From: Nitrosomonadales bacterium | Lineage (GTDB): Bacteria; Pseudomonadota; Gammaproteobacteria; Burkholderiales; Gallionellaceae | Direction of reading: 5' to 3' | NCBI GenBank assembly: GCA_016195965.1 | Contig: JACPYR010000030.1 | Coordinates: forward strand, 1-64,000 | DNA: 64,000 nucleotides | Part shown: one piece after another, positions 1-64,000 of the stretch | Layout: every line of letters begins with the position of its first letter | Position numbering within the stretch: position 1 is the first letter of the stretch | Program-made: the position numbers and the translations under genes | The notes under the pieces: generated by a model | The model's input: only the letters and a program-made list of their open reading frames with translations | Databases searched by the model: none | Told to the model about the DNA's origin: nothing

Positions 1-292
1 GTTTGGAACTTAACTTCTCCAGTGGGAGCGGCTTTAGCCGCGATTGGTCGCTCGAGTTTACTGTCCGCATCGCGGCTAAAGCCGCTCCCACAAAGGACTT
101 GCTCGATAACTCCATTAAGGGCACTTCTAAAAATTCAGAGTTCGCCCAAATACAAGGCGCGGAAAAAATTTCGCTGCGCCGCATATATATGATATGTAAG
201 CAAGAAAATTTTTCCGTAACACAGTAGTTGGGATGAAATGTGGATTTTTAAAAGCGCCCTTAAGTTTAATCAACAGTGCGATGCTACACTAA
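1..292 (+). repeat. Dispersed inverted-repeat element, copy 1 (left end cut by window, interrupted by a MITE)
   Basis: The core is a REP-like hairpin with arms GTGGGAGCGGCTTTAGCCGC and its reverse complement, around a loop that differs from the arms. The same element recurs at 14778-14944 and inverted at 57379-57544. This copy starts inside the element at base 1. It is interrupted at 119-259 by a smaller element and resumes at 264-292, ending ATGCTACACTAA, where copy 2 ends in CTACACTAG. It lies at the 3' end of cysQ and supplies the cysQ stop codon. No ORF inside looks real. Confidence 0.85.
119..259. mobile_element. Nested 141-bp MITE with TTAA target duplication
   Basis: The ends are imperfect terminal inverted repeats: GGGCACTTCTAAAAATTC on the left and, read from the right end inward, GGGCGCTTTTAAAAATCC. 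The element is flanked by TTAA at 115-118 and 260-263. The uninterrupted copy of the host repeat at 14778-14944 has a single TTAA at this point, so the empty site is visible in the same window. It is too small to encode a transposase and would be non-autonomous. The transposase family that mobilises it is not identified here. Confidence 0.8.
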
Positions 293-1092
293 CCCGTGTA
301 AGAGTCGGCCCAGTTAACCGCACTCTTGCCGTGAACCAGGAAAAACGGATTGAGGACGGCAGAGGGGTGCGCGTAGCTGAGGGGTTCTCCTGTCAGTTGT
401 ATGACTCTGCCGCCGGCCTGTTCGACCACGCATTGCGCTGCAGCCGTGTCCCATAATGAGGTGGTGCCCAATCTCGGATATAAATCGGCCTTGCCTTCCG
501 CCACCATGCAGAACTTTAGCGAACTGCCCATTGCTATCAGTTCGTGATTTCCGAGCCGCCGCAAAAATTCCGTCAGGGAGTCATCCGCATGGGAACGGCT
601 GCCCACCACGCGCCAGGGCATCCCGTTGGCATGTTCGGCAACGCGAATCGGAGTGCGTACCCCATCAGCCTCAACCTTGAATGCGCCCAAACCTTCAGCC
701 GCCAGGTAGGCTACTTTGAGTGCGGGTGCATAAACTATCCCCAGAATAGGGCGGCCATGTTCGATCAAGGCGATATTGACAGTGAACTCGCCATTGCGCT
801 TGATGAATTCCTTTGTGCCGTCCAGAGGGTCGATCAACCAATAACATTCCGAGCTGTCGAGCCCGGAAAAATCCGCAACGGCTTCTTCGGAGAGGATAGG
901 CAGGGAAGGCCGCAAGCTTGCCAGTTGCCGGACGATGATCCGGTGCGCGGCGCTGTCTGCTTCCGTTAACGGTGATTCGTCTGCTTTTGCGCTGACAGAA
1001 AAATTGCCAGCATAAATGCCCATGATTGCTGCACCGGCTTCCCTGGCAATGGCTTCGGTCTGATCCAGCAGGTTTGCGGTGGCATGGATCAT
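289..1092 (-). CDS. cysQ: 3'(2'),5'-bisphosphate nucleotidase CysQ
   Basis: The 267-residue protein has the inositol monophosphatase-superfamily metal site: EE at 69-70, DPLDGT at 88-93 and WDTAA at 214-218. CysQ hydrolyses PAP to AMP and phosphate and so removes the by-product of PAPS reduction or sulfotransfer. The start ATG overlaps the stop of cysC by 4 bp (ATGA), indicating an operon and translational coupling, and pairing with APS kinase supports CysQ over a generic inositol phosphatase. The TAG stop lies exactly on the terminus of the dispersed repeat, so the last codons before it (SYTG) may differ from the ancestral C-terminus. Length is normal for the family. Confidence 0.93.
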
Positions 1093-1712
1093 TGATTGGA
1101 GCCTTGTCCGATAATGCCGTGCCTGTGCAGTAGTTCGATCACTTGAGCAACGGATTCCTCAATAGACAGCGCGTCGGTATCAATTGTCAACTCGGGATTT
1201 TCGGGTTCCTCATAGGGGGAAGAAATGCCGGTGAAATTTTTGATCTCACCTTTGCGGGCGCGTTTGTATAGCCCCTTGATATCTCTTTCTTCGCACACTT
1301 GCAGGGGACAGTAACAATAGATTTCAAAAAAATCTCCATGGGGCACCAATGAGCGCACCTTGGCGCGGTCGGAGCGGAACGGAGAAATAAAGGCGGTTAG
1401 CGCAATGACACCCGCCTCTATGAAGAGTTTGGACATCTCACCTACGCGGCGGATATTTTCGGAGCGATCTTCAAGGGAAAATCCCAGGTCGGAGCAGAGT
1501 CCATGCCGAACATTGTCACCGTCGAAAGTGAAAGTGCGGCAGCCCATTTGGAATAGATATTCTTCGACGGAGTGAGCAAGCGTGGATTTGCCGGCGCCAG
1601 ACAGTCCGGTAAACCACAATACCACGCTGCGGTGTCCATTCAGCAACTCGCGGCGTTCGCGGGTCACCGAGGCATGGTGCCAAAAGGTATTGCTTGATTT
1701 CCTGGGTTCCAT
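1089..1712 (-). CDS. cysC: Adenylyl-sulfate kinase CysC
   Basis: This 207-residue protein phosphorylates APS at the 3' position to give PAPS. It has the P-loop GLSGAGKST at 36-44, the APS-binding DGDNVRHGL at 64-72, and FISPFRSDR at about 108-116. It is a stand-alone kinase with no sulfurylase or sulfate permease fused. The ATG at 1712 is preceded by GGAGAGG at good spacing. It is the first gene of a cysC-cysQ pair, and an 18-bp perfect palindrome lies about 35 bp upstream. The sulfate-activation role follows from family knowledge. No cysD or cysN is present in the window. Confidence 0.94.
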
Positions 1713-1747
1713 TGCCTCTCCGAATAAAATGCATCTTCAGTAATTGC

Positions 1748-1765
1748 CCATATTGGCCAATATGG
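1748..1765. promoter_or_regulatory. 18-bp perfect palindrome upstream of cysC, possible operator
   Basis: CCATATTGGCCAATATGG is a perfect palindrome placed 36-53 bp before the cysC ATG. Position and symmetry fit a dimeric-repressor or activator site, but no cognate regulator is visible nearby and the motif is not one I can assign. It could also be a short cruciform without function. Confidence 0.4.
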
Positions 1766-2101
1766 CCAGGCGAAATTCAAAAATCCGTTCCACATATACG
1801 TTAGCCGGCAGGCGGTCAGCCGCCCACTTATTTGCATCTCGCAGTATTTTATCTCAACGTTGCTTGGCGGCGCTGCCTTATGCTTATTCGGGTTGTTGGG
1901 AGCGATTTATGCTGCAATCTTTTGTGTATGAAGTTATGAGTGATGCAATTCCAAGATTGTGCAATATAGTCCTCGCCCTGCTTTGCGAGCGGAGATGTCA
2001 TAATGCGATTTGGCGTTGAAAAAGATGTTTCAAGGATGCGCTGAGTTGATGATGTATGGTTTTGTTCCGTTGCAATAACGGGATGGTTTGGTGTTCATTT
2101 A
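1766..2101. other. Gene-free spacer between cysC and the CDGSH gene
   Basis: About 340 bp in which the only sizeable ORF (1744-2019, plus strand) is unsupported: it has no ribosome-binding site, no recognisable motif and a Cys/Arg-rich composition typical of random frames. The region should hold the divergent promoters for cysC and for the CDGSH gene. I see no convincing -35/-10 pair. Confidence 0.4.
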
Positions 2102-2118
2102 ACAGAAGGAGTTTGAAA

Positions 2119-2364
2119 ATGTCTGACAAGCAACCCGTAATCGCCCAAAAGTCTCCCATTGCCATCGAAGTGGAGGCGGGCAAGAGTTACTGGTGGTGTT
2201 CATGCGGCAAAAGCGCGACCCAGCCGTTCTGCGATGGCAGTCACAAGGGCAGCGAGTTCGTCCCCGTGGAGCATAAGGCGCAAGCATCCGAAACGGCGTA
2301 TTTTTGCGGTTGCAAGCACAGTGGCAACGGTGCGCTGTGCGACGGCGCGCATAAAAAACTTTGA
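2119..2364 (+). CDS. Twin CDGSH-type iron-sulfur protein
   Basis: The 81-residue protein carries two CDGSH-type [2Fe-2S] motifs, each with a 3Cys-1His ligand set: C27, C29, C38, H42 (PFCDGSH) and C63, C65, C74, H78 (LCDGAH). The ORF track starts at 2056, but the ATG at 2119 is preceded by AGAAGGAG at correct spacing and gives a compact protein, so I use 2119. Bacterial twin CDGSH proteins are small soluble redox or cluster-transfer proteins with no firmly defined role. It lies alone upstream of kup and is probably monocistronic. Confidence 0.85.
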   Translation: MSDKQPVIAQKSPIAIEVEAGKSYWWCSCGKSATQPFCDGSHKGSEFVPVEHKAQASETAYFCGCKHSGNGALCDGAHKKL

Positions 2365-2465
2365 GCGCCCTATTCGTAAATTTGCTGTTCGGGCACGCCA
2401 AGATTGCATTCCATTAAACGCAAGCGTAGAGTGCCGCCCCATTCTTCAATAGGTCAGGATGCGGA

Positions 2466-4337
2466 ATGAGCGATACGCACACAAAGCAGAAATTACCCAG
2501 CCTCATATTGGGTGCCATCGGGGTGGTGTACGGCGATATCGGCACCAGTCCGCTGTATGCAATACAAGCAACATTTACCGGTACCCATTCGTTGCCTGTC
2601 GTAGAGGCTAATATTCTCGGCGTGCTGTCCATCATGTTCTGGACCATCATGCTGCTGGTGTCAGTAAAATATGTAGCGATTATTTTGCGTGCGGATAATC
2701 ACGGTGAAGGGGGGTCGTTGGCCTTGCTCGCGTTGGTAGGTGAGCTGGCAGCGCAACACCCCAAGCTGAAATGGTTCGTCACCGTGCTGGGCGTATTTGC
2801 TGCCGCGCTGTTCTTTGGTGACGGCATGATCACTCCGGCGATTTCCGTGCTGTCGGCAGTCGAGGGTCTGGATTTGGTTTCGCATCAGTTCAAGAACTAT
2901 ATACTGCCCATCACCATTATCGTCCTGACCGGATTGTTCTTCATCCAGAAACGCGGCACCGGCATGGTCGGCATGGCATTTGGCCCGATCATGGTGTTCT
3001 GGTTTGTTTGCCTGTCCGTATTCGGCATTATCGGCATCATGCAAAGCCCCCAGGTGTTATGGGCATTGAACCCGATCTATGCTTTTCGCTTTTTAACGAC
3101 TGATCCGGGCGTCGCCTTTCTGGCGCTGGGTGCTATTGTACTTGCCATAACCGGCGGAGAAGCGCTGTATGCCGACATGGGACACTTCGGCAAATATCCG
3201 ATTCGCCTTGCGTGGTTTTCTTTCGTGCTGCCCGCGCTGGTGTTGAATTATTTCGGCCAGGGCGCGTTGTTGCTGCGCAATCCTCACGCCATCGAAAACC
3301 CATTTTATCTGCTGGCCCCGGATTGGGCGCTTATCCCCATGGTATTGCTGGCAACCGCCGCAACGGTCATCGCCTCACAGGCAGTGATATCCGGTGCATT
3401 TTCGGTGGCGAACCAGTCCGTGCAAATGGGCTTTCTGCCGCGTATGGAAATTCGTCAGACTTCCGATAAGGCGCAAGGGCAGATATATGTGCCCTTCACC
3501 AATTGGACACTGTACTTGGCGGTGGTTTTTCTGGTGCTAACCTTTCAAAGCTCCAGCAATCTGGCCGCTGCCTATGGCATTGCGGTCACCGGAACGATGA
3601 CGATTACCACGATGCTGATCGCCTTTGTGATTGTATTGTTATGGCGCTGGCCGTTAGTTATTGCGATACCTTTTATCGCTATGCTCCTCACCGTCGATTT
3701 GACCTATTTCGCCGCCAACGCGATCAAGATCCCGCAGGGCGGCTGGTTCCCGATCGGAATAGGGATGATATCTTTCACCGTGCTCATTACCTGGAAGCGC
3801 GGCAGAAAATTGCTGTTCGATGAAATTGCGCGCCAGTCCGTACCTATGCAGGTGATTATCGACGGCACGGATGATGTGCCCAGAGTGCACGGCACAGCGG
3901 TATTCCTGACCAGTGCAAGTGAGGGCGCGCCTTCGGCGATGATGCATAATCTCAAGCATAATCAGGTGCTGCATGAGCGCAACATATTGCTGACCGTGCT
4001 AGTCGAGGACAAGCCTTATGTCACGTCGGGCAACCGGTTATTGATCAAGGATATGGGCAAAGGTTTTTACCGAGTGAAGGTTTTTTACGGCTTTATGGAG
4101 GCGCCGGATATTCCGGCTGCGCTGGAACTGTGCGCCTCACGAGGGTTGCCTTTCGAGATGATGACTACCTCGTTCTTTATTTCCCGTGCCTTGATCGTTT
4201 CCAGCCCCAAGCCAGGCATGATGAAATGGCGAGAACGCCTGTTTCTAGCGTTATCCAAAAATGCGATGAATGCGGCGGATTTCTTTAAAATCCCGACCAA
4301 CCGCGTCATCGAAATGGGTACGCGGATCGAAATTTGA
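2466..4337 (+). CDS. kup: Low-affinity potassium uptake transporter Kup
   Basis: This 623-residue membrane protein has the Kup/HAK/KT signature near the N-terminus ([15 protein letters not shown] at about 18-32), about 12 predicted membrane segments to roughly residue 430, and a cytoplasmic C-terminal domain. Kup carries K+ inward, usually with protons. Length is typical (about 620). The start ATG follows a weak AGGA. It is followed after about 100 bp by the rnf operon on the same strand. Whether the two are cotranscribed cannot be decided from sequence. Confidence 0.95.
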
Positions 4338-4435
4338 TCAACCTAACTTTTCGGAATATTGATATACCGCTAACGTGGTTGAAGCGGCATATGAATCAGG
4401 GGATAATCCCCGGCTGATTTGATTAAGGTGTCGCA

Positions 4436-5011
4436 ATGACTGAATATCTGCTGATCCTGATTAGCACGGTGTTTGTAAACAACATCGTGATGGTCAAGAT
4501 ACTCGGGCTGTGCCCGTTCATGGGCGTTTCCAAGAAGTTGGAGGCTGCCATCGGTATGGGTGCCGCCACCACTTTCGTGCTGACCCTGGGATCGGGGGCC
4601 AGCTATCTGATCAATCAATATCTGCTGGGGCCGGAGCTCGCCTATCTCACCACGCTGTCGTTCATTGTGGTGATCGCCGGCATCGTGCAGTTCACCGAAA
4701 TGGTGGTGGAAAAAACCAGCCCGGCGCTGTATCAGGTGCTGGGCATCTATTTGCCGTTGATCACCACCAACTGCGCAGTACTGGGTATCCCGCTGCTCAA
4801 CGTGCAGGCGAAACACAACTTCATGGAGTCGATCTTTTTCGGCATGGGCGGTGCGCTGGGCTTTACGCTGGTGATGGTGTTATTTGCCGGAATCCGTGAA
4901 CGCATGGAAGGCGCGGATGTGCCGGGAATATTCAAGGGCTCGGCGATTGCGATGGTCACCGCGGGATTGATGAGCTTGTCCTTTATGGGATTTTCGGGAC
5001 TGATCAAATAA
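4436..5011 (+). CDS. rnfA: Rnf electron transport complex subunit RnfA
   Basis: A 191-residue integral membrane protein with six hydrophobic segments and the conserved [10 protein letters not shown] and [12 protein letters not shown] stretches of RnfA/NqrE. These cysteines belong to the membrane iron-sulfur site shared by RnfA and RnfE. It is the first gene of rnfABCDGE, and its TAA stop overlaps the rnfB ATG (TAATG), so the two are coupled. RnfA helps carry electrons across the inner membrane between ferredoxin and NAD(H), linked to an ion gradient. The best start is the ATG at 4436, preceded by AAGGTG. Confidence 0.95.
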
Positions 5012-5580
5012 TGTTAAATGCTTTGCTGGTGATGGCGGGCATCGCCATCGTGCTCGGCGCGGTGCTGGGGTACGCCGCGATCAAATTCCACGTTGAAGGT
5101 AATCCGCTGGTGGACAAGATCGATGCCGTGCTGCCGCAGACGCAGTGCGGGCAATGCGGCTTTCCGGGCTGCAAACCTTATGCGACGGCAATTGCATCAG
5201 GTGAGGCCAACATCAATAAATGCCCTCCCGGCGGCGAGGAGGGTATCCAGAAACTGGCCAGCCTGCTCGGTGTCGATCCGATACCGTTCGGCGGCGACAC
5301 GCAACCCAAACCGAAATCGGTCGCCATCATCGACGAGAATACCTGCATCGGTTGCACGCTGTGCATCCAGGCTTGCCCGGTGGATGCGATCGTCGGCGCG
5401 GCCAAGCAGATGCATACCGTCGTCGCGTCCGAATGCACTGGCTGCGAATTGTGTGTTGCACCCTGCCCGGTGGACTGCATCATCATGAAACCTATCGAAG
5501 AAAAAATCAGCAACTGGAAATGGAAATACCCGGTATATGCGCTGACCGAATCCGCCGCGACAGCAGGAGCGGCGCGATGA
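5011..5580 (+). CDS. rnfB: Rnf complex ferredoxin-like subunit RnfB
   Basis: The 189-residue protein has an N-terminal membrane anchor (about 1-25), a four-cysteine cluster domain (C46, C49, C54, C71; [11 protein letters not shown]) and two 4Fe-4S ferredoxin motifs (C112-C122, [12 protein letters not shown]142-C152, [11 protein letters not shown]). RnfB is the electron entry/exit subunit facing soluble ferredoxin. It is short, ending soon after the second ferredoxin motif, as in many betaproteobacteria. The start overlaps the rnfA stop and its own stop overlaps the rnfC start (ATGA). Confidence 0.95.
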
Positions 5581-7130
5581 GGGAGTTATATCAGTTTCAC
5601 GGCGGCATCCATCCACCCAGCAACAAGACTCAATCCACCCGGGTGGCGATCGCGCATGCGCCGTTGCCCTCCATGCTGACTATACCTTTTCACCAGCATG
5701 CGGGCGAAACCGCCAAACCGGTCGTCAAGGTCGGTGATCATGTGTTGAAGGGCCAGCTGATCGGCCTGCCGGACGGCTTTGTGTCGAGCGCGGTACACGC
5801 TTCCACATCGGGCACTATTGCCGCGATCGACATGCAACTGATCGCCCACCCCTCAGGTTTGCCCAACCTGTGCGCGACGCTGATACCGGACGGCAAGGAT
5901 GAATGGATAGCGCTCGAACCCGTAGCCGACTACCGCAGCCACAGCACGACCGAATTGCAGCAACTGTTGCGCATGGCCGGCGTGGTGGGTCTGGGCGGCG
6001 CGGCTTTCCCCAGCGACATCAAGCTGCGCATCGGCAAACAGAAGATCAACACGTTGATCCTGAACGGCGCGGAATGCGAACCCTATATCACCTGCGACGA
6101 TATGTTGATGCGCGAGCGCGCGGCCGAGATCGTGCAGGGTGCCGAGATACTGCGTTTCATGCTGGATGCGAATGAGGTGCTATACGGCGTTGAGGACAAT
6201 AAGCCTGAAGCGATCGCCGCGCTGCAACAGGCGATTGCAGCCAGCAAGCTGAACCATGAAGTCGTTTCGATTCCGACGATCTATCCGGGCGGCAGCGCAA
6301 AGCAGTTGATACGCGTGCTCACCGGGCTGGAAGTGCCTTCCGGCAAGCTGCCCACCGACATCGGTGTGCAATGCTTCAACGTCGCCACCGCCTGCACCGC
6401 GCATCGCGCCATCGCGCACGGCGAGCCGCTGCTGTCGCGCGTGGTGACGATCACCGGCAATGTCAGGCATGCGAAAAATTATGAGGTGTTGATCGGCACG
6501 CCGATCAACGAGCTGGTTGCGTTAAGCGAAGCATTGCCGGACACCGACCGCTACATCATGGGCGGGCCTATGATGGGCGTTCCTTTGCCCGGAGTGCAGG
6601 TGCCGGTGGTGAAGGCCACAAATTGTGTGATTGCCGCCTCGGCAAAATTGTTCCCGCCGCTATCGCCTGCGATGCCGTGCATACGCTGCACGCGATGCGC
6701 GGAGGTGTGCCCGGCCGATCTGCAGCCGCAGGACTTGTACTGGTTTGCCCAATCCAGGGAATTCGGCAGGGCGCAGGCATTCAGCCTGTTCGACTGTATC
6801 GAATGCGGCGCATGCAGCTATGTCTGCCCCAGCCACATCCCGCTGGTGCAGTATTACCGTTTTGCCAAGAGCGAGATCCGCGCGCGCGAGCACGACAAGC
6901 AGCTCGCGGATCAGGCGCGCGAGCGCCACGAGTACCGCGAACACCGCATCGAACGCGAGAAGCGCGAAAAAGCCGAGAAGCTTGCCGCCAAGGCAAAGGC
7001 AGCGAAACCAGCCGAACCATTGACATCACAACAACAGGCGGAACAAGCTGAACTGGAAGCGCGCCGCGAACATATCCGCGAAGTCGCCCAATCCGCTGTC
7101 GAGCACACCACAGAACGTAACGGGGACTAG
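5577..7130 (+). CDS. rnfC: Rnf complex NADH-binding subunit RnfC
   Basis: The 517-residue RnfC begins [14 protein letters not shown]. The ORF track extends to 5220, but those extra codons lie inside rnfB, so the true start is the ATG at 5577, overlapping the rnfB stop by 4 bp. It contains the GGIHPP N-terminus, the NADH/FMN-binding Complex1-51K-like region (about 120-300), an SLBB region and two 4Fe-4S motifs ([12 protein letters not shown] near 366; [12 protein letters not shown] near 405). The last roughly 90 residues are a charged Arg/Glu/Lys/Ala coiled-coil-like tail, shorter than the long alanine-rich tail of enterobacterial RnfC. Confidence 0.95.
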
Positions 7131-7133
7131 CCC

Positions 7134-8183
7134 ATGCTCTTTTCACCCTTCATCAGCAAACCCGATAGCGTCTCCGCGATCATGCTCAAGGTGCTGCTCG
7201 CCTTGCTGCCAGGCATCGCGATGTACGTCTGGTATTTCGGCCCGGCTATCCTGGTGTCGATCACGCTGGCCAGCATTACCGCGCTGTCCACCGAAGCGGC
7301 CATGCTCAAGCTGCGCGGTCGGCCCATCGCGCCGTTCCTGAAAGACAACAGCGCGCTGCTCACCGCCTGGCTGCTGGCGTTGTCGATACCGCCGCTGGCG
7401 CCGTGGTGGCTGGTCGTGGTCGGCACCGCATTTGCGATCGCGATCGCCAAGCAACTGTATGGCGGGCTGGGCAACAATCCGTTCAACCCGGCGATGATAG
7501 GCTACGCGGTGCTGATCATCTCGTTCCCGGTGCACATGACCCATTGGCTTGCGCCCCATGGTTTGGGAGATGGGGGCCTGGTGCTGGCGGAGCTCAGTTA
7601 CGCGCAACAGCTGCAATATATTTTCTCCGGGGCGCTGCCGCAGGGTCTGACGCTGGACGCGATTTCGATGGCTACGCCGCTGGACACGCTGAAGACCCAT
7701 CTGCACCTCGAAGAATCGGTGCAGCAGATATTGCATATGACTATCTACGGCCAGATCGGCGGGCACGGCAGCGAGATGGTGGCATGGGGATTCCTGTTCG
7801 GCGGGCTTTACCTGCTCGCCACGCGCATCATCAGCTGGCACATCCCGGTCGCGTATCTGGGCACACTGTTCGCGATCGCAGGAATATTCCATCTGGTCGA
7901 TCCCGCCCACTACGTCGCACCGCTGTTCCACCTGTTCACCGGTGCGGCGATACTGGGCGCGTTCTTCATCCTCACCGACCCGGTCAGCAGCCCCACCACC
8001 AACAAGGGACGCTTGATTTTCGCGGCGGGCGCGGCCTTCCTGACCTACATGATCCGCACCTTCGGAGGGTTCCCGGACGGCGTCGCGTTCGCCACGCTGC
8101 TGATGAACATCGCCGTGCCGCTGATCGTGCTGTACACCCAGCCGACGGTGTTCGGCAAAAAAGCGCAAGGTGATAAGCCATGA
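7134..8183 (+). CDS. rnfD: Rnf complex membrane subunit RnfD
   Basis: A 349-residue integral membrane protein of the NqrB/RnfD family. ISMATPLD at about 177-184 matches the (S/T)xAT flavinylation motif, in which the threonine carries covalent FMN. GGLGNNPFNPAM and SSPTTNKGR are also conserved family stretches. It starts 3 bp after rnfC and its stop overlaps the rnfG start (ATGA). RnfD with RnfG forms the flavin part of the membrane electron route. Family knowledge gives the role; the FMN attachment is inferred from the motif. Confidence 0.94.
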   Translation: MLFSPFISKPDSVSAIMLKVLLALLPGIAMYVWYFGPAILVSITLASITALSTEAAMLKLRGRPIAPFLKDNSALLTAWLLALSIPPLAPWWLVVVGTAFAIAIAKQLYGGLGNNPFNPAMIGYAVLIISFPVHMTHWLAPHGLGDGGLVLAELSYAQQLQYIFSGALPQGLTLDAISMATPLDTLKTHLHLEESVQQILHMTIYGQIGGHGSEMVAWGFLFGGLYLLATRIISWHIPVAYLGTLFAIAGIFHLVDPAHYVAPLFHLFTGAAILGAFFILTDPVSSPTTNKGRLIFAAGAAFLTYMIRTFGGFPDGVAFATLLMNIAVPLIVLYTQPTVFGKKAQGDKP

Positions 8184-8857
8184 GGCGCACGATAGCCAAG
8201 GCCTCCATGATCACCGCGCTCAACCTGCTGTTCTTCGCGGTGATAGGCACGGCCCTGCTGGCGATCACCTATCAGTTGACGCACGAGCCGATCGCGCGCA
8301 GCGAAGAAGCCGAGAAACTGAGGCTGGTCACGCAGATCGCCCCGCCCGACACCTACGATAACGACATCATCAAGGACACGGTGGAATTGCCGGCGGATAA
8401 ACTGTTGGGTAACGACGACACCACCATTGCCTACCTGGGCCGCCTGAAAGATCAGCCCGCGGTCGCGGTGATGCAGGTCATCGCGCCGGATGGCTACAGC
8501 GGCAAGATCAATCTGATCATTTCGATACGCAGCGATGGCCAAGGTAATGGAAAGATCGGCGGCGTGCGCGTGATCTCGCACCGGGAGACGCCGGGGCTGG
8601 GCGATTACATAGAGATCGCGAAGAATAAATGGATCACCGGTTTTGATGGGAAATCGCTGGACGATCCGCAGGATGGAGACTGGAAAGTCAAGAAAGACGG
8701 CGGTCAGTTCGACTACATGGCGGGTGCTACCATCACCCCGCGCGCGGTGGTGAAAGCCGTACACAAGACGTTACAATATTTTGCGCAGCATCGCGATGAG
8801 ATATTCAAGGGTATGCAGAATAAAACCCCCGTTCGTGGTGAGCTTGTCGAACCATGA
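8180..8857 (+). CDS. rnfG: Rnf complex FMN-binding subunit RnfG
   Basis: The 225-residue protein has one N-terminal membrane helix (about 10-30) and a periplasmic FMN-binding domain with AGATITPRAV near residue 184, whose threonine is the covalent FMN site. The ATG overlaps the rnfD stop. The C-terminal tail VRGELVEP and the TGA stop are encoded by a REP-like palindrome at 8829-8861, so the natural C-terminus appears to have been replaced by repeat-derived codons. The flavin domain is complete, so function is probably kept. Confidence 0.93.
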   Translation: MRRTIAKASMITALNLLFFAVIGTALLAITYQLTHEPIARSEEAEKLRLVTQIAPPDTYDNDIIKDTVELPADKLLGNDDTTIAYLGRLKDQPAVAVMQVIAPDGYSGKINLIISIRSDGQGNGKIGGVRVISHRETPGLGDYIEIAKNKWITGFDGKSLDDPQDGDWKVKKDGGQFDYMAGATITPRAVVKAVHKTLQYFAQHRDEIFKGMQNKTPVRGELVEP

Positions 8858-8861
8858 ACGG
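8829..8861. repeat. REP-like palindrome at the rnfG 3' end
   Basis: Inverted arms CCGTTCGTGG and CCATGAACGG around GTGAGCTTGTCGAA. One mismatch pair is present in the 10-bp arms. This sequence type is widely dispersed in proteobacterial genomes (established knowledge). It supplies the last codons and stop of rnfG and sits in the 63-bp gap before rnfE, where it could act as an mRNA-stabilising or attenuating hairpin. Confidence 0.75.
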
Positions 8862-8920
8862 TTGTTTATGTGGCAATACTTATGTTGGCTTCTTCGAGTA
8901 TCCGATAAAGGAGAAATGAA

Positions 8921-9628
8921 ATGACCTCTCAGGAATTTAAAGACATCCTCTACAACGGCGTGTGGAAGCAGAACACCGGGCTGGTGCAGCTGCTCGGCAT
9001 GTGCCCCATCCTCGCGGTCAGCAGCTCGGTGGTGAACGGCGTCAGCCTGGGCCTGGCGACCGCAGTCGTGATGGCGTTGTCCGGTGCGGCGATCGCGCCT
9101 ATCCGTAACCTGGTGCCGAACGAGGCGCGCATCCCGGTATTCATCCTGATCATCGCGGTGCTGGTCACCGTGATCCAGTTCGCGATGAATGCCTATATGT
9201 ATTCGCTGTATGTGGTGCTGGGTATCTTCATCCCGCTGATCGTCACCAACTGCATCGTGCTCGCGCGCATCGAAGCCTTTGCCGCCAAGAACCCCACGCT
9301 GCAATCCGCGCTGGACGGCTTCGCGATGGGATTGGGTCTGACCTGCGTGCTCGCGGTGCTGGGCGGCATACGCGAAATCTTCGGCCACGGCACGCTGCTG
9401 TCCGGCATCGACCTGGTGTTCGGCGAGGCCGCGAAATCCTGGGTGATCACCGTCGTGCCGAACTACCACGGCTTCCTGCTCGCCATCCTGCCCCCCGGTG
9501 CATTCATCACGCTGGGCATGCTGATCGCGACCAAGAACTGGCTAAACTTGCGCGCCGAACGCAAGCTGAAAGGCGCGAATGCAACGATCACGCCGGTGGA
9601 TGGCGGGTGTGCGCCTGCGGCGCACTGA
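8921..9628 (+). CDS. rnfE: Rnf complex subunit RnfE
   Basis: A 235-residue NqrD/RnfE family protein with six membrane segments and the conserved QLLGMCPILAVSSS and IPLIVTNCIVLAR stretches, the partner cysteines of those in RnfA. AAGGAGAA lies just before the ATG. It is the last gene of rnfABCDGE, separated from rnfG by a repeat hairpin. No nth-type gene is fused or overlapping, although nth does follow 0.9 kb downstream, as it does in enterobacterial rsx operons. Confidence 0.95.
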   Translation: MTSQEFKDILYNGVWKQNTGLVQLLGMCPILAVSSSVVNGVSLGLATAVVMALSGAAIAPIRNLVPNEARIPVFILIIAVLVTVIQFAMNAYMYSLYVVLGIFIPLIVTNCIVLARIEAFAAKNPTLQSALDGFAMGLGLTCVLAVLGGIREIFGHGTLLSGIDLVFGEAAKSWVITVVPNYHGFLLAILPPGAFITLGMLIATKNWLNLRAERKLKGANATITPVDGGCAPAAH

Positions 9629-9668
9629 GACATGATATAGCGCACACGACTAACCGAAGAGAGTCTCA

Positions 9669-10178
9669 ATGGAAAAAGAAGACTATTTAACTTTGAGAAA
9701 TAAATATTTCCCAAAACTCTTGAAATTTGTATTTATCCTTGAATCTCCTCCGGCTTCAGGTAAATACTTTTATGATGATCAGGGAAGTATTAGTGAACCA
9801 TTGTTTTCAGCGATGATGAAGTTGCTTAATTACAAACCTCGAAATAAGCGAGACGGCTTGGATTGTTTTGCAAATACTGGACATTTCTTAGTCGATGCGA
9901 CATATGAGCCGGTCAACAAATTCAGCGATAAAATTCGTGACGAAAAGATTTTGGAAAATTATGAAAATTTGGTTGTAGATCTTGAAAGTCTCGGCAGCCC
10001 AACACAGTTCGAATTTATTCTAGTAAAGGCTAATGTATGCCGTTTACTTGAATCAAGGTTGAGTGACAAAGGCTTCAAAGTCCGAAATAAAGGTATCGTT
10101 ATCCCTTTTCCATCAACTGGACAGCAAAGTAACTTTTCTAAGGAAATTAAGAAAATCTACGGAACACAGACCATGTAG
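9669..10178 (+). CDS. Hypothetical protein, AT-rich, possible uracil-DNA-glycosylase-like fold
   Basis: A 169-residue protein that I do not recognise. It begins after AGAGAGTCTC with ATG at 9669. Codon and base use is visibly more AT-rich and lysine/asparagine-rich than all neighbours, which suggests recent acquisition. ESPPASGKYFYD near 25-36 and IPFPSTGQQ near 143-151 loosely resemble the paired motifs of UDG-superfamily proteins, but this is a weak guess. The TAG stop is part of a REP-like sequence (GTAGGATGGG), so the C-terminus may be truncated. Confidence 0.55.
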   Translation: MEKEDYLTLRNKYFPKLLKFVFILESPPASGKYFYDDQGSISEPLFSAMMKLLNYKPRNKRDGLDCFANTGHFLVDATYEPVNKFSDKIRDEKILENYENLVVDLESLGSPTQFEFILVKANVCRLLESRLSDKGFKVRNKGIVIPFPSTGQQSNFSKEIKKIYGTQTM

Positions 10179-10194
10179 GATGGGTGAAGCGCAA
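10175..10194 (+). repeat. Solo half of a GTAGGATGGGT-type REP sequence
   Basis: GTAGGATGGGTGAAGCGCAA matches one arm of the complete hairpin at 10412-10491. It overlaps the stop codon of the AT-rich ORF. Together with the full hairpin it brackets the short hicB-like gene. Confidence 0.6.
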
Positions 10195-10250
10195 CTCTCC
10201 CTCCACGTCCGCTTCGGTGTACAATTTTGACGTAGCCCATGGAGGTTGTT

Positions 10251-10415
10251 ATGACACACCAATTCGATGTGATAATTGAAAAAGATTCAGCAGGATTTTT
10301 CGTGGCCTCGGTTCCCGCGCTGCCGGGCTGCCACACGCAGGCCAAATCGCTCGATACGCTGATGGAGCGCATCCGCGAAGCCATCGAACTTTGCCTAGTA
10401 GTTTCGTTTGCGTAG
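10251..10415 (+). pseudogene. Truncated HicB-family antitoxin remnant
   Basis: An ORF of 54 codons, too short for the ORF track, starting ATG at 10251 after GGAGG. It reads MTHQFDVIIEKDSAGFFVA, then the strongly HicB-like ALPGCHTQAKSLDTLMERI and a following REAIELCL. The HicB partial-RNase-H fold normally continues beyond this point with another strand. Here the frame runs into a REP-like hairpin that supplies VVSFA and the TAG stop. No hicA toxin gene is adjacent. It is probably a decayed or truncated solitary antitoxin-like gene. A short functional HicB-like protein is the alternative. Confidence 0.6.
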
Positions 10416-10491
10416 GATGGGTTGAGCGCAGCGATACCCATCATTTTCAACAGGCCGTTCTTTGGGTATCGCTGCGCTCAACCCACCCTAC
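10412..10491. repeat. REP-like long hairpin between hicB remnant and nth
   Basis: Two 28-nt arms (10412-10439 and 10464-10491) beginning GTAGGATGGGTTGAGCGC are complementary except for one position, around a 24-nt loop. This is a common proteobacterial dispersed repeat type. It ends 15 bp before the nth start codon and overlaps the hicB stop. Confidence 0.8.
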
Positions 10492-10506
10492 ATTGATAGA
10501 CATTCC

Positions 10507-11145
10507 ATGAACCCTGCCAAACGCCGCGAAATCTTTCTGCGCCTGCAAGCCGCCAACCCCCACCCCACCACCGAGCTGGAGTACAAGACGCCGTTCGAGC
10601 TGCTGGTCGCGGTGGTGCTGTCGGCGCAGGCTACCGACGTCAGCGTGAACGCTGCGACGCGGCAGCTGTTCCCGGTCGCGAACACGCCGCAAAAAATAGC
10701 CGACCTCGGCGAGGAAAAGCTGCGCGATTACATCCAGCGCATCGGCTTGTATAAAACCAAAGCCAAACATGTGATCCAGCTGTGCCGCATTTTGCTGGAA
10801 CAGCACAACGGTGAAGTACCGCAGACCCGGGAAGAACTGGAAGCCCTGCCCGGCGTGGGGCGCAAGACCGCAAACGTGATCCTCAATACTGCGTTCGGCC
10901 AGCCCACGATCGCGGTGGACACGCACATCTTTCGCCTCGCCAACCGCATCGGACTGGCACCGGGCAAGGATGTGCTGGAAGTGGAGAAGAAACTGCTCAA
11001 GTTCGTGCCGGAAGAATTTCTGCACGACGCGCACCACTGGCTGATCCTGCACGGGCGTTATGTGTGCCAGGCGCGCAAGCCGAAATGCGGCGCATGTATC
11101 ATTCGCGACCTGTGCGAATACAAGAACAAGGCCAGCCATGTTTAA
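10507..11145 (+). CDS. nth: Endonuclease III (Nth)
   Basis: A 212-residue bifunctional DNA glycosylase/AP lyase for oxidised pyrimidines. It has the helix-hairpin-helix LPGVGRKTANVIL with catalytic Lys120, catalytic Asp138 (VDTHIFR), and the 4Fe-4S loop C187-X6-C194-X2-C197-X5-C203. These positions equal those of the E. coli enzyme. The ORF track starts at 10462, but those codons are inside the REP hairpin, so the ATG at 10507 is the better start although its ribosome-binding site is poor. The 3' end overlaps the DUF1841 gene by 8 bp. Confidence 0.95.
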   Translation: MNPAKRREIFLRLQAANPHPTTELEYKTPFELLVAVVLSAQATDVSVNAATRQLFPVANTPQKIADLGEEKLRDYIQRIGLYKTKAKHVIQLCRILLEQHNGEVPQTREELEALPGVGRKTANVILNTAFGQPTIAVDTHIFRLANRIGLAPGKDVLEVEKKLLKFVPEEFLHDAHHWLILHGRYVCQARKPKCGACIIRDLCEYKNKASHV

Positions 11146-11560
11146 CCCGACCCGCGACGAAGCGCGCTTGTTTCTGTTTGAATCCTGGCGCAAGCGCCGC
11201 GCCAATGAACTGCTTACCCCGCTGGAAGACCTGGTCGCGCAACTGATAGACAAGCACCCGGAATACCATGCATTGTTCAACGATCCGGAGCGCAATCAGG
11301 ATAAAGATTATGCGCCGGACGGCAATGTGGTGAACCCATTTCTGCACCTGATGATGCACCTGACCTTGGAGGAACAAATCTCTATCGGTCAGCCGCAGGG
11401 CATACGCGAGCAGTTTGCGCGCCTGACCGGGAAATATCAGTCGGAACACGAAGCGCAGCACGCGATGATGGACTGTCTGGGCGAGATGATCTGGCAGGCG
11501 CAGCGCAACCGCACCCAGCCGGATGCGGCGATTTATTTGGCTTGTCTGGAGCGGCAATAA
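11138..11560 (+). CDS. DUF1841 family protein
   Basis: A 140-residue soluble protein starting MFNPTRDEARLFLFESW, which is characteristic of the DUF1841 family found next to nth in betaproteobacteria. The ORF track begins at 11060, but the ATG at 11138 overlaps the nth stop by 8 bp and matches the usual start. A histidine-rich central part (NPFLHLMMHLTLEEQ) and a late EAQHAMMDCLGE segment resemble helical metal- or ligand-binding proteins. The function is unknown. Confidence 0.8.
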   Translation: MFNPTRDEARLFLFESWRKRRANELLTPLEDLVAQLIDKHPEYHALFNDPERNQDKDYAPDGNVVNPFLHLMMHLTLEEQISIGQPQGIREQFARLTGKYQSEHEAQHAMMDCLGEMIWQAQRNRTQPDAAIYLACLERQ

Positions 11561-11651
11561 AAAGGCGCATGGCTAACGGCGCTAAGTAGATTTACTTTGC
11601 CGCGATGCTGTATCACAATGTCCGCACATTATTCTCGGGTGGGATAAGGCG

Positions 11652-12074
11652 ATGCGGCAATTCATTCGGCATCCTGCGGACATTCCGATCGAGGCGAAAG
11701 CGGTCGGTCAGCAACCACATGCTACGCATCATGCGTTCAATCTCAGCGTGGGCGGGCTGGCATTCCGTTGTGACAGCCAATTTATGCCGGGTGATGTGGT
11801 GGCGATACGCATCCCTCTGGTGCGTCCTCCTTTTGAGGCAGAGGCGCGGGTGGCCTGGTGCAGGGCGCGCAATGGCAGGCCGGAGCTTGGCGTTGAATTT
11901 CTCGATCAGGACGATGCTTATATGGCACGCATGGTCGAGCAGGTGTGCCATATCGAAAACTACAAGCAGAAAATATTCCAGACCGAGGGGCGTCTGCTGT
12001 CACCCGATGAGGCGGCGAGGGAGTGGATCAACAAATATGCGGCGCGGTTCCCCGATGCCGAAGATGCGCAGTAG
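11652..12074 (+). CDS. PilZ domain protein, probable c-di-GMP receptor
   Basis: A 140-residue single-domain PilZ protein. Both c-di-GMP-binding motifs are intact: RxxxR as R2-QFI-R6 and the (D/N)xSxxG loop as N30-L-S32-V-G34-G35. The beta-barrel spans about 1-95, and a helical tail follows to 140. AAGG precedes the ATG. No cyclase or output partner is adjacent. The degenerate EAL-HDOD gene lies 1.3 kb downstream. Function beyond c-di-GMP binding cannot be told from sequence. Confidence 0.85.
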   Translation: MRQFIRHPADIPIEAKAVGQQPHATHHAFNLSVGGLAFRCDSQFMPGDVVAIRIPLVRPPFEAEARVAWCRARNGRPELGVEFLDQDDAYMARMVEQVCHIENYKQKIFQTEGRLLSPDEAAREWINKYAARFPDAEDAQ

Positions 12075-12263
12075 CTGGTAGAGCTGTACCAGATTTTGCA
12101 GCGCCTTTCATGAATATCACGACGGCTTCATCAATGGGTGTCATCAGCCGGGACGAGCTAGCCACTATCGCGGCGGGTATTTTGCAAGGCCAATCCGGAT
12201 CAATAGCAGAGATAACAACGGTGCTACAATCCTGCCCCCTCATCACATTCAAGGAGAACCATT

Positions 12264-12818
12264 ATGCGCCGCATATTGTTAACCGTTGCTTTAGTCGGCT
12301 TCTCGACTTTGACTTACGCCTCCGCTTTCAAATTGTCCAGCCCGGAAATCAAGGCCAACAGCACGATGGCATCAAGTTTCGAATTCAATGGTTTTGGTTG
12401 TTCCAGCGAAAATAAATCGCCCGCGCTCAAATGGAGCGGTGCGCCCAAGGGCACCAAGAGTTTTGCCGTGACCATGTACGATCCCGATGCGCCGACCGGG
12501 TCGGGCTGGTGGCACTGGGTGGTCACCAACATCCCTGCTGATGTTACCGAACTGGCGGCAAATGCTGGTGCACTCAATAGCGCAACCCTGCCCAAAGGCG
12601 CGGTACAAGGCCGTACCGATTACGGCGTGGCAGCCTGGGGAGGTACCTGCCCGCCCCAAGGCGACAAGCCGCATCGCTATATTTTCACCGTATACGCGCT
12701 TAAAACAGACAAGCTCGACGTTCCCGCCGACGCTACCGCAGCGCTGACTGGCTATATGATTCATGCAAATATGCTGGGTAAAGCCAGTTTTACCGCCAGG
12801 TACGGCCGCGCCAAGTAG
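12264..12818 (+). CDS. YbhB/YbcL-type PEBP (Raf kinase inhibitor-like) protein, exported
   Basis: A 184-residue protein with a Sec signal peptide (about 1-20, cleavage likely near TYASA) and the phosphatidylethanolamine-binding fold: DPDAPTGSGWWHWVV at about 73-87, GGTCPP near 131 and HRYIFTVYAL near 142. Bacterial members are periplasmic or cytoplasmic and have no settled role. AAGGAG precedes the ATG. It stands alone between the PilZ gene and HU. Confidence 0.88.
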   Translation: MRRILLTVALVGFSTLTYASAFKLSSPEIKANSTMASSFEFNGFGCSSENKSPALKWSGAPKGTKSFAVTMYDPDAPTGSGWWHWVVTNIPADVTELAANAGALNSATLPKGAVQGRTDYGVAAWGGTCPPQGDKPHRYIFTVYALKTDKLDVPADATAALTGYMIHANMLGKASFTARYGRAK

Positions 12819-12934
12819 GCAGCTGAAGGTGGGGGCAACATGTCCCGCCTGATGCATAAGGGTTTCAAAGCCCAACAACTGATGCTAGACTCCCATTCGC
12901 TGCACGTGCAGTATTTATAATTAAGGAAAAATAT

Positions 12935-13219
12935 ATGAACAGGAAAGAACTGATTGATGCATTGTCAGACAAGACAGGCAGCTCCAAAGCAGATGCTGAT
13001 CGCAACATTGCAGCACTGATCGAAATCGTTACCAGCACATTGAAAAAGGGTGACAACGTCGCTCTGGTTGGCTTTGGCACTTTCGAAGTGCGCAAGCGTG
13101 CTGCACGTGCAGGCCGCAATCCTAGCACCGGCGAAGCCATCAAGATCAAAGCAGCCAAGGTTCCAGCATTCAAGGCTGGCGCTACGCTGAAAGCCGCAGT
13201 AAACGGCGCAAAGAAGTAA
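12935..13219 (+). CDS. hupB: DNA-binding protein HU
   Basis: The 94-residue HU protein has the N-terminal helices MNRKELIDALSDKTG, the GFGTFEVRKRAARAGRNP beta-arm with the DNA-intercalating proline, and TGEAIKIKAAKVPAFKAG. It compacts DNA as a dimer. AAGGA precedes the ATG. A strong hairpin terminator lies 13 bp after the stop, so the gene is a single unit. Confidence 0.96.
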   Translation: MNRKELIDALSDKTGSSKADADRNIAALIEIVTSTLKKGDNVALVGFGTFEVRKRAARAGRNPSTGEAIKIKAAKVPAFKAGATLKAAVNGAKK

Positions 13220-13232
13220 GCAGTTGTTAGTG

Positions 13233-13263
13233 CGCCAGCCCTCGGCGAGGGCTGGCGATTTTC
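13233..13263 (+). terminator. Rho-independent terminator of hupB
   Basis: The stem CGCCAGCCCTC / GAGGGCTGGCG is an 11-bp perfect pairing with a 3-nt loop, followed by ATTTTCC, directly after the hupB stop. Confidence 0.88.
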
Positions 13264-13347
13264 CTCATTCCAGAAGTGTGTTGGCGAGGTTGTGATCGCC
13301 AGGTTTAATAACGCCAATTGGATTCGTTTGTTTTCTTGAGTGTTGAC

Positions 13348-14601
13348 ATGATGAGTCTGGGTTCCACAAAAGCTAACAACCTCTTTCTTGTGCGGCAATC
13401 GATCCTGGGGCGCACCCAGGGTTTGGAAGGATTCGAATTACAATTTCGTCCCAGCCAAAAGAATGCGGCCCAATTTCAGGATGACGACACGGTCTCCAGT
13501 TTGGTGATTAACCATGCCTTTAATGAGATCGGTTTTAAAACCGTACTCGGCAAGTATCGTGGCTTTATCAAGGTCAGCAGAAATATATTGATGAGCGACA
13601 TGATCGAACTGTTGCCCAAGGAGCAGATGGTCTTTGAGTTGCTGGCAACGGTGGAAATCGATGCTGAAGTCGTGGAGCGCTGCAAGAATCTAAAATCTCT
13701 GGGTTATATGCTGGCGCTTGATGATATCAGCCATCATGTCGGGGATGTGGAACCGTTGCGCGGCATTGTCGATGTAATAAAAGTGGACATCAAACAATCA
13801 AGCCAGTCAGATATGGCTGAAATCGTGACACGCTTTAAAAAGTGGCCCGTGAAATTGCTTGCTGAAAAAGTGGACAACCGGGAAGAGGCCAAATGTTGCT
13901 TTGATCTTGGCTTTAACCTGTTTCAGGGGCGCTACTTTGCCAGACCAGCCCTGATCGCCGGAAAGCGTCTTTCCCATTCCGAGCTGGAGGTGATCCGCTT
14001 GATCGGGCTGGTCATGAGTGACGCGTCGATTGAAAAAATCGAGCAGGTGTTCAAGGAAAATCCCGGCTTGAGTTTCAACCTGCTGCGCATTGCCAATGCG
14101 GTCGCCATGGGCGCATACCGTAAGGTTACCTCGATCAATCATGCGATAACCGAGCTGGGACGACGGCAATTGTTGCGCTGGCTGCAAATGTTGCTGTACA
14201 CGGTCGATAATGATGCGGTCTTCCCTAACCCGTTGCTGCAACTGGCCGCGACGCGTGGCAAGTTTATGGAATTGCTGGTTCAGCAGATAGATAAAGACAA
14301 TCGTGATTTTGGCGACATTGCATACATGGTCGGCATCATGTCTTTGATGGATACGCTGCTCAGCATGCCGCTCGCTGAAATAATCTCTCCGCTGGATTTG
14401 CCCTATGAGATTTCCAGTGCGCTCTTGTTTCGCTCCGGCCAACTTGGACAACTGCTGCAATTGATCGAGCATCTGGAAGGTGGCGATATCGAAGCGGCAA
14501 ACCTGGCACTCGAAGAATTATCGCCACTCGATATTTCCCGGGTCAATACCGCGCAAGTCGTAGCATTGTCCTGGGCCAACATGATCGGGCAGGAGACATA
14601 G
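13348..14601 (+). CDS. EAL-HDOD protein with degenerate EAL domain
   Basis: A 417-residue protein of the YuxH-like EAL plus HDOD family. The N-terminal domain (to about 200) is EAL-like, with LFQGRYFARP near its end, but the catalytic EAL signature is replaced (GFELQFRP) and the metal-binding acidic set looks incomplete, so phosphodiesterase activity is unlikely. The HDOD domain (about 205-400) contains NPGLSFNLLRIAN and INHAITELGRRQLLRW. The ORF track uses a TTG at 13318. I prefer the ATG at 13348 (another follows at 13351). Likely a signalling or scaffold protein. Confidence 0.82.
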   Translation: MMSLGSTKANNLFLVRQSILGRTQGLEGFELQFRPSQKNAAQFQDDDTVSSLVINHAFNEIGFKTVLGKYRGFIKVSRNILMSDMIELLPKEQMVFELLATVEIDAEVVERCKNLKSLGYMLALDDISHHVGDVEPLRGIVDVIKVDIKQSSQSDMAEIVTRFKKWPVKLLAEKVDNREEAKCCFDLGFNLFQGRYFARPALIAGKRLSHSELEVIRLIGLVMSDASIEKIEQVFKENPGLSFNLLRIANAVAMGAYRKVTSINHAITELGRRQLLRWLQMLLYTVDNDAVFPNPLLQLAATRGKFMELLVQQIDKDNRDFGDIAYMVGIMSLMDTLLSMPLAEIISPLDLPYEISSALLFRSGQLGQLLQLIEHLEGGDIEAANLALEELSPLDISRVNTAQVVALSWANMIGQET

Positions 14602-14777
14602 CAGCTTGCTTGTGCCGATACCCGGCGGATTCAGACCTTAAAAATTTCACCATGATCGGGGTTGCCAAGCCCGGTTTGGCAACGCATCATAGACGCCTGA
14701 ATGATTGGCCGTCTCTGCGGCTCCCAACATTTATTCGCAACACCGTCCTTGCGTTGCCGCAATCAAACGTGCAATAC
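14602..14777. other. Gene-free stretch before repeat copy 2
   Basis: About 175 bp with no supported ORF. It includes GCCAAGCCCGGTTTGGC (14664-14680), a short imperfect inverted repeat that could terminate the EAL-HDOD transcript but lacks a T-run. With the repeat that follows, this makes the 360-bp space upstream of the P-type ATPase gene. Confidence 0.35.
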
Positions 14778-14944
14778 CTAGTGTAGTGTTGCATTCTGTT
14801 TGGAACTTAACTTCTCCAGTGGGAGCGGCTTTAGCCGCGATTGGTCGCTCGAGTTTACTGTCCGCATCGCGGCTAAAGCCGCTCCCACAAAGGACTTGCT
14901 TGATAACTCCATTAAGTTTAATCAACATTGCAACGCTACACTAG
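14778..14944 (+). repeat. Dispersed inverted-repeat element, copy 2 (intact)
   Basis: This is the most complete copy, 167 bp. It is bounded by CTAG on both sides, with terminal inverted repeats TGTAGTGTTGCA and, from the other end, TGTAGCGTTGCA. The centre is the GTGGGAGCGGCTTTAGCCGC hairpin. CTAG is a plausible target duplication. It has no coding capacity, so it would be a MITE-like, non-autonomous element. It ends 18 bp before the ATPase ATG. Confidence 0.88.
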
Positions 14945-14962
14945 CACAAAAAGGTGAGTCCT

Positions 14963-17494
14963 ATGGAACGTCCCGACGCTCTGTTTTGGAATCTGTCTGC
15001 GGAAGCGCTGTTAGCGCAACTGGAAGCAACCCGGGCCGGATTGAGCCAAAAGGAAGCGCGTGCGCGAATCGCGCGCTTTGGCCCCAACACGCTGCGCGAT
15101 CATGGCGAACGCTCGCTCTTGATCCAGTATCTGGGCCACTTCAGGAATCCGCTGGTAATGGTGCTGATGGCGGCCAGCGCGGTGTCTGCGCTGACCGGTG
15201 AGATCACCGGATTCGTGATCATCTGGGCGATCATGCTGATGAGCGTGACTCTGGATTTCGTTCAGGAATATCGTGCCGGGCGTGCTGCAGACCAACTGAA
15301 GAGGGCCGTCGCAGTACGGGCCACGGTGCTGCGCGATGGGCATTCCCAAGAGATAGCGATGGCAGGCCTGGTGCCGGGCGATGTGGTGCTGCTGGCTGCG
15401 GGCGATTTGATTCCGGCAGATTGCCGCCTGATCGAGGCGAAAGATTTCTTCGTTAATCAGGCGATGCTGACCGGCGAATCCTATCCGGTGGAGAAGCATG
15501 CGCGCGAACTGCCGATGGAAGATATCAGCCAGCCAGATAATGCCGTGTTCATGGGTACTTCGGTCATCAGCGGAATGGCACGGGCCATAGTATGCCGCAC
15601 CGGGGCGAGTACGTCGGTAGGCGATATCGCGGATTCGTTGCAGGTTAAACCGCCTCCCACGGCTTTCGAATTGGGAACGCAGAGCTTCGGCATGCTGATC
15701 ATGCGCCTGACAATTTTCCTGGTGCTGTTCGTGTTCCTGATCAATGCCTACTTTCATCGCCCCTTCATGGAATCGTTTTTGTTTGCCATCGCCCTGGCTG
15801 TCGGCCTGACGCCTGAGCTGTTGCCGATGGTGATCACCGTCACACTGTCGCGTGGCGCGTTGCGCATGGCAAAGAAGCAGGTGATCGTGAAGCAGCTTGC
15901 CGCGATCCACAACCTGGGCAGCATGGACGTGCTGTGCACCGACAAGACCGGCACGCTCACCGAGGGGCGCATCAAGCTGGAACGCCATCTCGACGCGCAG
16001 GGCAACGACAGCGCGCAGGTATTGCGGCTGGCGTACCTGAACAGCTATTTTGAAACCGGGCTGAAGAGCCCGTTGGATGATGCGATTCTCAGGCACGAAG
16101 AAGTTGATGTGAGCGGCTGGAAAAAAATTGATGAGGTGCCTTTCGACTTCGAGCGGCGCCGTGTCTCCGTTCTGGTGGAAGAGGGTGAGCAACGATTGCT
16201 GGTGGTCAAAGGTTCGCCCGAGGATATCCTCAGGCTGTCTACGCAATATGCCTTGGGCGGAGAACAGGACCTGCAACAGCTGGATGAGCAGGCGCTGGCC
16301 TCGATCCGTGCTTTGCACGACAGCCTGGGCCAACAAGGCTTCAAGGTGCTCGGTATCGCCTGGAGGCCGGTGGCGCGGGATCATCCGCATGCGGTGGTTG
16401 ACGATGAAAGCGAGCTGATTTTTGCCGGTTTTGCCGCGTTCCTCGATCCACCCAAGGAGAGTGCGGCGCACGCCATCAAGGCGCTGGCCGCAGACGGGGT
16501 CAGCATCAAGATTGTCACGGGCGACAGCGAACTGGTCACTCGTTATGTGTGCGGTCAGTTGGGTATGCAGGTAACCAGCGTGCTTAATGGCAGCGAAATA
16601 CCGCAGATGGACGACACTACTCTGGCGGTCAGGGTGAGGGAAGCCAATCTGTTTTGCCGTGTCACCCCGGCGCAGAAGAACCGCATTATCCTCTCTTTGA
16701 AAGCGCAGGGGCATACAGTCGGTTATCTTGGGGACGGCATCAACGATGCGCCATCGCTACGTTCGGCGGATGTCGGAATATCGGTAGACAGTGCGGTGGA
16801 TGTGGCCAAAGCGGCAGCAGACATGATCATGTTGCGCCACGACTTGAGCGTGCTGCATTCTGGCGTGCAGGAAGGGCGGCGTACTTTCGCCAACATCATG
16901 AAATACATCATGATGGGCACCAGTTCCAGTTTTGGCAACATGTTCAGCATGGCCGGTGCGACGCTGTTCCTGCCCTTTCTGCCGATGCTGCCGACACAGA
17001 TATTGCTCAACAACCTGCTCTATGATGTCTCGGAATTGTCTATTCCGATGGATAGCGTGGATCACGCCTACCTGAATCGTCCCCGGCACTGGGATATGAA
17101 CTTTATCCGCAACTTCATGTGGGTGGTCGGCCCGGTCAGCTCGGTATTCGATTTTCTGACGTTCTTTATCCTGCTGAAAGTATTCGGGGCCAATGAAGAG
17201 TTGTTTCACACCGGCTGGTTTATCGAGTCCATCGCTACCCAGGTGTTGGTGATCTTCGTGATCCGCACCCGTGGCAACCCTTTCAAGAGCCGGCCCGGCC
17301 CGGCGCTGGCGTTTGCTTCATTGACGGCGGTAGGGGTGGCTACGGCGTTGCCGTATATGCCATTCGCGGCTCAGCTGGGCTTTGTTGCTCCGCCGCCGCT
17401 GTTCTTCCCGATCTTGATCGCGATGGTGCTGAGTTATCTCGTTGCGGTGGAATTCGTGAAACGATTGTTCTACCGATATGCCGCAGTGCGTTGA
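14963..17494 (+). CDS. mgtA: MgtA-type P-type ATPase (magnesium transport)
   Basis: An 843-residue P3B-type ATPase. N-terminal cation-ATPase domain; actuator with LTGESYPVEKH; GLTPELLPMVITVTLSRGA in membrane helix 4, diagnostic of MgtA/MgtB; phosphorylation motif DKTGTLTE near 326; and hinge GDGINDAPSLRSADVGIS. It would import Mg2+ at low external levels. The track start at 14954 is a GTG; the ATG at 14963, with AAGGTGAG just upstream, is better. A repeat element abuts the ribosome-binding site, so no long native leader of the enterobacterial mgtA riboswitch type remains in place. Confidence 0.9.
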   Translation: MERPDALFWNLSAEALLAQLEATRAGLSQKEARARIARFGPNTLRDHGERSLLIQYLGHFRNPLVMVLMAASAVSALTGEITGFVIIWAIMLMSVTLDFVQEYRAGRAADQLKRAVAVRATVLRDGHSQEIAMAGLVPGDVVLLAAGDLIPADCRLIEAKDFFVNQAMLTGESYPVEKHARELPMEDISQPDNAVFMGTSVISGMARAIVCRTGASTSVGDIADSLQVKPPPTAFELGTQSFGMLIMRLTIFLVLFVFLINAYFHRPFMESFLFAIALAVGLTPELLPMVITVTLSRGALRMAKKQVIVKQLAAIHNLGSMDVLCTDKTGTLTEGRIKLERHLDAQGNDSAQVLRLAYLNSYFETGLKSPLDDAILRHEEVDVSGWKKIDEVPFDFERRRVSVLVEEGEQRLLVVKGSPEDILRLSTQYALGGEQDLQQLDEQALASIRALHDSLGQQGFKVLGIAWRPVARDHPHAVVDDESELIFAGFAAFLDPPKESAAHAIKALAADGVSIKIVTGDSELVTRYVCGQLGMQVTSVLNGSEIPQMDDTTLAVRVREANLFCRVTPAQKNRIILSLKAQGHTVGYLGDGINDAPSLRSADVGISVDSAVDVAKAAADMIMLRHDLSVLHSGVQEGRRTFANIMKYIMMGTSSSFGNMFSMAGATLFLPFLPMLPTQILLNNLLYDVSELSIPMDSVDHAYLNRPRHWDMNFIRNFMWVVGPVSSVFDFLTFFILLKVFGANEELFHTGWFIESIATQVLVIFVIRTRGNPFKSRPGPALAFASLTAVGVATALPYMPFAAQLGFVAPPPLFFPILIAMVLSYLVAVEFVKRLFYRYAAVR

Positions 17495-17545
17495 ACGAGA
17501 GGACGCAAAAACCGCACCGGTTGGCGCGCAAATAAATTCATGCAG

Positions 17546-17572
17546 CCACGCTATAAATTTATTATAGCGTGG
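17546..17572. terminator. Hairpin between convergent mgtA and DUF2934 genes
   Basis: CCACGCTATAA / TTATAGCGTGG form an 11-bp perfect stem with a 5-nt loop. It lies between two convergent genes and has T- or A-rich flanks, so it could end transcription from both sides. Confidence 0.65.
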
Positions 17573-17576
17573 TTAT

Positions 17577-18047
17577 CTATTGGCCGAGTTTGGCAGCGAT
17601 TTGCTGCTCGGCTTCTGCCCAGTGCTCGTCGGAGCGGCCCTGGAAACCATGCTGCTCGGCAATATAGTAAGCGGCAGTTTGCACCATCATATAGCGCTCT
17701 TCCGGGGTTGGAGTTGAGGCCGTCCTGTTGGCAGATGGCTTGGCTTTGGGGGAGGCAGTTTTTTTGGCTGGAGCTTTTTTCTCGGCAGCCGGGGCAGCTA
17801 TTTTTTTTGCAGCAGGGCTTTTGGTTTTTTTGGGTTCCACAACGGCAGTCTTTTTTGTGGTTACCTTTTTTACGGTTGCTGCCGCTGTTTTGGATTTGGC
17901 TGTGCTGGTCTTGGTTGTGCTGATCTTGGCTGTGCTGATTTGGGCTTTGCCGGAAACCGTACTCGCGGCTTTAGTCTTGGTTGCGGCGGTTTTGGTTTTG
18001 ACTGCCACTGCTTTTTTTGAAGCCGATTTTGCTTTGTGCGCTACCAT
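17577..18047 (-). CDS. Histone H1-like Lys/Ala-rich protein with C-terminal DUF2934
   Basis: A 156-residue, very basic protein. Residues 1 to about 110 are low-complexity Lys/Ala/Thr repeats (KTSTAKSKTAAATVKK-type), like histone H1-like bacterial nucleoid proteins. The C-terminus (about 115-155, PEERYMMVQTAAYYIAE) is a DUF2934 domain. The ORF track begins at a GTG (18056); the ATG at 18047 with GAGGTGA upstream is preferred. It is probably DNA- or RNA-associated. The lysine-rich tract is encoded by T/G-rich repeats prone to length change. Confidence 0.75.
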   Translation of the reverse strand: MVAHKAKSASKKAVAVKTKTAATKTKAASTVSGKAQISTAKISTTKTSTAKSKTAAATVKKVTTKKTAVVEPKKTKSPAAKKIAAPAAEKKAPAKKTASPKAKPSANRTASTPTPEERYMMVQTAAYYIAEQHGFQGRSDEHWAEAEQQIAAKLGQ

Positions 18048-18392
18048 TCGGGTCACCTCATCTAATGTTAGAATTAGGAACTAAACAATCCTGCAGCGCC
18101 GCATGATATTGATGCAAGCCTTGCCAGTCAACAGGTTTTAGCCAATTTGCAGCGCGATTTCAAGCGGGAGAGGCGAGCTGATCTGTCGGGGGTGATGCGG
18201 GCGATGGCGATATGGGTTCGGGTTGTTTCATAAAACGCGGCTAGCCGATTTGAGAAACAGAGCCGGATTCTCCGGGTTAATATCCGGATACAAATTTTTT
18301 TCCAGGAGTATCTTTGTGGTTTACCCAAAAACTCTAATTTTTTCGATCCGAATGCGCTCGGGTCGATATTGCATAAAAATAAAGGGAACGGC
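18048..18392. other. Gene-free spacer between divergent DUF2934 and parA genes
   Basis: About 345 bp with no supported ORF. It contains CCGGAT...ATCCGG (an inverted repeat near 18271-18295) and must contain divergent promoters. No clear -35/-10 pair could be assigned by eye. The right part is AT-rich. Confidence 0.4.
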
Positions 18393-19166
18393 GTGTTAAC
18401 GATTCTGATTATCAATTCCAAGGGCGGGGCGGGGAAGACCACCTTGTGCACCAATCTGGCCAGTTATTATGCCAGCAAGAAGTTCCGCACTACTATCATG
18501 GATTACGATCCGCAAGGTTCCTGCCTGCAGTGGTTGCGGACGCGCCCAGACCACATGAAAAATATTCACGGTGCCAATGCGGCGCCTCCCAAGGGCGCCA
18601 GCACCTTGCACAATTTGCAGAAGTGGGTTCCGGTCGGCACTGAAGTGCTGATCATCGATGCTCCATCCGGGGTGAAAGGCTTGTTGCTGCAAGAGATGGT
18701 GCGCCGCTCTAATTTTATCGTGGTGCCGGTCGTGCCTTCTCCGATCGATATTCACGCCACGGATGAATTCATCAAGGAGCTGTTCACGATCGGCGGTGCA
18801 TCTTCTACCAGGGTCAAGGTTGCCGTGGTTGCCAACCGGGTGCGCCGCTCATCCCCGGTACGCGAATCTCTGGAACGCTTTTTCAGCACGCTGAAGTTAC
18901 CCTTTTTGACCAGTATCAGCGATTCAGACAACTACCTGCGTGCCGTAGAAAAAGGGCTGGGCGTGTTTGAAATGGAAGAGGCCGATTCGGAAAGGGAGGA
19001 GTTGCTGCCTATTCTGAAATGGCTGGATGGAAACGCTTATAACAGGCGAGCCGCCGATCGCGAGGGCAATGTCGTGAACATGGACGACTCGAGAAGGGCG
19101 GCAGCCAATCAGGTCATGGGTAAATTGCGGCATACTCCTATGCGGCGCAAGATGGATAGGGCATGA
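18393..19166 (+). CDS. Orphan ParA/MinD-family ATPase
   Basis: A 257-residue ATPase with the deviant Walker A KGGAGKTT at 10-17, Walker A' region MDYDPQGS near 35-42 and Walker B IIDAPSG near 88-94. No parB or parS-like cluster is visible, so this is an orphan ParA, perhaps positioning a protein complex, not a replicon. The ORF track starts at TTG 18369; the GTG at 18393 after AAAGGGAA gives the usual ParA N-terminus. The C-terminal roughly 40 residues are basic (RRKMDRA) and may bind DNA nonspecifically. Confidence 0.85.
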   Translation: MLTILIINSKGGAGKTTLCTNLASYYASKKFRTTIMDYDPQGSCLQWLRTRPDHMKNIHGANAAPPKGASTLHNLQKWVPVGTEVLIIDAPSGVKGLLLQEMVRRSNFIVVPVVPSPIDIHATDEFIKELFTIGGASSTRVKVAVVANRVRRSSPVRESLERFFSTLKLPFLTSISDSDNYLRAVEKGLGVFEMEEADSEREELLPILKWLDGNAYNRRAADREGNVVNMDDSRRAAANQVMGKLRHTPMRRKMDRA

Positions 19167-19448
19167 CGTGTTTGTTCGGCCGCACCAGGCCGAGCTTGTA
19201 ATATGCAGCCAACGCCGATCTTGACCGGTAGGCAATAGCTGGCGGACGTGCCCCTGTTGCTTTTCCACTCATTACAATGCCATCCGGCCCCGAAATTTCA
19301 CTTTCAGCATATAGGGCACTCCGTTAGTGCCCTCCTGCGCAGCTCATCCGCAGAGCATCTTGTGCCATCCTGGCAGACTGTCATTCCACCAAATTTGGCG
19401 CGACAAACGAACAATTCGCAACTCAAGAATTGCATCCAACCAGTCCAA

Positions 19449-19694
19449 ATGGACTATATGAATAAATTGACGCTCACGGTATCTTCTGACCGCTTTAAGC
19501 TGCCGAATTGGCTGTACGGTAATAGATGGTGCAGCATGGCAAAAGCGCATAAACAGGCAAGCACGAAGTACCCGCTACAGGACGCAAATCGCGTCTTGGT
19601 TTTGCTGGAGCTAGCCTTAATGAAATGGGATCGTGAATTATTCGAGGAGTTGCGATGCAAAAGAGCCAACAGTTCAAACAAAAAATTGAATTGA
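19449..19694 (+). CDS. Small hypothetical protein upstream of HTH gene
   Basis: The 3' part of ORF 19248-19694. From the ATG at 19449 or 19458 it would give about 80 residues (MDYMNKLTLTVSSDRF..., with ALMKWDRELFEEL near the C-terminus). It has no recognised domain. It overlaps the next gene by 40 bp in another frame, and no good ribosome-binding site is seen. It could be a real leader gene of the HTH pair or a chance frame. The codons before 19449 are not supported. Confidence 0.3.
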   Translation: MDYMNKLTLTVSSDRFKLPNWLYGNRWCSMAKAHKQASTKYPLQDANRVLVLLELALMKWDRELFEELRCKRANSSNKKLN

Positions 19695-19876
19695 ATTCAG
19701 AGTTGATCCGTGAATACCGTAAAGTAAGGCAGGAAAGCCAATATAATTTTTGGTCACGGTTTGGTGTAACTCAATCGCGCGGCAGCCGTTTTGAAACGGG
19801 CGCAGAGATGCCCTCGTCCGTTGAGATTTTATTGAGGCTGTATCTGAACGGGGTGATCACCGATAACGATTTGTAG
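19655..19876 (+). CDS. Small helix-turn-helix (XRE/RsaL-like) regulator
   Basis: A 73-residue protein with a compact HTH: QYNFWSRFGVTQSRGSRFETG at about 29-49, with TQSRGSRFE as the recognition helix, then LLRLYLNGVITD. This pattern is typical of small betaproteobacterial XRE-like regulators. GAGGAG precedes the ATG. Likely a DNA-binding repressor with an unknown target. Confidence 0.75.
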   Translation: MQKSQQFKQKIELNSELIREYRKVRQESQYNFWSRFGVTQSRGSRFETGAEMPSSVEILLRLYLNGVITDNDL

Positions 19877-20029
19877 TGTTTGCGGGCAAGCCATTGCCGG
19901 GGCTGGTATCAGGCGACTGATCGTCCCCAGATAAGTCGCGCAAGTGAGCGCTTTCATTATTTCTCTTTCGCCACCCGCAACGACCGACGAAGAACAGCAT
20001 TTACCCTGCATGAAGTCTTCGCCACCGGA

Positions 20030-21142
20030 TTATCCCTGCCGTTCCCGCAATGCGACGCGCTTCAGATACGCCTCGCGCGCGATCTGCACATCATCGAGAA
20101 AGTAAGGCAGCTCTTTCAATAGCATCGCTTGAGGGCCATCCACCAGCGCCTTCGGGGGAGCAGGGTGGAAATCCACCAGCACCATGTTTGCACCGGCGAT
20201 TACGCCTTGCGCGGTGACGTGCATCATGTCGAGGATGCCGTCAGGAGACGCCTGCCGCGAGCCTACCGAGTGCGACGGGTCGATGCATATGGGCATTCTG
20301 GTCAGGCGCTTGACCACCGGCACATGCGCGAAATCGACGAAGTTGCGGTGCGGGTCGCCCATGTTGGTTTTCATGCCGCGCAGGCCAAACACCACGTTGC
20401 GGTTGCCCTCGCTTGCCAGGTATTCGGCGGCGTTCAGCGACTCGTCCAGCGTGATGCCGAAGCCGCGTTTGAGCAGGATGGGCATCTCGGTTTGCCTGCC
20501 GACGATTTTCAGCAGCTCAAAATTCTGCGTGTTGCGCGTGCCGATCTGCAGCATTACACCGGTCGGGTTGCCGGTCTGGTGCAGCGCTTCCTTGATTTCG
20601 TTGAGATGGGATTCGTGGGTGATTTCCATCGCGATCACCTTGATGCCGTATTTGCCGGCCAGCTCGAACACATAGGGCAGGCAGTTCTTGCCGTGGCCCT
20701 GGAACGCATACGGGCTGGTGCGCGGCTTGTATGCGCCCATGCGCGTGCACACCTGCCCGGCATCGTGTACCGCCTTCATCATGATCTCGACATGCTCGCG
20801 GTTATCCACCGCGCACAATCCGGCGAACACGTTCAGCGTGTCCTGTCCGAAACGAACCCCGTTGTATTCAAAATTGGTGGGCCGCTGGTCGTCCTTGTGC
20901 CGCCCCAGGATGCGGTATTCCTCGGAGACCCGCACCGCGCGCTCCACGCCGGGCAGGCTTTGCATGTCCTCGATTTCGAGTTGCTTGGTGTTGCCGATCA
21001 GGTAGATTTCCGTCAGCGTTTTTTCACTGCCGCGCTCGGTGTGCACGCGAGTCGTGATGCCCGGTAGCGTTGCCAGATGCGCTACGAGTTGGCGGAATTC
21101 CGGAGATTGCTCGTTGATGTTGGAGTTGAGGATCAGGATCAT
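20030..21142 (-). CDS. aroF: 3-deoxy-7-phosphoheptulonate (DAHP) synthase, type I-beta
   Basis: A 370-residue enzyme for the first shikimate step, condensing PEP and erythrose-4-phosphate. The N-terminal roughly 85 residues form the ferredoxin-like regulatory domain of the AroA I-beta class; the barrel contains GAYKPRTSPYAFQG near 138-151, ITHESH and CIDPSHSVGSR. It differs from the enterobacterial AroFGH (I-alpha) form. The ATG overlaps the HEPN gene stop by 4 bp (ATGA), putting it last in an MNT-HEPN-DAHP synthase series. Its own ribosome-binding site is weak, so coupling may matter. Confidence 0.92.
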   Translation of the reverse strand: MILILNSNINEQSPEFRQLVAHLATLPGITTRVHTERGSEKTLTEIYLIGNTKQLEIEDMQSLPGVERAVRVSEEYRILGRHKDDQRPTNFEYNGVRFGQDTLNVFAGLCAVDNREHVEIMMKAVHDAGQVCTRMGAYKPRTSPYAFQGHGKNCLPYVFELAGKYGIKVIAMEITHESHLNEIKEALHQTGNPTGVMLQIGTRNTQNFELLKIVGRQTEMPILLKRGFGITLDESLNAAEYLASEGNRNVVFGLRGMKTNMGDPHRNFVDFAHVPVVKRLTRMPICIDPSHSVGSRQASPDGILDMMHVTAQGVIAGANMVLVDFHPAPPKALVDGPQAMLLKELPYFLDDVQIAREAYLKRVALRERQG

Positions 21143-21537
21143 TTTAGTTTCCGTTGTTGTAATTCATTTTCTGCCCATACGAAAATTGCATCCACCATTT
21201 GCCTGGCATCATCCCTGCCGATCAGCGGAATATCCAGATCGTCGTAGCGAAAAATCACCGCATAGGGGTTCAGGCGCGCCAGGGCGTCGGCCGGTAGCGG
21301 AAGAGACACATCGGCTTGAGTCAGCAGTTCGGCCAGGTGTGCGAGATTGTGGGTGCGCGAAAAAACCGAGCCTCGGTTGACCAACACCGCTTTCAATAAT
21401 TTTTCGACGGCCTGCTGGGCGTGAAAACACACGATACGCAAATCCATCCCCGAATCGGCAATGAGGTTTTGGAAAGCGCGTCTGTCCTGCGACGCGATGC
21501 GGTACAGCATCGCCGCTTCTTCATTGGCGATGTTCAT
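21139..21537 (-). CDS. HEPN domain protein (toxin of MNT/HEPN pair)
   Basis: A 132-residue HEPN (PF05168-like) protein. Helical, with CFHAQQAVEKLLKAVLV near 37-53 and RTHNLAHLAELL at 61-72, compatible with the R-x(4-6)-H ribonuclease motif (R61, H67). The ORF track extends to 21636, but the ATG at 21537 with AAGGTGG upstream is the real start, overlapping the MNT gene by 17 bp. In known pairs the HEPN member is the toxin and the MNT protein neutralises it. The role here is inferred. Confidence 0.85.
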   Translation of the reverse strand: MNIANEEAAMLYRIASQDRRAFQNLIADSGMDLRIVCFHAQQAVEKLLKAVLVNRGSVFSRTHNLAHLAELLTQADVSLPLPADALARLNPYAVIFRYDDLDIPLIGRDDARQMVDAIFVWAENELQQRKLK

Positions 21538-21844
21538 ACACCACCTTGCCTTCGCGCAGAGCCCAGTAAACCGGGGTGGAACACCAGTTTTTGCGCTGCT
21601 CGAACTCGGCTTCGGAGTAAACCAGCACATCCACATCCACGCCTATCCAGCCGATCGCCTGCTGCAAGCGCATCATCTCCTGCGCGCGATCCGCAACCAC
21701 CGGTTCCACCACCATGATGTCGAGGTCGGAGTGTTCTCCCGCATCGCCGCGCGCATAAGAGCCGAACAGGATTACCTTGCTCGGCTGGCTAGCGACGGAC
21801 ACGATACGGTCTATTGCCTGCTGGATTTTTTCGCTTTGTAACAC
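21521..21844 (-). CDS. MNT nucleotidyltransferase domain protein (antitoxin partner)
   Basis: A 107-residue minimal nucleotidyltransferase with the catalytic GSYARGDAGEHSDLD at 28-42 (GSx10DxD) and a third acidic position in VDVDVLVYSE near 69-78. It starts with GTG at 21844 after AGGAG. It is the first gene of the pair, overlapping HEPN. Related MNT proteins AMPylate or otherwise block the HEPN toxin. The intact catalytic motif suggests an active enzyme. Confidence 0.86.
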   Translation of the reverse strand: MLQSEKIQQAIDRIVSVASQPSKVILFGSYARGDAGEHSDLDIMVVEPVVADRAQEMMRLQQAIGWIGVDVDVLVYSEAEFEQRKNWCSTPVYWALREGKVVYEHRQ

Positions 21845-21916
21845 GGCACTCCTCTCTATCTCAACCTGTCCCAGTTTATTTCAAATCTATCGACCGACCA
21901 ACTGCTGCATGAAACT

Positions 21917-22015
21917 TCATCGTGCGATTCTGGAAATCAATTTAAGTTTGGTACCTAATTCCATATTTGCGTAAAGATCAATTTCCACCTCGGCATCCAT
22001 GTCTGCGCTAGCCAT
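21917..22015 (-). CDS. Tiny ORF, possible second half of a frameshifted small gene
   Basis: Reads MASADMDAEVEIDLYANMEL then GTKLKLISRIAR (32 codons). It overlaps the end of the tiny ORF at 22008-22103 in another frame. Joined by a one-base shift the two would give a protein of about 60 residues. It has no known domain and is reported because the pair directly follows slmA on the same strand. Confidence 0.25.
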   Translation of the reverse strand: MASADMDAEVEIDLYANMELGTKLKLISRIAR

Positions 22016-22103
22016 CTGTGAATGATTGCTGGGTGTAGGGAATGGCCATGATGCTGCCGGCCCAATGCGGAGCAAGCTGCTTTGAAAGATCAGTTAAGGC
22101 CAT
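22008..22103 (-). CDS. Tiny ORF downstream of slmA
   Basis: Reads MALTDLSKQLAPHWAG then SIMAIPYTQQSFTDG (31 codons). An AAGGGA ribosome-binding site lies 6-7 bp before the ATG and it starts only 16 bp after the slmA stop. It is too short for the ORF track. It may be the first half of a broken gene with the ORF at 21917-22015. Homology is unknown. Confidence 0.35.
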   Translation of the reverse strand: MALTDLSKQLAPHWAGSIMAIPYTQQSFTDG

Positions 22104-22119
22104 AGAGATTCCCTTCAGT

Positions 22120-22698
22120 TTATTTATGCAACAAAATGGATAATTGGGCGGGCCATTGCGCCATCGGTTCGCGGGTGAAGCCGCTCTTGGCAAATTGGGT
22201 CCAGCGGCCGATCACGTAGCACACCAGCACGTTGGCATGCGCGCCCACATCCACGGCCTCCCCCATCTCGCCCTGCGTGGCGGCGATGCGCAGCGATTGT
22301 TTGAGCGTGGCTTCGATGCGATCCAGCAGTTGGTTGATGCGCTGTTGCAGGCGTTCGTTTTCATTGACCAGTGCGTCGCCGACCAGCACGCGCGTCATGC
22401 CGCGGTTTTTTTCCGCAAAACCCAGCAGCAGCGATACGATTTCTTCGGCTTGCTTCAAGCCGCTCTTTTCTTCCTGGGTGATTTTGTTGATCAGGCCGAA
22501 CACTGTCTGCTCGATGAATTCGATCAAGCCCTCGAACATCTGCGCCTTGCTGGCGAAGTGACGGTACAGAGCTGCCTCTGAAAGTTCCAGCCGCTCTGCC
22601 AGCGCAGCCGTGGTGATCTTTTCACTCTTGGGTTGCTCCAGCATCTGCGCCACAGTCTGCAATATCTGCAATTTTCTTTCGCCCGGTTTGCTAGCCAT
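22120..22698 (-). CDS. slmA: Nucleoid occlusion factor SlmA
   Basis: A 192-residue TetR-family protein. Residues 5-60 form the HTH domain (ITTAALAERLELSEAALYRHF), followed by the helical ligand/FtsZ-interaction domain. The stretch KPGERKLQILQTVAQMLE and the domain length fit SlmA better than other TetR proteins. SlmA binds DNA sites and blocks FtsZ assembly over the nucleoid. GAGGAAG precedes the ATG. ftsZ itself lies 26 kb away in this window. Confidence 0.88.
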   Translation of the reverse strand: MASKPGERKLQILQTVAQMLEQPKSEKITTAALAERLELSEAALYRHFASKAQMFEGLIEFIEQTVFGLINKITQEEKSGLKQAEEIVSLLLGFAEKNRGMTRVLVGDALVNENERLQQRINQLLDRIEATLKQSLRIAATQGEMGEAVDVGAHANVLVCYVIGRWTQFAKSGFTREPMAQWPAQLSILLHK

Positions 22699-22710
22699 AT
22701 CTTCCTCTTT

Positions 22711-23355
22711 TCATATCAAACGATGCAGCTCATTCGTCAACTGCATCACTTCACGAATCTTCACATCCACACAGGGTGAATTGCGGCTGTCTGCATTCAC
22801 CCATACCGTGCGCATTCCCAATTTCTTTGCCGTGCGCAGATTTTCCAGGCTATCTTCAACCATTACACAATGCGACGCTTTAATCCTATGCCTTCTCAAT
22901 AATTTGAGAAAGCCGTAACTATCCGGTTTGGGGCGGTAGCGAGTATGTTCTACCGCGAGCACATCGTCGAACAAATCATCCACCCGCAACAGCTTTAATA
23001 CCGCATGCGCATAATGCCTTGGTGCATTAGAAAACACCACTTTTCTGCCGGGCAATATTTTCAATACATGGCGCAAGCGAGGTGTGCGCAGCACCATCCG
23101 ATCCAGTTCCGGAAACTGATGTGTGTGCCACAAAAAATGATCCGGGTCGGTGCCGTGGTGCCGCATCAAGCCGCTCAATGTCGCGCCATAACGCTGCCAG
23201 TAATGCATGCGCAGTTGGTTCGCCGCCGCCTCGTCCAGTTGCAGGTGACGCTGCAAATAGGCGGTCATGCTGCGATTGATGTGCGGAAAGATGTGCGGAC
23301 TCGCGTCATGCAGCGTGTTGTCCAGATCAAAAATCCACAGCGGGTAACCCATCAT
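22711..23355 (-). CDS. HAD-family hydrolase, probable pyrimidine 5'-nucleotidase
   Basis: A 214-residue haloacid-dehalogenase-fold phosphatase. Motif I is FDLDNTLHD (D10, D12), motif II FSNAP, motif III the lysine of YRPKPDS and motif IV VMVEDS. This arrangement matches the Pyr-5-nucleotidase/YjjG-like subfamily. The track starts at GTG 23367; the ATG at 23355 (or 23352) is equally possible. It sits 12 bp upstream of slmA on the same strand, consistent with an argB-HAD-slmA run. Confidence 0.82.
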   Translation of the reverse strand: MMGYPLWIFDLDNTLHDASPHIFPHINRSMTAYLQRHLQLDEAAANQLRMHYWQRYGATLSGLMRHHGTDPDHFLWHTHQFPELDRMVLRTPRLRHVLKILPGRKVVFSNAPRHYAHAVLKLLRVDDLFDDVLAVEHTRYRPKPDSYGFLKLLRRHRIKASHCVMVEDSLENLRTAKKLGMRTVWVNADSRNSPCVDVKIREVMQLTNELHRLI

Positions 23356-23423
23356 GTTCTCATCCACAGATTAAATGGATTGCTTTTGAATTTGCGTCTA
23401 TCTGCGCAATCTGCGGACAAATT

Positions 23424-24311
<888 letters not shown>

Positions 24312-24344
24312 TTATTCCTGAAAAATTAGCGGTGAATTCTACAC

Positions 24345-24381
24345 CAAAAAATATTCTGGCGGCATGCGCCGCCTGAATATT
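24345..24381 (-). terminator. Terminator after the copper chaperone gene
   Basis: Arms AATATTCAGGCGGC and GCCGCCAGAATATT (minus strand) pair over 13 bp with one T-T mismatch and a 4-nt loop, followed on the minus strand by TTTTTTGG. It lies between the PCu(A)C stop and the argB start, so argB probably has its own promoter. Confidence 0.8.
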
Positions 24382-24400
24382 CGGCATAGCCAATACTCAC

Positions 24401-24883
24401 TCAGTGATCGTGGTGATGGCTGCTGTTTTGCGCGGCAGGCTTGGGCGCATGCAGTGAGATGACTGCGGCCTTGACGTCGATTTTTAGCGGGCCTTGTTGG
24501 CCGATTTTGATGTTTAGCGTCAAAGGTATCGTGCTCCCTTCCTTGAGCGGCTCCTTCAGCCCGATCAGCATCAGGTGATAGCCGCTGTCATGAAAATTGA
24601 AGCGCTTGCCGGCGGGCAGCGCGATGGATTTGGCCTCGCGCATTTTCATCATGCCGTTTTCGTCCTGCATGCTGTGCATCTCCGCCGATGAGGCTATCGG
24701 GCTGGAAAAACCAAGCAACGTTGCGGCCTGTTTGCTGGTGATGGTGATATCCACTCCGGCGGCATCCTGGCCGGGCGCGGTGGCGCGAGTCCATGCATCA
24801 TCGATTTGAATGTCGCCAGCGTAAATATTGGAACTGATGAGCAGAGCGGCGAATAATCCGCCTAGCCGGGAAAAATTGACCAT
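24401..24883 (-). CDS. Periplasmic PCu(A)C copper chaperone
   Basis: A 160-residue exported protein with a signal peptide (about 1-22, cleavage near YAGD). The Cu(I) site motif is present: AEMHSMQDENGMMKMRE, then GYHLMLIGL, giving the H-M ... M ... H-x-M ligand set. The histidine-rich tail HHHDH gives an additional metal-binding stretch. PCu(A)C proteins deliver copper to cytochrome oxidase. No SCO1 gene is adjacent. The function is inferred from the family. Confidence 0.88.
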   Translation of the reverse strand: MVNFSRLGGLFAALLISSNIYAGDIQIDDAWTRATAPGQDAAGVDITITSKQAATLLGFSSPIASSAEMHSMQDENGMMKMREAKSIALPAGKRFNFHDSGYHLMLIGLKEPLKEGSTIPLTLNIKIGQQGPLKIDVKAAVISLHAPKPAAQNSSHHHDH

Positions 24884-24967
24884 GATGTTAGTTTGTCCAG
24901 ATGAGTGAGCGGTGAATTATACGCGGCATGGGGGCGAGGTTTGCTATCCCTGATGTGGCGGCGCGAT

Positions 24968-24973
24968 TATAAT
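24968..24973 (+). promoter_or_regulatory. Possible -10 box of the dac gene
   Basis: TATAAT lies 28 bp before the ATG at 25001. The best -35 candidate (TTGCTA, 24941) is 21 bp away, which is too far, so only the -10 element is convincing. Confidence 0.35.
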
Positions 24974-25000
24974 AGCGGCCTTAAAATTTATCCCCGTATT

Positions 25001-26137
25001 ATGAAGCTCAACCTATTCTTTCTTACCCTGCTGTTTTCTGTAAGCGCATCTGCGGAATCCATTGCTTTGCCCGTAGCGCCCCAGTTGGCTGCCAAGTCTT
25101 ATGTGCTGTTTGATTACACCAGCAACCAGACTCTGGTCAGTCAGGATGGAGATGCGCGCATGGAGCCTGCATCGCTGACCAAGCTGATGACCGCCTATCT
25201 TGCTTTTGATGCGCTCAAACACGACACCTTGTCGCTCAATCAAAAATTGACCGTACCCGCCGCTGCTGTGCGTAGCGCCAGCAGCGAATCGCGCATGCTG
25301 CTGAAATCCGGGCAAATTGTCACCGTAGATGAGCTGTTGCACGGCCTGATAGTTCAATCCGGCAACGATGCGGCCATCACGCTGGCGGACAACATCGCCG
25401 GCAGCGAAGCCGGTTTTGTTGATCTGATGAACAAGGAAGCGAAACGGCTGGGGATGAATAACACCCATTTCACCAATGTGGTTGGCCTGCCTGATGCCCG
25501 ACATTACAGCAGTGCGATGGATATGGCGGTGCTGTCTGCGGCCATTCTGCGCGATTACCCGCAGCACTATCCGTTGTTCGGCCTGCGCAATTACACCTTC
25601 AATAACGTCGATCAAGCCAATCGCAACCGGCTGTTGTGGCTGGACCCCTACGCGGATGGCATCAAGACCGGGCATACCGAATCGGCCGGATTTTGTCTGG
25701 TGGGCTCAGCACAGCGCGATAATCACCGGCTGATTTCGGTATTGTTTGGAGCGGACTCGGATCGGCTGCGTGCGACCGAGAGCCAGAAGCTGCTGAATTT
25801 CGGCTTCCAGAATTACGACGCCGCGCGCCTGTATCAAAAGGACCAGCCTGTCACCCAGTTGCGCATCTGGAAAGGCACCTCCAGCCATGTGGAGGTCGGC
25901 TTTCGCCGTGATCTGATCCTGAGCATTCCCAAGGGAACGTTCAGCCAACTCAAGGCAAAGATGGAAACGCGTCAACCCATCGTGGCCCCGCTTACCAGCG
26001 GACAGCAATTGGGTGTGCTCAAGCTCACGCTGGCCGGCAAACCTTATGCGGAATTTCCCCTGGTGGCACTGGATAACGTTCCGCTATCCAACGTCTTTTC
26101 GCGCGGGTGGGACAGCATCCGCCTGATGCTGCAATAG
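25001..26137 (+). CDS. dacC: D-alanyl-D-alanine carboxypeptidase (PBP5/6-like)
   Basis: A 378-residue low-molecular-weight penicillin-binding protein with a signal peptide (to about 19), SxxK as S58-LT-K61, SGN at 120-122, KTG at 222-224, and a C-terminal beta domain ending in an amphipathic anchor (WDSIRLMLQ). It removes the terminal D-Ala from peptidoglycan stem peptides. The ATG at 25001 replaces the track start at 24905, which would place the signal peptide internally. First gene of dac-dat-ybeD-lipB-lipA. The dacC symbol is used for the PBP5/6 class; dacA is equally possible. Confidence 0.93.
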   Translation: MKLNLFFLTLLFSVSASAESIALPVAPQLAAKSYVLFDYTSNQTLVSQDGDARMEPASLTKLMTAYLAFDALKHDTLSLNQKLTVPAAAVRSASSESRMLLKSGQIVTVDELLHGLIVQSGNDAAITLADNIAGSEAGFVDLMNKEAKRLGMNNTHFTNVVGLPDARHYSSAMDMAVLSAAILRDYPQHYPLFGLRNYTFNNVDQANRNRLLWLDPYADGIKTGHTESAGFCLVGSAQRDNHRLISVLFGADSDRLRATESQKLLNFGFQNYDAARLYQKDQPVTQLRIWKGTSSHVEVGFRRDLILSIPKGTFSQLKAKMETRQPIVAPLTSGQQLGVLKLTLAGKPYAEFPLVALDNVPLSNVFSRGWDSIRLMLQ

Positions 26138-26163
26138 GAGCGCTTCAATTCAAGGAGTATGCC

Positions 26164-27036
26164 ATGACGATATATTTGAACGGGCAGTTCATGCCTATCG
26201 AAGATGCCAAAATATCCGTTCTGGATCGTGGCTTCATTTTCGGCGATGGCGTGTACGAAGTGATCCCGGTGTATACGCGCAAAGCATTTCGCCTGGCAGA
26301 ACATTTGCGGCGTTTGCGGCATAGCCTGGACGGCATCAGGCTGGTCAATCCGCACGGCGACAGCGAGTGGGCCGGCATCATCAACGAGCTCATCGCGCGC
26401 AATCCCGGCGAGGATCAGTACCTGTATTTGCACATCACGCGCGGGGTGGCGAAGCGCGATCACGCATTTCCCAATCCGCCGGTCGCCCCGACGATATTCA
26501 TGATGAGCAGCCCGTTGTCAGCACCGCCAGCCGAGCTGTTGCAAAGCGGCGTGTGTGCGGTGACAGCGCAGGATAACCGTTGGTTGCGTTGCGACATCAA
26601 GGCTATCGCGCTGTTGCCCAACGTGTTGCTGCGCCAGATGGCGGTCGATGCGGGCTGTGCTGAGACCATCCTGATCCGCGCCGAATCCAAAAGCGAAGGT
26701 GCGTTTATGACGGAGGGCGCGGCCAGCAACATTTTCGTGGTGAAGGATGACAAGTTGCTTGCGCCGCCTAAAGACAATCTGATGCTGCCGGGCATCACCT
26801 ACGATGTGATACTGGAAATTGCTGCTGCCCATGGCATTCAGTATGAGGTGCGCCGGATAGCCGCCGCTGAAATTTTTGCCGCGGATGAACTATTGCTCAC
26901 CTCTTCTACCAAAGAGGTGCTGGCGATCACACAACTGGACGGCAAACCGGTAGGCACCGGCAAGCCGGGTGCGATGTTCGCCAGGCTGCACCAGCTCTAC
27001 CAGGACTTTAAGCGCGATGTGATGCGTGCCTCATGA
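26164..27036 (+). CDS. dat: D-amino acid aminotransferase (class IV PLP)
   Basis: A 290-residue fold-type IV aminotransferase. The PLP lysine is K146 (CDIKAIALLPNVL), and EGAASNIFVV and LLTSSTKEV are the conserved cofactor-binding loops. It matches D-alanine aminotransferase more than branched-chain IlvE by its DIK context and its placement behind dac. It interconverts D-Ala and D-Glu precursors for peptidoglycan. AAGGAG precedes the ATG, and the stop overlaps ybeD by 4 bp. Confidence 0.88.
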   Translation: MTIYLNGQFMPIEDAKISVLDRGFIFGDGVYEVIPVYTRKAFRLAEHLRRLRHSLDGIRLVNPHGDSEWAGIINELIARNPGEDQYLYLHITRGVAKRDHAFPNPPVAPTIFMMSSPLSAPPAELLQSGVCAVTAQDNRWLRCDIKAIALLPNVLLRQMAVDAGCAETILIRAESKSEGAFMTEGAASNIFVVKDDKLLAPPKDNLMLPGITYDVILEIAAAHGIQYEVRRIAAAEIFAADELLLTSSTKEVLAITQLDGKPVGTGKPGAMFARLHQLYQDFKRDVMRAS

Positions 27037-27347
27037 ACGACTCAGCGGAAAATAAATTGCCAGAGAATATATTGCCAGAGAGTAAATTAAGCGACAGCCT
27101 GATCGAGTATCCCTGCGATTTTCCGATCAAGATCTTCGGCCAGCAGCAGGCGGGTTTCGCGCAGGCCGTGCTGGAAGTGGTCAACAAACACGATCCCGGA
27201 TTTCTCGCAGCCAGCATGGAAATGCGCGCCAGCAAGAACGCGCGCTATATCAGCCTGACCTGTACCGTGCGCGCCACTTCGCGCGAACAGCTGGACGCAC
27301 TTTATCAGGACTTGTGCGATCATCCTGCCATCGTGATGGTCTTATGA
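27033..27347 (+). CDS. ybeD: YbeD/DUF493 family protein
   Basis: A 104-residue small protein of the DUF493 ferredoxin-like fold: YPCDFPIKIFG near 26-36 and RASKNARYISLTCTVRA near 65-81. The first roughly 20 residues (MNDSAENKLPENILPESKL) are variable and low in hydrophobicity. It overlaps both dat (ATGA) and lipB (TTATGA), so the cluster is tightly coupled. ybeD beside lipB is conserved in many proteobacteria. Its biochemical role is not established. Confidence 0.85.
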   Translation: MNDSAENKLPENILPESKLSDSLIEYPCDFPIKIFGQQQAGFAQAVLEVVNKHDPGFLAASMEMRASKNARYISLTCTVRATSREQLDALYQDLCDHPAIVMVL

Positions 27348-28045
27348 CCAATCAGCACCAAGGGGCAAGGGGCAAGGGGCAAGATGAACAACTTGAATCT
27401 GTCTATGTTTTAACGCCCGTCATCCATACGCTGGGACTGGTCGAATATCAGCCGACCTGGGATGCGATGAAGCGATTCACCGCCGAACGCAACAGCGAAA
27501 CGCGCGACGAAATCTGGCTGGTACAGCACCCGCCCGTTTACACGCAAGGCCTGGCGGGCAAACCGGAACACCTGTTGCACAGCACCAACATTCCCGTTGT
27601 AAAAATAGATCGCGGCGGACAGATCACCTATCATGGCCCCGGTCAGATCGTCGCGTATCTGCTGCTCGATATGCGCCGCTGGAAAATCAAGGTGCGCGAG
27701 CTGGTGCGCCTGATGGAACAAGCTGTAATCGACCTGCTCGCGGAGCACGGCATCAGCGCGCAGGGGCGCGAGGACGCGCCGGGCGTATATGTGGGCGATG
27801 CGAAGATCGCCGCGCTGGGGCTGAAAATCAAGAACGGCCATTGCTATCACGGCCTGTCGTTTAATGTGGATATGGACCTAAGCCCGTTCGCCAACATCAA
27901 CCCATGCGGCTATGCGGGCCTGCGCGTGACCCAGGCCTGCGAACTGGGCATCACTACGCCGATCAACGAGCTGCAGGCCGAGCTGGCACAGAACCTGATT
28001 CACGGATTGCAAAGACACATGGAAAGAAAACAAGGCAATGAGTAA
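27344..28045 (+). CDS. lipB: Octanoyl-[ACP]-protein octanoyltransferase LipB
   Basis: A 233-residue protein that moves octanoyl groups from ACP to lipoyl domains. [27 protein letters not shown] (catalytic Lys) and NPCGYAG (catalytic Cys) are all present. The start at 27344 overlaps the ybeD stop. An N-terminal extension of about 20 residues is encoded by a CAAGGGG heptanucleotide repeat at 27359-27383, so copy-number change would shift the frame. lipA overlaps its 3' end by 8 bp. Confidence 0.94.
27359..27383 (+). repeat. Heptanucleotide tandem repeat in the lipB 5' end
   Basis: CAAGGGG occurs three times in tandem plus a partial CAAG. The unit is 7 bp, not a multiple of three, and lies in codons 6-13 of lipB (HQGARGKG). 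Confidence 0.8.
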
Positions 28046-28979
28046 CGCTGAACACAAACAAACAGGCAAGGAAAAAACCGCACGCAACCCGATCAAGATC
28101 GTGCCGCTGCAGGAACGTTTGCGCAAGCCGGAGTGGATACGCGTGAAGTCCGGCAGCGGACAGGGTTACCACGACGTGAAACGCATGCTGCGCGAGCACA
28201 AGCTGCATACGGTGTGCGAGGAGGCGTCCTGCCCTAACATCGGAGAGTGTTTCGGCAAGGGTACGGCGACCTTCATGATACTTGGCGATGTGTGCACGCG
28301 GCGTTGTCCGTTCTGCGATGTCGCGCACGGCAAGCCGCTACCGCCCGATGTGCAAGAACCCGAGAATCTGGCGCGCTCGATAGGCTTGCTCAAGCTTAAA
28401 TATGTGGTCATCACCAGCGTGGATCGAGATGATTTGCGCGACGGCGGCGCACAACATTTTGCCGACTGCCTGACAGCGATACGCGCCAGTTCGCCCGCGA
28501 CGCGCCTGGAAATATTGGTTCCGGATTTTCGCGGTCGGCTGGAAGAGGCGCTGGACGCGCTCTCTGCCAGCCTGCCCGATGTGCTGAACCACAATCTGGA
28601 GACCGTGCCGCGTCTGTACAAACTGGCGCGCCCCGGTGCAGATTATGCGCACTCGATGAAGCTGCTCAAGGATTTCAAGGCGCGCTTCCCAAATGTGCCG
28701 ACCAAGTCCGGCCTGATGCTGGGCCTAGGCGAGACCGACGCAGAGGTGCTGGAGGTGATGCGCGACCTGCGCGCTCACGATGTGGACATGCTCACCATCG
28801 GCCAATACTTGCAACCATCCGACGGGCACTTGCCGGTGCTGCGCTATGCGCCGCTGGAATCGTTCGCGATGTTCGAGCGGGCTGCCAGAGAGATGGGTTT
28901 CAGCCACGCGGCCTGCGGCCCTATGGTGCGCAGCAGTTATTTCGCCGATGAGCAGGCGCATCAGGCCGGAGTTTTCTGA
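28038..28979 (+). CDS. lipA: Lipoyl synthase LipA
   Basis: A 313-residue radical-SAM enzyme that inserts two sulfurs into octanoyl domains. The auxiliary cluster motif [12 protein letters not shown] and the radical-SAM CTRRCPFC are both intact, and the conserved RSSYFADEQ near the C-terminus carries the third ligand serine (RSSY). It overlaps lipB by 8 bp (ATGAGTAA). The roughly 25-residue N-terminal extension ([11 protein letters not shown]...) is common in the family. Confidence 0.96.
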
Positions 28980-28994
28980 ATCCCTGAAGCGCTC

Positions 28995-29065
28995 TTATGT
29001 CGTAACCACAACTCCTTTTGTGTTGCGGTGGAGACTTACTTGCGCAGCAAGTTATGTCGCAACCA
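28995..29065 (+). repeat. Two direct copies of TTATGTCGYAACCA upstream of rnpB
   Basis: TTATGTCGTAACCA at 28995-29008 and TTATGTCGCAACCA at 29052-29065, 57 bp apart, in the gap between lipA and rnpB. A third copy, exact to the first and in inverse orientation, lies at 41236-41249 in the murG leader. Confidence 0.55.
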
Positions 29066-29112
29066 AAGTGCGGGTTCCCGGACGCTCGTTAAGTTCCCGT
29101 GATAGACTCCAC

Positions 29113-29466
29113 GGTGAAGCTGGCTAGGCAGTCGCCGCGCACGCAAGTGCGGGGAGGAAAGTCCGGGCTCCACAGAGCAGAATGCCGGTTAACGACCGGA
29201 CGCCGTGAGGCGATGAACAGTGCCACAGAAAATAAACTGCCGATGGCCGCGAGAGCGGAACAGGTGAGGGTGAAACGGCGGGGTAAGAGCCCACCGCGGA
29301 CGTGGTAACACGGACGGCACGGTAAACTCCATTCGGAGCAAGATCAAATAGGCTGACTATGGCGTTGCTCGCGTCGTCAGCGGGTAGATTGCTTGAGCGT
29401 CAGGTAACGAAACGCCTAGAGGAATGACTGTCCACGACAGAACCCGGCTTATCGGCCAGCTTCACC
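29113..29466 (+). ncRNA. rnpB: RNase P RNA (class A)
   Basis: A 354-nt gene. The 5' end GGTGAAGCTGGC pairs perfectly with the 3' end GCCAGCTTCACC (helix P1). Universally conserved core stretches are present: GAGGAAAGTCCGGGCTCC near the start (P4 5' strand) and ACAGAACCCGGCTTAT near the end (P4 3' strand). RnpB is the catalytic subunit that matures tRNA 5' ends. The ORF at 29099-29308 is a shadow of this gene. Confidence 0.96.
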
Positions 29467-29761
29467 CGATTTGATACATCGTTGCTCAAGGCGCTTCCCT
29501 CTGTCGGACACCCACTTCATTTAACCTAAAACCGCAATTCAAGCCACATAACCAGCCACTTGGCTGCCGTATTTTGGCGGCCTAGTGGAATGGCTAGTAG
29601 TTTTATCAGAGATCACAGAGTACACAGAGAGAGCGGCGATTTCACGCGCTTCTATATGCTCACCCCAAAGGTGCGTCAATCTCTTGTTCAAATCGTTTTT
29701 TTTATCTCTGTGTTCTCTGTGGCTGACTAAGTTTTTCAGGTTTAAACAAATTGATAGGCAA
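29467..29761. other. Gene-free stretch between rnpB and the lipoprotein gene
   Basis: About 295 bp. The first part should hold the rnpB terminator, but no strong hairpin with a T-run was obvious. The second part holds the CACAGAG/CTCTGTG inverted repeat annotated separately. The ORF at 29585-29869 is not supported. Confidence 0.4.
29608..29723. repeat. CACAGAG/CTCTGTG long inverted repeat, copy A
   Basis: The left arm contains AGAGATCACAGAGTACACAG and the right arm TCTCTGTGTTCTCTGTGG, separated by about 75 nt. The same pair of arms recurs at 41116-41166 and 56434-56518, always between genes. Confidence 0.7.
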
Positions 29762-30520
29762 TTAGCGCTCCGCGTTGAATGTCAGCGCCATCGATTGCGA
29801 TGGTGTACCCAGGCCGACAATAAGCCGATTGGTGAAATTGCTGCTTGGATAGGTCAGCGCGATACCTGACATGGCCAGGTTTGGCGAGGCGCAGGCTGAT
29901 GCGCCTAAAATTAATGAAATATCGAAGACATTTTTTCCGTTAGCACGGGGCTTGATCAAGCCGGTAGCCGAGCATCCCGACGTTGAGGAGACCGTAAATG
30001 TCCCGTCTGTAGCCACATCAATTCTCCCTATATCGCCGTTCAGAAATGTTCCGGGCCAGCTGCCAACGATGGACGGAAGATTGGCCGCAGAATTGTAGTT
30101 GAAGGAGGATGAAACGGGCACCACGGCACTCAAGGTGGTGGTCTGACCATTTTCGGTGATACTGCCGAGCAGAGTTGTGACCGTATAAGTACCGCCGCCG
30201 TTTGCCTGCACTGGGGACGTGCCGGGAGCCGGGAAGTCCTTGGCGGTCAGGGAAAAATTGCCGTTGCCGGCGCTGGTGGAGCCGGTGATGACGCCTTGTA
30301 CATTGAAAGCTGGTCCGCTCATGCTGCCATATATTTGCCAGAAAGAGCCATCCTCCAGAATGACAAGATCGCTGGTTTTGCTCTTGGAGGTGCTGCCTTG
30401 GTAATAGCCTTGTATGACCGACTCGGTAGGAGTATTGCTGCCCAAATCTTTAAGGCATGCAGTAAGCGTGAGCAACATTAAAGACACGACGCCAAAATTT
30501 ATTCTCTGTTTGAGTTTCAT
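29762..30520 (-). CDS. Hypothetical lipoprotein with two beta-rich halves
   Basis: A 252-residue lipoprotein: signal peptide with lipobox LTAC near residues 19-22 (TLTACLKDLGS), then a Ser/Thr/Gly-rich mature part. Two halves look alike: YYQGSTSK...LVILEDGSFWQIYG (about 39-65) and WPGTFLNGDIGRIDVATDGT (about 154-173), each a short beta-sheet module. AAGGGGAG precedes the ATG. The family is not recognised. It is likely anchored in the outer membrane. Confidence 0.7.
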   Translation of the reverse strand: MKLKQRINFGVVSLMLLTLTACLKDLGSNTPTESVIQGYYQGSTSKSKTSDLVILEDGSFWQIYGSMSGPAFNVQGVITGSTSAGNGNFSLTAKDFPAPGTSPVQANGGGTYTVTTLLGSITENGQTTTLSAVVPVSSSFNYNSAANLPSIVGSWPGTFLNGDIGRIDVATDGTFTVSSTSGCSATGLIKPRANGKNVFDISLILGASACASPNLAMSGIALTYPSSNFTNRLIVGLGTPSQSMALTFNAER

Positions 30521-30941
30521 AACTCCCCTTTATGGATGATGTATGGCCAGCGCTTTAGGATTAATTGCAGCAGGCGGCCTTGCCATGAAAATCATACTTT
30601 CATAATTTTTCCGATGAGAAAGGCTTGAACGCAGAAAGTTCAATTTGTTGACCGCAGGTTATTGATCATTCTGCTGCATTAATGCATCTGCGCAGTGCTT
30701 GAGATGAGTGAGGTGAAATTGTTCGGATTTTGCGGGAAGCGTTGTTCAAAAATGCCCGTCAATTTTCGACAGGCTTTAGCCCTGACGAGTCATTCCATGC
30801 GCGTTTTTCCGGCGTGGCACGGCCCACCATCACAAACAACTTTAGCTTATTCATGTAATTCATTATTTATTAAGAATATTTACTTTTCATTAGCTTTCAG
30901 CGCTAACTCCTTGTCCCGTAAAGATAAATCCCATTTTTAGC
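30521..30941. other. Gene-free region upstream of the dcw cluster
   Basis: About 420 bp, AT-rich toward the right. The ORF at 30695-30940 has no ribosome-binding site or motif and is rejected. A 12-bp perfect palindrome TGCATTAATGCA lies at 30675-30686. The divergent promoter for the lipoprotein gene should also be here. Confidence 0.4.
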
Positions 30942-30971
30942 TTGACCTTTGCGGGTTTTTTAAATTATAGT
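30942..30971 (+). promoter_or_regulatory. Promoter of the mraZ/dcw operon
   Basis: TTGACC (30942-30947) and TATAGT (30966-30971) are spaced by 18 bp, a good sigma-70 match. It lies directly before the repeated TGGG boxes and gives a leader of about 35 nt. Confidence 0.65.
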
Positions 30972-31006
30972 GGGCATTAGTGGTGAAAAGTGGGTAAAAG
31001 TGGGGG
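30971..31006 (+). promoter_or_regulatory. MraZ operator: 10-bp-spaced TGGG repeats
   Basis: Boxes TGGGCATTAG, TGGTGAAAAG, TGGGTAAAAG and TGGGGG lie exactly 10 bp apart at 30971, 30981, 30991 and 31001. MraZ is known to bind direct TGGG-type repeats with this period before its own gene. The boxes start at the -10 element and run into the ribosome-binding region, so bound MraZ would block the promoter. Confidence 0.85.
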
Positions 31007-31012
31007 TTGGGG

Positions 31013-31459
31013 ATGTTTCAGGGGGCGGCGCAACTCAATTTGGATAGCAAGGGCAGGCTCGCGATACCGGCACGGTATCGCGACATGCTGCTTGCGCATT
31101 GCGCGGGCAATCTGGTGCTGACCGCCGATGCCGATGGCTGTTTGCTGGTCTATCCGCAACCCGAGTGGCAACCGATACGCGAAAAGCTGCTCAAGCTCTC
31201 CGCGCTCAATCCCAAGATCCGTGCCTTGCAGCGTCGCCTGATCGGCTATGCCGAAGATGTGGTGATGGATGGCGCCGGGCGCGTGTTGATTTCCCCGGCC
31301 TTGCGCGGTTACGCCGCGATGGACAAGCACGTAATGCTGGTTGGTCAGGGCAATAAATTCGAATTGTGGGATGAGGCGAAATGGCAGGCGCAGCAGCAGG
31401 CCGCGCTGTCATTTATGGATGGCGAGCTGCCTCCGGAGCTTGAGGGTTTTTCTTTGTGA
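31013..31459 (+). CDS. mraZ: Transcriptional regulator MraZ
   Basis: A 148-residue protein with two AbrB-like half domains: [15 protein letters not shown] near 9-23 and [15 protein letters not shown] near 85-99. It self-regulates the dcw operon through the TGGG repeats just upstream. The track starts at TTG 31007; the ATG at 31013 gives the typical [11 protein letters not shown] start. The purine-rich GGGG of the last box doubles as its ribosome-binding site. It overlaps rsmH by GTGA. Confidence 0.93.
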
Positions 31460-32391
31460 GTGAGGGTTTGTCCCACGTCACGGTTCTGTTAAACGAAGCA
31501 GTTGCAGCACTCGCAATCAAGCCGGATGGTGTTTATGTGGATGGCACATTCGGGCGTGGCGGGCACAGTGCGCTAATCCTGGAGCGGCTGGGTCAGGGCG
31601 GAAGATTGATCGCAATGGATAAGGATCCGGCGGCGGTGGCAGTTGGTGACAAATGGCGCGATGCGCGCTTTCAGATGGTGCATCGCGGTTTCGCGCACAT
31701 GGCGGAGGTGTTGCGTGAACTTGGCGTAGGGCGGGTAGACGGCATTCTGCTTGATCTGGGTGTGTCTTCGCCCCAGCTGGATGAGGCGGCGCGTGGTTTT
31801 AGTTTTCGTTTTGATGCGCCGCTGGATATGCGCATGGATGTCAGCAGCGGTATGACTGCGGCGCAGTGGCTGGCGATGGCTGATGAAGATTTGTTAACGG
31901 AGGTAATACATGAGTACGGCGAAGAACGGTTTGCTAAGCAGATTGCAAGAGCGATTGTTGCGGCGCGCGCAATCGAACCCATCCACACCACGAGGCAACT
32001 CGTCGAGCTGGTTAGTAAAGCGGTACGTACCCGTGAGGCTGGGCAGAATCCGGCGACAAGGACCTTTCAGGCTATACGGATTTATCTCAACCAGGAGCTC
32101 GAGGAGCTTGCGAGGGTCTTGCCAGAGTGTGTGACACATCTCAAGACAGGAGGTCGATTGGTGGTAATCAGCTTTCATTCGCTGGAAGATCGGATCGTGA
32201 AGCACTTCATGCGTGAGATGGCGGAGGGCGATAAGTTGCCGCGCAATGTGCCGATACGCGCCAGCGAAGTGCCGGGGGGGAAGTTGAATCTGATTGGCAA
32301 GGCGATGCGCGTCAGCGAGGCTGAGCTGCGGGCGAATCCGCGCGCTCGTAGCGCAGTGATGCGGGTTGCGGAGCGTAGCGATGTTGCGTAA
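31456..32391 (+). CDS. rsmH: 16S rRNA m4C1402 methyltransferase RsmH
   Basis: A 311-residue SAM-dependent methyltransferase (formerly MraW). [15 protein letters not shown] near 28-42 is the SAM site, and [22 protein letters not shown] near 96-117 is the family signature. It starts with GTG at 31456, overlapping the mraZ stop (GTGA). It N4-methylates C1402 of 16S rRNA. Second gene of the dcw cluster. Confidence 0.95.
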
Positions 32392-32415
32392 CGGTACGGC
32401 GTGGATCGGGCGCGT

Positions 32416-32763
32416 ATGAAAAGCGATATTGTCGATATCCGTAAGCAGCTCATGGGCAAGATTGATGGGTTCGGCACGATACACAGAGGCGTATTGCTGG
32501 GCGTGGTGGTGTTGTGCGCGTTGAGTGTGATCACATCCCAACACAAGGCCCGCAAATTGTTTGTCGAATTGCAAAAAGAACAGGAACTGGCGCAGCAGAT
32601 GGACGTGGAGTGGGGGCAGTTGCAGCTTGAGCAAAGTACCTGGGCTACGCCTGCGCGGGTCGAAGAAATTGCCGTGCAGAAGCTGCAAATGCAGCTGCCA
32701 AAAAATGGGCAGGTTCAATTTGTCCTGGCCAAGCCTGACAGCGGAACAAGGCCGCCGCAATGA
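32416..32763 (+). CDS. ftsL: Cell division protein FtsL
   Basis: A 115-residue bitopic protein: short cytoplasmic N-terminus, membrane helix about 26-44 (VLLGVVVLCALSVITS), then a leucine-zipper-like coiled coil (LFVELQKEQELAQQM...). FtsL links FtsQ/FtsB to FtsW/FtsI at the division site. A GTG at 32401 would add 5 residues; I prefer the ATG at 32416. Its place between rsmH and ftsI confirms identity more than sequence does. Confidence 0.88.
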   Translation: MKSDIVDIRKQLMGKIDGFGTIHRGVLLGVVVLCALSVITSQHKARKLFVELQKEQELAQQMDVEWGQLQLEQSTWATPARVEEIAVQKLQMQLPKNGQVQFVLAKPDSGTRPPQ

Positions 32764-34490
32764 ATTACGCAACCAAAGCAAAACCGGACGCCACGGCGCA
32801 ATTGCCCGGATGGCGCGCTACTGCGCTGTTCATGGTGTTGCTGCTCGGGCTGATCGGATTGCTTGGGCGCGGTGTGTATTTGCAGGGAATACACAATAGC
32901 TTCCTGCAGGAAAAAGGCAAGGCGCGATATAGCCGGGTAATAGAAGTCAGTGCGCATCGCGGCAAGATTTCCGACCGCAACGGCGAGCCTCTCGCCGTCA
33001 GCACGCCGGTTGAGTCGGTATGGGCAAGCCCCTCTGACGTGGAAGCCGACCGGAGGCAAGTAAAAAAATTGGCGCAAATACTCGGCATGGATGCGGAGGA
33101 GGTCCGGGGCCGCCTGTTTGATACATCGCGCGACTTTGTCTATCTCAAGCGGCTGTTGCCACCCGATCAGGTAGAGAAAGTGGTGAGCCTGAATCTGCCC
33201 GGGGTTTCATTGAAGCGGGAATACCGCCGCTATTATCCTGCGGGCGAGGAGGCAGCTCAGACACTGGGCTTTACCGGGCAGGACGACAATGGTCAGGAGG
33301 GCATGGAGCTGGCCCTGCAAGAGCAGCTCGCAGGAAAAGCCGGCAGTCGGCGCGTCATCAAGGATAACCACGGATATATAGTGGAAGACGCCGGTAGCCT
33401 GCATGCGGCCAAGCCGGGTGGCGATATCGTGCTAAGCCTGGATAACAAGCTGCAGCACATTGCCTACCGCGAACTGGAAAGCGCGGTCAGACAGCATAGG
33501 GCCAAGGCCGGTGCGGTCGTGGTGCTGGACGCGCGCAGCGGCGAGGTGCTGGCTCTGGCCAACTACCCCGGCTATAACCCGAACAATCGCACCAATGCAA
33601 ACAGCAAAGAAATGCGCAATCGCGCAATCACCGACCTGTTTGAACCGGGCTCGACTTTGAAGCCGTTCACGGTGGCGATGGCGATTGAAACTGGTAAGGT
33701 GCAACCCAACACCCTTATCAATACCGAGCACGGTGTGTATACGGTGAGTGGCAGGAAAATTCACGATGCGCATGCCGAGTCGATGCTGACGGTGTCGCAG
33801 GTGATCCAGAAATCAAGCAATGTAGGTGCAGCCAAAATAGCTTTGTCGCTCCAGTCGGAAACGATGTGGCAGGGGCTGTCGGATAGCGGATTTGGCGCGC
33901 AGACCGGCAGCAAATTTCCTGGTGAGGCGACCGGTAAGTTGCGCGATCCGAAAACCTGGCGGACGATCGAGCAAGCGACAATGGCTTACGGACACGGCAT
34001 ATCGGTGAATTTATTACAGCTGGCGCGCGCCTATACCATTTTCGCCAACGACGGTGAATTGAAGCCGGTTTCGCTGCTGAAGCTGGATGCGCCGCCGGCG
34101 GGCAAGAAAATATTTTCAGACCGCACCGCGCGCGAGTTGCTGGCCATGATGGAAACGGTGGTGATGCCCGGCGGTACCGCGCCGCAGGCACAGGTGGCGG
34201 GATATCGTGTGGCGGGTAAAACCGGTACGGCGCATAAGCTGGAGGACGGACGGTATGTCAACCACTATGTCGCATCATTTGTCGGCGTTGCACCGGTTTC
34301 AAATCCCCGTCTGGTGGTTGCGGTGATGATAGACGATCCGAGCGGCGCGGAGTATTACGGGGGAGAGGTCGCGGCGCCGGTGTTCAGCAAAGTGACGGGT
34401 GCGGCTTTGCACGCGCTCAGTGTGCCAAACGATGCGCCGCTGGATAACGTGATTGCGCCGCCGGCCGATATTGTGAAGGAGGAAGTATGA
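32760..34490 (+). CDS. ftsI: Peptidoglycan D,D-transpeptidase FtsI (PBP3)
   Basis: A 576-residue division-specific transpeptidase. Membrane anchor about 22-43, pedestal domain with RGKISDRNGEPLAVS, and transpeptidase motifs SxxK (FEPGSTLKPF), SSN (IQKSSNVGA) and KTG (VAGKTGTAHK). It cross-links septal peptidoglycan with FtsW. Overlaps ftsL and murE by 4 bp each. Confidence 0.96.
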   Translation: MNYATKAKPDATAQLPGWRATALFMVLLLGLIGLLGRGVYLQGIHNSFLQEKGKARYSRVIEVSAHRGKISDRNGEPLAVSTPVESVWASPSDVEADRRQVKKLAQILGMDAEEVRGRLFDTSRDFVYLKRLLPPDQVEKVVSLNLPGVSLKREYRRYYPAGEEAAQTLGFTGQDDNGQEGMELALQEQLAGKAGSRRVIKDNHGYIVEDAGSLHAAKPGGDIVLSLDNKLQHIAYRELESAVRQHRAKAGAVVVLDARSGEVLALANYPGYNPNNRTNANSKEMRNRAITDLFEPGSTLKPFTVAMAIETGKVQPNTLINTEHGVYTVSGRKIHDAHAESMLTVSQVIQKSSNVGAAKIALSLQSETMWQGLSDSGFGAQTGSKFPGEATGKLRDPKTWRTIEQATMAYGHGISVNLLQLARAYTIFANDGELKPVSLLKLDAPPAGKKIFSDRTARELLAMMETVVMPGGTAPQAQVAGYRVAGKTGTAHKLEDGRYVNHYVASFVGVAPVSNPRLVVAVMIDDPSGAEYYGGEVAAPVFSKVTGAALHALSVPNDAPLDNVIAPPADIVKEEV

Positions 34491-36001
34491 GTTCCTCATT
34501 GCATCAATGGGCTGGCGAGCAATTGGCCGCACTGAAAGTGCCGGTTACTCGGCTGGTGACCGACAGCCGGACAATTGAGCGCGGCGACATTTTTGTTGCC
34601 TATCCGGGGGAGAAGACGGATGGGCGACAGTTCATCGCATCAGCGATCGAACGGGGTGCAAATGCGGTGATATGGGAAGCGCAGCATTTCCAATGGGATG
34701 CGGCATGGCAAATCCCGAATCTCGCCGTGAATGATTTACGCCACAAGGCTGGCTGGCTGGCTGATGCCGCGTATGGCATGCCGTCGAAAAAATTGTGGAT
34801 GGTAGGCATCACCGGAACCAATGGCAAGACTTCAACCAGTCATTGGATAGCCCATGCATTGAATGAGACCGGTAAGCGATGCGCATTAATCGGTACCCTG
34901 GGCAACGGCTATGCCGGGGCGTTGCAGGCCAGTGCGAATACGACGCCGGATGCGATACGCGTGCATGGCTTGCTGGCCGACTATGTGAGTGATGGCGCGC
35001 AGGCGGTGGCCATGGAGGTGTCGTCGAATGCGCTGTCGCAGGGCCGCGTGAATGCGGTGCGCTTTGATGTGGCGATGCTGACCAATTTGAGCCGCGATCA
35101 TCTTGATTACCACGGCGACATGCAAAGTTATGCGGATGCCAAGCGCAAGCTGTTCGACTGGCAGCAGCTGAAATTTGTGGTGCTGAATCTGGACGATGCC
35201 TATGGCATGGAACTGGCCGAGCAGCTGCGGGATACCGATGCGGAAATAATTGGTTACGGTTTGGGCGACCGCGCATTGCAATTCGCGGAGCGAATGGGTT
35301 TGCGCATGGTCTATGCAAATATGCTGGAAATGACCGGCCATGGCCTGCGGCTGAATGTGCACTCCAGTTGGGGGACGTCTGAATTGAACAGCGAGCTGGT
35401 CGGACGATTCAATGCGGCGAACTTGTTGGGAGCGCTGGCGGTATTGCTGGTGAGCGGGGTGGCGTTGCCGGACGCGGTTAGGTCATTGGGCCGGGTGCAG
35501 CCGGTCGCCGGACGTATGCAGCGTCTGGGCAGTGTGCGGCAGCCGACGGTGGTGGTCGATTACGCGCATACGCCGGACGCATTGGAAAAGGTGTTGCAGG
35601 CATTGCGTGAGATCGGCGACAGTGCGGGCGGAAAAGTAGTTTGCGTGTTCGGTTGCGGTGGTGATCGGGACAGGGGCAAGCGCGCCATGATGGGCATGGT
35701 GGCGGAGAAATTTTCGGATTTCTGCATCGTCACCTCCGACAATCCCCGCAGCGAGAATCCGCGCGAAATCATCGCGGAAATTGTCAATGGCATGCATGAA
35801 GAAAACCACGCAATCATCATGGATCGCGCTGCCGCGATTCAACATGCCATCAGGCATGCGCGGCAAGAAGACACCATATTGATTGCCGGCAAGGGGCACG
35901 AAGATTACCAGGAGATCAATGGCGTGAAACAGCCGTTCAGCGATGTGCTGGTTGCGCAACAAATGTTGCAGGGCTGGAGCGAACCGGGGGTGGGCGCATG
36001 A
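34487..36001 (+). CDS. murE: UDP-MurNAc-tripeptide ligase MurE
   Basis: A 504-residue Mur ligase. ATP loop GITGTNGKTSTS near 106-117, the carbamoylated-lysine region, and SDNPRSENP near the C-terminal domain, the sequence that marks meso-diaminopimelate specificity. It adds mDAP to UDP-MurNAc-L-Ala-D-Glu. It overlaps ftsI and murF by 4 bp (ATGA). Confidence 0.96.
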   Translation: MSSSLHQWAGEQLAALKVPVTRLVTDSRTIERGDIFVAYPGEKTDGRQFIASAIERGANAVIWEAQHFQWDAAWQIPNLAVNDLRHKAGWLADAAYGMPSKKLWMVGITGTNGKTSTSHWIAHALNETGKRCALIGTLGNGYAGALQASANTTPDAIRVHGLLADYVSDGAQAVAMEVSSNALSQGRVNAVRFDVAMLTNLSRDHLDYHGDMQSYADAKRKLFDWQQLKFVVLNLDDAYGMELAEQLRDTDAEIIGYGLGDRALQFAERMGLRMVYANMLEMTGHGLRLNVHSSWGTSELNSELVGRFNAANLLGALAVLLVSGVALPDAVRSLGRVQPVAGRMQRLGSVRQPTVVVDYAHTPDALEKVLQALREIGDSAGGKVVCVFGCGGDRDRGKRAMMGMVAEKFSDFCIVTSDNPRSENPREIIAEIVNGMHEENHAIIMDRAAAIQHAIRHARQEDTILIAGKGHEDYQEINGVKQPFSDVLVAQQMLQGWSEPGVGA

Positions 36002-37395
36002 TGCTGCTGTCGCAAGCCGCGCAGGTTCTCGGCGGCCAATTGGTGGGCGAGGACGTGCGCTTTACTGCCGTCACCAGCGATAGTCGGAAATTGTCGCCGG
36101 GTGACTTGTTTGTCGCGTTGCGCGGAGAGCATTTCGATGGAGCGACGTTTGTCGCATCCGCCGCGCGGGCGGGCGCGGTAGCGTCATTGGTCAACGCGGA
36201 TAGCTACCGGGGAGAAGAGGTAGGCAGTCCGTTGCTGTTGGTGAAAGATACGCGCGTTGCGCTGGGAGAGTTGGCGGCGCATTGGCGTAAACAGTTCGAT
36301 ATCCCGCTGGTGGCCATCACCGGCAGTAACGGCAAAACGACGGTGAAGGAAATGCTGACCAGCATATTGCGCGCTGCGGCCGGAAGCGCGGATGCGGTGC
36401 TTGCAACTCAGGGGAATTTCAATAATGACATCGGCATGCCGCTGACCTTGCTCAGGCTGAACGCTGCGCATCGCTATGCGGTGATCGAAATGGGCATGAA
36501 TCATCCGGGCGAGATTCATTACCTGACACAACTCGCCACGCCGGATGTGGCGTTGATCAATAACGCCAGCGGTGCGCATCTGGAAGGGCTGGGATCGGTG
36601 GAGGGGGTGGCGCAGGCTAAAGGCGAAATATTTTCCGGGTTAAAACACCATGGCACGGCAGTCATCAATGCGGATGACGCCCATGCGCCGTTGTGGCGTG
36701 CGCTGGCGGGGGCGCATCCCTTGCTTGAATTCGGATTGAACCCTGAAGCGGATGTGAGCGGGGTATGGCAGCCGCACGGATATGGATTGCGCCTGGAGGT
36801 GAGTGCCCCTCAGGGAAAATTTATGGCGGACTTGCAGGTCCCGGGTGAGCACAATGCACGCAACGCGCTGGCCGCGACGGCTGCGGCATCCGTGCTGAAT
36901 ATTCCGCTGGAAACCATAGTTGCCGGACTGGAAAAATTCAGCGGTGTAGCCGGGCGTTTGCAATATAAAGCGGCGATCAATGGAGCCGTGCTGATTGACG
37001 ATACCTACAACGCCAATCCTGCTTCGATGCGAGCCGCGATCAGCGTGCTGGCGCAAGCCGGAGGCAAGCGCATCCTGGTGCTGGGCGATATGGGCGAATT
37101 GGGTAACGATGCCGCGATATTCCATGCCGAAATCGGCGGGGAGGCGAAACGGGCCGGGATAGAGAAATTGTATGCGCTGGGCGAATTGAGCAGCAATGCA
37201 GTCCGCGAGTTTGGCGGCGGCGCGCAGCACTTCGGGTGTATTGAAGATTTGCAGGCGTTGCTGGAAAAGGAATTGGACGAAAACACCGCAGTTTTGGTGA
37301 AGGGGTCGCGCTTCATGAAAATGGAGCGCTTGGTGTATGGTTTGGAGGCAGGGAGAGGCAATGCCGCTCCCGCACAGGAGAAAACATGCTGCTAG
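35998..37395 (+). CDS. murF: UDP-MurNAc-tripeptide:D-Ala-D-Ala ligase MurF
   Basis: A 465-residue Mur ligase with [15 protein letters not shown] near 107-121, [11 protein letters not shown] near 162-172 and [14 protein letters not shown] near 331-344, the MurF signature. It adds D-Ala-D-Ala to complete the pentapeptide. The roughly 15-residue C-terminal tail ([14 protein letters not shown]) is unusual and poorly conserved. It overlaps mraY by 10 bp. Confidence 0.95.
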
Positions 37396-38471
37396 CGCTT
37401 ACCCAATGGTTGGCACAGGATGTCAGGTTCTTCAGCGTGTTTAATTACATCACGCTGCGCACGGTGTTCGCGGCAATGACCGCGCTGGGGATTTCGTTCA
37501 TGGTCGGGCCAATGATGATACGGAAATTGACCGCATACAAGATCGGACAATCGGTGCGCAACGACGGGCCGCAGACACATCTGGTCAAGGCAGGTACGCC
37601 AACGATGGGAGGCGCGCTGATCCTGACCTCGATAGCAATCACCACATTGTTGTGGGGAGATTTGCACAACCATTACGTATGGGTGGTGTTGCTTACCACC
37701 CTGAGCTTTGGCGTGATCGGCTGGGTGGATGATTACCGCAAGGTGGTGCATCGCAACCCCAAGGGTTTGTCGGCCAGGGCCAAGATGGGCTGGCAGTCCA
37801 TCATCGCATTGATAGTCGGAATTTACTTGTGGAAAAGCGCCAGCGTGCCTGCCAACACCGAACTCATCGTGCCATTCCTGAAATTTGTGGTGTTTCCTCT
37901 GGGTGCATTTCTGTTTGTAATGTTGACTTACCTGGTCATTGTGGGCACCAGCAATGCAGTCAATTTGACCGATGGTCTGGACGGTCTGGCCATCATGCCG
38001 ACGGTGATGGTGAGCAGTGCGCTGGCGATATTCGCTTATGTGGCGGGTCATGCGGTGTTCTCGAAATATCTCGGTATTCCATTTATCCCCGGCGCGGGCG
38101 AGTTGGCGGTGTTTTGCGGAGCGATTGCCGGGGCCGGGTTGGCGTTTCTGTGGTTCAACGCATATCCAGCAGAGGTGTTCATGGGGGATGTCGGCGCGCT
38201 GGCATTGGGTGCGGCATTGGGCACGGTGGCGGTGATTGTGCGCCAGGAATTGGTGCTGTTCATCATGGGTGGTGTGTTCGTGGTCGAGGCCGTCTCGGTG
38301 ATGATACAGGTGGCATCGTTCAAGCTGACCGGCAAGCGCGTCTTCCGCATGGCGCCATTGCATCATCACTATGAGTTGAAGGGCTGGAAGGAGACGCAGG
38401 TCGTCGTCCGGTTCTGGATTATCACGATGTTGTTGGTGTTGTTGGGCTTGGCGACTTTGAAACTGAGGTAG
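37386..38471 (+). CDS. mraY: Phospho-MurNAc-pentapeptide transferase MraY
   Basis: A 361-residue membrane enzyme with about ten helices. The catalytic DD pair region is GWVDDYRKV near 114-122, [11 protein letters not shown] near 193-203 binds nucleotide/metal, and [12 protein letters not shown] near 320-331 is the family HHH signature. It makes lipid I from UDP-MurNAc-pentapeptide and undecaprenyl phosphate. Confidence 0.96.
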
Positions 38472-38480
38472 GGCAGCCGT

Positions 38481-38544
38481 AGTCGTTAGTCGCTGGTTAT
38501 TAGTTGGCGTTGTCCGCTGCGCGGGCTTTGTTTAACTAACGACT
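38481..38544 (+). repeat. Inverted repeat between mraY and murD
   Basis: AGTCGTTAGT (38481-38490) pairs perfectly with ACTAACGACT (38535-38544) around a 44-nt loop. It occupies one of the few gaps in the cluster (89 bp) and may be a remnant repeat or a weak mRNA-processing or attenuation site. Confidence 0.5.
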
Positions 38545-38560
38545 GCATTCAGGAGATACA

Positions 38561-39946
38561 TTGAAAGATTGGTCAGACAAACAAGTGCTGGTGCTCGGTC
38601 TGGGAGAGACCGGGCTCTCCCTTGTGCGCTGGTTAAGTGCGCAGGGCGCGCGCGTGCGCGTCGCAGACAGCCGCTACAATCCGCCGGGCCTGGATATGCT
38701 GCACAGCAGCTTTCCGGATGCGGATATCCGTTGCGGCGCATTCGATGACAGTTTGCTGGAGGGTATAACAAGTATCGCCATCAGTCCGGGCGTGCCGCTG
38801 GCCGACCCATTTGTACAGCGCGCGATTGCGCACGGAATTCCTGTCGAAGGCGACATCGAATTGTTCGCGCAACAACTCGGGAAAAGGGATGCGGCACAGG
38901 GGAGTCGCGTGATCGCGATCACGGGTTCCAACGGCAAGACGACGGTCACCAGCATGATCGCGCATCTGTGCCGGGCAGCGGGCAAGGATGCGGTGGCGGC
39001 GGGCAACATTTCCCCGGCGGTGCTAGATGTGGTGCTGGAGCGCGGCGCTCGTCAGCCTGGTGTGTGGGTATTGGAGTTGTCCAGCTTTCAGCTTGAAACC
39101 ACTTCGGGTTTGAGGGCGGATGCCGCAACAGTGCTGAACATCAGCGAAGACCACCTCGATCGATATGCCGATATGGACGCATACGCTGCCGCCAAGGCGC
39201 GGATTTTGGTGGGTTGCGGCACGCAGGTGCTGAATCGGGATGATGTGCGCAGCATGGGCGCGGCAAGTGCTGGTCGCCCGATCGTCACGTTCGGTTTGAA
39301 TAGGCCGGCAAATCCAGGTGATTTCGGAATAGAGCGGGATAATGGTGAAACCTGGCTGGTGCAAGGTTCGCAACGTTTGCTTAAGGCCGGCGAGTTGCAG
39401 GTGGCGGGGCTGCACAACGTGGCGAATGCATTGGCTACACTGGCATTGTGCCGTGCGATAGATATACCCATGCCGGCCTTGCTAGTTGCGTTGCGCACTT
39501 TCAGGGGGTTGCCGCATCGCGTGGAGCGTGTGGCAGAAATTGCCGGCGTGACATATTACGATGACTCCAAGGGCACCAACGTCGGCGCGACCATCGCAGC
39601 GTTGCAGGGGTTGGGGCGCAAGGCGGTGCTGATAGCCGGCGGCGAGGGCAAAGGGCAGGACTTTGCTCCGCTTAATCCCGTGGTGGCGCAACATGCGCGC
39701 GCGGTAGTATTGATCGGACGCGATGCGCCGCTGATTTTGCACGCGTTACAGGGATGCGGTGTAGCGGTGACGCGAGCCCGGGACATGAGGGAGGCTGTGC
39801 AGCAGGCATCCGGGTTGGCGCAAAGCGGCGATGCGGTATTGTTGTCGCCTGCCTGCGCCAGTTTCGATATGTTCCGTAACTATGAACATCGCGCGGAAGT
39901 GTATGTGCAAGCGGTGCAGCAGCTGGAGGGCGCATGGCATCATTAG
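38561..39946 (+). CDS. murD: UDP-MurNAc-L-Ala:D-Glu ligase MurD
   Basis: A 461-residue Mur ligase starting with TTG at 38561. Its ribosome-binding site AGGAG at 38551-38555 is well placed, and the N-terminus [19 protein letters not shown] is the usual MurD Rossmann fold, so the TTG start is firm. ATP loop [14 protein letters not shown] near 112-125; [11 protein letters not shown] near 329-339. The 3' end overlaps ftsW by 13 bp. Confidence 0.95.
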
Positions 39947-41097
39947 TCAAGACACGCGCCCGCCCGCCGCAAGCCCAGTTCGACGAGTTGCTGATTTGGG
40001 TGTTGATCGGCTTGCTCGCGCTCGGTCTGGTGATGGTGTACTCGGCCTCGATCGCGACTGCCGAAGCCAATAAATTTACCGCCTACCAAGCCACTTACTA
40101 CTTGGCGAGGCACGGGGTGTTTATCGTCGTGGGGCTGATAGCCGGGCTGTTCGCCTTTCAAATGCCGGTGCAGACGTGGCAGAACTACGCGCCTTATTTG
40201 TTTCTGGCCGGAGCGGCGCTGCTGGTGTTGGTGCTGATCCCCCACATCGGACGAGAAGTGAATGGCAGTCGCCGCTGGCTATCCTTGTTTGTCATCAATT
40301 TGCAGCCTTCCGAATTGATGAAGCTGTTCGCCGTGCTGTATGCCGCCGATTACACCGTGCGCAAGGGTAAGGTCGGACACTTGTTCAGGAAGGCGTTCGT
40401 GCCGATGTTGGTGGTGATGGTGCTGGTCGGCGGTTTGTTGTTGCAGGAACCTGACATGGGTGCTTTTGTGGTGATCCTGTCGATCGCGTTCTGCACCTTG
40501 TGGCTGGGCGGCTTCAATCTCAAAGTATTCATTGCTCTGCTGGTGGCGTTGCCGCTGGCGTTTGCCGCGCTGATTTTTTCCTCCCCCTACCGGATGCAGC
40601 GCGTCATTGGATTTATGGACCCCTGGTCTGACCCGTACGGCAAGGGCTATCAATTGAGCCATGCGCTGATCGCTTTCGGGCGCGGCGAATGGCTGGGTGT
40701 GGGTCTGGGTGGCAGCGTGGAAAAGTTGTTCTACTTGCCGGAAGCTCATACCGACTTCCTGATGGCGGTGATAGCGGAAGAGTTGGGGCTGGTCGGCGTG
40801 GCGGCTGTCATTGCGCTATTTGCGCTGCTGGTGGTGCGCGCATTTCAGATCGGTCGCCATGCTGCGTTTCTTGAGCGCAACTACTCCGCGCTGGTCGCGC
40901 AGGGGATAGGCGTGTGGATAGGCGCGCAGGCAATGATAAATATCGGCGTGAACATGGGGGTGCTGCCGACCAAAGGTTTGACCCTGCCGTTCCTGAGCTT
41001 TGGTGGAAGTGGCATCGTCGTAAATTGCGTGGCCGCCGCCGTGCTGCTGCGGGTTGACTTCGAGAATCGACGGATTGCGCGGGGACTACCTGTATGA
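39934..41097 (+). CDS. ftsW: Septal peptidoglycan glycosyltransferase FtsW
   Basis: A 387-residue SEDS-family membrane protein with about ten helices. Conserved [13 protein letters not shown] near 107-119 and the C-terminal [16 protein letters not shown] near 347-362 contain the SEDS signatures. It polymerises glycan strands with FtsI. No murG follows directly: a repeat hairpin and a leader ORF intervene. Confidence 0.95.
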
Positions 41098-41115
41098 GCC
41101 AGGAAAAACAAATTA

Positions 41116-41166
41116 GCCACAGAGAACACGGAGAACAACCAACACTCTCTCTGTGTTCTATGTGGC
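41116..41166. repeat. CACAGAG/CTCTGTG inverted repeat, copy B, in the dcw cluster
   Basis: GCCACAGAGAACACGGAGA and the right arm CTCTCTGTGTTCTATGTGGC form an imperfect long stem with a short loop between ftsW and the murG leader ORF. It belongs to the same family as 29608-29723 and 56434-56518. Confidence 0.75.
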
Positions 41167-41185
41167 AAGGTTTTGGGATTTTGCA

Positions 41186-41311
41186 ATGAGCCGCTCAATA
41201 CTGATCATGGCAGGCGGAACCGGCGGCCATATTTTTGGTTACGACATAACGCGTGCTGTGCACGTATTAGTCTGCGCCGGAAATATGACCGGTTTGGGAG
41301 GTGTTCAGTGA
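41186..41311 (+). CDS. Leader ORF duplicating the murG N-terminus
   Basis: A 41-codon ORF, too short for the track. It starts [17 protein letters not shown], equal to MurG residues 1-17 except Ser2 for Asn2. It then diverges (GYDITRAVHVLVC...) and stops at TGA 41309-41311. The murG GTG at 41308 overlaps that stop (GTGA), so murG translation could be coupled to the leader. Over 51 nt the two copies differ at 11 positions, 9 of them synonymous. The peptide holds only the first glycine-rich loop of MurG and cannot be an enzyme. It may be a relic of recombination, a coupling leader, or an assembly artefact. Confidence 0.65.
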   Translation: MSRSILIMAGGTGGHIFGYDITRAVHVLVCAGNMTGLGGVQ

Positions 41312-42387
41312 ACCGCTCCATTTTAATTATGGCTGGAGGTACAGGCGGCCATATTTTTCCGGCGCTTGCGGTGGCGGACATTTTGCGCGCGCAGGGTTGG
41401 AAGGTGACCTGGTTGGGTGCGCCGCGAAGCATGGAAGCCGATCTGGTTCCGCGTCATGGATATGAAATGGCGTGGGTGAATTTTTCCGGGGTGCGTGGCA
41501 AGGGTTTGCTGAGAATGTTGCGGCTACCGTTCAATCTGCTGGAGGCAATGTGGCAAAGCGCGTCTGCGATATTGCGCCACCGCCCCGACGTGGTGCTGGG
41601 CATGGGCGGCTACATCACATTCCCGGGCGGCATGATGGCGGCATTGCTGCGTCGTCCGCTGATAATCCATGAGCAAAATTCCATTGCCGGATTGAGCAAT
41701 AAAGTATTGGCGCACCTCGCGAAAAAAGTGCTGGGCGGGTTCCCCGATGTGCTGGCGAATTCTCTGTGGTGTGGCAATCCGGTGCGCAGCGATATTGCCG
41801 CGTTGCCCGAGCCCCAGCGACGCTATGACGCACGCGATGGAAAATTGAATGTGCTGGTGGTGGGCGGCAGTCTGGGCGCCAAGGCGCTCAACGAAGTACT
41901 GCCGCAAGCGCTTGCGCTGTTGCCGCAGGATGTGCGCCCCAAGGTGTTGCATCAAACCGGCAAGCAAAATTTTGAGGCCGTGCAGCGGGCGTATCAACAA
42001 GCCGGCGTGCAGGCGGATATCAAGCCGTTTGTGGATGAAATGGCCAGGCATTATGCCGATGCCGACCTGGTGATTTGTCGCGCGGGAGCACTGACGATAG
42101 CGGAACTCGCCGCGGCGGGGGTGGCGAGCATATTGATTCCGTTCCCGTTCGCGGTTGACGATCATCAGACCCGCAATGCGGAATTCCTGAGCAAGCGCGG
42201 CGCGGCGGTGCTGCTGCCGCAGAACGAACTCAGCGCGGAAAAACTGGCGCGGCTGTTAAGCGATCTGATGGAAGGCGGCTCGGGGCGCGAAAAATTATTG
42301 GCCATGGCGCGCAAGGCGCGCGACCAGGCGAAGGCAGATGCTGCGCAAAATGTCGCGCAAGTGTGTATGGAGTTGGCGGAAGCATGA
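41308..42387 (+). CDS. murG: MurG N-acetylglucosaminyltransferase (lipid II synthesis)
   Basis: A 359-residue peripheral membrane GT-B enzyme that adds GlcNAc to lipid [17 protein letters not shown] near 8-23 is the acceptor-side glycine loop, [16 protein letters not shown] near 97-112 and [15 protein letters not shown] near 259-273 are conserved. It starts at GTG 41308 after GGGAGGTG; the track ORF beginning at 41173 covers leader codons in another sense and is not the protein start. Full-length and intact. Confidence 0.94.
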
Positions 42388-42469
42388 AGACACGGCGCGA
42401 AGCGACTGGTTGCGGAGCAGGCTCACCTTCAGGGTATGCCGAAGCCAAACATATTCATGGGGCTGTATC

Positions 42470-43921
42470 GTGAAACATAAAGTTAAAAATTTGCACTTCG
42501 TGGGCATCGGTGGGTCCGGCATGAGCGGGATCGCCGAGGTTTTGCTCAACCTGGGCTTTCAGGTGAGCGGTTCAGATCTGGCGGAAAGTGTGGTTACCAA
42601 GAGGCTCAAAAAACTTGGAGCGACGATAGCGATAGGCCATTCCGAGCAGAACCTGACCAAGGCAGATGCGGTGGTGGTTTCGACAGCGGTAAAGGCGGAC
42701 AACCCGGAGGTGGTGGAGGCACGGGCACGCCGCATTCCGGTAGTGCCGCGCGCGATGATGCTGGCCGAGTTGATGCGTCTGCGCCAGGGCATTGCGGTAG
42801 CGGGGACGCACGGCAAGACCACGACTACTTCGCTTACGGCCAGCGTACTGGCGAAGGGCGGTTTCGATCCGACCTTTGTGATCGGTGGAAAACTCAACAG
42901 CAGCGGCAGCAATGCCAAGCTGGGCACCGGCGAGTTCATCGTGGTCGAGGCCGACGAGTCCGATGCTTCGTTCCTGTATTTGCAGCCGATATTGGCGGTG
43001 GTCACCAACATCGATGCCGATCATATGGAAACCTATGGTCACGATTTCGAAAAGCTCAAGCAGGCATTCGTGGATTTCGTCGAGCATTTGCCGTTCTATG
43101 GCAGGGCTATGCTGTGCGTGGACGACGCCACGGTGCGGGATATTCTGCCGCGCATCAGCAAGCCAGTGACGACATACGGCATCAGCGAAGAGGCGCAGAT
43201 ACGTGCTGTCAATGTGCGTCATCAGGGCGGGCAGATGCGCTTCACGGCACAGTGTCGCCAGAACGGAGCGCCCAAGGATATAGACATCACGCTGAATCTG
43301 GCGGGCATGCATAACGTGTTGAATGCGCTCGCGGCGATTGCGATCGCATTGGAAGTGGGCGTGGCAGATGACGCGATCATCGCGGCACTGGGGGAATTTC
43401 AGGGTGTCGGCAGACGCTTCCAGCGATACGGTGAAATTCCCTTGCCCGATGGCGGCAGCTTCACGCTGATCGACGATTACGGGCATCACCCGGTAGAAAT
43501 GCAGGCGACGCTGGCTGCGGTACGCGGAGCGTTTCCCGGCAAGCGTCTGGTGCTGGCATTCCAGCCGCATCGTTACACGCGGACGCGCGATTTGTTCGAG
43601 GACTTCGTGCGAGTGCTGTGCAGCGTGGATGCGCTGGTGCTGGCCGAAGTCTATGCGGCGGGAGAACCCGCAATCGTGGCGGCGGACGGGCGTGCGTTGA
43701 TGCATGCCTTGCGTGTGGCGGGGCAAAGCGAGGCGGTGTTTGTCGAAGATATCCAGCAGATGCCCAGAGCGATCATGCAGATGGCTAGGGATGGGGATGT
43801 GGTCATCACGATGGGTGCGGGTTCGATAGGCAGTACGCCGAATAAATTGCTGGGAAAAAATGATGGTGATGTGACCGGCAAAATGCCTGCGATGCAGCCA
43901 CAACGTTTGGGTGAGCCATGA
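42470..43921 (+). CDS. murC: UDP-MurNAc:L-Ala ligase MurC
   Basis: A 483-residue Mur ligase. N-terminal [16 protein letters not shown] near 11-26, ATP loop [13 protein letters not shown] near 109-121, [14 protein letters not shown] near 331-344. It adds the first L-Ala to UDP-MurNAc. The start is GTG at 42470 with GGGG upstream; the track start at 42338 overlaps murG and is not supported. The C-terminal tail after NKLLGKN (about 20 residues) is variable. The stop overlaps murB (ATGA). Confidence 0.94.
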
Positions 43922-44907
43922 ACATGACAGAGCCGCAACATTTCACCGGTGAGGCATTGCGGGGCAAGTTGAGCCGCGATGTGGAGATGCGCAAGCACAC
44001 CAGTTGGCGTGCCGGCGGTTTGGCTGCCCGCATGTACCAACCCGCCGATCTGGAGGACTTGCTGGTGTTCCTGCGCGCCCTGCCGGTTGACGAGCCGCTG
44101 TATGCGGTTGGGCTGGGCAGCAACCTGCTGGTGCGCGATGGCGGGTTGCGCGGCACGGTGCTGATGCTGCATGGGACATTGAGCGCGTTGCACTTGGAAA
44201 TGGATGGCAGCGTCTATGCGGAAACCGGGGTGCCGGGAGCGAAGCTGGCGCGTTTTGCCGCGTTGCACAATTTGCGTGGAGCGGAATTTTTTGCCGGGAT
44301 TCCCGGCACGCTGGGTGGGATGCTGGCGATGAATGCCGGATGCTACGGCTGCGAGACCTGGGAGCGGGTGGTGCGCGTGCAAAGCGTGACCCGGCAGGGT
44401 GAAGTGCATGTGCGTACGCCAGCGGACTACGAGATCGGATACCGGAGTGTGAAGAGGATAGGGGAGCAGGGAGCGGGGAGCGAGGAGTGCGGAGCGCAAT
44501 CCGGTCGTGTTCTATCCTCAATCCCCGATCCACGCTCACCGGAAGAATTTTTTGTCTCCGCGACGATGAAGTTCGAGGCAGGCGACGGCGATGCCGCGAG
44601 ACTAGCGATTAAGGAGTTGCTGGGCAAGCGCATCGCCAGCCAGCCGCTGAATCTGCCGAATGCCGGCTCGGTGTTCCGCAATCCGCCGGGCGACCATGCG
44701 GCACGTTTGATCGAGCAATGCGGCTTGAAAGGGAAGCAGATCGGGGGGGCGCAGGTGTCGGAGAAACATGCCAACTTTATTGTGAACACCGGCGGTGCGA
44801 CCGCTGCAGATATCGAGAATTTGATCGGTGAAGTGCAAGCCACGGTCGCCGCGCAGACTGGGGTGCAACTACATCCCGAAGTAAAAATTATTGGTGAAGC
44901 GAAATGA
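43918..44907 (+). CDS. murB: UDP-N-acetylenolpyruvylglucosamine reductase MurB
   Basis: A 329-residue FAD enzyme making UDP-MurNAc. FAD loop [13 protein letters not shown] near 63-75, [18 protein letters not shown] near 129-146, GYRS near 176 and the C-terminal [19 protein letters not shown] with catalytic Glu. About 28 residues ([19 protein letters not shown]...) are inserted between GYRSVK and [12 protein letters not shown], encoded by a GAGGATAG/CTATCCTC-bounded sequence of repeat type. The frame stays open, and the loop is probably outside the active site. Confidence 0.93.
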
Positions 44908-45845
44908 ACATGACTCAATCCTCGACCCTCGATCCCAGATCCTTCGGAAGGGTTGCGGTGTTGTTCGGAGGGAAGTCCGCCGAGCGCGAGGTGTCGTTGA
45001 AAAGCGGTGCGGCAGTGCTGGCGGCGTTGCTGCGCAGCGGCGTGGATGCGCATGCATTCGATCCTGCTACGCAGAATTTGCAGGCATTGGCCGACGATGG
45101 TTTTGACCGGGTCTTCATCGCGCTGCATGGACGCTTCGGTGAGGATGGCACGGTACAGGGCGCACTGGAGTTGCTGGGCATCCCTTATACCGGCAGCGGG
45201 GTGATGGCTTCCGCGCTGGGTATGGACAAGTGGCGCACCAAACTGGTGTGGCAAGCGGCCGGATTGCCTATTCCGGAATATGAATTGCTGACGGCAGAAA
45301 CCGATAGTCAGGCATTGGTCCAAAAACTGGGTTTGCCATTGTTCGTCAAGCCGGCCAATGAAGGCTCCAGCGTCGGGATCAGCAAAGTGAAAGCGGTCGG
45401 CGAATTGTCTGCTGCATATCGCGACGCTGCCCGGTACGACAAGCTGGTGCTCGCGGAAAGTTTCATAGGTGGAGGCGAATATACCGTTGCGATTCTGGGC
45501 GATCGGGCATTGCCGGTGATCAAGATTGAGCCAGCCAATGAATTCTACGACTACGAGGCGAAATATTTGCGCAATGACACACGCTATTTGTGCCCGAGCG
45601 ATTTGAGCGAACCGCAAGAAGCCGAGATGCAGAATCTGGCTAAACAGGCATTTGCGTTGATAGGAGGGCAAGGCTGGGGGCGAGTGGATTTTCTGAGGGA
45701 TAAGTCGGGGAAGCCCTATCTGCTCGAAGTGAACACCTCGCCGGGAATGACCGATCACAGCCTGGTCCCGATGGCGGCACGTCAGGCAGGGATGAGCTTC
45801 GAGCAACTGGTGTTGAGCGTATTGGAGCTGGCGCATGTGGGATAA
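44904..45845 (+). CDS. ddlB: D-alanine-D-alanine ligase DdlB
   Basis: A 313-residue ATP-grasp ligase. [17 protein letters not shown] near 16-32, [17 protein letters not shown] near 73-89, [16 protein letters not shown] and [15 protein letters not shown] near 279-293 are the family motifs. The first roughly 11 residues ([12 protein letters not shown]) resemble repeat-derived sequence also seen in the murB insert. It overlaps murB (ATGA) and ftsQ (11 bp). Confidence 0.95.
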
Positions 45846-46572
45846 CGCGATACTGTTGCGCAATCTTGCCAACGCGCTGCTGGTATTCAGCATGTGCGCG
45901 GTGTTGTATGGCATGGCATATTACGTGACGCATTTGCCGGGCTTGTTTCCGCTGCACAGCGTGCGTTTGAGTGCGGCACCGCAACGGGTTGATGCGAAAA
46001 AAGTGCTGCAGGTGGCTCGCAAAGAAATTCAGGGAAATTTTTTTACGGTGGATATCGAACGCTTGAGAGGGGCATTGGAAACGCTGCCGTGGGTGCGCAA
46101 TGTCAGTATTCGCCGTGAATTTCCAGATGGATTGGGTGTGCAGCTGGAGGAGCATCAGGCGTTGGCGCGCTGGAATGATACGGCGCTGGTGAACAGGCAG
46201 GGAGAAGTTTTTTATGCGACGAGCGAGCAAATGCTGCCGGGCTTTATCGGGCAGGATGGCGGATCGGCTGAAGTTGCCCGGCAGTACGAGCAATTCAGCC
46301 AGCAACTGGCCGCGCTGAATTTGCAGGTGGCCCGGATCGCATTGTCGCCGCGCCATGCCTGGCAATTGCTTTTAAGCAACGGCATGGTGCTGGAGTTGGG
46401 GCGTGAAGATGTGCAGCAGCGTTTGGCGAGATTCGTGGAGGTATACCCATATAGTCTCGCGATACAGAAAACGGCGAGTGGGCGGCAGAAGGCGGAAGGC
46501 GCGGTGGCTTATGTGGATTTGCGCTACCGCAACGGATTTTCAGTCAGGCGGAATGCAAATGAAAGAGGATAA
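45835..46572 (+). CDS. ftsQ: Cell division protein FtsQ
   Basis: A 245-residue bitopic membrane protein: one helix at about 17-37, then the POTRA domain (about 42-110, with [32 protein letters not shown] across it) and the C-terminal beta domain. FtsQ with FtsL and FtsB recruits FtsW/FtsI. It overlaps ddlB by 11 bp and is followed by 84 bp before ftsA. Confidence 0.94.
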
Positions 46573-46656
46573 ATCGGAGCGTGGGGTGGATGATCAAGCG
46601 CGGATTTTCAGGTTGCGGATTTCGCCATCCATCCTCTGGTGTAAGGAGAACGGGTA

Positions 46657-47892
46657 ATGAGTAGAAACAAGGAAATAAAAAATTTGATAGTCGGGCTGGA
46701 TATCGGCACTTCAAAGATCGTGGTCATTGTCGGCGAGGTGAAGCAGGACGGCTCGCTGGAAGTGATAGGCATGGGCATGCACCAGTCATCGGGGATGAAG
46801 AAGGGCATGGTGGTCAACATCGAGGCGACCGTGGGCGCGATTCAGCGCGCGCTGGAAGAGGCCGAGTTGATGGCGGACTGCAAAATCACCGAGGTATATA
46901 CCGGCATAGCGGGCAGCCATATCCGCAGCATCAATTCGCGCGGCATGGTGAAGATCAAAGAAAAAGAAGTTGCTGCCGCGGACATCGAGCGTGTGATTGA
47001 GACAGCCAGCTCGATCAGTTTGCCGGGGGATCAGCAGATTCTGCATATCCTTGAGCAGGAATTCAGCATCGACGGGCAGGATGGCATCAAGAAGCCGATG
47101 GGCATGAGCGGTATGCGCCTGGATGTCGAGGTACACATCATCAGTGGCGCGGTGTCTGCTGTGCAGAACATCATGAAGTGCATCCACCGCTGCGGCCTGG
47201 AGGTGAACGAGTTGATCCTGCAACCGCTGGCATCCAGCAAGGCGGTGCTGGCCGACGACGAGAAAGAGCTGGGGGTGTGTCTCGTCGATATCGGCGGGGG
47301 CACCACCGATATCGCGGTATTCACCGGCGGGGCGATACGCCACACCGCAGTGATCCCGATTGCCGGCGATCAGATCACCAATGACATCGCGATGGCGCTG
47401 CGCACGCCGACACAGGATGCCGAGGACATCAAGATCAAGCACGGCTGCGCGTTGCGCCAATTGGCCGACGGGGGCGTGATTGAGGTGCCCGGCGTGGGGG
47501 ATCGCGGGCCGCGCACGTTGAGCAGCCAAACCCTGGCGGAGGTGATCGAGCCGCACGTCGAGGAATTGTATTCGCTGGTGCAGCAGGAGTTGCGCCGCAG
47601 CGGTTTCGAGGAGTTGTTGTCGTCGGGAATCGTGATTACCGGGGGAAGCAGCGCCATGCAGGGCATGGTCGAGCTGGGCGAGGAGATATTCCATCTGCCG
47701 GTGCGCCTGGGCATACCGAAATATATCGGCGGGCTGTCAGATGTCGTGAAAACACCGCGTCTGGCTACGGGGGTGGGGCTGTTGCTGTACGGCATGGAGC
47801 ACCATCAAAGCAATGTGGATAGGCGTATGGAATCGAGTTCGCTGGGCGACGTATTTGCAAGAATGAAAATCTGGTTTCAGGGAAATTTTTAG
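46657..47892 (+). CDS. ftsA: Cell division protein FtsA
   Basis: A 411-residue actin-fold protein. LIVGLDIGTSKIVVIVGEV near 8-26, VCLVDIGGGTTDIAVF near 208-223 and GIVITGGSSAMQGM near 325-338 are the ATPase motifs; the C-terminal amphipathic helix (FARMKIWFQGNF) tethers FtsZ to the membrane. AAGGAGAA precedes the ATG. Confidence 0.96.
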   Translation: MSRNKEIKNLIVGLDIGTSKIVVIVGEVKQDGSLEVIGMGMHQSSGMKKGMVVNIEATVGAIQRALEEAELMADCKITEVYTGIAGSHIRSINSRGMVKIKEKEVAAADIERVIETASSISLPGDQQILHILEQEFSIDGQDGIKKPMGMSGMRLDVEVHIISGAVSAVQNIMKCIHRCGLEVNELILQPLASSKAVLADDEKELGVCLVDIGGGTTDIAVFTGGAIRHTAVIPIAGDQITNDIAMALRTPTQDAEDIKIKHGCALRQLADGGVIEVPGVGDRGPRTLSSQTLAEVIEPHVEELYSLVQQELRRSGFEELLSSGIVITGGSSAMQGMVELGEEIFHLPVRLGIPKYIGGLSDVVKTPRLATGVGLLLYGMEHHQSNVDRRMESSSLGDVFARMKIWFQGNF

Positions 47893-47955
47893 AGGTTAGT
47901 TGTTCCGGTATTACTTGGGGTGGATTTTCGCAATTATTATTTTAAGGAGAGCACG

Positions 47956-49122
47956 ATGTTTGAAATCATGGAAGCACAAACTCAGGACGCAGTGATCAAG
48001 GTGGTTGGTGTGGGCGGTTGCGGCGGCAATGCGGTAGATCATATGATAGACCAGGGCGTGCAGGGGGTAGAGTTCATCGTGATCAATACCGATGCGCAGG
48101 CTCTCAAGCGCAGCAAGGCGCCGACCCAGTTGCAGATCGGTGTGAATATCACCAAGGGTCTGGGTGCGGGGGCCAAGCCTTCGGTCGGGCAGGCGGCAGC
48201 GGAAGAAGACCGAGATAAAATCAGGGAGATACTGGCCGGAGCGCACATGGTATTCATCACTGCGGGCATGGGCGGAGGAACCGGAACCGGTGCCGCGCCT
48301 ATCGTCGCGCAAATCGCCAAGGAGATGGATATCCTGACGGTAGCGGTGGTCACTAAACCATTTTCCTATGAAGGTAACAGGATGCGCTATGCCAAGGCCG
48401 GTATCGAGTCGCTAACAGAATACGTCGATTCGTTGATCATAGTGCCCAACTCCAAGCTGATGGAGGTGCTGGGCAATGATGTTACCGTGCCGGAAGCCTT
48501 CAAAGCGGCCAATGGCGTGTTACAGGGTGCGGTGGCCGGTATTGCCGAAGTGATCAACGTGCCAGGTTTGATCAATGTGGATTTCGCCGACGTGCGCACC
48601 GTGATGTCGGAAAACGGCATGGCGATGATGGGTTCAGCGGTTGCTTCTGGGCAGGACAGAGCAAGGGTCGCCGCGGAGCGCGCCATTGCCAGCCCGTTGC
48701 TGGAAGACGTGGATATGTCTGGTGCGCGCGGTGTGCTGGTGAATATCACCTCGTCGAATCAGCTGAAGCTGAAAGAAATTGACGATGTGATGGAATGTGT
48801 CCAGTTTGCCGCAGAAGAGGCGACCGTGATCGTCGGCTCGGTGTTCGATGAGGCGATGGGAGATGGAATGCGCGTGACCGTTGTCGCTACCGGTCTTGGT
48901 GCGCCTTTGGCGCGCAAGCAACCCAAGCCGGAAATCGTCTATCAGAATCAGGATTATCAGCGCACCGGCACACATGACGAACCGGTGTCCAGCGTGAATT
49001 ACGGAGAGCTGGAAACGCCTACTATCATGAGGAGCGGACGTAGGGCGGCGGTAGATGCGATGGAGAAATCCGGCGTGGATACCTATGATATCCCTTCTTT
49101 CTTGCGCAAACAGGCAGATTAA
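47956..49122 (+). CDS. ftsZ: Cell division protein FtsZ
   Basis: A 388-residue tubulin homologue. IKVVGVGGCGGNAVDHMI near 14-31, ITAGMGGGTGTGAAP near 102-116 (GTP signature) and the C-terminal conserved peptide DIPSFLRKQAD that binds FtsA and others. The ATG at 47956 with AAGGAGA replaces the track start at 47920. It forms the Z ring. slmA, encoded 25 kb upstream, would antagonise it. Confidence 0.97.
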   Translation: MFEIMEAQTQDAVIKVVGVGGCGGNAVDHMIDQGVQGVEFIVINTDAQALKRSKAPTQLQIGVNITKGLGAGAKPSVGQAAAEEDRDKIREILAGAHMVFITAGMGGGTGTGAAPIVAQIAKEMDILTVAVVTKPFSYEGNRMRYAKAGIESLTEYVDSLIIVPNSKLMEVLGNDVTVPEAFKAANGVLQGAVAGIAEVINVPGLINVDFADVRTVMSENGMAMMGSAVASGQDRARVAAERAIASPLLEDVDMSGARGVLVNITSSNQLKLKEIDDVMECVQFAAEEATVIVGSVFDEAMGDGMRVTVVATGLGAPLARKQPKPEIVYQNQDYQRTGTHDEPVSSVNYGELETPTIMRSGRRAAVDAMEKSGVDTYDIPSFLRKQAD

Positions 49123-49218
49123 AAGATGGTGTGCGGCGTAGTCGTTTATTTTCGATCCTTAATCCTTTAGTGGGGCTGTGGTAATATAAACATTATGGTT
49201 TCGGTTATTAAGGCAGCA

Positions 49219-50130
49219 ATGGTCAAGCAACGAACCTTAAAGAATTCCGTCAGCGTGACGGGAGTCGGCTTGCACAGTGGCGAGAAAGTCATGCTGGGTT
49301 TGCGTCCGGCGCCGGTTAATACCGGTATCGTGTTTCGCCGTGTGGATGTCAAACCGGTCGAGGAGATCCGCGCGCGAGCCGATCTGGTGCACGACACGCG
49401 TCTGTCAACTTGCATGGAACAGCGCGGGGTGCGCATTGCCACCGTTGAGCATCTGATGTCTGCATTGGCCGGGTTGGGCGTGGATAATGCTTATGTGGAC
49501 CTGGACAGTGCAGAAGTGCCGATCATGGATGGAAGTGCCGGTACGTTCGTTTTTCTGCTGCAATCCGCGGGTATTGTCGAGCAATCTGCCGCCAAGAAAT
49601 TCATCCGCATCAAAAAAACCATAGAGGTAAAGCAAGGTGACAAATGGGTGCGCTTCGAACCGCATTCGGGTTACAAATTAACCTTTACGATCAATTTCGC
49701 CCATCCGGTATTTGCCAATACCAGGCAGCACGTCACGATAGATCTGGGCGAGGAATCTTACGTGCGCGACATCAGTCGGGCGCGTACTTTCGGTTTCATG
49801 CAGGATGTCGAATATATGCGCTCGCAAGGCTTGGCGCTGGGCGGCAGCCTGGACAACGCGATCGTGATGGACGATTACCGCGTGCTGAACGCGGACGGCT
49901 TGCGCTTTGAGGACGAGTTCGTCAAGCACAAGGTGCTGGATGCGATCGGCGATCTGTACTTGCTCGGGCACCCGCTGATAGGTGCGTTCTCCGGTTACAA
50001 ATCCGGTCATGCCTTGAATAACGCCCTGTTGCGCGAATTGCTGGCTGATGAGCAGGCTTGGGAGTTCGTCACATTCGATAGCGTGGAAGACGCCCCCTCG
50101 TTTTTGCGGCTGCAGCTGCAGTCTATTTAA
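49219..50130 (+). CDS. lpxC: UDP-3-O-acyl-GlcNAc deacetylase LpxC
   Basis: A 303-residue zinc deacetylase, first committed lipid A step. Zinc ligands are in VEHLMSAL (His), [10 protein letters not shown] (His, Asp), and [11 protein letters not shown] gives the catalytic His. The start at 49219 (MVKQRTLKN) with AAGG matches the usual N-terminus better than 49195. Its presence implies an outer membrane with LPS. TAATAT upstream may be a -10 box. Confidence 0.96.
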
Positions 50131-50219
50131 GCTTTCCGCGCATTCCTGCGGCAACTTCGCCATCCCGCGTGCGGGGCACAGGGAACTCATTCGGCAGCAA
50201 ATTTATACGTGGAAACACT

Positions 50220-50420
50220 ATGTTGATCCTGCGTTTATTGATCGTGCTGGTGGCCTTGTTGCTGGTATTAAGCGGCGGGATGTATGTCTTTACCCGCAAT
50301 CCCCGCTATATGCAGTTTGCCTGGCAAACGTTGCGCTTCACTGTGCTGTTCCTGCTGGTGTTTGCCTTGTTGTTTTTGTTGGAGCGCTACGTGCTGGTCG
50401 GCTGGCTGGCGATCCTGTAA
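50220..50420 (+). CDS. Small two-helix membrane protein
   Basis: A 66-residue protein starting MLILRLLIVLVALLLVLSGG with a second helix (FTVLFLLVFALLFLLERYVLVG) and a short basic loop between. The track starts at 50169; the ATG at 50220 gives the compact form. The family function is unknown to me. Confidence 0.7.
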   Translation: MLILRLLIVLVALLLVLSGGMYVFTRNPRYMQFAWQTLRFTVLFLLVFALLFLLERYVLVGWLAIL

Positions 50421-50450
50421 AGGGGCGCTGGGCATCCTGAGCGGAGCTGG

Positions 50451-50882
50451 CTAGTTTTTTGAGCGGGCCATTTTTTCCAGCGCCAGCTTGAGCGGCGAGT
50501 TGTCGCTCAGGCTGTAGCTGAGTTCATGCAGTGCGTTTTGTGCTGTTTTGCTCAATTTATGAGGGGTTGGTTTGGGCTGAAGACGGTCGAAGGAAACTTG
50601 CACCTTGACGCGGATTCCGCTAACCTCGCAGCCGATGCCCTGCATCCGGACAGCCAATTCGGGTGCAAGTTGCCGGAATTTGGCGGCAACGGTGGCATTG
50701 GCAACGGCGATACTGAGCGTGCCCAGGTGCAGTCCCAATACTTGAATCTGGCTGGATTGCACAAGATGAGCGGGGGCGATACGGATAAATTGTTGTTGCA
50801 AAGCCGATAAAGCCTGGGCTTTTACCAGCAATGGGCGAAGTTCCTGGTCGTTGCGCAGCAATGTTTTTAGATGTTGTGCCAC
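50451..50882 (-). CDS. dciA: DciA-like DUF721 protein (helicase-loading factor)
   Basis: A 143-residue protein with the DUF721 fold at about 24-105 (LQQQFIRIAPAHLVQSSQ ... LHLGTLSIAVANATVAAKFRQL). DciA proteins help load the replicative helicase DnaB in bacteria that lack DnaC. It starts with GTG at 50882 without a clear ribosome-binding site. It is divergent from the M23 gene, with 34 bp between starts. Confidence 0.78.
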   Translation of the reverse strand: MAQHLKTLLRNDQELRPLLVKAQALSALQQQFIRIAPAHLVQSSQIQVLGLHLGTLSIAVANATVAAKFRQLAPELAVRMQGIGCEVSGIRVKVQVSFDRLQPKPTPHKLSKTAQNALHELSYSLSDNSPLKLALEKMARSKN

Positions 50883-50916
50883 AAAGAGTTTAGATTACTT
50901 ATAAGAAGGGGGAAGC

Positions 50917-51837
50917 ATGAATATTATTCTAGTTTCCAATCGTTTGGCAAAAACTCGCAGCTTTACGCTGAGCGGATTGCAAATCGTTCTTTTGCTGATG
51001 ATGTTGTCCGGTTTGATGCTGGGTGCGGCATTAGCCATGCAGTATGCACTGGTGCGCTTCGCCCCGGAAGGGTTGAGCGACGAAATCCGCACCCTGCTGT
51101 CCGAGGTGCAGAACGACGAGCAGCAGAAACAGAAATTTTATCTGCATAGCAGCCTGGATGCGATGGCGGTCAGGGTCGGGCAGATGCAGGCGCAGGTGCA
51201 GCGGCTGGATGCGTTGGGTGTGCGCCTGGCCAAGTTGACCGGCATGAAACCGGAGGAGTTCCAGTTTTCCCAACCTCCTGCACAGGGCGGGCCGCTGGTG
51301 ACTTATCCAGCTCAGAAAATGTCGGGGAATGATCTGGATCAGCAGCTGGAGCGATTGAGCCACGTGCTCAGCGACCGCAGCGATAAATTGCTGGCGCTGG
51401 AAACCATGTTGTTGCAGAACCAATTGAGCCGCAAGTTGCTGCCTTCCATTCCGCCGGTCCATCTGGGTTTTTATTCCTCGAATTTTGGCTGGCGTATCGA
51501 TCCGTTCACCGGCGCTAATGCGATGCATGAAGGGGTGGATTTCGTCGCGGACGTCGGAACGCCGATCTATGCGTCGGCCGGCGGTGTAGTCGCCTATGCG
51601 AGTTACCATCCGCAGTATGGTAATATGGTAGAGATTGATCATGGTAATGATATCGTCACACGCTATGGACATACTTCAAAAATGCTGGTGCAAGTGGGGC
51701 AGGTGGTCAGGCGTGGCGAAAAGATTGCCGAGGTGGGAAATACCGGACGCTCTACCGGGAACCACTTGCATTTTGAAGTCCGTTATAAAGGTATCGCTCA
51801 GAACCCCGTGCGCTTTTTAGAAAAAGCCGCCAGTTAA
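50917..51837 (+). CDS. M23 family (LytM-like) peptidase
   Basis: A 306-residue envelope protein. Membrane helix about 22-47, a coiled coil of about 60-100 and 145-175, and a C-terminal M23 peptidase domain: [10 protein letters not shown] (His, Asp zinc ligands) near 206-215 and [10 protein letters not shown] (catalytic H-x-H) near 282-291. All zinc ligands are present, so it may be active, cutting peptidoglycan cross-links or activating amidases. AAGGGGGAA precedes the ATG. Confidence 0.9.
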
Positions 51838-51855
51838 CAGTTTGAATATTGGTGA

Positions 51856-51890
51856 GGGTGAGGTGGTGGCCGCCTCACCCTTTGTTATTT
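51856..51890 (+). terminator. Hairpin between the M23 gene and secA
   Basis: GGGTGAGG pairs with CCTCACCC (8 bp, 9-nt loop), followed by TTTGTTATTT. It lies 18 bp after the M23 stop and 36 bp before the secA ATG, so it may be a terminator or part of a secA leader control. Confidence 0.65.
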
Positions 51891-51925
51891 GCAGTCAAAA
51901 ATTTTATTTTGTAGTTTGGAAAACC

Positions 51926-54658
51926 ATGATTTCCAGTGTTCTGAAAAGTATCTTCGGTAGCCGTAACGATCGTTTGCTCAAACAATATCGCGCTACCGCC
52001 CAAATCATCAATAAGCTGGAAGCCGATACCGCAAAATTAAGCGATGAAGCTTTGCGCCAGAAAACGGACAGCTTCAGGCAGCGTTTTGCGCAGGGAGAAT
52101 CGCTGGATGCGTTGCTGCCGGAGGCGTTTGCCGTGGTGCGTGAAGCAGGCAGCCGGGTGCTGGGGATGCGGCATTACGATGAGCAACTGATAGGCGGGAT
52201 GGTGCTGCACTATGGCAAGATTGCCGAGATGCGCACCGGCGAAGGCAAAACCCTGATGGCCACGCTGCCGGTCTATTTGAATGCGATTTCCGGCAAGGGT
52301 GTGCATGTGGTGACCGTGAACGACTATCTGGCAGCCCGCGATGCGGAGTGGATGGGGCGTTTGTATCGTTTTTTGGGCTTGTCGGTGGGCGTGATCCTGT
52401 CGCAGATGCCGTCGGGTGACAAGCAGCAAGCCTATGCTGCCGATGTAACTTACGGCACCAATAACGAATTTGGTTTCGATTACTTGCGAGACAACATGGC
52501 GACGCAAGTCGGCGAGCGTTTTCAGCGCTCGCTGAACTACGCTATCGTGGACGAGGTGGATTCGATCCTGATCGACGAGGCGCGCACTCCGCTGATCATT
52601 TCCGGTCAGGCCGAAGACAACGTGGACGTGTATGTGCGCATTGATAAGCTGGTGCCGCAACTGGTGCGCAAGGCCGGGGAGCCCGAGGACGAAGGTCCCG
52701 GGGACTTCAGTGTGGACGAGAAAAACAACCAGATACTGCTGACCGAGTCCGGTCACGAGCATGCCGAAAATATTCTGACTCAGGCGGGGCTGCTGCCGGA
52801 GGGCGGCAGTTTGTACGACCCCGCCAACATCACCTTGATACACCATTTGTATGCGGCGTTGCGCGCGCACCATCTGTTCCATCGCGATCAGCATTACGTC
52901 GTGCAGAATGGCGAGGTCGTGATTGTGGATGAGTTTACCGGGCGCCTGATGTCCGGGCGGCGCTGGTCGGATGGTTTGCATCAGGCAGTGGAGGCGAAGG
53001 AAGGAGTATCCATCCAGAAAGAGAACCAGACGCTGGCTTCGATTACCTTTCAGAATTACTTCCGTATGTATGGCAAGCTGGCCGGCATGACCGGCACGGC
53101 TGATACCGAGGCCTATGAGTTCCAGCAAATTTACAACCTGGAAACGGTGATCATCCCGCCGCATCGCCCGACTATCCGCAAGGATATGATGGACAAGGTG
53201 TACCTCACCGCCAAGGAGAAGCACCTGGCGGTGATCGCGGATATCAAGGATTGCTACGAGCGCGGACAGCCGGTGCTGGTAGGCACGACCTCAATCGAGA
53301 ATTCCGAGTTGCTGTCGAAATTGCTGGATCGCGATAAATTGTCGCATCAGGTGTTGAATGCCAAGCAGCATGCGCGTGAGGCGGAGATTATCGCGCAAGC
53401 GGGACGGCCCAAGATGGTAACCATCGCCACCAACATGGCGGGGCGCGGTACCGACATCGTGCTGGGCGGCAATGTCGAGAAACAAATCGAATTGATCCGC
53501 GCTGATGCCGGCCTGGATGACGCCGCCAAAGAGCAGCGCAGTGCCCGGTTAAAAGCCGAGTGGCAACAACTGCACCAGCAGGTATTGGATAGCGGCGGAT
53601 TGCATATCATCGGCACCGAGCGCCACGAGTCGCGCCGCGTGGATAACCAGTTGCGCGGTCGCGCCGGGCGCCAGGGCGATCCGGGTTCCAGCCGTTTCTT
53701 CCTGTCACTGGAAGATCCGTTGCTGCGCATTTTTGCCTCGGATCGGGTTACCGCGATCATGAATAAATTCAAATTGCCCGAAGGCGAGGCGATCGAGCAT
53801 AGCTGGGTGACGCGCGCGATCGAGAATGCGCAGCGCAAGGTGGAAGCGCGTAACTTCGACATGCGCAAGCAGATACTTGAATACGACGACGTCGCCAACG
53901 ATCAGCGCAAGGTGATCTACCAGCAGCGCAGCGAATTGCTGGAAAGTATGGATATCACAGAAACTATCCAGGCGATGCGCGAGGGCGTGCTGGAAAATAC
54001 CATCAGCCTGTATATACCCCCGCACTCCATGGAGGAGCAGTGGGATGTGCCCGCGCTGGAAAACGCCTTGGCTGCCGAGTTTCGCCTGGAATTGCCCCTG
54101 ATGAAGTGGCTGGAAGAGGATAAGCAGTTTAATGAGGCGGCGCTGCGCGTGCGCATCAGGGAAATGGCCCAGCAGCAATACCTGGCGAAGGTTGACGCAG
54201 TGGGTGCCGAAGCCATGCATCATTACGAGCGCGTGATGATGCTGCAAAGCCTGGATGTGCATTGGCGCGAGCATCTGGCGGCTTTGGATCATTTGCGTCA
54301 GGGTATCCACTTGCGCGGTTATGCGCAAAAGAACCCGAAGCAGGAATACAAGCGCGAGGCCTTCGAGTTGTTCGCCGCCATGCTGGATGCGATCAAGCTT
54401 GAGGTGACACAGATATTGATGACCGTGCAAGTGCGCAGCGAATCGGACGTCGAAGCGGTAGAAGCTGCGCCCGCCCCCGAAAATGTGCAGTATCACCATG
54501 CGGATTACGATGAGGCGCTGGCCCAGTCATCCGACGGCGAATCAACAGACGAAGAGCACAAGCCGTTTGTGCGCGACGGTCTTAAGGTGGGGCGCAATGA
54601 TCCTTGTCCGTGCGGATCCGGCAAGAAATTCAAACAGTGCCATGGCAGGTTGAGTTAA
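51926..54658 (+). CDS. secA: Protein translocase ATPase SecA
   Basis: A 910-residue Sec motor. Walker [12 protein letters not shown] near 100-110, [19 protein letters not shown] near 211-229, [15 protein letters not shown] near 503-517, and the C-terminal zinc SEC-C motif [14 protein letters not shown] at the end, which binds SecB and ribosomes. The ATG at 51926 replaces the track start at 51842, which lies in the hairpin region. Full length. Confidence 0.97.
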
Positions 54659-54676
54659 CGCGTGAAGGAGAATGAA

Positions 54677-55162
54677 ATGTCTTTAGTGATGGATACGCTG
54701 CGTATTTCGACGATTACCGAAGAATTGAGCGATGCGGAAGTGGAAGTTATCCAGGGACTGTTCGAGGTGCAGGACTATAAGGCCGGCGAGATCATTGTCC
54801 AGCCGGGCGATAAGCAACCGGACAACTTGTATATCCTGGCACATGGCGACATCGAAGTGAAAATCGAGGGAGAAGGCGAGGAATCCATCATTCATGTGCT
54901 CAAGCCCGGCGACCTGGCAGGCATCATTACCTTTGTCGGCGGAGCCGCTTCGGATATCAGCGCGACGCTTTATGCGGTGGGCAAAACCAAGGTGCTGTGC
55001 CTGAAAAGAGCCGATTTCGAAAAGTTGATCAATTCCCATCCGATGATAGTCTACAAAGTGATGCGCGGCGTGGTGCGCAATGTGCACGGTATCGTGCGGC
55101 GCGTAAACAGCCAATCCGCAGAATTGAGCAATTACATCTACCGTACCCACGGCCGCTATTAA
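54677..55162 (+). CDS. Cyclic-nucleotide-binding domain protein
   Basis: A 161-residue stand-alone cNMP-binding domain (about 20-125): FEVQDYKAGEIIVQPGDKQPDN, LYILAHGDIEV and LKPGDLAGIITFVGG. It lacks an HTH output domain, so it is not a CRP-type regulator. The phosphate-cassette arginine is not obvious, so ligand binding is uncertain. GAAGGAG precedes the ATG at 54677, and argJ follows 9 bp later. Confidence 0.8.
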   Translation: MSLVMDTLRISTITEELSDAEVEVIQGLFEVQDYKAGEIIVQPGDKQPDNLYILAHGDIEVKIEGEGEESIIHVLKPGDLAGIITFVGGAASDISATLYAVGKTKVLCLKRADFEKLINSHPMIVYKVMRGVVRNVHGIVRRVNSQSAELSNYIYRTHGRY

Positions 55163-55171
55163 GGATTATTC

Positions 55172-56401
55172 ATGCCTGTCAATCTGCCCCCGCCCGTTGC
55201 GGAGCTGCTGTTGCCCGTTGCGGGCGTTTCTTTGGGTATCGCTGAAGCGAACATCAAGCGCGAGAAGCGCAAAGACTTGCTGGTAATGCAGCTGTCCGAG
55301 GGTGCGCGGGTAGCAGGAGTGTTCACCAAGAACCGTTTCTGTGCCGCTCCGGTGATCGTTGCGCGCGAACACCTCGCCCGAGGTTCTGGCATACGCGCGC
55401 TGCTGGTCAACACCGGCAATGCCAATGCGGGAACCGGCGAACAGGGCATGCAGGATGCGCGCAATACCTGCGCGGCGCTGGCAGGTTTGCTGGGCTGCAA
55501 GCCATCGCAGATATTGCCGTTCTCTACCGGCGTGATCATGGAGCCGCTGCCGGTGGCCAAGATCGCCGCCGGTTTGCCTGCCGCGGTTGCCAACATGCGC
55601 GCGGATAACTGGTCGGCTGCCGCGCAAGCGATCATGACCACCGACATCGTCGCCAAGGCGATATCCAGACAGGTGACGATAGATGGCGTGGCCGTCACCA
55701 TCACCGGCATCGCCAAAGGCTCAGGCATGATCCACCCGAACATGGCGACCATGCTCGGCTACATCGCCACCGATGCGGCGATCGCACAGCCGTTGCTGCA
55801 AGCGATGGTCAGCGAGGCTGCCAACCGTTCGTTCAACTGCATCACCGTGGATGGCGACACCTCCACCAACGATGCGCTGATGCTGATCGCAACCGGAAAA
55901 GCCGCGCTGGCGGAAATCAAGACCGCCGAAAGCCAGGCCGGCAAGGTGTTGCAGGCCACCATCAGCGAGGTCGCGATTTACCTGGCGCAAGCCATCGTGC
56001 GCGACGGCGAGGGAGCGACCAAGTTCATCACCGTGCAAGTCGAAGGCGGCAACAGCGAGGAAGAATGCAAGCAGATCGGCTACGCTATCGCGCGCTCGCC
56101 GCTGGTCAAGACCGCGTTCTTCGCTTCCGATCCCAACCTCGGGCGCATCCTCGCCGCGATCGGTTATGCGGGCGTTGCCGATCTGGATGTGGCAGCGCTC
56201 AAGCTGTATCTGGATGATGTGCTGGTCGCGGAGAACGGCGGGCGCGCCGCCAGCTATCGCGAGGAAGACGGTCAGCGCGTGATGCAGCAAAGCGACATCA
56301 CGATACGCGTGGTGCTGAACCGCGCTGCGGCAAGCGCCACGCTGTGGACGTGCGATTTCTCGTATGATTACGTGAAGATCAACGCCAGCTACCGGAGCTG
56401 A
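55172..56401 (+). CDS. argJ: Bifunctional ornithine acetyltransferase/GlnNAT ArgJ
   Basis: A 409-residue enzyme of the acetyl cycle in arginine synthesis. The self-cleavage site is in [11 protein letters not shown] near 189-199 (cut before Thr). [15 protein letters not shown] near 88-102 and [12 protein letters not shown] near 228-239 are conserved. If it also accepts acetyl-CoA it makes N-acetylglutamate for ArgB. It lies right after the cNMP gene. Confidence 0.95.
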
Positions 56402-56433
56402 TGGTAGTTGGATTCATTTCAAAAATTACCATG

Positions 56434-56518
56434 TAAGCCACAGAGATCATAGCGTGCACCCAGGAAATCTGGTGCGGATTTGGTATTTCTCTGTGGTCTC
56501 TGTGTACTCTGTGGCTTA
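56434..56518. repeat. CACAGAG/CTCTGTG inverted repeat, copy C
   Basis: TAAGCCACAGAGATCAT and TACTCTGTGGCTTA form the outer stem. Between argJ and the DUF815 ATPase. Same family as 29608-29723 and 41116-41166, with the longest perfect arms of the three. Confidence 0.75.
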
Positions 56519-56531
56519 AAGGTTTTGATCT

Positions 56532-57404
56532 ATGGATAAACTCGATCGCTTCCTCGACCGCGCCGACCGGCTGATGGAGAAACTGGAGCGCGTGCTGCCG
56601 AAGTCTGCGCTGCATGGCGCGCCGGACTGGGAGGCTGCCCATGCGTTCCGCTGGGAGCAGGGCAGGCTGGTTGCAGTGCCGCACCCTCATCGTATCCGCC
56701 TGGACGATTTGCTGGGCATCGACAAACAGAAACAGCTCATCGCGCAGAACACCAGGCAGTTTGTGCAAGGCCGCACGGCCAACAACGTGCTGTTGACCGG
56801 CGCGCGCGGCACCGGAAAATCCTCGCTGGTCAAGGCACTGCTCAACGAATACGCAGCCGAAGGATTGCGCGTGATCGAAGTTGGCAAGCCGGCATTGGCC
56901 GATCTGCCGCACATCATCGCTCAGGTGTCGGGCAGGCCGGAGCGCTTCATTCTGTATTGCGATGACCTGTCGTTCAACGCCGACGAGCCGGGCTACCAGG
57001 CGCTCAAGGCCGCACTCGACGGCTCGCTGGTGGCCTTTTCCGACAACCTGCTGATCTACGCCACTTCCAACCGCCGCCATTTGATGCCCGAATCCATGCA
57101 GGATAATCTGGCGACGAAATATGTCGGCGATGAAATCCATCCTGCGGAAAGCGTCGAAGAAAAAATTTCCCTGTCCGAGCGCTTCGGCTTGTGGGTATCG
57201 TTTTACCCTTTCGACCAGGATGAATATCTCGCCATCGTTGCGTATTGGTTGCGGCACTTCGGCTTGACAGGTGACGTGGATGAAAATACACGCCAGGCGG
57301 CGTTGCAATGGAGCATTCAACGCGGGTCACGCAGCGGCAGGGTGGGCTGGCAGTTTGCCAGGGACAGGGCAGGGAGAGCTAGTGTGCGTTGCACTGTTGA
57401 TTAA
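56532..57404 (+). CDS. DUF815-family AAA-type ATPase
   Basis: A 290-residue ATPase with Walker A LTGARGTGKSSLVKAL near 88-103, Walker B ILYCDDLSF near 140-148 and an RRHLMPE arginine-containing stretch near 182-188. DUF815 proteins are MoxR/AAA-like with no settled function. The normal C-terminus ends around GWQFARD; here the frame enters repeat copy 3, which supplies SVRCTVD and the TAA stop. AAGG precedes the ATG. Confidence 0.85.
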   Translation: MDKLDRFLDRADRLMEKLERVLPKSALHGAPDWEAAHAFRWEQGRLVAVPHPHRIRLDDLLGIDKQKQLIAQNTRQFVQGRTANNVLLTGARGTGKSSLVKALLNEYAAEGLRVIEVGKPALADLPHIIAQVSGRPERFILYCDDLSFNADEPGYQALKAALDGSLVAFSDNLLIYATSNRRHLMPESMQDNLATKYVGDEIHPAESVEEKISLSERFGLWVSFYPFDQDEYLAIVAYWLRHFGLTGDVDENTRQAALQWSIQRGSRSGRVGWQFARDRAGRASVRCTVD

Positions 57405-57544
57405 ACTGAATGGAGTTATCGAGCAAGTCCTTTGTGGGAGCGGCTTTAGCCGCGAAACGGACAGTAAACTCGAGCGACCAATCGCGGCTAAAGCCGCTCC
57501 CACTGGAGAAGTTAAGTTCCAAACAGAATGCAACACCACTCTAG
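57379..57544 (-). repeat. Dispersed inverted-repeat element, copy 3
   Basis: The inverted copy of the element at 14778-14944, bounded by CTAG on both sides, with ends more diverged (TGTGCGTTGCA versus TGGTGTTGCA). The hairpin arms GTGGGAGCGGCTTTAGCCGC are intact. It supplies the last 7 codons and stop of the DUF815 gene. Confidence 0.88.
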
Positions 57545-57672
57545 CTTGGGTTAGCGCGTAATCCAACGAACCACAGGGCTATAGTCGTGCATTGTGTTGA
57601 TGGAACCTTCATGCAGCCCCGGAACGGGGAAGTCTCTTGCGTTCGTTCGAACGCGAAATTTATGCCGGCGGT

Positions 57673-58446
57673 TCAGGGCAGTCTGCCCGCCGCCACCATG
57701 CGGTTAATCAAAATATTGGGTGATATCCAGACCACGATATCGTCAAATTCCCCATTGGGAGCTGTGCCAGGTGTTGGGATATGGCTGACGAAAATACGGT
57801 CATTGTCGGCGCTGTTGGGATTAGGATTCTCCGCTTCATCAAGGCCAGTTCCACCATAGCCGCCGTTCTTGCCTGTCGAATAGATAACGGCCGGCACGCC
57901 TGGGCTGGCAGTGAGTGAGGAGTTCGCGGCCGAGCAACTGGTGGTGCTGGTGCTGGCTGCCGAACATACCAGCAAGTTGGGCGCGAGATTCGACAGCCCG
58001 GCAGTTTTTATGCCGCCCGCAGTAGTGAAGACGTTGTTAAGGGCGGGGCTGGCGCTATTCCAAGAGGTCACCGCATAATGCATGCGGTTGCCCCACGAAT
58101 CTATGGCAAAGCCTGAGCTGCCCGTGCCCGCAAGTCCCAGTGTTGCTGCGGGTACAAAGCCGTCGTAAAAGTGGTTGCAGTTGCCGCCTCCGAGCGGGTC
58201 TTCTTCGCCATTGCTGGTCGCCGAAGCAGGGCAGGGCAGCCGCCCATTGATGATGGCGTAGCCAAGCAGGGCTTGCTGGATTTCCTCCAGTTGTTGGCGC
58301 GTTTCGTTCATGCGCTTCTGTTCTACCTGGCCGGAGAGAGTGGGGACTAGTCCTCCCAGTAGCAGTGCCACGATGAACAGCACGATGGCCATCTCGATCA
58401 GCGAGAATCCTGCGGTGCGGGGAGGTGTCACAGGGATGGATTTCAT
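57673..58446 (-). CDS. Large pseudopilin/type IV pilin-like protein
   Basis: A 257-residue protein with a class III pilin signal: basic leader, then G-FSLIEMAIVLFIVALLLGGLVP with Glu at +5, the prepilin peptidase type. The C-terminal part is Gly/Asn/Ser-rich with four Cys in pairs. It starts at ATG 58446, overlapping the upstream gene stop (ATGA); the track GTG at 58455 is not needed. Last gene of the pilus-like operon. Confidence 0.85.
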   Translation of the reverse strand: MKSIPVTPPRTAGFSLIEMAIVLFIVALLLGGLVPTLSGQVEQKRMNETRQQLEEIQQALLGYAIINGRLPCPASATSNGEEDPLGGGNCNHFYDGFVPAATLGLAGTGSSGFAIDSWGNRMHYAVTSWNSASPALNNVFTTAGGIKTAGLSNLAPNLLVCSAASTSTTSCSAANSSLTASPGVPAVIYSTGKNGGYGGTGLDEAENPNPNSADNDRIFVSHIPTPGTAPNGEFDDIVVWISPNILINRMVAAGRLP

Positions 58447-59666
58447 GGAATGCACTTTAGCAGGTCTGCGCCCGGGTTGTTAGCATCGAAGGCGGCAGAC
58501 CCGCTGAAGCTGCTCGATGCTGCGGTCGGTGTAGCAAAGGCGGCCAGGTTTGTCCCCTCGAGATAATTGGCGGAAGAGGATTTGTCGGCAACTGTCGCAC
58601 GGGTCTGGTCCGCGACTTTTTGCCCGCCAAAAATAAGTACGCGTGTGCAGGCGGTAGGTATTCCGTTGATGGTGATGAGCGCCGGCGTGGGTGCCGGCAG
58701 TTGGGTGAGCAGCAGCATTTCCTTCCAGTTGTCGCAGAAGGTCCGGTTGTCCGGGGTGCCGAGGCTGCTGCAAGCGACGTTCCCCGTGCCTTTGCTTGTG
58801 GTGGAGGGATTGACGTTCTGGAAGTACGGGTCATCCATCAACGCAGTTATTTGTGCGGAGAAATCGCTGCGCCGGATGATGGGGCGGAAAATGTCATCGA
58901 CGGTGACGGCCAGAAAGCGGTCATTGTAGTGGGGGGAGTTCGCCATCACGAATCGCTTGTTGTTGGTGTTGCTGGCGACACGTGAATTCGTGCTGCCGGT
59001 AAAATAATTGACCTCTCCGGAAACCGCATCAGCACTGTTGTAGGAGTCGAGGTAGTTGCGCGCATCGTAATTGCCCGCGCATTGCGTGTATGCCGGATCT
59101 GACAGTATGCGGTTTTGCCCGTCGATGGCTGGCCCGGGGGCGATGAGCAAAGCGACGGCATTGTTTGCGATGGCGCTGCCGTTCCCGTCGATGATGTCAA
59201 TCTGCCCAGAAGTGTCCCAGTTAAGCGGCGTGTTTGATTTTGGGGTGTTCTTGAAACGGCCGGAAACCGCGTACCATGCGCATTCTCCCTGGCCATCGCG
59301 CGGCGGCGAGATGCCCAGGGTTTTCCACGGTACTTTCCCGATTACTGAAAAATCCATGCTGTTGCCCGAGAAGTTCGGCGCGGAACTCCCTTCGGAAGGG
59401 GCCGGGCCGATCTTGAAACCCAGGTCGGGAAGTCGCAGATAACCTGCCGAGGTCAACGAGGTCGGGGAGATGGTATCGCCGATCAGCGCGTCCTTTGCTT
59501 GCGCCAGAGTATCTGCGGAGATTTGGTCGCGGGTGATTTTCAGCGCAGAAGAATTCAGCGAGTTGACCAGAATTACCATCGCGCCCATAACCAGAATCAC
59601 CAGCATCACCAGCAGCGCAATCCCGTACTGCTTGGTCATGCCTGGGCGATTTGGCAAAGGGCGCAT
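58443..59666 (-). CDS. PilX-like large membrane-anchored minor pilin protein
   Basis: A 407-residue protein with one N-terminal helix (YGIALLVMLVILVMGAMVILV, about 14-34) and a long Ser/Asn/Thr-rich extracytoplasmic part with several Cys (DNRTFCDNW, GIPTACTRV). It lacks a strict prepilin G-FSLIE site, and its start resembles PilX-type minor pilins. It overlaps the downstream pilin gene by 4 bp. Confidence 0.7.
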   Translation of the reverse strand: MRPLPNRPGMTKQYGIALLVMLVILVMGAMVILVNSLNSSALKITRDQISADTLAQAKDALIGDTISPTSLTSAGYLRLPDLGFKIGPAPSEGSSAPNFSGNSMDFSVIGKVPWKTLGISPPRDGQGECAWYAVSGRFKNTPKSNTPLNWDTSGQIDIIDGNGSAIANNAVALLIAPGPAIDGQNRILSDPAYTQCAGNYDARNYLDSYNSADAVSGEVNYFTGSTNSRVASNTNNKRFVMANSPHYNDRFLAVTVDDIFRPIIRRSDFSAQITALMDDPYFQNVNPSTTSKGTGNVACSSLGTPDNRTFCDNWKEMLLLTQLPAPTPALITINGIPTACTRVLIFGGQKVADQTRATVADKSSSANYLEGTNLAAFATPTAASSSFSGSAAFDANNPGADLLKCIP

Positions 59667-59674
59667 GAATGAAT

Positions 59675-60028
59675 TTATTTACCCGCAGCATCCGGGGGAG
59701 TGGAAATTTTCTGACCGACTTTGATTCTGATGGGTTTGCTTTGCCCCGGCAGCGGAACCGACAGGCTCTCCGGCGACTTCTCATCGCTGCTCCCAATCAG
59801 CCTGGGCTTGCCGTTGATCCAGGCAGTGCGCGATCCGCCGTGTTTTTGCACGATGCCGTTGAGCAGCAGTCCGCTGTCGGGGTGATTTGATTTGGACTCG
59901 CGTGCAAGGCCTTGATCAAGCTGGGCGCGTTTTTCGGGAGTGAAAAATAATCTTCCCATCTCAGTCGCGCAAACGGGTATCGAATTCAATCCCATGGTCA
60001 ACAGGGCGATTAGGCAAGCATGTCTCAT
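59675..60028 (-). CDS. MshK-like periplasmic protein of the pilus operon
   Basis: A 117-residue exported protein (signal peptide to about 22). RLFFTPEKRAQLDQG near 26-40 and LLLNGIVQKHGGSRTAWINGKP near 54-75 match the small GspC/MshK-like proteins of betaproteobacterial pilus clusters. The ATG at 60028 overlaps the MshJ-like stop by 4 bp. It may bridge inner-membrane parts and a secretin, which is not in this window. Confidence 0.7.
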   Translation of the reverse strand: MRHACLIALLTMGLNSIPVCATEMGRLFFTPEKRAQLDQGLARESKSNHPDSGLLLNGIVQKHGGSRTAWINGKPRLIGSSDEKSPESLSVPLPGQSKPIRIKVGQKISTPPDAAGK

Positions 60029-60660
60029 GGCTGGGCATTCCTGTTCTTGAGGGTAATCCAACCGCCGCCGCACTCGGCCTTGATGTTGGTCGCGATCGCT
60101 GGAGTGTCATCGTCGTCGTCGTTGTCATCCTGGCTGTTGGCCGCGTTGCGTAGCAGCGTGCAGCCTTCGAGTTGATATTGTCCATTGATCTGGCTGCGCA
60201 ATGCGTTGAAAAAGTTCAACAGCTGCCCTTCATGCAGCAACTCGAATTGCAGCTTCATTTCGCTGTAATGGATATCGAAGTTGCCGCTGTCTACGGCGGG
60301 CTGCAGCGCATAGATTTTCTGCGGCGCAATGTGATAGCGAAAATCGATGACGATATTCCGCTGGCGGAGCTTCTCCAGCCCTTCTATCCAGCTCAGCCTG
60401 TGGTTGTCGCCGATGATGTTGCGCTCTTCCAATGCGCGGTAGTCCTGGGAGTAGGTCGCCAGATTTTCCTGATCCTGATGCGCTATTTGCAGACGGCTGT
60501 GCGCGTCATTCATCTGCTGTTGCGCGGCGAGAAAATCCAGCCGGGTATGATCGGCATACTGTTGGCTGCTATACAGCACGATGCTGCTCAAAATAACGGA
60601 AACGGAAATCGCCGTGAGGCTCCAGCGCAGCAAATGAAAATCGGAGCCGGAGAATTTCAT
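60025..60660 (-). CDS. MshJ/PilO-like inner membrane protein
   Basis: A 211-residue protein with one membrane helix (about 13-31), a coiled-coil stretch to about 85, and a PilO-like ferredoxin-fold region. An acidic Asp run (QDDNDDDDDTP) near 177-187 is unusual. It overlaps its neighbours on both sides by 4 bp. Likely part of the alignment subcomplex (PilM/N/O type). Confidence 0.7.
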   Translation of the reverse strand: MKFSGSDFHLLRWSLTAISVSVILSSIVLYSSQQYADHTRLDFLAAQQQMNDAHSRLQIAHQDQENLATYSQDYRALEERNIIGDNHRLSWIEGLEKLRQRNIVIDFRYHIAPQKIYALQPAVDSGNFDIHYSEMKLQFELLHEGQLLNFFNALRSQINGQYQLEGCTLLRNAANSQDDNDDDDDTPAIATNIKAECGGGWITLKNRNAQP

Positions 60661-62150
60661 GGCGATGGCACCCAGACCAGTTTCAAGGAAAATCCGAGCG
60701 CATTTTCACGCGCCTCGCGTTGATCGGCAAGACTGCCTGCCGGGCTGACGTCAAGAGGTTGGCCAAGAACAGTCGACCGGTAGCCGTGCTGGTTTAATTC
60801 GAGCTGAAAACGATCCAGGTACGTGAGTGCAGCGCGGTAATCATTGCTGAAATCATGCAAGTCTCCTTTCAGGATGACAACAGAGGGGGAGCCATAGACC
60901 AATTCACCGCTGGCCATAGGCTCGGCCTCATGCGCATGCCAGGTCAGGTCGTGCAACTCTATTTGCGGGAAATGATCAAGCGCTGTACTGATGGGCTTCA
61001 GGAATATTTGCGGGGCGGGAATGGCGTGTTCAAGTTTGCGTATAGCGGACACGCTGGCTTTCATGTCGTCGGACGGAACGAGTGTGTGAGGGAAATTCTG
61101 GGTGATTTGCTGTGCCTCTTTTATGATGCGTTGTGTCTGGGTGCGCAGCGTTTCAGTTTCAGTCGCATTGCCCGTGCTTTGCCAGAGATTGGCGGCAGCC
61201 CATAACAGGCTGGATAGCAATAGCATAGCGCTGCTCCAGTTGAGTGCGCGGCGCATTTTCCATAACGAGTAATAGCGGGTATGTTCGGCGTTGGCATAAT
61301 GCGTATGGGGGCGCTTTGAGGTCAGTTGGTGCAGAAATATTTGGCTGGCATCTGAATCGGTGAAGCGATAGTTAATCTTGAATTGTCTGCCTGCCTCTTC
61401 GATATCCGAAAAGTCGAAATGCATATCGGTGCTGTGGGATAATTTTTCACTGAGTACACTATGGTCGTTTGCATGACAGAGGATGCGGACATCGAGTGTT
61501 TGTCCTGGCGGGAGCAGGCTCAGGCTTTTTAAATACTGGTAGGTGCGGGCGAGTTCATTGACTACTGCATCCTGGAAGTTCAGGTCGGCATGAACCGGGG
61601 TCAATCTTGATATTTGCAGACGATGTTCGCTGAAATAAGTTTGGCGTAGCCCGGAAAGCTTTTCCCAGGAAATAAGCAACAGATGATTGGATGGGGAATT
61701 TTTTATCAAAGGAGCGCTGATCTGCGGTACCGAGTAAATTCCTGCAAGGGGAGTTTGCTGTTCCTTCATGATGTTCAACCAGGACGTGATCAGTGCCGGA
61801 TTGGTCAAGGCGGAGAACAGCATCTCATCGTCGCGTCGTCCGGTCAGCTGGCGCTGTAGCCGGGTGGCTTTGCGGAACGGGGTATTGCGGTAAAACTGGT
61901 CAAATTTTCGATTCAACAGGGCGGTGCGGCTGCTGCCGCTCAAGTGCGGGACAACTTCCAGGCGAAAGTCTTCTTCGATCAGATCGGCCAGCAGGAAGGT
62001 TGGATATTTTGCATCCAGCAAAAAGGACGCAAAATCTGTCAGGCCCTCGGCGGTATCAGTGAAGTCGCGCTGCAGGGCGATCCTGTCACCTGTCATGAGC
62101 TGGGCATGCAGGTGATTGGCGCTGAGGAATAGCAACAAAACGCGTTTCAT
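60657..62150 (-). CDS. MshI/PilM-PilN-like protein
   Basis: A 497-residue protein with a cytoplasmic part to about 305, one membrane helix about 308-328 (WSSAMLLLSSLLWAAANLW) and a periplasmic PilN-like domain. Composition and position behind GspF suit a PilM-PilN fusion-like MshI. No catalytic motif is visible. It overlaps gspF and the PilO-like gene by 1-4 bp. Confidence 0.62.
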   Translation of the reverse strand: MKRVLLLFLSANHLHAQLMTGDRIALQRDFTDTAEGLTDFASFLLDAKYPTFLLADLIEEDFRLEVVPHLSGSSRTALLNRKFDQFYRNTPFRKATRLQRQLTGRRDDEMLFSALTNPALITSWLNIMKEQQTPLAGIYSVPQISAPLIKNSPSNHLLLISWEKLSGLRQTYFSEHRLQISRLTPVHADLNFQDAVVNELARTYQYLKSLSLLPPGQTLDVRILCHANDHSVLSEKLSHSTDMHFDFSDIEEAGRQFKINYRFTDSDASQIFLHQLTSKRPHTHYANAEHTRYYSLWKMRRALNWSSAMLLLSSLLWAAANLWQSTGNATETETLRTQTQRIIKEAQQITQNFPHTLVPSDDMKASVSAIRKLEHAIPAPQIFLKPISTALDHFPQIELHDLTWHAHEAEPMASGELVYGSPSVVILKGDLHDFSNDYRAALTYLDRFQLELNQHGYRSTVLGQPLDVSPAGSLADQREARENALGFSLKLVWVPSP

Positions 62151-63352
62151 CAGAATTTCACTTTGCCTATGATGTCGTAGATGGGGGATAGCACGGACAG
62201 CATAACCCAGCCCAGCAGCATTCCCAGCACGATGGTCATGGTAGGCTCGATCAAGACTTGGACTTTCTTGATGGAATCCTTAACGTCGCGGTCATAAAAG
62301 TAACTGACATTGAGCAGCGCCTTGTCCAGCGAGCCGGTGGCTTCGCCGACCTTGAGCATGCGTATCACCAAGGGCGGGAACATGCCCGTGTGCTGGAAGC
62401 TCTGGGTCAGGTTTTTCCCCGACTCGATTTCATGTGTGACATCATCCAGGCTCTTGGCGATAGCGCGGTTGCCGACTACATCGCGCGAGTTGGCGATGCA
62501 ATCGAGGATGCTGATGCCGGAGCTGTACATCATCGCGAAGGTGTTGGCGAAACGCGCCAAAATAATTTTGCGCAGAATGGGGCCGATGATCCATATGTTC
62601 AGTTTGAGTTGGTCGAATCTGTAGCGCATTCTGGGGCTGGAGGCCATGACCAGTTTGAGAGCGATAGGCAGGGCGATGGGAAGCGCGATCAAAACATACC
62701 AGTAACTGACAAAGAATGATGAGGTGGCAAGCAACATGCGCGTCTGTATGGGAATATTCTGTCCCATGCCCTGGATGAAGCCGACCAGTTGCGGAACCAG
62801 ATAAATCATCAGGAAGAATGTGATCGCGACTACGACGGTGCCGACGAAAGCGGGGTAGAGCAGGATGGTCTTGGTATGGGAGGCCATTTCATCCTGCCAT
62901 TTTAATGAGGCGGTGATGTGTTCAAACACCTCCGGCAGGCGTCCGCTTGCTTCACCGGCATGGGTCAGGCTGATGAAAATTTTATCGAATGCGTCGGGGT
63001 GCTGTACCATTGCCTCGGAAAGTTTCTTGCCCCCCTCAATTGTTTCGATCAGGTTGGTGATGATTTCACGGAAATGCGGGTCGCCCATCGAGTCGCGCAG
63101 GTCAGCCAGGCTTTCCAGCAGAGGCACATCGGCGCGGGTAAGCTGTTCGAGATTGAAGAAAAAGGTGATCAGTTCGGTGCGCTTGATTTTGCTATAGCCT
63201 AAACCAACTCTGCCGTCATCAATTTTGGCATCGATCAAATCCAGGCCGCCGCGTTTCAGGCGAAGTTCCAGATCAACTTGATTGGCTGCATCCTGCAGCC
63301 CCTTTTGGGTCTTGCCGTGATCATCGATTGCCCGGTAGGAATAAAGCGCCAT
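62150..63352 (-). CDS. Type II secretion/type IV pilus inner membrane protein GspF/PilC
   Basis: A 400-residue polytopic protein with the duplicated GspF domain (about 65-190 and 265-390) and three helices. SLTHAGEASGRLPEVFEHI and MLKVGEATGSLDKALLNVS are the paired GspF signatures. It couples the ATPase to the pilus base. It sits 11 bp downstream of the gspE-like gene. Confidence 0.92.
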   Translation of the reverse strand: MALYSYRAIDDHGKTQKGLQDAANQVDLELRLKRGGLDLIDAKIDDGRVGLGYSKIKRTELITFFFNLEQLTRADVPLLESLADLRDSMGDPHFREIITNLIETIEGGKKLSEAMVQHPDAFDKIFISLTHAGEASGRLPEVFEHITASLKWQDEMASHTKTILLYPAFVGTVVVAITFFLMIYLVPQLVGFIQGMGQNIPIQTRMLLATSSFFVSYWYVLIALPIALPIALKLVMASSPRMRYRFDQLKLNIWIIGPILRKIILARFANTFAMMYSSGISILDCIANSRDVVGNRAIAKSLDDVTHEIESGKNLTQSFQHTGMFPPLVIRMLKVGEATGSLDKALLNVSYFYDRDVKDSIKKVQVLIEPTMTIVLGMLLGWVMLSVLSPIYDIIGKVKF

Positions 63353-63363
63353 CCCAGTACTCC

Positions 63364-64000
63364 TTAACCTAGCCTGTCGGTCATGTCCACGATGCGGCCA
63401 ATTTCCGCAAGCGAGGTAATGCCCTGCTGGATGCGTCGGATGCCGTCCGTCGCCAAGGGGCGAAATCCTTTGGCGAGTGCCGCTTCCCTGATTTGGCGAG
63501 CGCTGGCGCGATGTGAAATCAGGTCATCCAGATCGTAATCCATCTTGAGCAATTCCATGATGGCCATGCGTCCTTTGTAGCCCTGATGGTTGCAGGATTC
63601 GCAGCCGGCGGCACGATACAGGGTGATGTCCTGTTGGGGCGAGAGGCCCAGCAGCTTGCGTTCCGACAAGTCAGGGGAATACGGATATTTGCACACGGTG
63701 CAGAGTATGCGCACGAGACGTTGTGCCACGATGCCGATGATGTTGCCCGCCATGATGTCAGGCTGGATGCCGATATCCAGCAGGCGCGGAATGGCTCCGA
63801 TAGCCGAGTTGGTGTGCAGCGTCGAATACACCTGATGTCCTGTCATCGCGGCGCGGAATGCCATTTCGGCGGTGGGATTGTCGCGGATCTCACCGACCAG
63901 AATTATGTCCGGATCCTGGCGCATCATGGAGCGGATGCCGTTGGCAAAATCCAGCTTGGCCGATTCGTTTACCGAAGTCTGACGGATCAGCGCGAGCGGG
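63364..64000 (-). CDS. GspE/PilB-type secretion ATPase, 5' end cut by window
   Basis: The frame stays open to the right edge (codons 63928-64000 read IRQTSVNESAKLDFANGI in line with the ORF start), so the track ATG at 63927 is internal. Asp-box RQDPDIILVGEIRD, His-box TGHQVYSTLHTNSA, and the zinc tetracysteine CTVC...CESC are intact. It powers assembly of the pseudopilins encoded downstream. First gene visible of the operon; the N-terminal Walker A is outside. Confidence 0.93.
   Translation of the reverse strand, partial: PLALIRQTSVNESAKLDFANGIRSMMRQDPDIILVGEIRDNPTAEMAFRAAMTGHQVYSTLHTNSAIGAIPRLLDIGIQPDIMAGNIIGIVAQRLVRILCTVCKYPYSPDLSERKLLGLSPQQDITLYRAAGCESCNHQGYKGRMAIMELLKMDYDLDDLISHRASARQIREAALAKGFRPLATDGIRRIQQGITSLAEIGRIVDMTDRLG

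Follow-up and report, generated by a model that had tools for sequence, protein, structure and literature searches.

In the 64,000-nt stretch of Nitrosomonadales DNA analysed here (the window; contig JACPYR010000030.1 of assembly GCA_016195965.1), a short open reading frame lies between ftsW and murG, and its first 17 codons repeat those of murG. The features considered below, each with the evidence that defines it, are:

29023-29064, minus strand: a further copy of the hairpin element, between lipA and a probable RNase P RNA gene (model R2)
39934-41097, plus strand: ftsW, 387 aa (ORF list)
41116-41166, no strand: small palindromic repeat GCCACAGAGAACACGGAG ... CTCTGTGTTCTATGTGGC, distinct from the cassette, between ftsW and the leader (sequence)
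41186-41311, plus strand: leader ORF, from the displaced murG start through the hairpin to a stop in the functional murG start (sequence, ORF list)
41186-41236, plus strand: displaced original murG 5' end, codons 1-17, with a T5 tract at its end, 41232-41236 (uninserted relatives)
41237-41282, plus strand: hairpin core of the cassette in orientation A, GGTTACGACATAACGCGTGCTGTGCACGTATTAGTCTGCGCCGGAA (model R2, covariation)
41279-41292, plus strand: X-prime, GGAAATATGACCGG, near reverse complement of the end of the functional copy, GGCCATATTTTT (complementarity, single-stranded DNA fold)
41293-41307, plus strand: spacer with a Shine-Dalgarno-like GGGAGG at 41296-41301 (sequence)
41308-41358, plus strand: new, recoded murG 5' end, codons 1-17, with the same T5 tract at its end (relatives)
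41308-42387, plus strand: murG (ORF list)

The leader runs from an ATG at 41186-41188 to a TGA at 41309-41311 (41 codons and the stop), and murG from a GTG at 41308-41310 to position 42387, so that stop and start overlap as GTGA (41308-41311). Over 51 nt, leader positions 41186-41236 and murG positions 41308-41358 differ at 11: the A/G of the start codon, an AGC/AAC exchange of Ser for Asn, and nine nucleotides in eight synonymous codons. The local alignment of the two scores 34.5, far above chance: the best of 200 shuffles reached 14.0. The repetition of MurG codons 1-17, its mostly synonymous character and the GTGA coupling had been described in a first-pass annotation made from the letters alone, and both the sequence and the ORF list bear them out. 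The whole insert at murG measures 122 nt.

Relatives that lack the insert identify the older of the two murG starts. In uninserted loci (L015, L017, L026, L030, L031) and in genomes G103, G111, G047 and G052, the ftsW TGA overlaps the murG ATG as ATGA, the ancestral arrangement, and the displaced copy is the one contiguous with its neighbour in that overlap (L004, L010, L011; for ftsW, L021). The leader copy in the window agrees with the nearest uninserted relatives at 45/48 nt (G111) and 43/48 nt (G103), like the rest of murG, whereas the functional copy agrees with them at 35/48 nt and in 3-4 of 16 codons, an outlier within its own gene; measured from G111, the displaced copy carries 3 differences in 48 nt and the functional copy 13. 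Relatives and ancestral contiguity agree, and the functional murG start is therefore the newcomer, already different on arrival, while sequence comparison identifies the leader copy as the host's original start. The earlier proposal that the murG 5' end was partly replaced and its start displaced is thereby upheld. A search for the donor of the recoded end found none, the best match reaching 40/48. Most species of the genus have no such element at murG.

The leader together with its tail was first sought by DNA search of 100 relatives, and the tail was then searched alone. A search of the same genus, which the first-pass annotation had suggested, found leader and tail between ftsW and murG in four further genomes (G022, G033, G036, G054), and in one genome from another family of the order (G096); the tail alone also matched far from murG. 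It belongs to a dispersed imperfect hairpin of about 37-64 nt that lies downstream of a T4-5 tract near the 5' or 3' ends of conserved genes, with an orientation A consensus of TTTT followed by GGYTNCGACRTAAC, a variable stem-loop and RTTAGYCTNCRCCGAAA. Alignment of 24 copies gives a single hairpin that contains a bulged base and fixed internal loops, with 95% of cells paired; eight pairs have changed on both sides, in 39 double-change cells, and none of 500 shuffles reached as high a value. The covariance model used for copy searches, R2, matches the window core with an E-value of 4.9e-10 and 59.3 bits when its own genome is searched. R2 finds about 21 good copies in that genome and strong copies in 26 of 61 relatives. 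At the second copy in the window, gene-end duplication was sought and none detected. The interval it occupies (28979-29107), between lipA and what we take to be the RNase P RNA gene, holds one full element copy and an apparent half copy.

A scan covered 84,980 species' genomes, and the taxa named here are those among the matches listed: Gallionella, Ferrigenium, Sideroxydans, Methylotenera, Rubrivivax, Rhodoferax, Sulfuritalea, Thiobacillus and others, mostly Betaproteobacteria, with a few metagenome-assembled genomes (MAGs) labelled Gammaproteobacteria. Four copies (L275, L281, L283, L290) are in MAGs titled Bordetella parapertussis, a label that is probably wrong for environmental bins. Isolates with the element include Propionivibrio dicarboxylicus DSM 5885 (L259), Polaromonas sp. 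AER18D-145 (L338) and Methylophilales LSUCC0135. Overall at least 270 distinct copies were collected, and the reversed-sequence control gave almost none. A stricter exact pattern had no match in six genomes, seven element loci searched against Rfam 15 gave nothing near gathering scores, and viral contigs and phage and plasmid collections contained no match. That the window is a MAG contig, and that the G054 contig breaks at this repeat, would suit an assembly or binning artefact, the alternative named in the first-pass annotation. Leader and tail recur independently in many assemblies, in other species and in another family, and the element is accompanied by duplicated gene ends in the isolates P. 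dicarboxylicus DSM 5885 and Polaromonas sp. AER18D-145; we give an artefact a negligible probability.

Duplicated gene ends are not confined to murG. Among known copies, which were selected by their match to the element, so that the proportions are not genome-wide, 82 of 264 testable ones have a significant duplication within 2 nt of the T-tract junction, as compared with 6 of 264 control T4 sites; the other 182 have no detectable duplication. Duplication lengths range from roughly 17 to 90 nt, and in most cases the copies have diverged. At 28 events with an unambiguous reading frame, 136 differing codons are synonymous and 46 nonsynonymous (random expectation, 31 and 146), and 3' ends, at which translation does not reach the displaced copy, show the synonymous excess too. 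Read in orientation A, 5' and 3' insertions always have the same order: displaced end with TTTT, hairpin, X-prime, spacer, functional end with TTTT, gene body. Recurrent targets, named from sequence motifs rather than by family search, are murG, ftsW, ksgA, pstB, mraY, a 3-hydroxyacyl-CoA dehydrogenase-like gene, dnaB, aminotransferases, galE, ruvC, lplT and pilD, together with a bacterioferritin-like gene (ending KNAWMLRSLLEE and stop) and an acs-like gene (ending NPAILEQLKEVIK and stop); at ftsW, pstB, mraY, acs and others the element is at the 3' end. In the window's genome alone, flanks are repeated at the 5' ends of murG, ksgA and a lysine-decarboxylase-like gene, at three nested pstB 3' ends and at a tRNA-Ser gene.

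The first-pass annotation had attributed the murG repeat to recombination between diverged murG alleles, or to partial replacement. The second part stands; as a sole cause, and as an event specific to murG, allele recombination does not, given a dispersed hairpin at many gene ends, 3' ends included. This explanation holds that homologous recombination with another allele or foreign DNA left a partial tandem duplication in which the hairpin is incidental. The functional murG copy is indeed as diverged as the allele of another species, one locus (L004) resembles a crossover near codon 3, and the two ftsW copies of G104 are identical; resident copies therefore do exchange. Yet in 82 cases, at many unrelated genes, only 0-2 nt separate the duplicated end from the hairpin, which lies exactly at the junction; ordinary recombination would account neither for a conserved hairpin there nor for the complementary X-prime. 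As the sole cause it is largely refuted, and we consider it unlikely.

A second explanation, to which we assign a similarly low probability, is a long exact target-site duplication made from the host, with slow divergence of both copies afterwards. Some pairs are nearly identical, as such a process would leave them: L157 differs at 3 of 82 positions, L339 at 0 of 39 and L004 at 1 of 44, and L318, L273 and L278 are similar. A copy that has been cut off, however, should not evolve more slowly than the functional one, and in the window it is the displaced copy that has hardly changed and the functional copy that carries the difference; the synonymous excess at 3' ends with an untranslated displaced copy speaks against slow divergence as well. 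For the window, the uninserted relatives led us to reject it. Import explains the near-identical duplications less well than an origin from the host or homologous exchange at a later time, and L157, L339 and L004 thus indicate that copies are also exchanged or newly made from the host.

Rare codons were considered as a general mark of the recoded ends and were discarded, since the codons of functional ends are not consistently rarer than those of displaced ends (p 0.30). Functional ends do use rarer codons than gene interiors (p 0.0002), and the natural pstB ends of uninserted relatives also use AGA/AGG. On contig C64 of the window's genome (L094, about 1425-1542), the three nested pstB ends all encode YITGRFG and a stop and differ at nearly every synonymous site, with a perfect or near-perfect inverted copy behind each. 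At two loci with double insertions (L138, 1376-1550; L162, 1404-1573), bacterioferritin-like ends alternate two codon spellings (A-B-A or B-A-B), and the outermost and functional ends are nearly identical.

Directly 3' of the hairpin lies X-prime, whose 6-18 nt are the complement of the functional copy's end, GAAA-X-prime pairing with X-TTTT. X-prime fits the functional copy better at 42 events and the displaced copy better at seven, with 33 ties. Four genes show covariation of X-prime with the functional copy across species: murG and acs (permutation p 0.0002 for both), ftsW (p 0.017) and the bacterioferritin-like gene (p 0.03); at ksgA and the 3-hydroxyacyl-CoA dehydrogenase-like gene the fit of X-prime to the functional copy was no better. 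Folding as single-stranded DNA agrees with a second hairpin, best at pstB (z -7.6). Because X-prime tracks the functional copy, the inserted unit looks self-consistent, with a hairpin core followed by a second hairpin that ends in TTTT.

Where the cassette lies at a 5' end, the hairpin usually does not interrupt the displaced ORF, which runs on to a stop at the functional start. The coupling noted at the window's murG is, as far as sequence can tell, recurrent: all nine murG cassettes have a leader whose stop overlaps the functional start, by 4 or 8 nt, and so do several other genes. The 4-nt overlap occurs at the window's murG, galE, lplT, ksgA (three species), ruvC (L154) and a Gfo/Idh-like gene; in the remaining eight murG cassettes the overlap is 8 nt and lies in a conserved ATGNCTARG; and at the lysine-decarboxylase-like gene the leader ends two bases before the functional start. 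An exact 4-nt overlap is present in the leader frame in 9 of 28 cases and in each other frame in none of 28, a comparison in which the chance level is not negligible, since every ATGA start contains TGA and events at one gene are not independent. There is no leader coupling at an NDUFA9-like gene (L130), pilD (L188, L192) or a cobW-like gene (L294). The spacer region, with its layout and 24-25 nt length, is common to all nine murG cassettes, and their core lengths of 37, 46, 58 and 64 nt differ by multiples of three. The nine murG cases, with core lengths all equal modulo 3, suggest selection to keep the leader open and terminating, and coupling may therefore be regarded as a recurrent design. 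The leader would be translated and its ribosomes passed to murG by termination-reinitiation, and it may tune the amount of MurG, as the first-pass annotation proposed; the new murG start also has a GGGAGG of its own.

The nine retained overlaps and the steps of three in core length would suit a dedicated regulatory leader, an attenuator or coupled uORF that controls MurG. The same element, however, is found at ksgA, lplT, galE and ruvC, and it also occupies 3' ends, among them those of ftsW, pstB, mraY and acs; at murG it is absent from most species of the genus. A leader is impossible at a 3' end, and the places in which the element is found speak against a device built for murG. We therefore rejected a dedicated murG leader, which is very unlikely for an element so dispersed.

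We consider it likely that the insert is a miniature, non-autonomous mobile cassette that cuts off the end of a gene and supplies a recoded one, here inserted at the T5 tract of murG codon 17. The anatomy of the cassette, its membership of the hairpin family, the direction of replacement at the window's murG and the recurrence at other genes are shown by the sequences compared. Its parts are the 46-nt hairpin core, X-prime, itself complementary to the 3' end of the cassette that contains it, a spacer that carries a ribosome-binding site, and recoded murG codons 1-17, core and gene end presumably moving as a single unit. Insertion would sever the old murG 5' end, now the leader, and join the carried 5' end to the gene body; as the carried end restores murG, MurG is unchanged except for Ser2Asn. 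The substrate may be the folded single-stranded cassette with X-prime paired to the X-TTTT end, integrated 3' of a T-tract by a recombinase or transposase acting in trans, and other species with a cassette already at the same gene are the probable source of the recoded ends. Since slippage removes perfect direct repeats that flank a hairpin, diverged copies would be favoured and would last longest; the cassette would survive near the ends of conserved genes because it restores them. A more specific version, possible but rather doubtful, is a natural homing cassette with recoded rescue, in which X-prime guides the cassette by base pairing to one gene end and the cassette spreads gene by gene between species. 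On that same tentative footing, it would survive in essential genes through its synonymously recoded end, by a mechanism unlike any described REP, MITE or integrase island.

Searches for the enzyme concentrated on two families. Thirty loci with a Y1 transposase (PF01797), examined with flanks of up to 1.5 kb, held no convincing element, and no Y1 gene was found in the element-bearing G022 and G036. The integron integrase (TIGR02249) had no match over cut-off in the element-rich G009 and G033 or in the window's genome, and had one in the element-poor G001, G002, G007, G008, G015 and G032; presence of the integrase therefore does not follow that of the element. Neither excision nor transposition of a cassette was seen.

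Integrative elements and genomic islands are known to split a tRNA or protein gene and regenerate the target from their own attP copy (Islander, PMC4383910; the 5' end of dusA, PMC4482086). The cassette resembles them in that the target end is severed, an element-borne copy regenerates the gene and a displaced fragment marks the far end of the insertion. It differs in being only about 75-170 nt long, in coding for no integrase, and in occupying many different genes, each time with a gene-specific recoded end and a complementary stretch. As at islands in tRNA genes, the tRNA-Ser gene at one locus (L103, about 1501-1650) is split by the element and its displaced fragment is interrupted further.

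With REP/RAYT sequences of the GTAG and CGTC families (PMC3733652) the element shares short, dispersed, imperfect and sometimes tandem palindromes, but it has a diverged gene-end copy attached and no tyrosine transposase beside its copies. By eye, the consensus GGYTNCGACRTAAC...RTTAGYCTNCRCCGAAA has no GTAG/CGTC tag at the hairpin foot. Identification as RAYT/REP by gene adjacency was rejected for want of a Y1 gene beside the copies; for CGTC REPs no dedicated transposase is reported either (PMC3733652). Like MITEs (PMC10969869) and Rickettsia palindromic elements (RPEs), it is miniature, non-autonomous, palindromic and found in or beside genes. MITEs make a short, exact target-site duplication, whereas the duplication here is long and its copies have diverged. 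As to the terminal inverted repeats that MITEs share with a parent transposon, the two halves of the hairpin are imperfectly paired, and no parent transposon was seen in the element loci examined. RPEs are translated within the host protein, whereas the cassette leaves the protein intact by means of a second gene end: MurG is whole and the element lies within the leader ORF only. A possible exception is a copy (L093, about 1501-1545) apparently in frame inside an acyl-CoA-ligase-like ORF, without gene-end duplication.

The conserved imperfect hairpin with fixed mismatches is shared with IS200/IS605 and integron attC sites and suggests single-strand recognition. The left junction, with its T-tract, is reminiscent of an IS200/IS605 target, but no Y1 transposase was found near the cassette copies. 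Integrons differ in that the element consensus lacks attC boxes (by eye, no RYYYAAC and GTTRRRY pair at the stem base) and in that the presence of their integrase does not track the element. We found no description of such gene-end cassettes in the open-licence literature, including papers on REPs and MITEs (PMC3733652, PMC10969869). We file the element among miniature mobile elements; its replacement of gene ends is, to our knowledge, apparently undescribed.

If the cassette reading is true, very small mobile DNA rewrites the ends of essential genes (murG, ftsW, mraY, ksgA, pstB, dnaB and others) across Betaproteobacteria while leaving the proteins unchanged. It would account for puzzling partial duplications of gene ends, synonymous recoding and leader ORFs, offer a natural parallel to recoded-rescue insertions and a repeated evolutionary route to a coupled leader ORF before a gene, and make the search for a new single-stranded DNA or hairpin recombination enzyme tractable.

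Other insertions were observed at the same junction. The palindromic repeat at 41116-41166, of the CCACAGAG...CTCTGTGG type, has several similar copies in its own genome and in relatives. The ftsW-murG junction is an insertion hotspot in the genus, where at least four unrelated types of palindromic element break the ancestral ATGA overlap (L003, L006, L008, L009, L012, L014, L016, L020). Upstream of murG in L025, L028 and L003, a palindromic insert, in frame as STRKEYAGGYPEASPP, apparently extends the MurG N-terminus and removes the original start codon.
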